Shown piece after piece: positions 1 through 32,672 of a stretch of 32,672 nt of DNA; position 1 is the stretch's first letter; every line of letters starts with the position of its first letter. The notes below the pieces were generated by a model, which did not search any database, had not been told where the DNA came from, and saw nothing but the letters and a program-made list of their open reading frames with translations. The stretch is from an uncultured Agathobacter sp. (GTDB lineage: Bacteria > Bacillota > Clostridia > Lachnospirales > Lachnospiraceae): the NCBI GenBank assembly GCA_944381555.1, contig CALWLL010000003.1, forward strand, positions 1 to 32,672, written 5' to 3'. A program made the translations under genes and the position numbers.

Positions 1-1
1 A

Positions 2-133
2 ATATATGAGTGTGAGGATTGTACCGGTTGCCCATACCGCCAGGAATGTATGAAGAAAACAGAAGGAAACCGGACTGTGCGGCTGAACCAAGAGCTAACC
101 AGTTTCCACCAGGAAGTTATAGATAATTACTGA
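2..133 (+). CDS. IS1182-like transposase, C-terminal fragment (cut by window edge)
   Basis: An open frame enters from the left edge and ends at TGA 131-133, giving about 43 residues. The visible part holds a cysteine cluster (C-E-D-C-T-G-C-P followed by a fourth Cys) and then a polar tail with R-L-N. This resembles the C-terminal zinc-binding tail of IS1182-family DDE transposases. It is followed by non-coding sequence and a hairpin, so the stop looks natural. The start and the catalytic DDE domain lie outside the window, so it cannot be said whether the element is intact. Family assignment is by pattern only. Confidence 0.6.
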   Translation: MYECEDCTGCPYRQECMKKTEGNRTVRLNQELTSFHQEVIDNY

Positions 134-204
134 TTCCTATTTTAAGATAGGTCTATTAAAGTGTTTCCAAAAATGAAAGAAATACCTTGGATATACCAAA
201 GAAA

Positions 205-231
205 CTCCTGCCGTGCAATGCGCGGCAGGAG
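205..231. terminator. Hairpin, likely bidirectional terminator
   Basis: A perfect 9-bp GC-rich stem (CTCCTGCCG at 205-213 with CGGCAGGAG at 223-231) lies between two converging genes. On the minus strand it is followed by TTTCTTT, on the plus strand by TTCTTAATTTT. It could end both the transposase transcript and the zinc-ribbon gene at 294-743. Confidence 0.7.
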
Positions 232-293
232 CTTCTTAATTTTAGGGGAGTTTTTTTACAGCCCCGTTTGTTTTTATGTAGTCTTATAAGTAA

Positions 294-743
294 TTATTTT
301 AAGAATTTCAAATCTTTAATAATCGCCGGTTCTTTTGCTTTACCCTGACAAACCTGAACAAAGCAGATGATTCGGATGACAGTCAATGCAACAATTGCAA
401 CTACACCTACGATCAGTACGATACAAGTCCATGACAGCAATACTGTTACAGCTGCAGCTAACATCATAACAACATCAATTTTCAAAGATTGACGCACATG
501 AAATTTTGCATATGGTGATTCACCGGATGCAAGAAGCGCAATAATGACACCTATAACGCTCATGATATATGGGAGCATTGCAAATATTTTGTTATCCGAA
601 ATATCATTTGCAGAAAATTCTGCTGTGTGATCCGTCGGATCTACATAAACCTGTGGCTGCGGTCCTCCGGATGTTGGGGTTCCGCAACTCGGACAGAATG
701 CAACTCCTTCATTTAATTGTGCTCCACATTTTGAACATACCAT
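294..743 (-). CDS. Zinc-ribbon DUF4870-like membrane protein
   Basis: A 149-aa protein of unknown function. The N-terminus is a zinc ribbon (C3-x2-C6 and C17-x2-C20). A polar linker follows, then hydrophobic segments at about 53-72 and 90-131, which form two or three membrane helices. The stretch A-K-F-H-V-R-Q-S-L-K before the second segment matches the F-H-x-x-Q-S-L signature of DUF4870 proteins. The start has a good GGAGG site 8 bases upstream. The gene is monocistronic: a promoter candidate lies at 796-824 and a hairpin terminator at 205-231. The zinc ribbon should be cytoplasmic; no partner is evident. Confidence 0.8.
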   Translation of the reverse strand: MVCSKCGAQLNEGVAFCPSCGTPTSGGPQPQVYVDPTDHTAEFSANDISDNKIFAMLPYIMSVIGVIIALLASGESPYAKFHVRQSLKIDVVMMLAAAVTVLLSWTCIVLIVGVVAIVALTVIRIICFVQVCQGKAKEPAIIKDLKFLK

Positions 744-795
744 AACTAACTCCTCCTTTAATCCCCTTTTTATGTATATATTTTAACATATTATT

Positions 796-824
796 AATTT
801 AATACTTTTATGAGGAAGTGTCAA
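796..824 (-). promoter_or_regulatory. Sigma-A promoter for the zinc-ribbon gene
   Basis: On the minus strand a perfect TTGACA (819-824) is separated by 17 bp from TAAATT (796-801, 4 of 6 matches to TATAAT). Start of transcription would be near 789, about 45 bases before the ATG. The -35 box sits directly after the glucokinase stop codon. Confidence 0.5.
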
Positions 825-826
825 CT

Positions 827-1765
827 TTAATTCAGAATCATTTGCATACAGCCGTAAATTCCGGCGTCATTTCCCAGACTTGCCAACGCAAAACGCGTAT
901 CGCGGCATGCATGGAAGGAATTTCCCTGAAAATGTTCCCGAATCGTATCTACCAGAATAGCACCTGCTTTTGATACGCCACCGCCAATAACAATAATCTC
1001 CGGATTTACAACACACACCATATTTGAGAGTGCAGAACCTAAGATTTCGCCTACTTCATCCACTAACTCTTTGGCAATTTCATCTCCGGCTTTTGCCTCG
1101 TCAAAAATATCTTTCGCTGACAGCGCCTCAAACCGGCGGAGTGTTGTGTCATCTGAAGACTTTGCAAGCTTTCTCTTTGCCATTCTTACGATACCTGTAG
1201 CAGAAGTATACTGTTCCAAACAGCCATACTGTCCACAGTTGCAGGCTTCAATTTCATCCGGGTTTACTGTAATATGACCAATTTCGCCGCCTGCGCCGTT
1301 AAATCCGGCCACTACTTTTCCATCAACGATAATTCCACCGCCAACCCCGGTTCCAAGCGTTACCATAATAACATCCTTACATCCTTTTGCGCCGCCCTGC
1401 CACATTTCCCCTAATGCGGCAACATTGGCATCATTTCCAACCTTTACGCTTAAACCGGTAAGCGCTCCAAGTTCTTCCGCTACATTAAGAACACCCCAGC
1501 CTAGATTTACACAGCGGTTTACGACGCCATTGCCTAATACCGGTCCCGGCACACCAATGCCAATCCCCAAAACATCCTCTTTACGGATAGCTTCCTGCGC
1601 CAATTTGTTGTCAATGGCTTTCGCAATGTCTGATAAAATATTGCTTCCTCCGTTTGTTGTCTGGGTCTTAATCTCCCACTTATCAAGAAGTTTTCCACTT
1701 ATTTCAAAAAATCCCACTTTAATCGTCGTTCCACCAATATCAACACCAAATCCATACTTTTTCAT
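827..1765 (-). CDS. glcK: ROK-family glucokinase
   Basis: 312 aa, the usual length for bacterial ROK sugar kinases, which phosphorylate glucose with ATP in the cytoplasm to feed glycolysis. Visible motifs are the phosphate-binding D-I-G-G-T (9-13), the catalytic region G-N-D-A-N with Asp111, G-T-G-V-G-G-G (137-143), and the ROK zinc signature with His163 and the C-N-C-G-Q-Y-G-C-L-E block (Cys174, 176, 181). AAGGAG precedes the ATG. It starts 11 bp after the penicillin-binding protein gene and is probably co-transcribed with it. Closely related ROK kinases can prefer other hexoses, but the glucose assignment is the common one in Clostridia. Confidence 0.9.
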   Translation of the reverse strand: MKKYGFGVDIGGTTIKVGFFEISGKLLDKWEIKTQTTNGGSNILSDIAKAIDNKLAQEAIRKEDVLGIGIGVPGPVLGNGVVNRCVNLGWGVLNVAEELGALTGLSVKVGNDANVAALGEMWQGGAKGCKDVIMVTLGTGVGGGIIVDGKVVAGFNGAGGEIGHITVNPDEIEACNCGQYGCLEQYTSATGIVRMAKRKLAKSSDDTTLRRFEALSAKDIFDEAKAGDEIAKELVDEVGEILGSALSNMVCVVNPEIIVIGGGVSKAGAILVDTIREHFQGNSFHACRDTRFALASLGNDAGIYGCMQMILN

Positions 1766-1776
1766 ACTTTTTCTCC

Positions 1777-3930
1777 TTAATTATTGTCTATATTTGGTTC
1801 ATTTACCCCTTCATTTTCAGACGAAGCTTCCGTCTCTTGCAGACTCTTTCTTTCTGACCCTGTTTCCGTTTCTGTTTCCGTCTCTGTTTCCGTCTCTGTC
1901 TCTGTTTCCGGCGGATAATACTCTTCTGTAAAGCCATCGGAAAGTTCTGCATACGGAAGAAAATTAAGCGGCGTAAGACCTTCGTTTGCATAGGTCATAT
2001 ACTGCCTCCATATCCACGACGGATAGGTAGAGCCCTTCAAATCATCCACTTTCCTAGGTATATCACAGCCTACCCATACACTGGTTGTATAGTATCTTGT
2101 ATAACCTACAAACCATCCATCCTTATTACTGTTCGTTGTTCCGGTTTTGCCTGCGCATGGCATACCTTCTAGTTTTGCCTCCTGACCGGTGCCTTCTTCC
2201 ATAACAGATTGCAGTACGCTTGTCATCATCCGTGCTTCTGTTTCACCGTAGATTCTCTCGCCCTGCAAAGAAGACTCATACACCACATTTCCATCTGCAT
2301 CCACAATCTTCCTGATACATGTCGGAGTACGGTACACTCCATCATTCTCTAAGGTGGCATAAGCTGCGGCCATCTCTATAGGAGATACACCTTTTGTAAA
2401 GCCTCCTATGGATGTAGAAGGCACATAATCCGAATCCTTAATGTTAGCGAAATGCATATTCTTTAAATACTGTAAGCCCACCTCCGGTGTAATCTCGCTG
2501 TATACCTGCCATGCAACAGAGTTTAAAGATTTTGCCACTGCCTTGCGTATGGTAACTTCTCCGTAATAACGCTCTGCTGCCGGACCATTCTCAATCTCCC
2601 GGTCTACAACCAGTGTATCTGGATTTTTCCCAGTCTGAAAATACGGGGTATACACGCTAAGCGGCTTAATCGCACTTCCGGGCTGACGATAAGACTGATA
2701 TGCACGGTTTAGGGTGTAAAATCCCAAATTCTGGTCGCGGCCGCCTACAATTGCTACGACATATCCTGTTTCATTGTCAATCGATACCGCCGCACCCTGC
2801 ATCTGGAACACGCCCTCCTCATTAAGCTCTGCAAAACCCGCTAAGACGTCATCTACCGCCGTCTGAAGAGCCTCCTGCTTATCCAGTTCAATACTGGTAT
2901 AAATCTTATAGCCTTCTGCGTAAATCTGTTTCTGGCAGACAGAGTATAACTCATCATACTCCTCATCATATTGTTGCTTTTCCTCCTCCGAAGAAAAATA
3001 TTCCCGAAACTCAAAGCCCTGCATTTCCATCAACGCTCTGGTTGCACAATAATATACATATGTATCAACATAATTATTCCGCTGCGGCTTTTCGCTTGGC
3101 GCAGGATTTAACACAATTTCTTCCGCTACTGCCGCCGAATATTCCGCTTCATCTATCTTCCCGTCTTCATACATACTTTTTAAAATACGGTCGCGTCTGC
3201 TGAGTGTATTCTCAATATTTACAATCGGGTCATAGTAGGTCGGACTGTTGGGAATGGCGCATAAAAATGCGATCTGCGACAGGCTTAGTTCATCAAGTTC
3301 ACAACTGAAATAGCCCGTACAGGCAGCCTGAATCCCATAATATCCATTGGCAAAATAAATATTATTCAGATAAAATTCCATTATTTTATTCTTACTGTAT
3401 ATCTTTTCCAATTCGGCAGCGATAAACATCTCCTTGATTTTTCGCTCCCATCTCTTCCCGTTATCCAGATAAATATTTCTGGCAAGCTGCATGGTAATGG
3501 TGCTTCCCCCCTGCGACAACTCTCCGCTCTCCAAAATTGCTTTGGCTGAACGAATAATCGCCACCACATCAACACCATTGTGCTCATAAAATCTTTTATC
3601 CTCCACACTGACCATAGCCGTTACAAAATCCGGCGGAATATCTTCATAATCTACATAGTCAGCTTCCTTCTGCCCTTTGATATAAGAAATCACTTCTCCA
3701 TTGGCATCATATATTGTACCGGTTTGAGACGGAACAAAATATTTCTCATCTGAAGAGCGGACCAGTTCAATGGCCTCCTTACGAAGCTCTTGAATCTTTT
3801 CCGCATATCCTCCATAGTTATAATAAAAAACGATGCCCACAACAACTACTATGAGCAGTATTTGTATTTTAACAAGAAACCAGAAAAGACGATGTTTTTT
3901 CTTCTTCTTCTGTTTTTTCTCTTTTGTCAT
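1777..3930 (-). CDS. Class A penicillin-binding protein (PBP1A type)
   Basis: A bifunctional peptidoglycan synthase that polymerises lipid II (glycosyltransferase family 51) and cross-links stem peptides (transpeptidase), anchored by one N-terminal helix (about 17-38) after a Lys-rich cytoplasmic tail. Seen: glycosyltransferase motifs E-D-K-R-F-Y-E-H (catalytic Glu near 110) and G-G-S-T-I-T-M-Q; transpeptidase motifs S-A-I-K (Ser419, Lys422), S-L-N (468-470) and K-T-G-T (595-598). The C-terminus carries a run of Thr-Glu dipeptides (about 685-700) from a short DNA repeat. I chose ATG at 3930 (717 aa) because AGGAGAGG lies just upstream. A TTG at 3945 would be five codons longer, but that ribosome site would then be inside the gene. 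glcK follows in the same operon. Confidence 0.93.
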   Translation of the reverse strand: MTKEKKQKKKKKHRLFWFLVKIQILLIVVVVGIVFYYNYGGYAEKIQELRKEAIELVRSSDEKYFVPSQTGTIYDANGEVISYIKGQKEADYVDYEDIPPDFVTAMVSVEDKRFYEHNGVDVVAIIRSAKAILESGELSQGGSTITMQLARNIYLDNGKRWERKIKEMFIAAELEKIYSKNKIMEFYLNNIYFANGYYGIQAACTGYFSCELDELSLSQIAFLCAIPNSPTYYDPIVNIENTLSRRDRILKSMYEDGKIDEAEYSAAVAEEIVLNPAPSEKPQRNNYVDTYVYYCATRALMEMQGFEFREYFSSEEEKQQYDEEYDELYSVCQKQIYAEGYKIYTSIELDKQEALQTAVDDVLAGFAELNEEGVFQMQGAAVSIDNETGYVVAIVGGRDQNLGFYTLNRAYQSYRQPGSAIKPLSVYTPYFQTGKNPDTLVVDREIENGPAAERYYGEVTIRKAVAKSLNSVAWQVYSEITPEVGLQYLKNMHFANIKDSDYVPSTSIGGFTKGVSPIEMAAAYATLENDGVYRTPTCIRKIVDADGNVVYESSLQGERIYGETEARMMTSVLQSVMEEGTGQEAKLEGMPCAGKTGTTNSNKDGWFVGYTRYYTTSVWVGCDIPRKVDDLKGSTYPSWIWRQYMTYANEGLTPLNFLPYAELSDGFTEEYYPPETETETETETETETETGSERKSLQETEASSENEGVNEPNIDNN

Positions 3931-4005
3931 ATACCTCTCCTGCAAATATTACTATAGAATATTTTAGTCGCTTTTCTGATTATACGCAAGGTCAAAAAAC
4001 AATAC

Positions 4006-4554
4006 TTACTGCTCTAAATGGCGGCCTAAAAATGTTGCCGCAGTTTTTGCGATTTGGAGAATCAATTCGTCTTTATTTCGTGCGGTATCCTTGCTTAGAA
4101 TTACGATTGCGCCGATACTGTCTCCATTTGATAAAATGGTTGCGACTACTTGTCTTTCATAATTTTTTTCATCGCTTACGGTTACTTTTACCATATCGTT
4201 TTTCTCCCCTGCTGCAACCAGATTACTTCTTTTATCAATTGCAGACTGCATCTGGGCATCTAACGCTTTTCCATCAAATTCCTTTTTTCCTGTTCCTGCT
4301 GCGGAAATAATATAATCGCGGTCCGTAATGCATACTAATTCTCCTAAGACCTGGGCAAGACTTTCTGCAAGGCTTACCGCAAATTCACTTAACTCTCCTA
4401 CCGGCGAGTATTTTTTTAATAAAATCTCTCCCTCTCTGCTTGTAAATATCTCCATCGGGTCCCCTTCGCGGATTCGCATTGTTCTTCGGATTTCTTTTGG
4501 GATTACAATTCTGCCCAAATCATCTATTCTTCGTACAATTCCTGTAGCTTTCAT
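4006..4554 (-). CDS. spoVT: Stage V sporulation protein T
   Basis: 182 aa. An AbrB-type swapped-hairpin DNA-binding domain (1-50, with G-I-V-R-R-I-D-D-L-G-R-I-V-I-P-K-E) is followed by a GAF-like domain, the SpoVT architecture. In Bacillus, SpoVT is a forespore regulator that tunes sigma-G genes, so this organism probably forms spores. I chose ATG 4554 because AAAGGAG lies directly upstream. The ATG at 4575 has no ribosome site and falls in the hairpin at 4575-4634. The gene lies 75 bp upstream of the class A PBP gene. Its promoter is not obvious, because a strong hairpin occupies the upstream region. Confidence 0.93.
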   Translation of the reverse strand: MKATGIVRRIDDLGRIVIPKEIRRTMRIREGDPMEIFTSREGEILLKKYSPVGELSEFAVSLAESLAQVLGELVCITDRDYIISAAGTGKKEFDGKALDAQMQSAIDKRSNLVAAGEKNDMVKVTVSDEKNYERQVVATILSNGDSIGAIVILSKDTARNKDELILQIAKTAATFLGRHLEQ

Positions 4555-4574
4555 ATTTTCTCCTTTCGTTGGCA

Positions 4575-4634
4575 AAAATGCCTCTGCTTACATTTACTAG
4601 ATTTATGTCTAGTATCTGTAAGCAGAGGCATTTT
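4575..4634 (-). terminator. Strong intrinsic terminator after aroK
   Basis: An 18-bp perfect stem pairs 4575-4592 with 4617-4634, and an inner stem pairs ACTAGA 4596-4601 with TCTAGT 4608-4613. On the minus strand the descending arm ends in five Ts. It should end the galM-aroK operon. It stops only 20 bases before the spoVT start codon. Confidence 0.85.
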
Positions 4635-4659
4635 ATACCTTGAAAAATATATATTTCTC

Positions 4660-5169
4660 TTACCTGTCTTTCCCAATAATTTCTTCTGCTATCTGACTTT
4701 TGTCTTTTCCATCGGTTGAAATGACATTATCGGCGGCCTGTTCATAAATGTCTTGGCGCCGCTTCATTAACTGCGCTATGTACTCCACATTCATATTTCC
4801 GTTTAGTAGCGGTCTGTTCGTGCTGTAACGCACACGTTCAAAAATGGTTTCCGGTGTTGCGGTTAAAAAAACAACTGTTCCGTTTGCCTTCATTTTTGCT
4901 ACATTCTCCTCCCGAAGAACGGCTCCTCCTCCACAGGAAACAACAGCGCCGCCCTTCTTTGTAATACGTCCTATCAACGCACTTTCCAGATCACGGAAAT
5001 ACGTTTCTCCATACTTATCAAAAATCTCGTTAATGGTCAGACCTGCTTCCTGTTCAATCGTCTCGTCCATTTCAATCAGTTCTGCATTCAATTCCTCTGC
5101 AAGAATCTTGGCAATGGTACTTTTCCCAACACCCATAAACCCAATTAAAAATATATTTCTATTTTCCAT
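4660..5169 (-). CDS. aroK: Shikimate kinase
   Basis: 169 aa. It phosphorylates shikimate to shikimate 3-phosphate with ATP, step five of the shikimate pathway. Seen: Walker A loop G-F-M-G-V-G-K-S-T (10-18), the shikimate-binding D-E-T-I-E region near 34-40, the R-D-L-E segment, the C-G-G-G-A-V loop and the lid R-P-L-L arginine. Length is typical. The start codon lies inside the end of aroE (11-bp overlap), implying translational coupling. It is the last gene of the operon before the terminator. Confidence 0.95.
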   Translation of the reverse strand: MENRNIFLIGFMGVGKSTIAKILAEELNAELIEMDETIEQEAGLTINEIFDKYGETYFRDLESALIGRITKKGGAVVSCGGGAVLREENVAKMKANGTVVFLTATPETIFERVRYSTNRPLLNGNMNVEYIAQLMKRRQDIYEQAADNVISTDGKDKSQIAEEIIGKDR

Positions 5170-6031
5170 AAAAGCGTTCCTTTACTTCTTCTACCGGCAT
5201 ATCCTTCCCTGTAAACAATTTGAATGCAGACACCCCCTGCCACAGGAGCATACCCTTTCCGCCTACGCAGGTGCATCCGGCTGCTCTTGCATCCTTTAAC
5301 AACAGCGTTTCCTCTGGATTGTATACAATATCCACAACAACAAGCCCCGGACGAAGCGCAGACAAATCCTTTACCACACTCTGGTCATCCATCGGCTTCA
5401 TTCCGACAATTGTAGCGTTGACGAAAATATCCCCGGATTGCATTTCAGCCGTCATCTTATCTACATCATCAATATCGTATACATTTACCTTACATTCCGG
5501 GACGGCCGCTCTAATTTTCTCCGCCGTCTGTAAGGTTCTTTCGAAAAAAGCATCCTTTTTGTTGAAGATTACAATTTCTCTTGCGCCGTCCAATGCGCAC
5601 TGCACCTGAATCGCAGTTGCCGCACCGCCTCCGCCAGCCACAATAATCTTTTTGTCCTTAATATCTATGCCATGATCTTTTAAATTGTTTACAAAACCTT
5701 CTCCATCCGTAATATGACCTATCAGTTTTCCATCTTCATTTACAATGGTATTGACCGCCCCGATAATGCGGGCCGCAGGGGATAGTTCGTCCATATGACG
5801 GGCCGCCTCTACCTTATCCGGCATAGTCACATTCATTCCCCGCATATGAAAGAGCTTCATGGCGTCAAGTGCCGCCTTTACATCCTGTTCCTTTACATCA
5901 AATGCCACATATGCATAGTCCAATCCCAATCTCTCGAAACTATAATTGTACATCAGCGGCGATGCGGAATGCTCTACGGGAGAGCCAATCAGCGCTAATA
6001 ATCCGGTGTGTCCTGAAATTCTTTTTTCCAT
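5159..6031 (-). CDS. aroE: Shikimate dehydrogenase
   Basis: 290 aa. It reduces 3-dehydroshikimate to shikimate with NADPH. The N-terminal substrate domain has the S-A-S-P (22-25) serines, the catalytic Lys73 in N-V-T-M-P-D-K, Asn94 in G-A-V-N-T and Asp109 in T-D-G-E-G-F. The Rossmann domain has A-G-G-G-G-A-A (near 132). The C-terminus shows Q-G-V-S-A-F. It is translationally coupled to aroK. Variants of this family also oxidise quinate; the motifs here do not separate the two, but pairing with aroK favours a biosynthetic AroE. Confidence 0.94.
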   Translation of the reverse strand: MEKRISGHTGLLALIGSPVEHSASPLMYNYSFERLGLDYAYVAFDVKEQDVKAALDAMKLFHMRGMNVTMPDKVEAARHMDELSPAARIIGAVNTIVNEDGKLIGHITDGEGFVNNLKDHGIDIKDKKIIVAGGGGAATAIQVQCALDGAREIVIFNKKDAFFERTLQTAEKIRAAVPECKVNVYDIDDVDKMTAEMQSGDIFVNATIVGMKPMDDQSVVKDLSALRPGLVVVDIVYNPEETLLLKDARAAGCTCVGGKGMLLWQGVSAFKLFTGKDMPVEEVKERFYGK

Positions 6032-6078
6032 AATCGTATTCCTTCCTTTAAGTAAAAATCATGCCAGATACAGCTTCG

Positions 6079-7764
6079 CTATACATACTCCAATAATTCC
6101 AATGGTCTGTTTATAAGGATTCCCGCCTCATGGTCTATGAGAAATTCCTCATCACGAAATCCCCAAGTCACGGAAATACAGCGGACTCCTGCATTACGCG
6201 CTGTTAGAATGTCCACATCCGAATCTCCCACATATAATGCATGCTCCTTTTCCACTCCCAAAAGCTGTAATACCATATTCAGCATTTCCGGGTCCGGTTT
6301 TCTCTTACTTCCGGGAATTTCTCCCATAGCTACGTCTGTATATTCTGCAAAATACTTCTCATTGAGCGCTTTTACGCCTGCATCAAACTTGTTGGACAAA
6401 ATCGCCATTTTAATACCACGTCCACGCAGTTCATGCATCAATTCCATAATTCCTTCATATGGAGTCGTTTTTTCGTTACAATGCTCTTTGTAGTAACTTC
6501 TAAAATAAGCAAATACTTCTTCAAACTGTGGGTCTGCTTCTCCGTCAGGTACGGCGCGAATCATAAGTTTGCGCACACCGTTTCCTACAAAGGTACGAAC
6601 CTCTTCTAACGTTCTTACCGGCATCTTGTATTTTTCCAATGCCGCATTTACGGCATCCTTCAAATCCTCCAGAGTATCTAACAGAGTTCCGTCCAAGTCA
6701 AAAATAACCGCATCTATTGTTTCGCGCCCTTCAAAATAATCTACCATTTTATCCTCCAGAAGCGATTTGATGGCAGATATGGAAGGACGTTCTGTTCTTC
6801 CGTTCTCTCCTGTTTCCATTCTTGGTTCTGTACCAATCACGCGGCAATACGCTTCGTAGGCCTTTGAAAGCAGTTCCATTTGTAAAAAGCCGCCTGCTTT
6901 GACATCATGTCCTCCTCCGGAACCGATACCCATACAGATTTTTGCAGCCAGTTCATTCGCTTTAATCGTCTCTATACAGCTTCGTACAGATATCTTTACG
7001 CCATTTGGCAATACCGAGAAGACCAGACACACATCTACCGCATCTACCTCTAATACCAAATCACTGATAATGCCCAGAACATTTGGGTCGCAAGGACCTG
7101 TTTTCACTATTGCAAAACGATATTTCTCGTTATAGTCACAGCGGAGAAGCGCTGCCCCCGCCGTTTCTAGTTCTTCAATAGAAATATTGGAATTGCGGAG
7201 TTTAGTAATAAGTCCCGTATCAATATTGGCCTCATCCCGCAGCTGCATATCCTTCGGATGAAAAATTTCCTCAAAGCCGCCCGTATCTGTGTACAAGCCA
7301 TAATATAATGCTGTCGCAAGATTGCTATTGTCGTTTACTGCATACTTTTCTTCCTTAAGCATTTCCCATAGCAGAGTTGAACAGGAGCCTAAGTTACTGC
7401 GAACTTCGCTGAGAACGGGAAGTTTCTGACTGACACGATGATGGTCAATCACAGCCGCTTTTTTTGCCGGATACAATGTAACATTTCCTTCTCCATACTG
7501 GCAGTCTACCGTTACAAGGAGCTCCGCAGGCTCTGCCTCACTCATATTCCGCACATATTCAATTGGAATCTCTAATTCCTTTACCATCATTACCAGATTA
7601 CTTTTACGGATTATATTATATCCCCCATAGATTAGGGATACATTCTTCCCCTGCGCCTGCAAATAGATATATAATGCGTAACCGCTGGCAATCGCATCTG
7701 CATCCGGGTTATCATGGCACTGAATAACAATGTTGTTGTAATCCAATAACTCTGCTAGTCTCAC
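6079..7764 (-). CDS. Fusion: DHH-family phosphoesterase + HAD phosphatase
   Basis: 561 aa in one open frame. Residues 1-310 are a DHH/DHHA1 phosphoesterase: H-D-N-P-D-A-D-A (17-24), V-D-C-Q (86-89), D-H-H-R (107-110) and the DHHA1 loop G-G-G-H-D-V-K-A-G-G (283-292), as in NrnA-type nanoRNases/pAp phosphatases. After a linker (about 312-345), residues 349-561 are a HAD phosphatase of phosphoglycolate-phosphatase/PpaX type: D-L-D-G-T (Asp356/358), S-N-K, K-P-D-P, and V-G-D-S-D-V-D. Both halves keep their catalytic residues. An internal GGAGG at 6753-6757, five bases before Met340 (6747), could also start a separate HAD protein. The gene sits between the 2-hydroxyacid dehydrogenase and aroE in one operon. 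Substrates are unknown. Confidence 0.88.
   Translation of the reverse strand: MRLAELLDYNNIVIQCHDNPDADAIASGYALYIYLQAQGKNVSLIYGGYNIIRKSNLVMMVKELEIPIEYVRNMSEAEPAELLVTVDCQYGEGNVTLYPAKKAAVIDHHRVSQKLPVLSEVRSNLGSCSTLLWEMLKEEKYAVNDNSNLATALYYGLYTDTGGFEEIFHPKDMQLRDEANIDTGLITKLRNSNISIEELETAGAALLRCDYNEKYRFAIVKTGPCDPNVLGIISDLVLEVDAVDVCLVFSVLPNGVKISVRSCIETIKANELAAKICMGIGSGGGHDVKAGGFLQMELLSKAYEAYCRVIGTEPRMETGENGRTERPSISAIKSLLEDKMVDYFEGRETIDAVIFDLDGTLLDTLEDLKDAVNAALEKYKMPVRTLEEVRTFVGNGVRKLMIRAVPDGEADPQFEEVFAYFRSYYKEHCNEKTTPYEGIMELMHELRGRGIKMAILSNKFDAGVKALNEKYFAEYTDVAMGEIPGSKRKPDPEMLNMVLQLLGVEKEHALYVGDSDVDILTARNAGVRCISVTWGFRDEEFLIDHEAGILINRPLELLEYV
6745..6757 (-). promoter_or_regulatory. Internal ribosome binding site within the DHH-HAD gene
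   Basis: GGAGG (6753-6757) then ATAAA and ATG (6745-6747) lie in frame just before the HAD domain. Spacing and strength equal those of true starts in this window. Initiation here would give a 222-aa free HAD phosphatase. Confidence 0.4.
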
Positions 7765-7777
7765 ATTTTCTCCTTAA

Positions 7778-8713
7778 TTACTTTTCCATATATTCTTTAA
7801 TCTGACTATAAATTGTATCCATTAGTCTGTTTCTTGCTTCCACGCTTGCCCACGCAATATGAGGCGTGATAATCAGTTTTTCGCTGTCTTTAATCGAAAG
7901 AAGCGGATTGTCTGCACTCATTGGTTCCACACATAATACATCCAGACCTGCGGCAGCAATTAGACCTTCATTTAAGGCATCTGCCAAATCCTGCTCGATT
8001 ACGATTGGTCCTCTTCCAAGATTTAAGAAAATAGCCGACTTCTTCATCTTAGAGAACGCATCATAGTCCATCAGTCCCCGGGTATTTTCGTCCAATGGCG
8101 CATGTACGGACACCACATCCGATTGTGCCAGAAGCTCGTCAAATGTCACCCTCTCATAGTCTGGATTGCTGTTCTTCCCTGAGGTAGAATAATAGATTAC
8201 CCTGCACCCGAACAACTTTGCAATCTCTGCTACGCGTCTTCCAATGTTTCCTAATCCTACAATACCCCATGTCTTCCCATATAATTCATGAAATACATTA
8301 GAAAAATGCGTAAACATCACATCTTCAACGTATTTCCCGGATTTTACATATTCATCATAATAGCTTAGTTTTTCCATCAGATAAAACAACAGCGCAAAGG
8401 TATGCTGTGCTACGGTTTCTGTAGAATAGCCTGCCACATTACGCCATTCAATCCCACGCTTTTCCAAATATTCTTTGTCCAGATTATTTGTGCCTGTCGC
8501 AGTAACGCAAACCAGTTTCAGATGTTCTGCGTTACCGATAGACTTTTCATTAATTTCCACTTTGTTGATGATGACAACATCTGCATCCTTTGTTCTTTCT
8601 AGGGCTTCCTCCCGCGTGGAAAAATTATATTTTACCACATCACCCAAAGCATCAAACTTCGACATATCAATATCATCACCGATGGTTTTTGCATCTAAAA
8701 AAACAATTTTCAT
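7778..8713 (-). CDS. D-2-hydroxyacid dehydrogenase (NAD-dependent)
   Basis: 311 aa. It belongs to the D-isomer-specific 2-hydroxyacid dehydrogenases, which interconvert 2-keto acids and D-2-hydroxy acids in the cytoplasm. Seen: Rossmann loop G-L-G-N-I-G (153-158), catalytic Arg234 in L-G-R-G-P, Glu263 in C-V-E-P and His285 in T-P-H-I-A-W-A-S. Start chosen at ATG 8713, which begins the usual M-K-I-V-F-L-D. An ATG at 8818 would add 35 residues and run 83 bp into galM. Substrate (hydroxypyruvate/glycerate, lactate or other) cannot be read from sequence. Confidence 0.9.
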   Translation of the reverse strand: MKIVFLDAKTIGDDIDMSKFDALGDVVKYNFSTREEALERTKDADVVIINKVEINEKSIGNAEHLKLVCVTATGTNNLDKEYLEKRGIEWRNVAGYSTETVAQHTFALLFYLMEKLSYYDEYVKSGKYVEDVMFTHFSNVFHELYGKTWGIVGLGNIGRRVAEIAKLFGCRVIYYSTSGKNSNPDYERVTFDELLAQSDVVSVHAPLDENTRGLMDYDAFSKMKKSAIFLNLGRGPIVIEQDLADALNEGLIAAAGLDVLCVEPMSADNPLLSIKDSEKLIITPHIAWASVEARNRLMDTIYSQIKEYMEK

Positions 8714-8735
8714 ATCACTGATTCCTGTCTGAATT

Positions 8736-9779
8736 CTATTTTGTTCCAAATGCGTAAACAGTCTTTGTTTCGTATGGCACATTCGCTTCTGTAATTGGAC
8801 GTACAAAGTTTGGTTCATTGATAGAATTTGGGAAATACTGTGTTTCTAAACAGAAGCCTTCATGCTTTACATGCTTATGCCCGTTTTTCCCAATCTGTCC
8901 CTCAATAAAATTGCCTGTGTAGAGCTGAATTCCGATACAATCCGTCCATACGTCCATGACAATACCGCTTTCCGGCGCGTATGCTTCTGCCACTTTTTCC
9001 ATACCGTCTGTTTCTTTATCTATCACGAAATTATGGTCATATCCGTTTCCGTAAATAAGCTGCTTATTGTCTGCATGAATATCACGTCCAATTGGTTTTG
9101 CCACCCTAAAGTCAAATGGTGTGCCTTCAACCGGCGCTTTTTCACCGGTTGGGATTGCTTTTGAGCTTTTGACCGGTGTATAGTTAGAGGCCTTAATCAT
9201 AAGCTCCTGACCTAAAACATCGCCGGATACGCAGCCGTTCAAATTAAAATAGGTATGATTTGTCATATTAAGCGTTGTCTTTTGGTCGCTTACTGCATAG
9301 TAAGAAATTGCCAGTTCATTGTTTTCTGTGATTTCGTATGTTACATCACAGGTTATGTTCCCAGGGAATCCCTGCTCCAAATGTCCTGCCTGATAAGTAA
9401 ACACAATCTTATTTGCCGTATGCTCTTTTACTTTCCAGACCTGTTTTGCCCATGTGGAAAATCCACTATGGAGATTATTTTCATTATCATTTTCATCCAG
9501 TTTATATACCGTACCGTCAATCTCGATTTTTGCATCGGAAATACGGTTTGCATATGGTCCTACCGTTGCTCCGAAATATGTAGTTTCCTTATTGTAAGAT
9601 TCCACATTGTCATATCCTAAGGATACGTCTACCATATTTCCATCACGGTCCGGTACAAGAAGATCTACAACTGCTGCACCGAAATCTGTTACTACAGCCT
9701 GCATTCCCTTTGTATTTTCAATTGTGTACTTACTTACTTCCATCCCCTTTTCTGTTGCGCCAAAATGCTGTTTGTCCAT
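8736..9779 (-). CDS. galM: Galactose mutarotase (aldose 1-epimerase)
   Basis: 347 aa. It interconverts alpha and beta anomers of galactose or glucose. Seen: the substrate-binding A-N-R-I region near 80, the conserved N-H-T-Y-F-N-L (His as general acid), the D-H-N-F-V-I region with its second His, and the C-terminal C-L-E-T-Q-Y-F-P-N-S containing the catalytic Glu. Length is standard. GGAGG lies 6 bases before the ATG. It is the first gene of an operon whose promoter is at 9832-9860. No other galactose genes are beside it, so it probably serves general hexose use. Confidence 0.93.
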   Translation of the reverse strand: MDKQHFGATEKGMEVSKYTIENTKGMQAVVTDFGAAVVDLLVPDRDGNMVDVSLGYDNVESYNKETTYFGATVGPYANRISDAKIEIDGTVYKLDENDNENNLHSGFSTWAKQVWKVKEHTANKIVFTYQAGHLEQGFPGNITCDVTYEITENNELAISYYAVSDQKTTLNMTNHTYFNLNGCVSGDVLGQELMIKASNYTPVKSSKAIPTGEKAPVEGTPFDFRVAKPIGRDIHADNKQLIYGNGYDHNFVIDKETDGMEKVAEAYAPESGIVMDVWTDCIGIQLYTGNFIEGQIGKNGHKHVKHEGFCLETQYFPNSINEPNFVRPITEANVPYETKTVYAFGTK

Positions 9780-9831
9780 ATATTCCTCCTTAAATTTACT
9801 CTTTTCAAAAGAAAATTTTTACTTATTGTTT

Positions 9832-9860
9832 ATTGTACTTCTTTTAATTTCATAATTCAA
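9832..9860 (-). promoter_or_regulatory. Sigma-A promoter of the galM-aroK operon
   Basis: Minus strand TTGAAT (9855-9860), 17-bp spacer, TACAAT (9832-9837, 5 of 6). The transcript would start near 9825 with a leader of about 45 bases. The gene order behind it (galM, dehydrogenase, DHH-HAD, aroE, aroK) has gaps of -11 to 47 bp up to the terminator at 4575-4634. Confidence 0.55.
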
Positions 9861-9991
9861 TATTCCATAGCATAATTTCACTTTGAAAATGGCCGGCGGA
9901 GGGTTAAGAAAACACTATATCCTGCCGAAGTAAATAGTATAAGAATATCGTTTAATATATATACTTCAAGTTTTAATACAAGGAGCAAGCA

Positions 9992-10567
9992 ATGGCAACT
10001 TCCAGTTCAATTATTCGTGCCGAGTCAAGTGCAGTAAATCTGACCTCTGACTTTTTTATGAAAAATTTCTATAGATATAACCGTAATGTGATAAAGGTAT
10101 CGGGACGTGAAGAATACTCTTCTACCGAATTATCCTATGAAGATTCCCGTGCCTTAAAACGCGCTGTGGCAAAGCTTGCTTCCTATGACTACACGGAAGA
10201 AGAAAACGGGGATAATATCGTAAACACCATTACTGCATTTGCAGAAGCCTATAACTACGCTTTGGAATCAAGCTCTCGTGAGGATTCCCTTACCTTCCGG
10301 CAGCACAAGCAGTTAAAAGCGCTTACCGAAAAATACGAAGACGACTTAGAGGATATTGGCATTACTATTGAAAAAGACGGAGCCTTAAAGATTAGTGAGA
10401 ATATTCTAAAGTCCTCCTCCTTTGAGGATGTAAGGAAGGTATTTTCGGAGGATTCCGAATATATAGAAGGCATTCGTAAAATTTCAAAACGTATGAATAA
10501 CAATGCCTATGACGAAGTCTACACCATGATGACCGGATGTGGAGGAAGATTAAATATTATGCTGTAA
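9992..10567 (+). CDS. Conserved hypothetical protein with FliD-C-like tail
   Basis: 191 aa, soluble, acidic, no signal peptide or membrane segment. Not recognised as a named family. The middle and C-terminal part is helical and charged. The segment L-E-D-I-G-I-T-I-E-K-D-G-A-L-K-I (about 119-134), then a helix and V-R-K-V-F, follows the pattern of the flagellar cap FliD C-terminus (L-G-I-T-x-x-x-x-G-x-L, then V-x-x-L-F). No flagellar genes lie nearby, so this may be an analogue or a reused domain. AAGGAG precedes the ATG. It is the only plus-strand gene between two minus-strand operons and ends in a bidirectional terminator. Confidence 0.75.
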   Translation: MATSSSIIRAESSAVNLTSDFFMKNFYRYNRNVIKVSGREEYSSTELSYEDSRALKRAVAKLASYDYTEEENGDNIVNTITAFAEAYNYALESSSREDSLTFRQHKQLKALTEKYEDDLEDIGITIEKDGALKISENILKSSSFEDVRKVFSEDSEYIEGIRKISKRMNNNAYDEVYTMMTGCGGRLNIML

Positions 10568-10571
10568 AAAA

Positions 10572-10613
10572 GAAACGTGTACTTCCATTTTCGAAATACA
10601 CGTTCTTTTTTTA
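10572..10613. terminator. Bidirectional intrinsic terminator
   Basis: Stem AACGTGTA (10574-10581) with TACACGTT (10597-10604). The plus strand continues CTTTTTTTA and the minus strand TTTCTTTTTT. It sits between the converging hypothetical gene and the alanyl-tRNA editing gene and overlaps the stop of the latter. Confidence 0.85.
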
Positions 10614-11795
10614 TTTCATCGCTTTCAATAACTTCATCAACTGCTCTTTGTCTGCATGAACAGTTCCCTGTACCATCTGCGCACTTCCACCGCCTTTTGC
10701 GCCAAGTTCTGTCCGCATCTTGGCGGCGACGTCACGGCAGTCTGCGTTTTTGCTTCCGATGATGTAGTTGTATCCTTCCTCATCATTTCCTGCAAATACT
10801 CCGCATATACCGCTGTGCTTTTCCATCAGCATATTCACTGCATTCCTCATAACCTGCGTGTCAAGGTCGGTTTCAAACAGCAGGACATTCGTCTGGTCTT
10901 TCGGAATATTTTCTATTTTGCTTTCCATAATAATCCTGTTTGCATTCATAAGCCGGCTCTTAAGTGACTGCTTTTCTGCCTTCAGCTTTGATACGTTCTC
11001 TGCCAGTAATTCCTGATTTGTTGTAAGAATACCCGACAATTCCGAAATGATTTCTGCTTTTTTGCGATATTCTTCCAACGCACGGAATCCGCAAAGAAAA
11101 CTTATGCGAACACCGCCTTTGTAATTCTGAACGCTTTGTATCTTAAAAATCCCGATTTCTCCGGTGCGATGCACATGGGGAGCGCAGCAGGCACACACAT
11201 CATACCCCTCTATCCCTACAATACGGACAGGCCCATCAATCTCTATCTTGCTTCGATATTCAAGCCTTTTAAGTTCTTCTTTTGACGGGTACCCTGTCTT
11301 AATTTCTACATTGGCAGCAATTGCTTCGTTAATCGCCCATTCCATCTCTTCTAGCTGCTCTTTCATAAAAACTCCGTCAAAATCCATCGTTACAATCTGA
11401 TCACTCAGATGAAATCCCACGTTGCGGTAGCCAAACCGCTTGTAAGCAAGACCGGAAAACAGATGCTCGCCGCTATGCTGCTGCATATTATAAAAACGAT
11501 GCCGCCAGTCGATTTCTCCTTTTACCAGCCTGCCTTCTTCCAGCGGTTCTGGCAGAAAATGCGAAATTATGCCATTTCTAATCTGTACATCAAAGACAGG
11601 TATGCCTCCTAATGTTCCTCTGTCAGGCGTCTGACCACCTTCTTCCGGGAAGAAAAGCGTCTGGTTTAAGACCACTTCATAAACCATCCCTGTCTGGCCG
11701 CTTGCATTTACAGACTCCTGTTTCACACAGGATACTACCTTTGCCTCAAATTCGGTTTCATATGCATCTATATCATAAAGTTTTATTGTTTCCAT
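10611..11795 (-). CDS. AlaX-type alanyl-tRNA editing protein with DHHA1 domain
   Basis: 394 aa. It corresponds to the editing and C-terminal parts of alanyl-tRNA synthetase without the aminoacylation core, i.e. a free-standing trans-editor that removes Ser or Gly from mischarged tRNA-Ala. Seen: F-P-E-E-G-G-Q (49-55), zinc motif H-S-G-E-H (His107, His111), second zinc pair in C-C-A-P-H (Cys203, His207), a coiled-coil stretch (about 240-290), and a DHHA1 domain ending in G-G-G-S-A-Q-M-V-Q-G. The long form with DHHA1 is the AlaX-L class. It appears monocistronic. Confidence in the family is high; tRNA specificity is inferred from the family. Confidence 0.9.
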   Translation of the reverse strand: METIKLYDIDAYETEFEAKVVSCVKQESVNASGQTGMVYEVVLNQTLFFPEEGGQTPDRGTLGGIPVFDVQIRNGIISHFLPEPLEEGRLVKGEIDWRHRFYNMQQHSGEHLFSGLAYKRFGYRNVGFHLSDQIVTMDFDGVFMKEQLEEMEWAINEAIAANVEIKTGYPSKEELKRLEYRSKIEIDGPVRIVGIEGYDVCACCAPHVHRTGEIGIFKIQSVQNYKGGVRISFLCGFRALEEYRKKAEIISELSGILTTNQELLAENVSKLKAEKQSLKSRLMNANRIIMESKIENIPKDQTNVLLFETDLDTQVMRNAVNMLMEKHSGICGVFAGNDEEGYNYIIGSKNADCRDVAAKMRTELGAKGGGSAQMVQGTVHADKEQLMKLLKAMK

Positions 11796-11962
11796 TTTTG
11801 CCCTTTCAATACCAAGTTCTTAAATATATTTCAAAATATAATAATTCTTCAGAATTCTTTCATCTATCTTTAATAAATCTTAAGCTGTATTTCCTTCCAT
11901 TATGTGGTAGACTTTTTCTATAAGCATGATTACATAACTAAAAAATATAACAGGAGAAACTT

Positions 11963-12637
11963 ATGAAAAAATACCGCTATCTTATCTTGGCATTTTCTAT
12001 ATTATTCATGATAGGGCTTACAGTTTTATTGGGAAGACCTATTTTAGAGTATATGAGCGACCCTGCCGCAGTTACCTTGCGTCTGCAAAACCTAGGCGTA
12101 TGGGGACCTGTCGTTTTCATGCTTCTTAATATCGTTCAGGTACTTCTGGCATTTATCCCCGGCGGCCCTTTTGAAGTAGCTGCCGGAGCGCTTTGGGGCC
12201 CTGTATGGGGAACCCTCATATGTGACATCGCCATGAGCACAGGCGGTGTGATTACGTTTTTATTTGTGAGAAAATTCGGAATCAGATTCGTCGAATTGTT
12301 TACTACCAGAGAAAAAATCCAATCCGTTAAGTTTTTAAAAGCGAACCGGAAATCCACTTCTCTTTTGTTTTTGTTTTTCCTTCTGCCCGGAACTCCGAAG
12401 GATTTGATGTGCTATGTCGTTGGTCTTTCTGACATTAAACTTAGCACATGGATTTTTATCAACTTAGTCGGACGCTTGCCGGCAATTCTTCTGTCCGCAT
12501 TGGGCGGAAATGCTTTTAGCAAAAAAAATTACGGTATCTTTATTGCTGTTTTTGTATTTATTATTATATTGTATTTTCTTGGAACCTTTTTATATAAAAA
12601 ATTTAATAAAGAAGAAGAAACCATAAAAGAATCTTAA
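11963..12637 (+). CDS. TVP38/TMEM64 (DedA-like, VTT domain) membrane protein
   Basis: 224 aa integral membrane protein. The N-terminal helix (about 4-25) is followed by the VTT domain: re-entrant region F-I-P-G-G-P-F-E-V-A-A-G-A-L-W-G, then G-G-V-I-T-F-L-F-V-R-K-F-G, and F-L-L-P-G-T-P-K-D. Two more helices follow, with a Lys/Glu-rich tail. Family members act in lipid scrambling or carrier-lipid recycling in the inner leaflet; the exact role here is unknown. AGGAG lies 8 bases upstream of the ATG. It converges on the small Cys-rich gene, with 16 bp between and no clear hairpin. Confidence 0.88.
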   Translation: MKKYRYLILAFSILFMIGLTVLLGRPILEYMSDPAAVTLRLQNLGVWGPVVFMLLNIVQVLLAFIPGGPFEVAAGALWGPVWGTLICDIAMSTGGVITFLFVRKFGIRFVELFTTREKIQSVKFLKANRKSTSLLFLFFLLPGTPKDLMCYVVGLSDIKLSTWIFINLVGRLPAILLSALGGNAFSKKNYGIFIAVFVFIIILYFLGTFLYKKFNKEEETIKES

Positions 12638-12653
12638 ATCTGTAAACTAGCTC

Positions 12654-12890
12654 CTACTGCACGAGAAATTTTAGAATTATATCATAATTCTCCGGCTGAT
12701 GCGGGAACGTGCAGTTTGAGCAGTCCTTAATCTTTTTTCCGTTTACTTCTATATACTCCGGATTTCCCGGACAATGCTCCATGTTATTTAAGGGACAATA
12801 GCAGAATAAACAGTTAAAATCCTTTAATCCCTTATGACAAGGAAAATACTCACATTCTCTGTTTTCAAAAAATCGGCTGGAATTCTTCAT
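12654..12890 (-). CDS. Cysteine-rich small domain protein
   Basis: 78 aa with 9 Cys and several His. The order C-E-Y-F-P-C-H, C-L-F-C-Y-C-P, C-P-G-N and D-C-S-N-C-T-F-P-H matches the cysteine-rich small domain family (PF04071), a presumed metal-binding module of unknown function sometimes seen near cobalamin or tRNA-modification genes. It follows the HAD gene by 10 bp and is probably the last gene of that transcript. The ribosome site (AGGT) is weak, suggesting coupled translation. Confidence 0.82.
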   Translation of the reverse strand: MKNSSRFFENRECEYFPCHKGLKDFNCLFCYCPLNNMEHCPGNPEYIEVNGKKIKDCSNCTFPHQPENYDIILKFLVQ

Positions 12891-12900
12891 AATCTTATAC

Positions 12901-13617
12901 CTATATGAGATTTAACCCGGACAGATAGTTTGTTAATTCATCAAATCCGCCATTCGGATAAACCGAAATATCTGTATCGTTTTTATTGATAAGGCAATCT
13001 GTAAGCAAAAATACCTTCATCCCCAGTTCTTTTGTAACCATATCTTCACTAACGTCATTGCCTACCATAAGACATTCCTCCGCTGTAACACCAAGACGGT
13101 CTGTAATTGCCTTATAATACGCAAGGTTTGGTTTGCAAAAACGGCTGTTTTCATAAGTCGTATACAGTTCAAAGTCACTCGGCAAAAGCCCTGCCCACCG
13201 AATACGGCTTTCGGTTGCAATGGAAGGGAATAACGGATTGGTTGCCAATGCCACTCTCGTTTTTGCTTTCTGCAAAGCATGAACCACATCTGCTGCCTGT
13301 GGTGCAAATCCGCATACTTCTTTTACCTTCTGAAAATCTGTGCGGTAGAACGCTTCAAAGTGAGGCTCGTCTTTGCGCACCTGTTCCCCAAATATATCTG
13401 TAAATGCTTTCCAAAAAACTTCTTCATTGGTGGCGCTTCCATCATTTTGAATCATGGATTCCGTACCCATCCAGACGCCTTTCATCAACATTTCCGAATT
13501 ATAACCCAAAGGTGCCATCTTTGCCGCAAGACCTTTAAAATATGCCTTTATAAATATTTCCTGCTCCATTGGAAGCAAGGTTCCGTCTAAATCGAATAAA
13601 ACTGCTTTGACACTCAT
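12901..13617 (-). CDS. HAD-family hydrolase
   Basis: 238 aa. HAD phosphatase with motif I D-L-D-G-T (Asp9, Asp11), a helical cap (about 15-110), motif II A-T-N-P, the motif III Lys in C-K-P-N, and motif IV V-G-N-D-V-S-E-D-M. It hydrolyses small phosphate esters; the substrate cannot be read. Note V-G-N-D in place of the more common V-G-D-S. It is unrelated in detail to the HAD half of the fusion at 6079-7764. It lies 17 bp after the YuiD-like gene and 10 bp before the Cys-rich gene, so the three form one unit. Confidence 0.87.
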   Translation of the reverse strand: MSVKAVLFDLDGTLLPMEQEIFIKAYFKGLAAKMAPLGYNSEMLMKGVWMGTESMIQNDGSATNEEVFWKAFTDIFGEQVRKDEPHFEAFYRTDFQKVKEVCGFAPQAADVVHALQKAKTRVALATNPLFPSIATESRIRWAGLLPSDFELYTTYENSRFCKPNLAYYKAITDRLGVTAEECLMVGNDVSEDMVTKELGMKVFLLTDCLINKNDTDISVYPNGGFDELTNYLSGLNLI

Positions 13618-13634
13618 TCAAATTCACTCCATAC

Positions 13635-14099
13635 CTACACAAATAAAAGAAAGTACATAACCGCAGCATTCAGTACGCCGATAATAATCCCTGCTCCCAC
13701 CTGATACGGTGTATGTCCTACAAATTCTTTTAACTTCACCTCTGCCACATCATCTGTAAAAATAATATCCAGACTTCTTATTATTTCATTTAGCACAACC
13801 GCCTGTTTTCCTGCTTCTCTGCGAACTCCCATTGCATCATGGCATACGATGACCGCAAGTATTGCTGTCACTGCAAACTGAAAACTGCCTGGACCATATA
13901 CAAGCGCTGACAGCGCTGCCATAGAACTGACCGTCGCCGAATGGCCGCTTGGCATACCGCCATCTCCAAACAGACGCATAATATCAAATTGTTTATATAC
14001 CCACCAATGAATAAATACCTTTAACACCTGCGCCACCGCCCATGAGGATACCGCTATAAGCAGCAGATTGTTTCCAGCCAAATCTCTTAACCAATTCAT
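13635..14099 (-). CDS. Divergent PAP2-family membrane protein (YuiD-like)
   Basis: 154 aa with four hydrophobic segments. The phosphatase-like core reads G-D-G-G-M-P-S-G-H-S-A (about 46-56), then H-D-A-M-G-V-R-R-E-A-G-K-Q and the C-terminal G-H-T-P-Y-Q-V. This is the divergent PAP2/DUF212 family (Bacillus YuiD), related to vanadium haloperoxidase/acid phosphatases. It is probably a membrane phosphatase acting on lipid phosphates, which is inference. GGGAG precedes the ATG. A hairpin at 14162-14190 separates it from the lipoprotein gene upstream. Confidence 0.88.
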   Translation of the reverse strand: MNWLRDLAGNNLLLIAVSSWAVAQVLKVFIHWWVYKQFDIMRLFGDGGMPSGHSATVSSMAALSALVYGPGSFQFAVTAILAVIVCHDAMGVRREAGKQAVVLNEIIRSLDIIFTDDVAEVKLKEFVGHTPYQVGAGIIIGVLNAAVMYFLLFV

Positions 14100-14161
14100 A
14101 TTCTATCTCCCACTAATAATAGAATCTAATAAGAGTTATCTCTTAAATCCTGAAAATGACA

Positions 14162-14190
14162 CGGGGGAGCAGAAATCTCTACTCCCTCGA
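14162..14190 (-). terminator. Possible weak terminator after the Dlt-like operon
   Basis: A GC-rich stem of about 12 bp (CGAGGGAGTAGA with TCTGCTCCCCCG on the minus strand, one mismatch and one wobble) lies 14 bp after the lipoprotein stop. The tail (TGTCATTTTC) is poor in T, so ending may be partial and the YuiD-HAD-Cys genes may receive read-through. Confidence 0.4.
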
Positions 14191-14203
14191 AACACAATAC
14201 CTG

Positions 14204-14740
14204 TTACTCTACAACTGCATTATATACAATACTTGTTACAACTTTGTCTGCATACCCGAAGTTTAGGGTGCTTGTACCTTTTTCATATACAAGTGCTGTT
14301 CCTGTATCCTCTGCCGGTTCTCCGTATTTTGCTTTTACGTCGTCAACAGAAGAACCAATATAGATACCTTCCTTTGTCTGTACGGTATCATCTTTTAATT
14401 CAATGGTGTATACATAATCCACATCACTGTCAGGATATGTGTTAATGACAACACTTCCATATGTGTATACCTTATCTTTTCCCTGAAATGCACAGGATTC
14501 CGATTCAAAATACTTCGTTGGTTCACCTAATGCCGTTGTAATCGGTTCCATCTTTGCATTTGGAACAATGTCTGTTCCGTTATAGGTAAATACAAAACCA
14601 TCGGCTTTTACATTGTTTGCAGACCCCTGCTGGGTGCTTTTTCCTTCACCTGTTTCATTTGTGTTGCCTGAGTTTCCACAGCCTACACATAAAGCCGCTG
14701 TCAAAACTGCTGCACATAATAAAAACGCTATTCTTCTCAT
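14204..14740 (-). CDS. Lipoprotein, last gene of the Dlt-like operon
   Basis: 178 aa. A signal peptide (M-R-R-I-A-F then a hydrophobic core) ends in lipobox L-C-V-G-C, so the mature protein is lipid-anchored outside. A Ser/Thr/Gly/Asn linker is followed by two related halves, each with L/V-x-x-x-x-G-E-P: I-T-T-A-L-G-E-P-T and D-V-K-A-K-Y-G-E-P-A. Such G-E-P repeats are seen in BamE/SmpA-like and similar binding folds. I chose ATG 14740 because GAAGGAG lies 10 bases upstream; ATG 14773 has no site. It follows the SGNH gene by 38 bp and may dock the acyl-transfer complex or its polymer; that is inference. Confidence 0.8.
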   Translation of the reverse strand: MRRIAFLLCAAVLTAALCVGCGNSGNTNETGEGKSTQQGSANNVKADGFVFTYNGTDIVPNAKMEPITTALGEPTKYFESESCAFQGKDKVYTYGSVVINTYPDSDVDYVYTIELKDDTVQTKEGIYIGSSVDDVKAKYGEPAEDTGTALVYEKGTSTLNFGYADKVVTSIVYNAVVE

Positions 14741-14778
14741 ATCAATTGCTCTCCTTCTCTCATTTTTCATCATTAAAT

Positions 14779-15852
14779 CTACTGAATGGCATTTGCGCCA
14801 AAACTCTTTAGTTCACCATAAGTTTCCAGTTCATAATACTGCTGCTCCTTCATGGCATTATAGAAGTCCACTTTCTCCTGCCAGATTGCAGCATATTTTT
14901 CGTTGCTGCGGTAATCCGTCAAATCATAATTTTCTGTTAACCACGCACCGAAATAGTCCGCCATCTTCTCTGCCCCGCTGGTGTTTAAATGAAGACCGGC
15001 ATCATAGGTATCCTTGGACATATCAAGACCTATTTCATCCTGAAGCGGAATATAATTAATATACTCCACATCGTTCTTTTTTGCAAACTCTGCCACCTGA
15101 ATATCCCATTCATCGTACCAGTGCGGAAATTCGGTCGGCGCTTTTATAAGCACAAGCTCAATTCCCTTTTCCTTGCACAAATCCACCATCTTTTGCATAT
15201 AGCTCATGGCTTTTTCCCCAAGTGTGTAATCCGCAAGCGGCGTCGGATCCGGAAATTCTCCCTGTGGCTTTACGTCCACGCGCATATAGTAACCATTGTG
15301 CGTTACCAAATCCTTAGAGAAAATATGCCGGAAATCATCCTCCGTCAGTTCTGACCATCTGGAGTGATAGCGAAGCAATGGGAACACATAATCAATGAAA
15401 TTCTCATCCTCCATCATAGATGCACGGATATTATCAACCTTTGACTGTGACCATCTCATACCATCAATGGACATGCGGTTATAGGCTTCACTCTGCGGTT
15501 CATCGTATTTTAAAGCCAATACATTAAATACGACAACCTTTGGCGTCTCATAACGAAGTGCATCCTCTAACAGATAATAGGAATTCCAGACAAGCTGCTG
15601 GGCGCTGCCCCGGATATAGCTTGTGATTCCGTAGTTTTCCCACAATGTGATTGTAGAAAAGTTCTCATAGACCTCGCAGTCGCCAATGAACAACACTTCA
15701 TGGTCTGACTCATCTTTATAATATTCCTCAATCATAGAACCTTCTACGATTCCTGTCTGATATTTTGGAACAAGCAACCTCTGTAATAACCACAGACATC
15801 CTATCGTCAATGCAACGACTAAGAGGCCCGCGATAAATCTTTTCCTTTTCAT
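14779..15852 (-). CDS. DltD-like SGNH-fold protein with Cys in place of the nucleophilic Ser
   Basis: 357 aa. One N-terminal helix (about 5-27) anchors an extracellular domain. Block I reads L-F-I-G-D-C-E-V-Y (54-62) where SGNH/GDSL enzymes have G-D-S: the codon is TGC, Cys59. The Asp/His end is D-A-G-L-H-L-N (284-290). The order behind the carrier protein and MBOAT genes matches DltD/AlgX-type partners that receive or hand on the acyl group outside the membrane. AGGAGG precedes the ATG, and the gap to the MBOAT gene is 8 bp. A Cys could form a thioester intermediate, or the protein may be a non-hydrolytic acyl acceptor; sequence cannot decide. Confidence 0.82.
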   Translation of the reverse strand: MKRKRFIAGLLVVALTIGCLWLLQRLLVPKYQTGIVEGSMIEEYYKDESDHEVLFIGDCEVYENFSTITLWENYGITSYIRGSAQQLVWNSYYLLEDALRYETPKVVVFNVLALKYDEPQSEAYNRMSIDGMRWSQSKVDNIRASMMEDENFIDYVFPLLRYHSRWSELTEDDFRHIFSKDLVTHNGYYMRVDVKPQGEFPDPTPLADYTLGEKAMSYMQKMVDLCKEKGIELVLIKAPTEFPHWYDEWDIQVAEFAKKNDVEYINYIPLQDEIGLDMSKDTYDAGLHLNTSGAEKMADYFGAWLTENYDLTDYRSNEKYAAIWQEKVDFYNAMKEQQYYELETYGELKSFGANAIQ

Positions 15853-15860
15853 AGCACCTC

Positions 15861-17447
15861 CTAGAATTGATTATAGATAAACTGTGATGAATCGTAACCG
15901 ACGCCGTATGCGCCAAATACGATAATTACAAGAAACAGTGCTGCCATCATGCCGTAATATACGAAAGGTGGTTTCTGGTACAGTGCCTCTCGCAGGCTTC
16001 CGGCACGAGCCTTATATATACTGGTTCCCAGCACAATGATAAGTCCGGCAAGAAGGACGAGATAATCTGCACCGCTTAACCCGATATCCATCAGTGCCCC
16101 ACTCGTAAATGCTGAAAAATCCCACTGGGTAAACATACTGCCCACCATTTTAAAAGTCAATGGAACATCACGGTAGCAGTCAAACATACGAATTGCACTC
16201 ATCAGTAAAACCGTTCGAATAATCTGGAACACCTCATATGGCATTTTTCCTCTTACTTTGAAGCGCTCATGGAATCTCGCATAGAGAGGCTCTAATTCCT
16301 GCGATATCATAATAACCACAAAGTTCATAAGACCCCATACAATAAAGTTCCATGCCGCTCCATGCCAGATACCTGTCGTTAGCCACACTGCAAAACTGGA
16401 TAAATATACGGGTACGCGTTTACCGATAACTTCTCCAAGGTGCGCTCTCGACCATTTGGAAAGCTTTAACATTGGACCACATACGGAAATCGGATAGAAT
16501 ATGTAGTCTGTAAACCAGGTTCCCATTGTAATATGCCAGCGATTCCAATATTCTTTTATATTTTTTGAAAAATACGGCAGGTTAAAGTTCTCTGCCAGAC
16601 GGATTCCCATCGTTTCTGCTATACCGATTGTAATATCGATACCGCCGGTAAAATCGCAGTATAACTCAAAGGCATAAAAAAGCATTGCAACAAATACAAA
16701 CGCACCGGAATATTCATCCGGGTTTTGTACCAGTTCCGTTACTGCCGGCAGCATTCTGTCTGCAATTACCAGCTTCTTGAAATAGCCCCACAGGATTCTG
16801 CCAAGACCAAAACTTACCGTCTTACCGTCAAACTTATGCTCTGCAAACAGCGTTGGAGCCAAATCTCCATACCGACTGATAGGTCCTTGTACCAACTGCG
16901 GGAAAAAGGACACAAACAGTGCAAGTTTAAACGGATTTTTCTGTGCCTCCTGCTTTCCGCGATATACATCAATGACATATCCCATTGTCTGGAAAGTGTA
17001 GAATGAGATGCCCATTGGGACTATCATATCTACTAACTGCAAAGGCCCTCCGCCTGCAAACAGATTATTGATATTGGTAATTACGAAGTTCGTATACTTC
17101 GTTACAGACAGGATTCCGATATTTAAAAACAAACAAAGCAAAAGCCATCTCCACTTTCCGGCCTTCATTTTTGCTTTATATGCTTTCTTTTCATCTTTGG
17201 AAAGTTCTGCCTTGTGTTCTGCAATATATGCAGACATCTCTGCATTGATATTTTCCATCTTGATACTGACAAGATAAGCAGATATTGTCGTTACCAGAAT
17301 AAACAGAAGATACATTGGATCTGCAAGAAAGTAGAACACATAGCTAAATACTAATAGCAGCGGCCACTGGAATTTCTTGGGAACTATATAATAGCCCACC
17401 AGCACCAGCACCAGAAATGCTATAAATTCATATGAAGTAAAAAGCAT
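15861..17447 (-). CDS. MBOAT acyltransferase (DltB/AlgI-like)
   Basis: 528 aa polytopic membrane protein with about 11 hydrophobic segments. Conserved MBOAT features: P-M-G-I-S-F-Y-T-F-Q (144-153), F-F-P-Q-L-V-Q-G-P-I (181-190), E-Y-W-N-R-W-H (299-305) and the catalytic G-I-W-H-G-A-A-W (His362). Such proteins move an acyl or aminoacyl group from an intracellular carrier through the membrane to an extracellular polymer. The last six residues are F-I-Y-N-Q-F, an F-x-Y-x-x-F motif like the one reported for DltX and MBOAT partners. Flanked by the carrier-protein gene (8-bp gap) and the SGNH gene. The acyl donor is probably the aminoacyl carrier protein. Confidence 0.9.
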   Translation of the reverse strand: MLFTSYEFIAFLVLVLVGYYIVPKKFQWPLLLVFSYVFYFLADPMYLLFILVTTISAYLVSIKMENINAEMSAYIAEHKAELSKDEKKAYKAKMKAGKWRWLLLCLFLNIGILSVTKYTNFVITNINNLFAGGGPLQLVDMIVPMGISFYTFQTMGYVIDVYRGKQEAQKNPFKLALFVSFFPQLVQGPISRYGDLAPTLFAEHKFDGKTVSFGLGRILWGYFKKLVIADRMLPAVTELVQNPDEYSGAFVFVAMLFYAFELYCDFTGGIDITIGIAETMGIRLAENFNLPYFSKNIKEYWNRWHITMGTWFTDYIFYPISVCGPMLKLSKWSRAHLGEVIGKRVPVYLSSFAVWLTTGIWHGAAWNFIVWGLMNFVVIMISQELEPLYARFHERFKVRGKMPYEVFQIIRTVLLMSAIRMFDCYRDVPLTFKMVGSMFTQWDFSAFTSGALMDIGLSGADYLVLLAGLIIVLGTSIYKARAGSLREALYQKPPFVYYGMMAALFLVIIVFGAYGVGYDSSQFIYNQF

Positions 17448-17455
17448 AGTATCTC

Positions 17456-17683
17456 CTATTCGTCACCAAGGCGCTCAATTAAATCATACAACGCCTCTGC
17501 GGAGTTAAAGTTCTCCGGTATGATTTCTTCTGCCGGAATCACAACATCAAATACATCATTGATTTCCGCGATAATAGATACGATATCAAAAGAATCTAAT
17601 ATTTTGTCGTCAATAAGTGTATCACACGTTTCAAAGTCTACATCCGGGTGTAAATCAGTTAAAATTTCTAATAATTCATCCAT
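17456..17683 (-). CDS. Acyl/aminoacyl carrier protein (DltC-like)
   Basis: 75 aa, very acidic, four-helix carrier protein. The phosphopantetheine site is D-S-F-D-I-V with Ser31. D-S-F-D is the form usual for DltC and peptide-carrier proteins (the fatty-acid ACP has D-S-L-D). AAGGAG precedes the ATG, and the start is 2 bp after the stop of the adenylating enzyme gene. It should be loaded by that enzyme and deliver the aminoacyl thioester to the MBOAT protein. Confidence 0.92.
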   Translation of the reverse strand: MDELLEILTDLHPDVDFETCDTLIDDKILDSFDIVSIIAEINDVFDVVIPAEEIIPENFNSAEALYDLIERLGDE

Positions 17684-17685
17684 TC

Positions 17686-19221
17686 TTATTTCTCCTTTTT
17701 CTTTTCTTCATAAAGTTTTGCAAGGTACACTCTATCTAATTTTCCATTCGCAGTCAATGGCATCTTATCAAGTTTCTCTACCTTATTCGGAATCATATAG
17801 CGCGGTAGCTTTTCTTTTAGGATTGCGACCAGCTCTTTGCTCTCTATCTCTCCTGCAAAATACAGTACAATTTTCTCTTTTTCTTTATCGTATATACAAC
17901 ACGAAGAAGTAATCCCTTCTAACAGGTTGACATTCACTTCAATTTCACCAAGCTCGATTCTATGTCCCATATGCTTAATCTGATAATCCTTACGGGACAC
18001 AAATACCAGTTCTCCTCTTTCGTTCCACTTTCCCAAATCTCCCGTGCGGTAAATCAGCTCCGGATAACGGTCATTAAGCGGATTTTGAACAAACGCTTCG
18101 TTTGTTTTCTCAAAGTTGTGGTAATAGCCTAATGTAAGAGAGGTTCCTCTTACACAGATTTCCCCAACCTCGCCTTCTTTTGCGAGTTGGTTATCATTAT
18201 TTAAAAGCAAAATCTCCGTGTTGTGGAACGGACGTCCGACCGGCATCACTTCATCTAACGCAAAGTCCCGGTTTACCTTATAGTAACAGCACATACCGGT
18301 ACACTCTGTCGGTCCATACAAATTGGTAAACTTCGCATTTGGAAGCGTCTCTTTCCAGATATGAAACTGCTTAATCGGAAATACTTCACTGCCAAACGCA
18401 ACCGCATGCAGATACTTTGGAACAACCTTATCAAAGGCCTTAAAGGCTGAAATCATGGTAAGTGCCGATACCACCCAGCACACAGTATTGATTTTATGTT
18501 CATTTAAGAATTCTACTAATTTAATCGGAAACATAAACAGACTCTTTGGCACAAGATAAGTTGTCGCACCGAATTTTAAGGTTGGATACAGTTCCTTTAA
18601 ACATGCATCAAAATACAACGGAGTCTGGTTTCCGAATATGGTATCCTCATTAAATTCCAATACCTCGGATAAGTTTTCAATATAATCAATAACCGAACGG
18701 TGGCAGGCCACAACACCCTTTGGTATTCCTGTAGAACCCGAAGTAAATACAATATAGATAGGATCTGTATCCAGTTGTCTGTCACGGATCTTTGCCAACG
18801 CATCCTCATCAATTTCGTTTTTTACTACTTCATCATAGAGAAGAACTTCTATATTTTGTCCTTCTTTTATAAATGTTTTTGCGGTTTCCTGCGTCGTTTC
18901 ATCACAGATCATTACCTTTGGCTGCAAATTGTCAAAAATAAGTTCAATACGAAAAGCCGGCATTTCTGCATCAATTGGTACATAGAAATCGCCGCCGTAT
19001 ACACATCCGAAAAATGCCGCAATCATCTTTGGATGTTTTTCCATAAATACTACAACCGGCTCATTGTAATATCCCTGCTTATTCAGATAAGAACCGATTG
19101 CCCTGCTGTCATGGTATACCTCTCCAAAGGTAAGCCCCATATTCTCATTTGCAAAAGCAATCTTATCCGGAAGTCTGTTTACTGTACCTTCCAGATATTC
19201 TAAGACATTCGTCTGCTGCAT
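17686..19221 (-). CDS. Amino-acid adenylating enzyme (DltA-like)
   Basis: 511 aa, a stand-alone adenylation domain that activates an amino acid with ATP and loads it on a carrier protein. Motifs: F-T-S-G-S-T-G-I-P-K-G (159-169), Y-F-D-A-C (203-207, Asp205 for the alpha-amino group), L-Y-G-P-T-E (301-306), Y-R-T-G-D-L-G (391-397), G-H-R-I-E-L-G-E-I-E (419-428) and N-G-K-L-D-R with Lys494. Size and neighbours match DltA. However, at the position of the DltA Cys (F-C-G-E-V in Bacillus) this protein has F-G-S-E-V (Gly277), so D-Ala is not a safe substrate call. AGAGGAG precedes the ATG. Confidence 0.9.
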   Translation of the reverse strand: MQQTNVLEYLEGTVNRLPDKIAFANENMGLTFGEVYHDSRAIGSYLNKQGYYNEPVVVFMEKHPKMIAAFFGCVYGGDFYVPIDAEMPAFRIELIFDNLQPKVMICDETTQETAKTFIKEGQNIEVLLYDEVVKNEIDEDALAKIRDRQLDTDPIYIVFTSGSTGIPKGVVACHRSVIDYIENLSEVLEFNEDTIFGNQTPLYFDACLKELYPTLKFGATTYLVPKSLFMFPIKLVEFLNEHKINTVCWVVSALTMISAFKAFDKVVPKYLHAVAFGSEVFPIKQFHIWKETLPNAKFTNLYGPTECTGMCCYYKVNRDFALDEVMPVGRPFHNTEILLLNNDNQLAKEGEVGEICVRGTSLTLGYYHNFEKTNEAFVQNPLNDRYPELIYRTGDLGKWNERGELVFVSRKDYQIKHMGHRIELGEIEVNVNLLEGITSSCCIYDKEKEKIVLYFAGEIESKELVAILKEKLPRYMIPNKVEKLDKMPLTANGKLDRVYLAKLYEEKKKEK

Positions 19222-19250
19222 ATCTATTCTCCTCTTCCATCCTGTGACCT

Positions 19251-19976
19251 TTATTTAAGCAGAACCACCAAATTCTGATAGTCCAAAAGAATTTCCTTCC
19301 CACACGCAAGCAGAGAGGTGCGCGCTAATACCTCTAGGGTATCAATCACACCATCTCCTAATTCGTAAGCATTCTTAAGTAAAGATAATTCTGTGCAGCC
19401 AAGCACGATTGCCTGCGCACGCTTTTCTGTCACAAGATGTGATTTTACTTTCATAAATTCTGCTAACGGCGGCATTTTGCCTGCCTTAATTTCATCATAA
19501 ATCATCTTCATGACCAGCTTCTGATATTCCGCCTCCGGAGTAACTGCTGTCATGCCTAAGCTTTCTATTTCTTTTTGGAAAATACCGCTGATTATGGTTC
19601 CGTCCGTAGCCATGATTCCAACTGTTTGCGCCCCTGCGTCCCTTAAGTGCAGTGCAGTCTCCCGAATCCCATGTATGACAGGAACTTCAATATTTTCTTT
19701 TATTTCATCATGAAAGTAATGTGCTGTCATGCAAGGAATTGCAATCACATCTGCACCTTGTTTTTCAAGCGCTTGTCCAACCTCCAGCATCTTTGGCAAT
19801 GGATTCTCGTCACTCTGACCTAAAATGTATTTCGTACGGTCGGGTATTCGCGGGCAGTTATATATGATCATATCAAGATGCTCCTGATCGCACTCTGCCT
19901 TCGTCATTTTAATGACCAGTTCCATGAAGTATGCTGTAGCCAGTGGTCCAAGTCCTCCAATAACTCCCAGCCTCAT
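19251..19976 (-). CDS. Amino-acid racemase, Asp/Glu racemase family
   Basis: 241 aa cofactor-independent racemase. The N-terminus G-V-I-G-G-L-G-P-L-A-T, the first catalytic Cys in I-P-C-M-T-A-H (Cys82) and the second in L-G-C-T-E-L-S (Cys194) are the two-Cys acid/base pair of the family. It interconverts L- and D-forms of an amino acid; Asp and Glu are typical, but broad-range members exist. It lies between the transglutaminase-like gene (20-bp gap) and the adenylating enzyme gene (29-bp gap), and so probably supplies the D-amino acid used by this operon. The ribosome site AAGGGGA is fair. Confidence 0.9.
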   Translation of the reverse strand: MRLGVIGGLGPLATAYFMELVIKMTKAECDQEHLDMIIYNCPRIPDRTKYILGQSDENPLPKMLEVGQALEKQGADVIAIPCMTAHYFHDEIKENIEVPVIHGIRETALHLRDAGAQTVGIMATDGTIISGIFQKEIESLGMTAVTPEAEYQKLVMKMIYDEIKAGKMPPLAEFMKVKSHLVTEKRAQAIVLGCTELSLLKNAYELGDGVIDTLEVLARTSLLACGKEILLDYQNLVVLLK

Positions 19977-19996
19977 ACAAATAATTTTCCCCTTAA

Positions 19997-21313
19997 CTAA
20001 TTTTTAATCTTTCCGGCAGAATAATCCACCTTGCTCTGAACAGACACGATTGCTCTTTCCGGATAAGCATTTGTATCAAAAATATGACTGTTGTTATGAC
20101 TGATCGAATATTCCTCTAACTCTGCGTCCGTTACCATAAAGAACAAATCTCCTGTCCCTTTTCGCGGAGTAGCGTCCACATGATACCAGCCGTCTCCCAG
20201 ATTTATCAGACTCCAGTAGTGGCTCGAGTGAGAAGTATCACTCTTTACAACATCAATATTCTCAATCCCTGCCGCAGTAAACAATGCTTTTGCTGCCGCA
20301 AAATAATTATAACAGTCACCGGATCTCTCTGTAAATGCCTGATAAGCGCCTTGTACCCAACTAGATTTGTCTGAATCATTTACATATCCGATATTAAGAT
20401 TGGTCCACCGGTAGATTGCAAAGGCAACCTCCATTTGAGACATGGATTCATTGGTAATAACCGACAGAATCTCCCTTGCAATTTGCATTACCGTTTCTTC
20501 GTCCACATAATTAGACGGTTTCTCCTTTACCGTTAATGTAACCGTAACCGATGAGCTGTTTCCTGCTGCATCTGTTGCCGTATAAACCACCTCATATTCG
20601 CCCGGTTCATCTAGGTTTACCTTACTGTTATCAATCGTAAGCGTTGGGTTTTCATCCTCGTTATCTGTAACCGTAATGCCTAAGCGGTAACTTACCGATT
20701 CTCCTACGATAATCGAACTGTCTTTCGCTCCCGTAATCACCGGAGGCTCACTGTCTGTAAGCACATGCATAACTGACTTAACTTCTGTAGAATTGCCTCT
20801 CTCATCCGTTAATACTACTACAACTTCAATATCACCTTTACTTGTTACATCCGGTACTTCTTTATAAGAAACCGTCACATCTGAACAATCGGTAATATTC
20901 GTTACAAATTCTTCTGCCTTTGGCAACTCTCCGGCTTTTGTTGTTACCTCAACCACATCTGCTTTTGGCGCAGCCGTATCACGGATGATAAGCATGGAAT
21001 CAAACTCTCTGTTCCCTACCTTTATAATAATATTGTGGGCTCCAACCTTTTGGGTATCAATAGAAGATACATCTGTTACAAACTCTGCGCCTTCCTCTTC
21101 CACAAACATATCTAAAGTAATCTCATTACCGGCCTCCATAACCACTTCATCTTCAACCGGATTCCATAAAAGAAAACCAAGCAGTAACGCAATCAATAGT
21201 ATTAGTAACACGGCTGCCGAAATCATCAATATACGGACCTTGCGCTCTCTTGCCCTTCTCTTTCTTGCATTTATTCTTCTTTTTTCTATATATCTATCCG
21301 TTGATTCCCTCAT
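19997..21313 (-). CDS. Membrane-anchored transglutaminase-like protein with Ig-like domains
   Basis: 438 aa. A very basic cytoplasmic start (Arg/Lys-rich, 1-26) and one membrane helix (27-50) are followed by Ig-like repeats (about 55-265), the last of DUF5011/HYR type (P-P-V-I-T-G ... D-N-E-D ... Y-T-A-T-D-A-A-G-N). The C-terminal transglutaminase-like domain has the triad Cys334 (S-G-D-C-Y), His365 (S-H-Y-W) and Asp380 (H-V-D-A-T-P). It acts outside the cell, as a peptide-bond hydrolase or cross-linker. I chose ATG 21313: the TTG at 21346 would be only about 6 bases from the transcription start. First gene of the Dlt-like operon. The ribosome site (GGAAAG) is weak, and a small hairpin lies in the leader. 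Confidence 0.85.
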   Translation of the reverse strand: MRESTDRYIEKRRINARKRRARERKVRILMISAAVLLILLIALLLGFLLWNPVEDEVVMEAGNEITLDMFVEEEGAEFVTDVSSIDTQKVGAHNIIIKVGNREFDSMLIIRDTAAPKADVVEVTTKAGELPKAEEFVTNITDCSDVTVSYKEVPDVTSKGDIEVVVVLTDERGNSTEVKSVMHVLTDSEPPVITGAKDSSIIVGESVSYRLGITVTDNEDENPTLTIDNSKVNLDEPGEYEVVYTATDAAGNSSSVTVTLTVKEKPSNYVDEETVMQIAREILSVITNESMSQMEVAFAIYRWTNLNIGYVNDSDKSSWVQGAYQAFTERSGDCYNYFAAAKALFTAAGIENIDVVKSDTSHSSHYWSLINLGDGWYHVDATPRKGTGDLFFMVTDAELEEYSISHNNSHIFDTNAYPERAIVSVQSKVDYSAGKIKN

Positions 21314-21358
21314 CTTACTTTCAACTTTCCGGGCATAAGCCCCCAATTATCACAGTAG

Positions 21359-21387
21359 ATTATACCCCCGACACTTTTGTTCGTCAA
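21359..21387 (-). promoter_or_regulatory. Strong sigma-A promoter of the racemase/Dlt-like operon
   Basis: Minus strand TTGACG (382-387 of the 21-kb block, i.e. 21382-21387), exactly 17 bp, TATAAT (21359-21364). The start would be near 21352, giving a 39-base leader to ATG 21313. It lies between the MATE gene stop and the transglutaminase-like gene, and so marks the head of the seven-gene unit. Confidence 0.75.
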
Positions 21388-21389
21388 TA

Positions 21390-22712
21390 TCATTCACTTA
21401 TGAGTTTCATGGTTCTCCATTTTCCGGTCTGCCAGCGCGCAACCATGCATACCGCACGAACTCCCTCATCCAGTGCCATGCCGATAAAAGCTCCTACTGC
21501 CATCATTCCCAAGTGGATTCCAAAAAAGTAGGTTCCTCCGGCGGCGCACAGAAGCATGAAAACTGCCCCCATAACCGTCGTAAAAAGTGCATCGCCGCTT
21601 GTTTTTAACGCCTGCACAAAAACCAGATTTGTAGCACGCCCAACTTCTAAGAAAATATCTACTACCAGAAGTTTACCTACCAAATCAATCATTACCGGAT
21701 CATCCGTAAACAGCATCATAATGTAATCTGAGAAGAGTGCAAAAATACTCGCAAGCCCCGCGCCTGCTATCACACCGATTACCGCTGCTTTTTTGGTTCC
21801 CTTGTCACATTCCTCATATTCCTTTGCCCCAATCCTCCAGCCTGTCAGGATGGCATTGGCACTTGCCATACCTGCACTGACGCAGTACGCAAAGTTGACT
21901 ATCTGCATGGCATAGGAACGGGCTGTTACATTTAAGCCTTCCGCATCCATTTGATTGAGCAGGCTGATAATAACCGTCATTGCAATATTATAAAACACGG
22001 ATTCCATTGCAGACGGAAATCCGATTCTTACAATCTGCTGTAAAATCTCTCTCTTTGAAACCGAATCTTTTATATTTTTTACCTGTACCAATCTGTTAGA
22101 AGCAACGACGACCATCGTAAGATTTACTACTTTGGAAATAACAGTTGCCAAAGCTACGCCCGCCACTCCCCAATCCATGACAAACAGGAAAAATGCATTT
22201 AATACCAGATTAACTATATTAGCTATAATGGTCGCAGTCATTGGCTGCCTGGTATGTCCGAATGCTCTCAAATAATTTGAAAATATAGGAATGGAAGCAT
22301 TTAAGATACATGCTCCTCCTACAATCTGTAAATATGTCTTTGCATACTCTTTTAATAATGGTGCGATTCCCATAGTATCCAAAATCCAGTCTGCACCGAA
22401 AAACAGGACTGCTGAGAGCAGAACCCCGATTGTCAGATTGAATGCCAGACCTATCTGCCTTGCCTGATAAGCAACTCCCGGACGGCCTGCACCGATATAC
22501 TGGGTCATAACTGCGGTCATTCCTGATGTGATGACCGAGAACATAATAATAAACATTCCGATATACGTATTTGCAGTTCCGACCGCACCTACTGCATCAT
22601 CATTTACTGCCGACAGCATCATGGTATCCGCCATACCCGCCAGCATAAAACATAATAATTCCAGACTGATTGGCACAAATAACTGCACCAAAGACTTTCT
22701 TCCGTCTTTCAA
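21390..22712 (-). CDS. MATE-family efflux transporter
   Basis: 440 aa with 12 hydrophobic segments in two related halves, the MATE fold of cation-coupled drug or metabolite exporters. Typical stretches are P-I-S-L-E-L-L near the start, M-T-A-V-M-T-Q-Y-I-G-A-G in the first half and G-F-P-S-A-M-E-S in the second. The start codon is TTG (22710-22712) with a strong AAGGAGG seven bases upstream; no better ATG exists. The gap to tcdA is 2 bp, so the two are translated together. Substrate unknown. Although it is next to the Dlt-like operon, the promoter at 21359-21387 separates them. Confidence 0.92.
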   Translation of the reverse strand: MKDGRKSLVQLFVPISLELLCFMLAGMADTMMLSAVNDDAVGAVGTANTYIGMFIIMFSVITSGMTAVMTQYIGAGRPGVAYQARQIGLAFNLTIGVLLSAVLFFGADWILDTMGIAPLLKEYAKTYLQIVGGACILNASIPIFSNYLRAFGHTRQPMTATIIANIVNLVLNAFFLFVMDWGVAGVALATVISKVVNLTMVVVASNRLVQVKNIKDSVSKREILQQIVRIGFPSAMESVFYNIAMTVIISLLNQMDAEGLNVTARSYAMQIVNFAYCVSAGMASANAILTGWRIGAKEYEECDKGTKKAAVIGVIAGAGLASIFALFSDYIMMLFTDDPVMIDLVGKLLVVDIFLEVGRATNLVFVQALKTSGDALFTTVMGAVFMLLCAAGGTYFFGIHLGMMAVGAFIGMALDEGVRAVCMVARWQTGKWRTMKLISE

Positions 22713-22714
22713 AA

Positions 22715-23440
22715 CTATACCTCCTTCGTTAAATCCTTGACTACTTCACCTGCTATGATGAGTCCTGCGACCGAAGGCACAAACGCGACCGAACCGGGAA
22801 TGGCCCTTCTTAGACGTTTTTCATCACTCACAAATGATTCATCTTCTATTGGCGCTTTTGGCGTCTCTTTAGAGTATACCACTTTAAGATGTTTAATATT
22901 TCGCTTCTTAAGTTCTCTCCTCATCACCTTTGCAAGCGGACATACTGAGGTTTTATAGATATCTGCAACCTCAAATGCCGCAGGGTCTAACTTGTTTCCC
23001 GCACCCATGCTGCTGATAATCGGTGTATTTGCTTTCTGGCACGCTTCTGCCAACGCTATTTTGGCAGTAACCGTATCTACTGCATCAATTACATAATCAT
23101 ATTTGCAGAAGTCAAACCGCTCTTTTGTCTCCGGCAGAAAGAAGCAATCCTGTGCTTCCACCTTGATATCGGGATTAATCTCCCACAGATGCTCCTTCAT
23201 AACCTCTACTTTTTTTCGTCCGACAGTTTTTGTTGTTGCAATCAACTGTCTGTTGATATTGCTTACCGCCACTTCATCACTATCTACAATGGTGATTGTC
23301 CCGATTCCACTGCGAGCCAGCGCATCCGCTGCGTGTCCGCCCACGCCGCCAATCCCAAATACTGCCACATGTGCATTATTTAATTTCTTCATTGCCTCTT
23401 GCCCCAGCAGTCGTTTTGTTCTGTCAAACCGCTCGCTCAT
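22715..23440 (-). CDS. tcdA: tRNA threonylcarbamoyladenosine dehydratase (ThiF/E1-like)
   Basis: 241 aa. E1-like enzyme that uses ATP to cyclise t6A37 to ct6A37 in tRNAs decoding ANN codons. Seen: R-F-D-R-T-K-R-L-L-G at the start, the nucleotide-binding G-I-G-G-V-G-G-H (29-36), D-S-D-E-V (53-57), N-I-N-R-Q (61-65) and A-I-D-A-V-D. The C-terminal P-G-S-V-A-F-V-P-S-V-A-G is typical of TcdA. It lacks the CxxC zinc pairs of ThiF/MoeB, which supports TcdA. Between fbp (28-bp gap) and the MATE gene. Confidence 0.9.
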   Translation of the reverse strand: MSERFDRTKRLLGQEAMKKLNNAHVAVFGIGGVGGHAADALARSGIGTITIVDSDEVAVSNINRQLIATTKTVGRKKVEVMKEHLWEINPDIKVEAQDCFFLPETKERFDFCKYDYVIDAVDTVTAKIALAEACQKANTPIISSMGAGNKLDPAAFEVADIYKTSVCPLAKVMRRELKKRNIKHLKVVYSKETPKAPIEDESFVSDEKRLRRAIPGSVAFVPSVAGLIIAGEVVKDLTKEV

Positions 23441-23468
23441 CCGATACTCCTTTTACATATTTCTTCTA

Positions 23469-25424
23469 TCAAAACTCTTCTTCAATCACACCTTCACGGT
23501 AAGCACGAAGCAGCGCTTCCAAATCTGCTATCTCTTCTTTCATTCCCTTTCCAAGATCAGTATCTGCTATTGTCTTACGTTTTATCACGCGCTGTACCAG
23601 TATCTTGTGCGAAACAACATCATTTCCTTCTAAAATTGCCTTTTCTACCGATTCAAACGGTTCATGCTCGGCCAGTACAAGTCCAAAGGAATTATAAATA
23701 AGCGTATAGCCCGCAATACCTGTTTTCTCCTGATATGCCTTAGAAAAGCCACCGTCGATAATTAAGACTTTTCCATTACAATGTATCGGGGATTGGCCGT
23801 CTTTTACCAATACCGGAATGTGGCCATTGATAATATGCGCTTCCTTTCCCGCCAGACCGAACTCTTTTAGAATCCTGTCTGCCACCTCTTCATTCTCAAT
23901 CAATTTGTAATATGGATTCTTTGGCTCTTTATAGGTATTCTTGTCTGCCACAAAATACCGCTCAAAGGTTGTCATTCGTTCTTTGCCGTATACCGGCGAG
24001 TTCTTATTCAGCCACAAAAACCACAAAATATCCAAGCCTTGCTGCTTTTCTTCTGGGTCTGTCGCATAGTATCCCTTGCGTGCATAGCTTTCCAACACAT
24101 CATAAAGCTCTTTTCCTGCATATTCTTCGCCGAAAACCATTACTTTCTTGAATGTACCATCCTCGTTCAGCGGCACACACCCATGATATAAAAGATTCCC
24201 ATTATGCACCGTATACATACTTCCCTTAGTATAAAGAAACTTTGCATGCTTTTGCAATTTCTCGTTATTACAAAACGCATACGTCAGACGTTCCATAACC
24301 TCTTCTTCTTCTTTACTGAGTGCATAAGGATGATTCCAGTCAATGGTTGGAAAATCCTTGTCTAAAAGCGGATGTTCTATGCCCTCAATCAAAACAACCC
24401 CTTTTTCTATATCAATCTTATCCAGAAGCATGCGGTCATCCATCTTAAAATCAGGATTGCGCATAATTATCTGTCCCTCAAGCTTTAACTGCATAACGGT
24501 GACAGCCTTGTGAATCCTCTCATCTATAGCTTTATCACGAATATCGTAAGCATCCTCCCTGTAATTGATATGAAACCGTTCACATGGGTCGTTTTGATAA
24601 TGTTCCAAGGCAAATCTTGCTAACGGAACCAGATTGATTCCATATCCTTCTTCTAAAGTGCTTAAGTTTCCATATCGGGCAGAAACCCGGATAACCGTAC
24701 AGATAAGCGCCGGATTTCCCGCAGCCGCACCCATCCAGCACACATCATGGTTTCCCCACTGTATATCCACAGAATGGTGTGTCATCAAATCATCCATAAC
24801 AAGATGCGGATATGGGCCTCTGTCAAAAATATCTCCGACTACATGAAGGTGGTCCACAACCAGATGACGGATTAAATCGCATAACGCCACAATCAGCTCC
24901 GGCGCCCTGCCCGTTCGGATTGCAGAATGAATGATTTCAAAGTAATAATCCTCCTGATCTGTAACTTCCTGACGACCTGCGAGAAGTTCTTCTATAATAT
25001 AGGCAAACTCTTTTGGCAGCGCCTTACGCACCTTGGAACGGCTGTATTTTGAAGAGGTTTTCTTACATACGCATACCAATCGATACAGGGTTACTGCATA
25101 CCAATCGTCAATATATTTTTCCGTTTGGACTATCTGCGCCAGCTTCTCCTTCGGATAATAAATCAAAGTGGCCAAAGTACGTTTTTCTTTCTCGCTAATC
25201 GTTTTCCCAAATGCATCTTCTATCTTACGCTTAATGGCGCCTGATGCATTTTTGATAATATGCTGGAACTGCTCATATTCTCCGTGAATATCGGTAATAA
25301 AATGCTCCGTCCCCTTCGGAAGACTAAGAATAGACTGCAAATTTATAATTTCTGTCGCTGTCTCTGCAATCGTTGGGTAACGCTTTGCAAGACATTTCAG
25401 ATACCGGATATCGTTTTCCCCCAT
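23469..25424 (-). CDS. fbp: Fructose-1,6-bisphosphatase class III
   Basis: 651 aa, the long Firmicutes class III FBPase with a calcineurin-like metallophosphatase core. It removes the 1-phosphate of fructose 1,6-bisphosphate in gluconeogenesis. Metal-binding motifs are T-D-I-H-G-E (about 44-49), G-D-I-F-D-R-G-P and G-N-H-D-V. Family trademark segments Y-G-I-N-L-V-P and V-H-N-G-N-L-L-Y-H-G are present. Start chosen at ATG 25424 (M-G-E-N-D-I-R-Y-L), which has GGAG six bases upstream; longer starts at 25436 and 25475 have none. Probably leads a transcript with tcdA and the MATE gene. Confidence 0.95.
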   Translation of the reverse strand: MGENDIRYLKCLAKRYPTIAETATEIINLQSILSLPKGTEHFITDIHGEYEQFQHIIKNASGAIKRKIEDAFGKTISEKEKRTLATLIYYPKEKLAQIVQTEKYIDDWYAVTLYRLVCVCKKTSSKYSRSKVRKALPKEFAYIIEELLAGRQEVTDQEDYYFEIIHSAIRTGRAPELIVALCDLIRHLVVDHLHVVGDIFDRGPYPHLVMDDLMTHHSVDIQWGNHDVCWMGAAAGNPALICTVIRVSARYGNLSTLEEGYGINLVPLARFALEHYQNDPCERFHINYREDAYDIRDKAIDERIHKAVTVMQLKLEGQIIMRNPDFKMDDRMLLDKIDIEKGVVLIEGIEHPLLDKDFPTIDWNHPYALSKEEEEVMERLTYAFCNNEKLQKHAKFLYTKGSMYTVHNGNLLYHGCVPLNEDGTFKKVMVFGEEYAGKELYDVLESYARKGYYATDPEEKQQGLDILWFLWLNKNSPVYGKERMTTFERYFVADKNTYKEPKNPYYKLIENEEVADRILKEFGLAGKEAHIINGHIPVLVKDGQSPIHCNGKVLIIDGGFSKAYQEKTGIAGYTLIYNSFGLVLAEHEPFESVEKAILEGNDVVSHKILVQRVIKRKTIADTDLGKGMKEEIADLEALLRAYREGVIEEEF

Positions 25425-25608
25425 AAAAATCTCCATTTCTGAGCGAAAACAAATAACCGTTTGTATCGCCCTCAATCATTTATTCTTACAGACATATTGT
25501 TTTGTCAAACATGGTCGCTTCTATTTTATCTTCATTCCGGCAAACTTGCAACGTCCTTTGTCTTATGTTAAAGTATAATACAGAAAAAATTAAGAAATTG
25601 GAGAATCT

Positions 25609-26013
25609 ATGAAAATAACAATTATAGACGGACAGGGTGGAAAAATCGGAAAAACTGTTATTGAACAGTTGAAAAAAGCGCACCCGGAGCAGGAAGTTTA
25701 TGCAATCGGAACAAACAGCATCGCCACCTCGGCCATGTTAAAAGCCGGTGCGGATTACGGTGCAACCGGTGAGAATCCATGTATTGTCAATGCCAAAAAT
25801 TCCGACATTATTATCGGACCTGTCGGAATTGTCTTTGCAGATGCATTACTCGGTGAAATCACTCCCGCAATCGCCGCTGCAATCGGTTCCAGCCCTGCCT
25901 ATAAGATTTTAATTCCTACCAACCGCTGCAATCACTATATATGCGGATGCGAAAATGATAACATGAGTAATTATATACGTCTTGCATGTGAAAAAGTGGA
26001 GTCCATGCTGTGA
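25609..26013 (+). CDS. DUF3842 family protein
   Basis: 134 aa, soluble. It begins M-K-I-T-I-I-D-G-Q-G-G-K-I-G, a glycine-rich nucleotide-binding-like loop, and has a Cys-rich end (N-R-C-N-H-Y-I-C-G-C). This matches DUF3842, a small Rossmann-like family common in Clostridia with no known role. TTGGAG precedes the ATG, and TATAAT at 25574-25579 could be its -10 box although no good -35 is seen. It is the only plus-strand gene in this part and ends in a bidirectional hairpin. Confidence 0.87.
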   Translation: MKITIIDGQGGKIGKTVIEQLKKAHPEQEVYAIGTNSIATSAMLKAGADYGATGENPCIVNAKNSDIIIGPVGIVFADALLGEITPAIAAAIGSSPAYKILIPTNRCNHYICGCENDNMSNYIRLACEKVESML

Positions 26014-26022
26014 ACTCCACTT
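25994..26022. terminator. Bidirectional terminator between DUF3842 and the ECF gene
   Basis: Stem AAGTGGAGT (25994-26002) with ACTCCACTT (26014-26022). On the minus strand it continues with a run of five Ts, ending the ECF gene. On the plus strand the tail is less T-rich, and the hairpin includes the DUF3842 stop codon. Confidence 0.75.
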
Positions 26023-26039
26023 CTTCAAACTTTTCTATC

Positions 26040-26567
26040 CTATTCTTCATCCAAAAGATGTGCTTTACGAAGTACAACTATCAAAACAGGAATAACTACT
26101 ATCTGTATCACAATTCCCGGAATTGCATTTAAGAAAGCGCCTGCAAGAAATATCTGGATAGTAAATGCACTTCCCATAGCCGCATATACAGCAAAGGATA
26201 CGATTGCCCATACAACACGCCCGGCTAACATAGCCCCCAGAAGGCTTATATATGTATTCACTACCGTTTTCTTAAGTGCTGCATATAAGATTCCTGCCAC
26301 AGCGCCATAGGCGGCCAGTTCAAATGCCATACAAAATGCCGTAGGCATCATTAGAGGCATTCCAAACATCACGCTTCTTAAAAGCGGTGTAATAAATCCC
26401 ACTATAATCCCATATTTCCAGCCACACACAAATCCACAGACAATGACCGGAATATGCATAGGCAGCAGCATTGACCCTATCTCTGGAATCTGCATTGTTA
26501 AAAACGGCATAACAAGCCCCAGCGCCAAAAATAGTGCAGACAGTGTTAATTTCTTTGTGTTTTTCAT
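26040..26567 (-). CDS. ECF transporter S component, substrate unknown
   Basis: 175 aa with five or six membrane helices. It has the S-component pattern: T-L-S-A-L-F-L-A-L-G at the start (the A-x-x-x-A region that contacts EcfT), G-S-M-L-L-P-M-H-I-P-V, G-F-V-C-G-W-K-Y-G and P-T-A-F-C-M-A-F-E. It binds a vitamin or related solute for an energy-coupling factor module encoded elsewhere. I could not assign the substrate. ATG 26567 has AAGGAG nine bases upstream; a TTG at 26573 is too close to it. Its leader is unusual: see the inverted-repeat element at 26598-26788 and the promoter at 26862-26890. Confidence 0.87.
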   Translation of the reverse strand: MKNTKKLTLSALFLALGLVMPFLTMQIPEIGSMLLPMHIPVIVCGFVCGWKYGIIVGFITPLLRSVMFGMPLMMPTAFCMAFELAAYGAVAGILYAALKKTVVNTYISLLGAMLAGRVVWAIVSFAVYAAMGSAFTIQIFLAGAFLNAIPGIVIQIVVIPVLIVVLRKAHLLDEE

Positions 26568-26597
26568 TTGCAAATACTCCTTTTTCGTAAAGTTTTA

Positions 26598-26788
26598 CCT
26601 TCTTTTCTTATAAATAGAACAAAGTGTGCGCTTGACGCACACTTTCGCGCCCGAGCGTTATCGCAAAGCGATTATTTCCTTTCCGCGAGGTGCGCATCCT
26701 TCGCGGAGTGTTTTTCATATCATAGGAAAGTAAATTTCTTTCACACGTTAATGTATCACGGTCTTTCCTATGATATAAGAAAAGAAGG
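26598..26788. repeat. 191-bp element with perfect 15-bp inverted ends and four internal hairpins
   Basis: CCTTCTTTTCTTATA (26598-26612) is the exact reverse complement of 26774-26788. Inside are a 10-bp hairpin (26621-26645), a 5-bp hairpin (26660-26672), a 7-bp hairpin (26682-26707) and a 14-bp hairpin (26717-26776, which overlaps the right terminal repeat). It could be a small non-autonomous mobile element or a folded leader RNA of the ECF gene. No open frame and no target duplication are seen. Confidence 0.6.
26621..26650. repeat. Dispersed repeat, copy 1
   Basis: A 30-bp GC-rich segment containing an inverted repeat (AAAGTGTGCG with CGCACACTTT). It matches 29721-29750 at 25 of 30 positions and ends in the same TTCGCGC. 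Confidence 0.55.
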
Positions 26789-26855
26789 CTAATAAGCCCC
26801 TTCTGGGGGCTTAATAACCTTCTTGGTTTTACGAATTGGCTTCTGCCAACGATTA
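26775..26855 (-). ncRNA. Candidate short leader RNA or small RNA
   Basis: From the predicted start near 26855 the transcript holds a hairpin TTGGC-AGAA-GCCAA (26836-26849), a linker, and a long stem (26783-26800 with 26806-26823, one mismatch and one wobble) followed by TTTCTT. Both hairpins show CAGAAG at the tip. About 80 bases, with no coding potential. It could be a free small RNA, or an attenuated leader of the ECF gene. No known riboswitch class was recognised. Confidence 0.45.
26783..26823 (-). terminator. Terminator hairpin upstream of the ECF gene
   Basis: An 18-position stem with a 5-base loop and GGGGC core, followed on the minus strand by TTTCTTA. Its descending arm shares six bases with the right end of the inverted-repeat element, so the two pairings exclude each other. 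Confidence 0.6.
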
Positions 26856-26861
26856 TTTAAT

Positions 26862-26890
26862 ACTATACTCTTTTCATATTACACTGTCAA
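26862..26890 (-). promoter_or_regulatory. Strong sigma-A promoter
   Basis: Minus strand perfect TTGACA (26885-26890), 17-bp spacer, TATAGT (26862-26867, 5 of 6). It lies 9 bp beyond the stop of the 45-aa gene and about 290 bp before the ECF start codon. Confidence 0.7.
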
Positions 26891-26898
26891 GAATGCGT

Positions 26899-27036
26899 TT
26901 AATCAAACATTGAGATGCCGAATTTCACTTTGCGATATACTTTTTGGCTCAAAGTTACGATGGTTTCTAAGATTAGGTATAATGTAGGCAAACCGCCTAA
27001 AACAATACCGAAAATAACAACTGCTAATTCAAACAT
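26899..27036 (-). CDS. 45-aa small membrane protein
   Basis: ATG 27034-27036 to TAA 26899-26901, with AAGGAG nine bases upstream. The product has one hydrophobic helix (about 4-28, with G-I-V-L-G-G-L-P-T-L-Y) and a basic tail Q-K-V-Y-R-K-V-K-F-G-I-S-M-F-D. I do not recognise a named family, although the tail looks conserved-type rather than random. It lies beside an Agr-like two-component pair and could be a signal, a small regulator of the kinase, or an independent membrane peptide. Confidence 0.65.
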   Translation of the reverse strand: MFELAVVIFGIVLGGLPTLYLILETIVTLSQKVYRKVKFGISMFD

Positions 27037-27111
27037 TTTATTTTTCTCCTTAATCTCTAAACGTTTATTCAATTTTCATATTTGTATTGTCAGAACTGCA
27101 ACACAAATAAA

Positions 27112-27129
27112 CCTATACGAATGTATAGG
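27112..27129 (-). terminator. Small hairpin after the 132-aa gene
   Basis: CCTATAC (27112-27118) pairs with GTATAGG (27123-27129). On the minus strand TTTATTT follows. It may separate the 132-aa gene from the 45-aa gene. Confidence 0.35.
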
Positions 27130-27149
27130 ACTTCCCGTTAGAGCAGGAT

Positions 27150-27548
27150 TTATTTTTCGCCATCCTTGTGATGTATGTAATTGACGGCAACCGTACCGCT
27201 ATGAAGAATCTCATAGCATTGGCCATTTATGATGCTGTAAAAATATAGAAGATATTGCAGGAGAGCTCCCGCAATCATAGATAGCAGAACTGATTTGTCC
27301 CATCTGATAACATTTCTTACAAATTCACCATGAAGGGACCACATACTGTTATTTTTACCAATCATCTCACTGGTACATGAGTCTGCACTTTCCGTAATAC
27401 AATCTACAGAGCTTATTGCTGTGTTCGCATATTCTAAATCCGTACATAAAAAAGAGGAATCTGTCTCGGCTATGTCCTGACACATTCCCATGAAAAGCAA
27501 TATGGCTGCAATGATGCAGCATATAAGTTTTTCATTCATTTTTAACAT
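27150..27548 (-). CDS. Hypothetical membrane protein of an Agr-like locus
   Basis: 132 aa, not recognised. An N-terminal hydrophobic stretch (8-22) acts as signal anchor. A region of about 60 residues follows (rich in Ser, Thr, Asp, Glu, with Cys23, 35, 50, 58), then a second helix (86-106) and a polar tail with Y-I-H-H-K-D-G. The Cys-rich loop is probably outside the cell. It starts 22 bp after the kinase gene. It is not an AgrB peptidase: the size, helix number and His/Cys pair do not fit. As the kinase lacks its own membrane part, this protein may be its sensor partner; that is inference. Confidence 0.65.
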   Translation of the reverse strand: MLKMNEKLICCIIAAILLFMGMCQDIAETDSSFLCTDLEYANTAISSVDCITESADSCTSEMIGKNNSMWSLHGEFVRNVIRWDKSVLLSMIAGALLQYLLYFYSIINGQCYEILHSGTVAVNYIHHKDGEK

Positions 27549-27570
27549 TGCAAAACACCTCTGTTGTATT

Positions 27571-28239
27571 CTAACAAATAGAGCTGTCTTTTACAACCTC
27601 TGAAAACCAAATCCTAACCAAGAATAAACCGTTTCTTATCTCATACTGCAATTTGCCGCCATACTTTTCTACCGCAGCCTGTACGTTGCGCAAACCATAT
27701 CCGTGAGAATTTTTATCCTCTTTTATAGTGCTTTTACCCAGAATATCCGGATTTACTTCCCACTCAACCGGATTTTTCATAACAATAACCAGACTCCTCT
27801 TATCCCGCAGTATATCAAGCGTGATTACTCTATCTGTATGTACCAGTTTCTCACAAGCCTCCACACTGTTAGAAATGAGATTCGAAAATATTATACATAA
27901 GTCCATTTCATCTATTTTAATCTCTTTGGGAATAAGTCCCGTTGTTTGTAATTCTATCGGAACCGCGCTGCGCCGTAATGCGGAAAATAGAATCATATTG
28001 ATTACATCATGCCCCACATCCACCGAATAGGAGCTGCAGAATAACGGAATATTCATAACTTTAGAAAGGTATTCCTTGGCTTTTTCAAATTCACCTTTTT
28101 CCAGATAATGATACAACACTATCATATGCGCCTGCATATCATGCTTTACGCTTCTGATTTCGTCTACATATCTAATCTGCTCCGCCAACTGTTCTTTCAT
28201 CATTTCTACATATAACTGCCCGCTTTGATTTATCTGCAT
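27571..28239 (-). CDS. GHKL-domain sensor kinase lacking a membrane domain (AgrC-like)
   Basis: 222 aa. Phosphoacceptor helix V-K-H-D-M-Q-A-H (His33), N-box N-L-I-S-N-S-V-E-A-C, and G-box S-H-G-Y-G-L-R-N-V-Q. This is the GHKL ATPase type of AgrC/VirS kinases, which normally carry five to seven N-terminal helices; none are present. I chose ATG 28239 because GGAG lies seven bases upstream. It overlaps the regulator gene by 68 bp, so there is no room for a sensor domain in this frame. It should phosphorylate the LytTR regulator upstream. Confidence 0.85.
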   Translation of the reverse strand: MQINQSGQLYVEMMKEQLAEQIRYVDEIRSVKHDMQAHMIVLYHYLEKGEFEKAKEYLSKVMNIPLFCSSYSVDVGHDVINMILFSALRRSAVPIELQTTGLIPKEIKIDEMDLCIIFSNLISNSVEACEKLVHTDRVITLDILRDKRSLVIVMKNPVEWEVNPDILGKSTIKEDKNSHGYGLRNVQAAVEKYGGKLQYEIRNGLFLVRIWFSEVVKDSSIC

Positions 28240-28918
28240 AATATTTCTCCATAAAATCTTTTCTGTAAGACTCACCTAATGGAATTGTAATCCAGTTTAC
28301 CAGCTTAATCCCGTGATTTATGTCGGTAACATATAATACATTTACTATATGCTTTTTACTGCATCGGGCAAACTCATATTTATCTAATATTTTTTCCCAT
28401 TTTCCAATCGTCAGATTTGAGATTTTACTCTCCCCTGCACCCTGCACATATAGCCTGGTTGCTTTCCCTGATGATTCAATATACAGAATATTTTTATAAA
28501 AGACTTTCTCAAATCTGTCGTCTCTTTTGCAAAAAACATACCTCTCCTGTGCGTAAATATCTTCTAGTATTTCATCCATTTTCCTGCAAAATAAGTCGTA
28601 CTTTAATGGTTTGATGAGATAACCATACACATTTCTTCCAAATGCCTCTGTTATATCATTCTTATTTTCAGCCACAAAAATAATCTTTGTATCCGCCTGC
28701 ATCCGTGCCAGAATATCCTTAACCATTATTCCACTTACACGCTTCATTCTGACATCTGATATCAGGATATCCGGATATTCTTGCATAAGGAACTCTTCCC
28801 CCGAAACATATTCACAAATTCGGTACTCAATTCCTTTTGTTTCAAAGTATGTGCGACAGATTGCCGTTATGTTTTTTCTAAAAGCTGCTTTATCATCACA
28901 TATTGCAAGTGTTATCAT
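28172..28918 (-). CDS. LytTR-family response regulator (AgrA-like)
   Basis: 248 aa. Receiver domain with acidic pair Asp8-Asp9, phospho-acceptor Asp55 (I-S-D-V-R-M), and the Lys of Y-L-I-K-P (near 107). A LytTR DNA-binding domain fills the C-terminus (about 135-235; I-L-Y-I-E-S-S-G-K-A and the F-A-R-C-S-K-K-H-I-V-N recognition region). AAAGGAG precedes the ATG. The gene leads the Agr-like cluster; its promoter is at 28949-28976. The last 22 codons overlap the kinase gene. Confidence 0.92.
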   Translation of the reverse strand: MITLAICDDKAAFRKNITAICRTYFETKGIEYRICEYVSGEEFLMQEYPDILISDVRMKRVSGIMVKDILARMQADTKIIFVAENKNDITEAFGRNVYGYLIKPLKYDLFCRKMDEILEDIYAQERYVFCKRDDRFEKVFYKNILYIESSGKATRLYVQGAGESKISNLTIGKWEKILDKYEFARCSKKHIVNVLYVTDINHGIKLVNWITIPLGESYRKDFMEKYYADKSKRAVICRNDERTVGGAD

Positions 28919-28948
28919 AAGTACTCCTTTTTTTTACCCTTATATTAC

Positions 28949-28976
28949 ATTATATCTATAAAAGTAGGCTTGCAAA
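28949..28976 (-). promoter_or_regulatory. Promoter of the Agr-like cluster
   Basis: Minus strand TATAAT (28949-28954) with TTTGCA (28971-28976) 16 bp upstream, 4 of 6 matches at the -35 box. No clear pair of LytTR direct repeats was seen. Confidence 0.45.
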
Positions 28977-29002
28977 ACGGACAAAGTTGGCAACAAAAAA
29001 TT

Positions 29003-29632
29003 CTATTTTAAAATCTCTCCATTTGTTGAAACCACCACCACCTGGCATGAAAGAAGTTTTCCGCTATCCCCGAGTGCGCGTTTTACTGCATTTTCAATGC
29101 CGCCGCAGCATGGAACTACCATGCGGATTACGGTTATACTCTTGATAGTATTGCTTCTGATAATCTCAACCAGTTTCTCATAATAGTCCACTGCATCCAG
29201 TTTTGGGCATCCAATCATCGCAACCTTATCTTTCATAAAGTCCTCATGGAAATTGCCGTATGCAAATGCCGTACAATCCGCTGCCACCAGAAGATTCGCA
29301 TTCTCATAAACCGGAGCAGACGTCGGCAGTAATTTTATCTGTACCGGCCACTGCATTAATCTGCTCGGGGAGGACTGCGCCTTCTTATTCTCTGCTATTT
29401 TCTTTTGGGCCATTACAGCCGCTTCATCATATGCAGGCGCTTCTCTTTCCTCAAACGTAATTGCTCCTGTCGGACATGCCGGAAGGCAGTCTCCTAGTCC
29501 GTCACAATAATGTTCTCTCATCAATTTTGCCTTGCCGTCTATCATATCGATAGCTCCTTCGTGGCATGCTGCTGCACAAGCGCCGCAGCCGCTGCATTTC
29601 TCTTCGTCTATTTTGATAATTTTTCGAATCAT
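29003..29632 (-). CDS. 4Fe-4S ferredoxin-like protein (FrdX type)
   Basis: 209 aa. Two [4Fe-4S] sites: Cys13, 16, 19, 23 (C-S-G-C-G-A-C-A-A-A-C-H) and a second set with Cys43, 49, 53 (C-D-G-L-G-D-C-L-P-A-C-P). A C-terminal domain has C-P-K-L-D and V-P-C-C-G-G (two more Cys, perhaps a cluster or metal site). Such proteins accompany HcpR-type regulators and hybrid cluster protein genes in nitrosative-stress regulons of Clostridia, where the ferredoxin is called FrdX. No hcp gene is in the window. GGAGG precedes the ATG. A Crp/Fnr-type operator lies at -41.5. Confidence 0.85.
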   Translation of the reverse strand: MIRKIIKIDEEKCSGCGACAAACHEGAIDMIDGKAKLMREHYCDGLGDCLPACPTGAITFEEREAPAYDEAAVMAQKKIAENKKAQSSPSRLMQWPVQIKLLPTSAPVYENANLLVAADCTAFAYGNFHEDFMKDKVAMIGCPKLDAVDYYEKLVEIIRSNTIKSITVIRMVVPCCGGIENAVKRALGDSGKLLSCQVVVVSTNGEILK

Positions 29633-29673
29633 GGTTATCCTCCATTTCTACTAAATTTCTGATTTACAGCGTT

Positions 29674-29716
29674 ATTATATACATCATTTATTTAACCTAA
29701 TGTTGCATGTGCAACA
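29674..29716 (-). promoter_or_regulatory. Crp/Fnr-type operator and activator-dependent promoter of the ferredoxin gene
   Basis: The palindrome TGTTGCA-CA-TGCAACA fills 29701-29716; read as 5-bp arms with N4 it is GTTGC-N4-GCAAC. TATAAT is at 29674-29679 and no -35 box is present. With the start at 29667, the palindrome is centred at -41.5, the class II activator position. The regulator gene is next door at 29849-30514. Confidence 0.65.
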
Positions 29717-29720
29717 AAAT

Positions 29721-29750
29721 AAAGTGTTCGCCCAACGCACACCTTCGCGC
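29721..29750. repeat. Dispersed repeat, copy 2
   Basis: 25 of 30 positions equal 26621-26650. Here the inverted repeat is decayed (AAAGTGTTCG against CGCACACCTT). It lies between the regulator terminator and the operator. Confidence 0.5.
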
Positions 29751-29770
29751 ACGGCTTTTCCCATAATATA

Positions 29771-29842
29771 AAAAAGTAAACTGCACCCTGATCGCTCTAC
29801 ACAGCCTCTTTTTCTGTGTCTTACTATTCGGGTACAGTTTAC
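29771..29842 (-). terminator. Intrinsic terminator of the Crp/Fnr gene
   Basis: A 13-bp stem with one mismatch (29776-29788 with 29830-29842) and an inner ACACAG/CTGTGT stem (29799-29804, 29814-29819). The minus strand then has TTTTTTATA. Confidence 0.75.
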
Positions 29843-29848
29843 CTCTTT

Positions 29849-30514
29849 CTATTCGAATTTCTTTAATATACGGAATGTATTTCTTTCAAAATCAATACAT
29901 CCCTCTTCTTTCATCTGGTTTAATTCTCTGGTAAGCGCGCTTCTGTCTGCATTTAAGTACTCTGCCATCTGTACTCTTCCCATAGAGATGGTAAAATACT
30001 TGGAATTGTGATTTGCCGCCTCTGCTAAAAGATATTCGACTATCTTTTCACGCAATGTTTTTTTGCTCAATATGTCAATTCGTGAAATCAGCAGCGCATT
30101 TTTCTCCGCCATGACCGTTACAAGATTTTGGAGTAGTTTCTGATGATGCGCACAGGCATTTGAACACGCGTGTACCACCCGGCAGAAGGGTAAAAACAAT
30201 ACTTTCGTATCCTCTTTTGCCATAAAAGATACTGCGGTTGTTCCCGAAGTTCCGCATGCAAAACTTTCTCCGAACAGTTCTGTTTCTTTAAAATTGAAAA
30301 TCAGTGCCCTATTTCCCCAAATATCCTCACGAATCATCTGAACACAGCCTTTGAGTACGCAGCCAGCACAATTCATTTTATCCTTTTCAAGAAATATAAA
30401 CTCATCCTTTTTATATTCTTTTACAAATGCTCCTACACATTCCAGTGCCGCTTGAATATCCCCATCCGTCATGTTTTTAAACAGAGGAATATCTGCCGCA
30501 TTCCTAATATCCAT
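29849..30514 (-). CDS. Crp/Fnr-family regulator, HcpR-like candidate
   Basis: 221 aa. Cyclic-nucleotide-binding fold (about 10-125), dimer helix (about 126-150) and winged helix-turn-helix (G-R-V-Q-M-A-E-Y-L-N-A-D-R-S-A-L-T-R-E-L, 179-198). Cys-rich: 49, 52, 57, 87, 111, 117, 121, which could bind an Fe-S cluster or react with NO. The cAMP-contact R-x-S pattern is not evident, so cAMP is unlikely. It stands next to an FrdX-like ferredoxin with a Crp/Fnr site, the HcpR arrangement. HcpR assignment is inference; a heme- or cluster-based redox sensor of other type is possible. Confidence 0.87.
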   Translation of the reverse strand: MDIRNAADIPLFKNMTDGDIQAALECVGAFVKEYKKDEFIFLEKDKMNCAGCVLKGCVQMIREDIWGNRALIFNFKETELFGESFACGTSGTTAVSFMAKEDTKVLFLPFCRVVHACSNACAHHQKLLQNLVTVMAEKNALLISRIDILSKKTLREKIVEYLLAEAANHNSKYFTISMGRVQMAEYLNADRSALTRELNQMKEEGCIDFERNTFRILKKFE

Positions 30515-30529
30515 ATCATTTCCTCTTAA

Positions 30530-30718
30530 CTAGTAATTGTAAATCGGTGTAATGACAGGCTTTCCGTCTCTCTCAAGAAGCGGCGTCAGGCCTGCCGCCC
30601 CTCCGCCATAGTGAAACAAATAATTAACTCCTGTCTCTTTATCCACCCAAATTTCCATAACATTTAATACACCCTGTTCGTATGTCTTTTCAAATCTCTC
30701 TTTTTTCTCTTTTTCCAT
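30530..30718 (-). CDS. DUF6440 family small protein
   Basis: 62 aa. Charged N-terminal helix (M-E-K-E-K-K-E-R-F), then a beta-rich part with V-D-K-E-T-G-V-N-Y-L-F, G-G-G-A-A-G-L-T-P-L and D-G-K-P. This matches the DUF6440 type, common in Clostridia and phages with no known role. Start chosen at ATG 30718, which has GAGGAG nine bases upstream. ATG 30754 would overlap the L,D-transpeptidase gene by 23 bp. It lies 15 bp upstream of the Crp/Fnr gene and may be co-transcribed with it. Confidence 0.75.
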   Translation of the reverse strand: MEKEKKERFEKTYEQGVLNVMEIWVDKETGVNYLFHYGGGAAGLTPLLERDGKPVITPIYNY

Positions 30719-30731
30719 TTTTCTTTTCTCC

Positions 30732-31442
30732 TCATCTGCAATAATCCGCTTCATAAATATTCAGCCGTTCTGCTGTATCAATAATTAACACGCAGTCTTC
30801 TTCCACCTTTTTCATAATCTCATGCATACAATCCTTCGGAATCGCAACACACCCCGCCGTATATTCTGTCTCTTCGGATGTACAATGCAAAAACACCGCA
30901 GACCCAAGTCCCGGAATTCCTTCTTTATTGTAGCTGGTTGCCAGAACATAATCATAAAGTTCCTCATATTCACAAATATGTTCGGCAGTATTCCAATCAG
31001 GCTCTACTTCCTTGGTGGTTACAAATTGATTATAATAGTTTGAATGAATATCATCAACCCAGAAATGATTTTCGTCTACCTGAATATAATCTATTTTTGC
31101 TCCCGGATTTTCAAGTATCCCAAATGCTTTGGTAAAATAGAATCTTCCTATCGGTGTTTTCATGTCGCCTTCTTTTGTTTTTCCAAGCCCGTTCTTCCCT
31201 ATTACCGCAGGAACAGATAAAATTTCTGTCCATTCCCTCCTCCCGTCTTTTTCATAAAAGGATAAAACGGCTTCTGTTTCTGTCACAGCAACAATAATCA
31301 GTTGGTCTGTATTTGCAGATACATCTAACTCATCTAACCAATCTGCATCTTGTTTTTTTAAGTTTACTTCCTGATAAGCAATATGCACAATTAAAATAAT
31401 TAGTATAAACAACATTACCTTTATTACATTCCGGCTTTTCAT
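30732..31442 (-). CDS. L,D-transpeptidase (YkuD domain)
   Basis: 236 aa. An N-terminal signal anchor (about 6-22) and an extracellular YkuD domain: T-P-I-G-R-F-Y (96-102), H-F-W-V-D-D-I-H, and the catalytic His186/Cys198 pair in H-C-T-x8-G-C-V-A-I. L,D-transpeptidases make 3-3 cross-links or attach proteins to peptidoglycan; some act as carboxypeptidases. The short spacer between helix and domain suggests a membrane-bound form without a wall-binding repeat. First gene of the unit with DUF6440 and Crp/Fnr. Confidence 0.9.
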   Translation of the reverse strand: MKSRNVIKVMLFILIILIVHIAYQEVNLKKQDADWLDELDVSANTDQLIIVAVTETEAVLSFYEKDGRREWTEILSVPAVIGKNGLGKTKEGDMKTPIGRFYFTKAFGILENPGAKIDYIQVDENHFWVDDIHSNYYNQFVTTKEVEPDWNTAEHICEYEELYDYVLATSYNKEGIPGLGSAVFLHCTSEETEYTAGCVAIPKDCMHEIMKKVEEDCVLIIDTAERLNIYEADYCR

Positions 31443-31483
31443 ATTACACCTGTATTTTTGCTTATAATACCTTATGCCGGCAC

Positions 31484-31518
31484 AAAAAAAGAAGAACCAC
31501 TCTTATGAGTGATTCTTC
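31484..31518 (-). terminator. Terminator 1 of the tRNA unit (outermost)
   Basis: Stem GAAGAACCACTC/GAGTGATTCTTC (31491-31518), 12 bp with one wobble and 4-base loop, followed on the minus strand by seven Ts. Confidence 0.85.
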
Positions 31519-31570
31519 TAGTGAAGCATCGGGGATTCTGAACCCACGGGGTTCGAATCCTTTTTATACT
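31486..31570 (-). pseudogene. tRNA-Lys 3'-end fragment with flipped T-arm, copy A
   Basis: It carries the acceptor 3' half of the tRNA-Lys (31522-31536), a degraded T-arm, then 14 bases (31547-31560) that are the exact reverse complement of the real T-arm at 31711-31724. It lacks the anticodon and D arms, so it is non-functional. A diverged version of the 89-bp unit that follows. Confidence 0.7.
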
Positions 31571-31659
31571 AAAAAGAAGAACCTCTCTTACGAGTGGTTC
31601 TTCTTTCTAATGAAGCATCGGGGATTCTGAACCCACGGGGTTCGAATCCTTTTTATACT
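31571..31659 (-). repeat. 89-bp tandem unit: terminator + tRNA-Lys fragment, copy B
   Basis: Contains terminator 2 (31571-31603, five Ts on the minus strand) and a tRNA-Lys 3' fragment with the same flipped T-arm (31636-31649). Its first 57 bases are repeated exactly at 31660-31716, where they run into the intact tRNA-Lys. Confidence 0.8.
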
Positions 31660-31692
31660 AAAAAGAAGAACCTCTCTTACGAGTGGTTCTTC
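31660..31692 (-). terminator. Terminator 3, directly after tRNA-Lys
   Basis: GAAGAACC/GGTTCTTC stem with inner CTC/GAG, followed on the minus strand by five Ts. It is 7 bp from the tRNA-Lys 3' end. Confidence 0.8.
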
Positions 31693-31699
31693 TTTCTAA

Positions 31700-31772
31700 T
31701 GAAGCATCGGGGATTCGAACCCCGGACAACTTGATTAAAAGTCAAGTGCTCTACCGACTGAGCTAATGCTCC
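31700..31772 (-). tRNA. tRNA-Lys (UUU)
   Basis: 73 nt cloverleaf. Acceptor GGAGCAT/ATGCTTC, anticodon loop CTTTTAA, T-arm GGGGTTCGAATCCCC, discriminator A; CCA not encoded. Last tRNA of the cluster. Confidence 0.95.
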
Positions 31773-31791
31773 ATAATAATTATTTTTAAAA

Positions 31792-31864
<73 letters not shown>

Positions 31865-31870
31865 ATTGAG

Positions 31871-31944
<74 letters not shown>

Positions 31945-32045
31945 ACAATATAGTATTATTATATGCAGAATTATTTTAACTAATTCGCATCTTAAGAGTT
32001 TTTAAAAACTCTTTTAAACTTGCCAACCTATATTGGAAAGTTTAA

Positions 32046-32127
32046 TGGGCAGAGGTGGATTCGAACCACCGAAGCAATTTGCAGCAGATTTACAGTCTGT
32101 CCCCTTTGGCCACTCGGGAATCTGCCC
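32046..32127 (-). tRNA. tRNA-Tyr (GUA)
   Basis: 82 nt class II tRNA with a long variable arm. Acceptor GGGCAGA/TCTGCCC, anticodon loop CTGTAAA, discriminator A. The 100 bp before tRNA-fMet hold only a palindrome (31994-32013). Confidence 0.94.
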
Positions 32128-32186
32128 ATGATTTGCAAAGCAAATACAGTTTCACAACCAATATTGCGTTCAATATTCAGTTGGAA

Positions 32187-32259
32187 AGCCGATGATCGGA
32201 CTCGAACCGATAACCTGCTGATTACAAATCAGCTGCTCTGCCAATTGAGCCACATCGGC
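32187..32259 (-). tRNA. tRNA-Thr (UGU)
   Basis: 73 nt. Acceptor GCCGATG/CATCGGC, anticodon loop TTTGTAA in stem GCTGA/TCAGC, discriminator T. A broken copy of its 5' half lies just upstream in transcription. Confidence 0.94.
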
Positions 32260-32270
32260 ACATTATATCC

Positions 32271-32353
32271 GCTGATTTGTAATCAGCTGCTCTGCCTACA
32301 ATTGACTCGCTTCTCTCCTCAATTGTCAAGAATTGAGCCACATCGGCACATTA
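32271..32353 (-). pseudogene. Broken tRNA-Thr 5' half with flipped anticodon arm and 34-bp insert
   Basis: 331-353 of this block repeats the acceptor and D-arm start of tRNA-Thr exactly, and 32283-32296 the rest of the D-arm. Between them is a 34-bp insert (32297-32330) with inverted ends ACAATTGA/TCAATTGT. The anticodon arm (32271-32287) is the exact reverse complement of the real arm at 32217-32233. No T-arm, so non-functional. Confidence 0.8.
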
Positions 32354-32378
32354 GACATTTTGCAAAAGTAAATAAAAA

Positions 32379-32451
32379 TAGGACCTACAGGGCTCGAACC
32401 TGTGACCCCCTGCTTGTAAGGCAGATGCTCTCCCAGCTGAGCTAAGATCCC
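32379..32451 (-). tRNA. tRNA-Val (UAC)
   Basis: 73 nt. Anticodon loop CTTACAA, acceptor GGGATCT with AGGTCCT (two G-U pairs), discriminator A, no CCA. Confidence 0.94.
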
Positions 32452-32470
32452 ATAAATTTAGTTCTTGCAA

Positions 32471-32544
32471 CGACCCCAGCGGGACTCGAACCCGCGACCT
32501 CCGCCGTGACAGGGCGGCGCTCTAACCAACTGAGCCATGAGGCC
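32471..32544 (-). tRNA. tRNA-Asp (GUC)
   Basis: 74 nt. Anticodon loop CTGTCAC in stem CCGCC/GGCGG, acceptor GGCCTCA/TGGGGTC, discriminator G as expected for Asp. First tRNA after the 23S gene. Confidence 0.95.
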
Positions 32545-32603
32545 AATCTGAAGGCTATTCCTTCAAAACTTCATACAGTTTCCGTTTCCAAACCCTGTTC
32601 CCT

Positions 32604-32672
32604 GGTCAAGCCCTCGACCTATTAGTAACAGTCAGCTCCATGTATTACTACACTTCCACCTCTGCCCTATCT
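32604..32672 (-). rRNA. 23S rRNA, 3' end (cut by window edge)
   Basis: The minus strand shows the highly conserved 23S end: GGAGCTGACTGTTACTAATA followed by the G-G-C-T-T-G-A-C-C terminus. The rest lies to the right of the window. The exact 3' end is uncertain by a few bases. The next gene is tRNA-Asp 60 bp away; no 5S rRNA lies between. Confidence 0.9.

Follow-up and report, generated by a model that had tools for sequence, protein, structure and literature searches.

The locus at 14204..21387, on the minus strand of the window (the whole stretch of 32,672 nucleotides analysed, from an uncultured Agathobacter sp.), raises the question of which amino acid a Dlt-like operon with a racemase of its own would load, and onto what. 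In an initial annotation, it was described as seven genes behind one strong promoter, separated by 2-38 bp. The seven open reading frames, their strand and the gaps were all confirmed. The features are given below in gene order; the membrane anchor of the transglutaminase-like protein, the extra hydrophobic segments of the MBOAT and the lipobox were read from the sequence.

21359..21387, minus strand: promoter TTGACG-17-TATAAT, 11/12 consensus positions
19997..21346, minus strand: transglutaminase-like protein, N-terminal membrane anchor, Ig-like/Rib domains (PF01841, PF16403, PF08428)
19251..19976, minus strand: two-Cys racemase, aspartate/glutamate type (TIGR00035, 213.9 bits, cut-off 93.1)
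17686..19221, minus strand: stand-alone amino-acid adenylation ligase (DltA-like), 511 aa (TIGR01733, 320.2 bits, cut-off 317.4)
17456..17683, minus strand: carrier protein (DltC-like), 75 aa, phosphopantetheine site S31 (Ser in 73/73 rows)
15861..17447, minus strand: MBOAT, two extra hydrophobic segments, C-terminal FIYNQF (PF03062)
14779..15852, minus strand: membrane-anchored SGNH-fold transferase (fold match), 357 aa, Cys59 at the nucleophile position (Cys-Gly-Asn-His)
14204..14773, likely start 14740, minus strand: lipoprotein, lipobox LCVGC, no known family

Intergenic gaps were, in gene order, 20, 29, 2, 8, 8 and 5 bp, the last being 38 bp with the lipoprotein start at 14740. This ATG is the likely start because a purine-rich, ribosome-binding-site-like stretch precedes it, and ATG 21313 is the more likely start of the transglutaminase-like protein, since TTG 21346 lies only 13 bases behind the -10 box. 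The claim of a strong promoter held in part: the consensus match is close and L053, the nearest relative, has identical -35 and -10 hexamers in front of its operon, but the site taken alone is weak evidence because a 9 kb scan gave 33 promoter-like sites where 23.2 would be expected. The Pfam cut-offs were exceeded for Transglut_core, Asp_Glu_race, AMP-binding and MBOAT, and the carrier fell slightly short of its own (20.2 against 20.8 bits).

At least 577 stretches were found to encode a relative of the window SGNH protein, so the set is not rare; no relative was found in the viral contigs searched. Conservation was counted over 56 related loci with full (long) flanks, where the ligase was present in 53, the carrier, MBOAT and transglutaminase in 54 each, the lipoprotein in 55 and the racemase in 36. 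All seven genes were found together in 33/56 and all except the racemase in 51/56, so the gene set is not due to chance. The general lack of racemase and transglutaminase in relatives, one of the two outcomes that the initial annotation had named as counting against it, was not observed. Catalytic residues of the racemase, transglutaminase, carrier and MBOAT were kept across the alignments of relatives. The gene set was not described among the titles and abstract beginnings listed from open-licence literature, which lies mostly outside subscription papers.

The operon resembles the Dlt pathway (DltA, DltC, DltB, DltX, DltD) in its stand-alone adenylation ligase, separate carrier, MBOAT and SGNH-fold transferase, all in a single operon and in an order which we take to be that of Dlt. 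It differs in that the ligase (272.8 bits against 559.85 for DltA, TIGR01734), the carrier (25.9 against 68 for DltC) and the MBOAT (141.3 against 375 for DltB) did not reach the Dlt cut-offs, no DltD match was found, and a racemase, a transglutaminase and a lipoprotein are added. The shuttle, separate as DltX in Dlt, is fused to the window MBOAT, and the narrow gaps leave no room for DltX within the operon. DltB structures aligned to MBOAT residues 144-382 only. The substrate cavity is also rebuilt: in the accessible part of PMC8972799, the D-Ala methyl cavity of DltA consists of Leu, Met and Cys268, and the corresponding alignment columns hold Ala206, Lys209 and Gly277 in the window ligase. 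Phe276 was dropped as the equivalent of Cys268, as alignment with LgrA and a DltA placed Gly277 there. Judged from these residues, the pocket appears to be a non-D-Ala one and argues against D-Ala as substrate; canonical Dlt was rejected on the family cut-offs and the ligase pocket together.

The complete pocket is D A K W A G L G M plus K494, in which Lys209 (NRPS position 239) was kept in 85/88 aligned rows. Lys at this position suggests a substrate with an acidic side chain. To our knowledge, it occurs there only in Glu-activating NRPS domains, for which a literature search returned no paper, and we know of no NRPS code that matches the whole window pocket. The racemase can be placed in the two-Cys aspartate/glutamate family by its score and both catalytic Cys, and C82, C194, R47 and K164 were present in 56/56 rows. 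Its closest solved relatives are aspartate racemases, the best being 1jfl, and Arg47 and Lys164 line up with what we take to be the Asp-binding pair (no paper was found in a literature search for this pair). It also passes the cysteate racemase model NF052483 (205.4 against 190). Three relatives (L039, L040 and L041) carry an asparagine synthetase gene within the operon, which in L039 scored 438.9 bits against a TIGR01536 cut-off of 267.1. These genes favour D-Asp. In L. lactis, the wall D-Asp route consists of racD, the D-Asp ligase aslA and AsnH, where asparagine synthase amidates D-Asp (PMC4155827, accessible part). The aspartate racemase there likewise shares an operon with a ligase; unlike in the window, that ligase is an ATP-grasp enzyme acting on peptidoglycan precursors, and carrier, MBOAT and SGNH enzyme are lacking.

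Although a carrier supplies the window MBOAT, this protein has the acyl-shuttle motif FIYNQF (FxYxxF) on its own C-terminus; H305, H362 and the tail Tyr Y525 were invariant in 109/109 rows. According to the portion available of a 2025 paper (PMC12148441), fused shuttles go with acyl-CoA donors, and auto-acetylation was shown for PatA, which has a fused shuttle Tyr. With an adjoining SGNH-fold partner gene, invariant His and the FxYxxF shuttle, the protein has the features of MBOAT-SGNH acyltransferases except for the catalytic Ser of the SGNH enzyme, which is Cys here. PatA/PatB and other MBOAT-SGNH O-acetyltransferases share the fused C-terminal shuttle Tyr and the SGNH partner (same source), and differ in that the window MBOAT receives its acyl group from a ligase and carrier and that the window SGNH enzyme has Cys. 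The latter had no match in Pfam or NCBIfam at E 0.001. Its model (pLDDT 92.6) matched GDSL/SGNH hydrolases in a structure search, and DltD (6pfx) by fold at E 1.4e-4 and TM 0.36-0.38. In the predicted SGNH fold, Cys59 opens the helix that follows strand 53-56. Among close relatives, C59, G82 and N125 were kept in 91/91 rows and H288 in 90/91; the nucleophile is Ser in 31 relatives, mostly more distant, and Asp replaces the SGNH His in L044.

Of the two remaining proteins, the transglutaminase has the superfamily fold and a Cys-His-Asp triad (C345/H376/D391, 102/102 rows). The lipoprotein matched no known family in Pfam or NCBIfam searches, and its model (pLDDT 84.4) gave weak fold matches (best E 1.2e-3); Cys94, Glu90 and other residues were invariant in 37/37 rows.

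The best explanation, to which we assign a probability of about one half, is a Dlt-like envelope acylation system that would install an acidic D-amino acid, with D-Asp the likeliest. The part of the initial annotation that read the operon as Dlt-like aminoacyl transfer with its own racemase stood, and an acidic D-amino acid, for which it had named D-Asp or D-Glu, is the best-supported substrate. We hold the acidic nature of the substrate and its D-form each with moderate confidence, and Asp is only weakly favoured over Glu. The racemase would convert L-Asp to D-Asp, which the ligase would adenylate and load onto the carrier. By homology, the MBOAT would take D-Asp over from the carrier onto the tyrosine in its FIYNQF tail, from which it would pass to Cys59 of the SGNH enzyme and on to a putative surface polymer acceptor. 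The transglutaminase-like protein and the lipoprotein may work outside, where they would target this product or whatever holds it.

Less probably, the same machinery handles another acid, namely D-Glu, L-Asp or L-Glu, or cysteate. Lys at position 239 would suit any side-chain acid and marks Glu in the NRPS codes known to us, the racemase passes the aspartate and cysteate models alike, and in L036 a gamma-glutamyltransferase lipoprotein adjoins a ligase of different pocket; the solved racemase relatives, the invariant Arg47 and Lys164 and the three asparagine synthetase genes point to Asp instead. Ordinary D-alanylation of teichoic acid by a diverged Dlt operon is improbable. The gene order would agree with it, as would the absence of a second DltA-like match in the genome and the presence of five sulfatase-family proteins, a family to which LTA synthases belong, but scores far under the Dlt cut-offs, the missing DltD match, the cavity rebuilt with Ala, Lys and Gly, and an aspartate-type racemase nearby in 36/56 loci all weigh against it.

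A ligase that takes an L-amino acid, with the racemase a passenger serving peptidoglycan or other metabolism, is rather unlikely. The racemase is absent from 20/56 full-flank loci (strand and span as counted), and L090 and L120 retain it with no ligase match between it and the remaining genes. It lay within 8 kb of 54/60 untruncated ligases with the window-type pocket against 1/16 with other pockets. On a quick tree, whose long branches may be misplaced, this link involved 8 changes, with about 2/6 independent pairs agreeing and 0 disagreeing (median p 0.5), and it was rejected as independent evidence, not being significant once ancestry was counted. On the other side, 29 of the 36 counted racemases keep their typical spacing upstream of the SGNH gene (7 elsewhere), and in four Paenibacillus/Cohnella loci (L103, L111, L114, L121) the ligase is separated by about 1.1-1.2 kb from a divergent racemase; three of these loci also have another racemase on the same strand. 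Where the window-type pocket occurs with no locus racemase, 5/6 genomes have an aspartate-racemase-like gene elsewhere (one with internal stops, another with a partial-length match), against 0/4 genomes with the pocket DAKWGGLGV at the same match level; the window genome itself encodes another racemase of this family outside the operon. Doubtful, too, is a small aminoacyl product made and exported, or an acylated surface protein such as the lipoprotein, in place of a polysaccharide or teichoic acid. The lipoprotein and transglutaminase genes are as constant as the ligase, and the lipoprotein has its invariant residues, but the MBOAT-SGNH pairs named in the available part of PMC12148441 acylate envelope polymers.

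Three features seen in the sequence set the operon apart: a carrier-fed MBOAT with a fused shuttle, Cys in the SGNH enzyme and Lys in the ligase pocket. The Ser-to-Cys change, the fused shuttle, the pocket Lys and the sister operons were absent from the initial annotation. Whereas three relatives add asparagine synthetase, sister operons have a PLP decarboxylase; that they keep the Lys of the ligase pocket all the same counts against the reading of an acidic D-amino acid. They resemble VinN/VinL/VinO and relatives of macrolactam synthesis, where, in the accessible text of PMC11284099, ligase and carrier both stand alone, the carrier is loaded with an Asp-type amino acid and a PLP enzyme decarboxylates it there; VinN/VinL/VinO serve antibiotic synthesis, unlike the window operon, which has no such decarboxylase. 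As a tentative and rather speculative extension, the operon may represent a distinct class of envelope acylation, in which a carrier-loaded acidic D-amino acid passes through MBOAT and shuttle Tyr and is then bound as a thioester by the Cys of the SGNH enzyme. The thioester would be spent on an amine, so that an amide forms in place of an ester; this would add negative charge to the surface, or D-Asn where asparagine synthetase is present; the transglutaminase-like protein might edit or cross-link the product, and sister operons might employ the same ligase fold for installing a decarboxylated group (e.g. beta-alanyl or GABA-like). In the accessible parts of PMC8972799, PMC12148441, PMC11284099 and PMC4155827, D-Ala is the only worked-out aminoacyl decoration of the carrier-MBOAT-SGNH type. 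If the reading is true, other amino acids would also govern surface charge and surface chemistry in many bacteria of gut and soil, as the operon is widespread in Bacillota. It provides substrates that can be tested and allows a clean check of the acyl-shuttle model, because an SGNH thioester should be trapped more easily than an ester.

Several loci gave further 'AsnB' matches of about 472 aa, which were rejected at identities of at most 25% (0/80 reached the 35% limit); those in L075 and L107 look like amidophosphoribosyltransferases. One relative, L050, carries a GNAT gene.

On the minus strand of the window, from 21387 to 14204, seven genes separated by short gaps follow a promoter close to consensus, confirming the Dlt-like operon proposed in the initial annotation. 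The genes encode, in order, a transglutaminase-like protein, a two-Cys racemase, a DltA-like ligase, a carrier, an MBOAT protein, an SGNH-fold protein and a lipoprotein. We regard the operon as a new form of putative MBOAT-SGNH envelope acylation and not as a member of the D-alanylation (Dlt) pathway. It is flanked upstream by a MATE transporter and a ThiF-type gene, and downstream by a PAP2-like gene and a HAD-like gene (the latter by reading the sequence), in a genome of 2.31 Mb in 66 contigs. These flanks are shared, with one extra gene in between, by L053 from a Lachnospiraceae metagenome genome, the closest named locus among the matches listed (ligase 95% identity), which points to a Lachnospiraceae type for the window's genome as well; the flanking genes were not found in loci L054 to L056. 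Wall genes in the window encode a transglycosylase-transpeptidase penicillin-binding protein (1777-3945) and a YkuD L,D-transpeptidase (30732-31442).

Relatives of the SGNH protein were found in 13 others when 98 genomes around genome G000 were searched (47-89% identity). Gene order was identical in L033, L034 and L035, of which L034 ends before the lipoprotein, and rearranged in L039, L040, L041 and L044. In the named genome collection at least 577 stretches encode an SGNH-protein relative; the best 80 of these were analysed, and as they are the most similar, their gene shares do not stand for all relatives. By record title they were mostly from Clostridia, with Paenibacillus, Cohnella and Gottfriedia also represented. 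For the 56 loci flanked at length on both sides, same-strand genes inside the counted span comprised transglutaminase in 54/56, racemase in 36/56, ligase in 53/56, carrier in 54/56, MBOAT in 54/56 and lipoprotein in 55/56. This search for the operon order, suggested earlier, recovered all seven genes in 33 of the 56 loci and all but the racemase in 51; relatives generally lacking racemase and transglutaminase, which the initial annotation had named as counting against its reading, were thus not what was found. In an even sample of the phylum, 4 of 299 genomes matched the SGNH protein at E 1e-40, the window's genome included, and besides it only genome G342 scored like the type with Cys at the nucleophile position. 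Within the genus 25 of 62 genomes matched at E 1e-40, and 11 (including the window's) at E <=1e-130. With few matches in the phylum, more in the genus and shared gene content, the set is patchy but coherent.

The SGNH protein matched no Pfam or NCBIfam family model at E 0.001. Its predicted model (35-row alignment, pLDDT 92.6) has an SGNH fold, with helix 2-27 reading as a membrane anchor. Structure matches included GDSL lipases, E. coli TesA and DltD; TM-scores reached 0.71 when normalised to the target length, against only 0.25-0.39 when normalised to the query. Cys59 takes the place of the nucleophile Ser, and Cys was present in 91/91 close rows, together with Gly82 (91/91), Asn125 (91/91), His288 (90/91) and Asp284 (87/91). 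In the protein at L044:9968-11032 the Cys is kept, and the His, near-invariant elsewhere, is replaced by Asp.

A wider set of 125 SGNH-like frames, drawn from 121 sources, comprised 90 with Cys, 31 with Ser, one with Gly and three with no readable motif. A ligase lay within 7 kb of 77/90 Cys types, compared with 8/31 Ser types. Thirteen Cys types had no called ligase: four are at contig ends (L068, L100, L127, L131), and in L067 and L092 the ligase is present by tblastn with a broken frame. No ligase was found in the other seven loci (L090, L120, L045, L042, L113, L115, L117). L045 keeps the carrier; L090 and L120 retain transglutaminase, racemase, MBOAT and Cys-type SGNH genes, with no ligase match between racemase and MBOAT and no N runs in that interval. 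In L113, L115 and L117, where no nearby ligase was found, the Cys-type SGNH and lipoprotein genes stand amid several transglutaminase-like genes.

The DltA-like protein of L133, which among PDB entries matches DltA structures best, though it falls below the DltA cut-off itself, served as the reference for aligning the ligase pocket columns. The columns that form the D-Ala methyl cavity of DltA, as defined in PMC8972799, hold Ala206, Lys209 and Gly277 in the window ligase. Asp205 and Lys494 were each retained in 87/88 ligase rows; Lys209 was present in 85, with Arg in two. The pocket string was DAKWAGLGM in 63 of the 88 rows and DAKWGGLGV in 10. To our knowledge, Lys at this NRPS position is known only from Glu-activating domains, and a literature search found no paper with that NRPS Lys code. 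At L036:2043-3941 a gamma-glutamyltransferase lipoprotein adjoins a ligase with the pocket DAKWFVLGI, with no racemase; the frame at the matching position in L037 is cut.

The racemase passed both an amino-acid racemase and a cysteate-racemase model. Among solved structures, aspartate racemases are its best matches, and both Cys and the Arg/Lys pair were kept in 56/56 rows. A racemase lay within 8 kb of 54/60 untruncated DAKWAGLGM ligases versus 1/16 with other pockets (Fisher p 2.8e-10, counting sequences with kinship ignored). On the tree the racemase changed eight times, and independent pairs gave about two agreeing, none opposing and four silent (median p 0.5). Of six genomes with the DAKWAGLGM pocket and no racemase at the locus, five have such a racemase elsewhere (E <=2.7e-24), one with internal stops and one partial; none of four genomes with DAKWGGLGV holds one elsewhere. 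This separate comparison favours the racemase-pocket link. A divergent racemase occurs in L103, L111, L114 and L121, three of which have a second, same-strand racemase.

DltB structures align with residues 144-382 only of the 528-aa MBOAT protein; outside this region the sequence reads as having another two hydrophobic segments, with FIYNQF as the tail. Across the MBOAT rows, the tail Tyr and both His were present in 109/109. A 2025 paper reports that PatA auto-acetylates the Tyr of a tail of this kind (PMC12148441). In the carrier-fed Dlt pathway the FXYXXF motif lies on a separate protein, DltX, and other MBOAT-SGNH pathways have no carrier and a fused motif, whereas the window operon pairs a carrier with a fused motif, a combination not among the pathways described in the available part of PMC12148441.

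We infer every step of the path beyond the gene set itself. Most likely, the racemase would act first, followed by ligase and carrier; the carrier would supply the MBOAT protein, and the group would move to the tail Tyr, the SGNH Cys and the acceptor. A Cys enzyme would carry the group as a thioester, which favours transfer to amines, and amide products are the bolder reading that follows. Glycerol-phosphate polymers may be acceptors, given five sulfatase-family proteins in the genome. The lipoprotein (14204-14773) belongs to no known family and has a predicted two-repeat fold with weak structure matches; Cys94 is invariant in 37/37 rows, the window's included, as are Glu90, Gly98, Asp129 and Glu135. 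In the transglutaminase-like protein the triad is intact. The constancy of both across loci indicates that they belong to the pathway, and is silent on their roles. The earlier interpretation is partly supported, namely for a Dlt-like set with its own racemase; processing or cross-linking of the surface by the transglutaminase is a conjectural role.

Helper enzymes in relatives agree with the pocket Lys, without proving the substrate. In three genomes of the window's genus, the operon includes an asparagine synthetase alongside racemase and ligase (that of L039 alone was scanned against family models):

L039:4483-6321, asparagine synthetase
L040:11075-12913, asparagine synthetase
L041:4104-5945, asparagine synthetase

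L. lactis produces D-Asp through racD, which is co-encoded with the D-Asp ligase, and AsnH amidates the product (PMC4155827). A sister ligase branch with the pocket DVKW[ML]SLCN (L159, L161, L163, L165, L167, L172) has Ser-type SGNH enzymes. These six operons and L169, similar in layout, share the ligase fold and have an MBOAT and a PLP-dependent DAP/ornithine-decarboxylase-like gene (scanned and matched in L161, L163 and L169, judged by eye in the other four) and no racemase. A carrier was called in five of the seven (L159, L161, L163, L165, L169), L167 and L172 being the exceptions. In macrolactam synthesis, 3-methylaspartate has to be loaded on a carrier by VinN before VinO decarboxylates it (PMC11284099). 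Two of the scanned sister decarboxylases had TIGR03099, a model from exosortase-A systems, as their best NCBIfam match, with scores under the cut-off.
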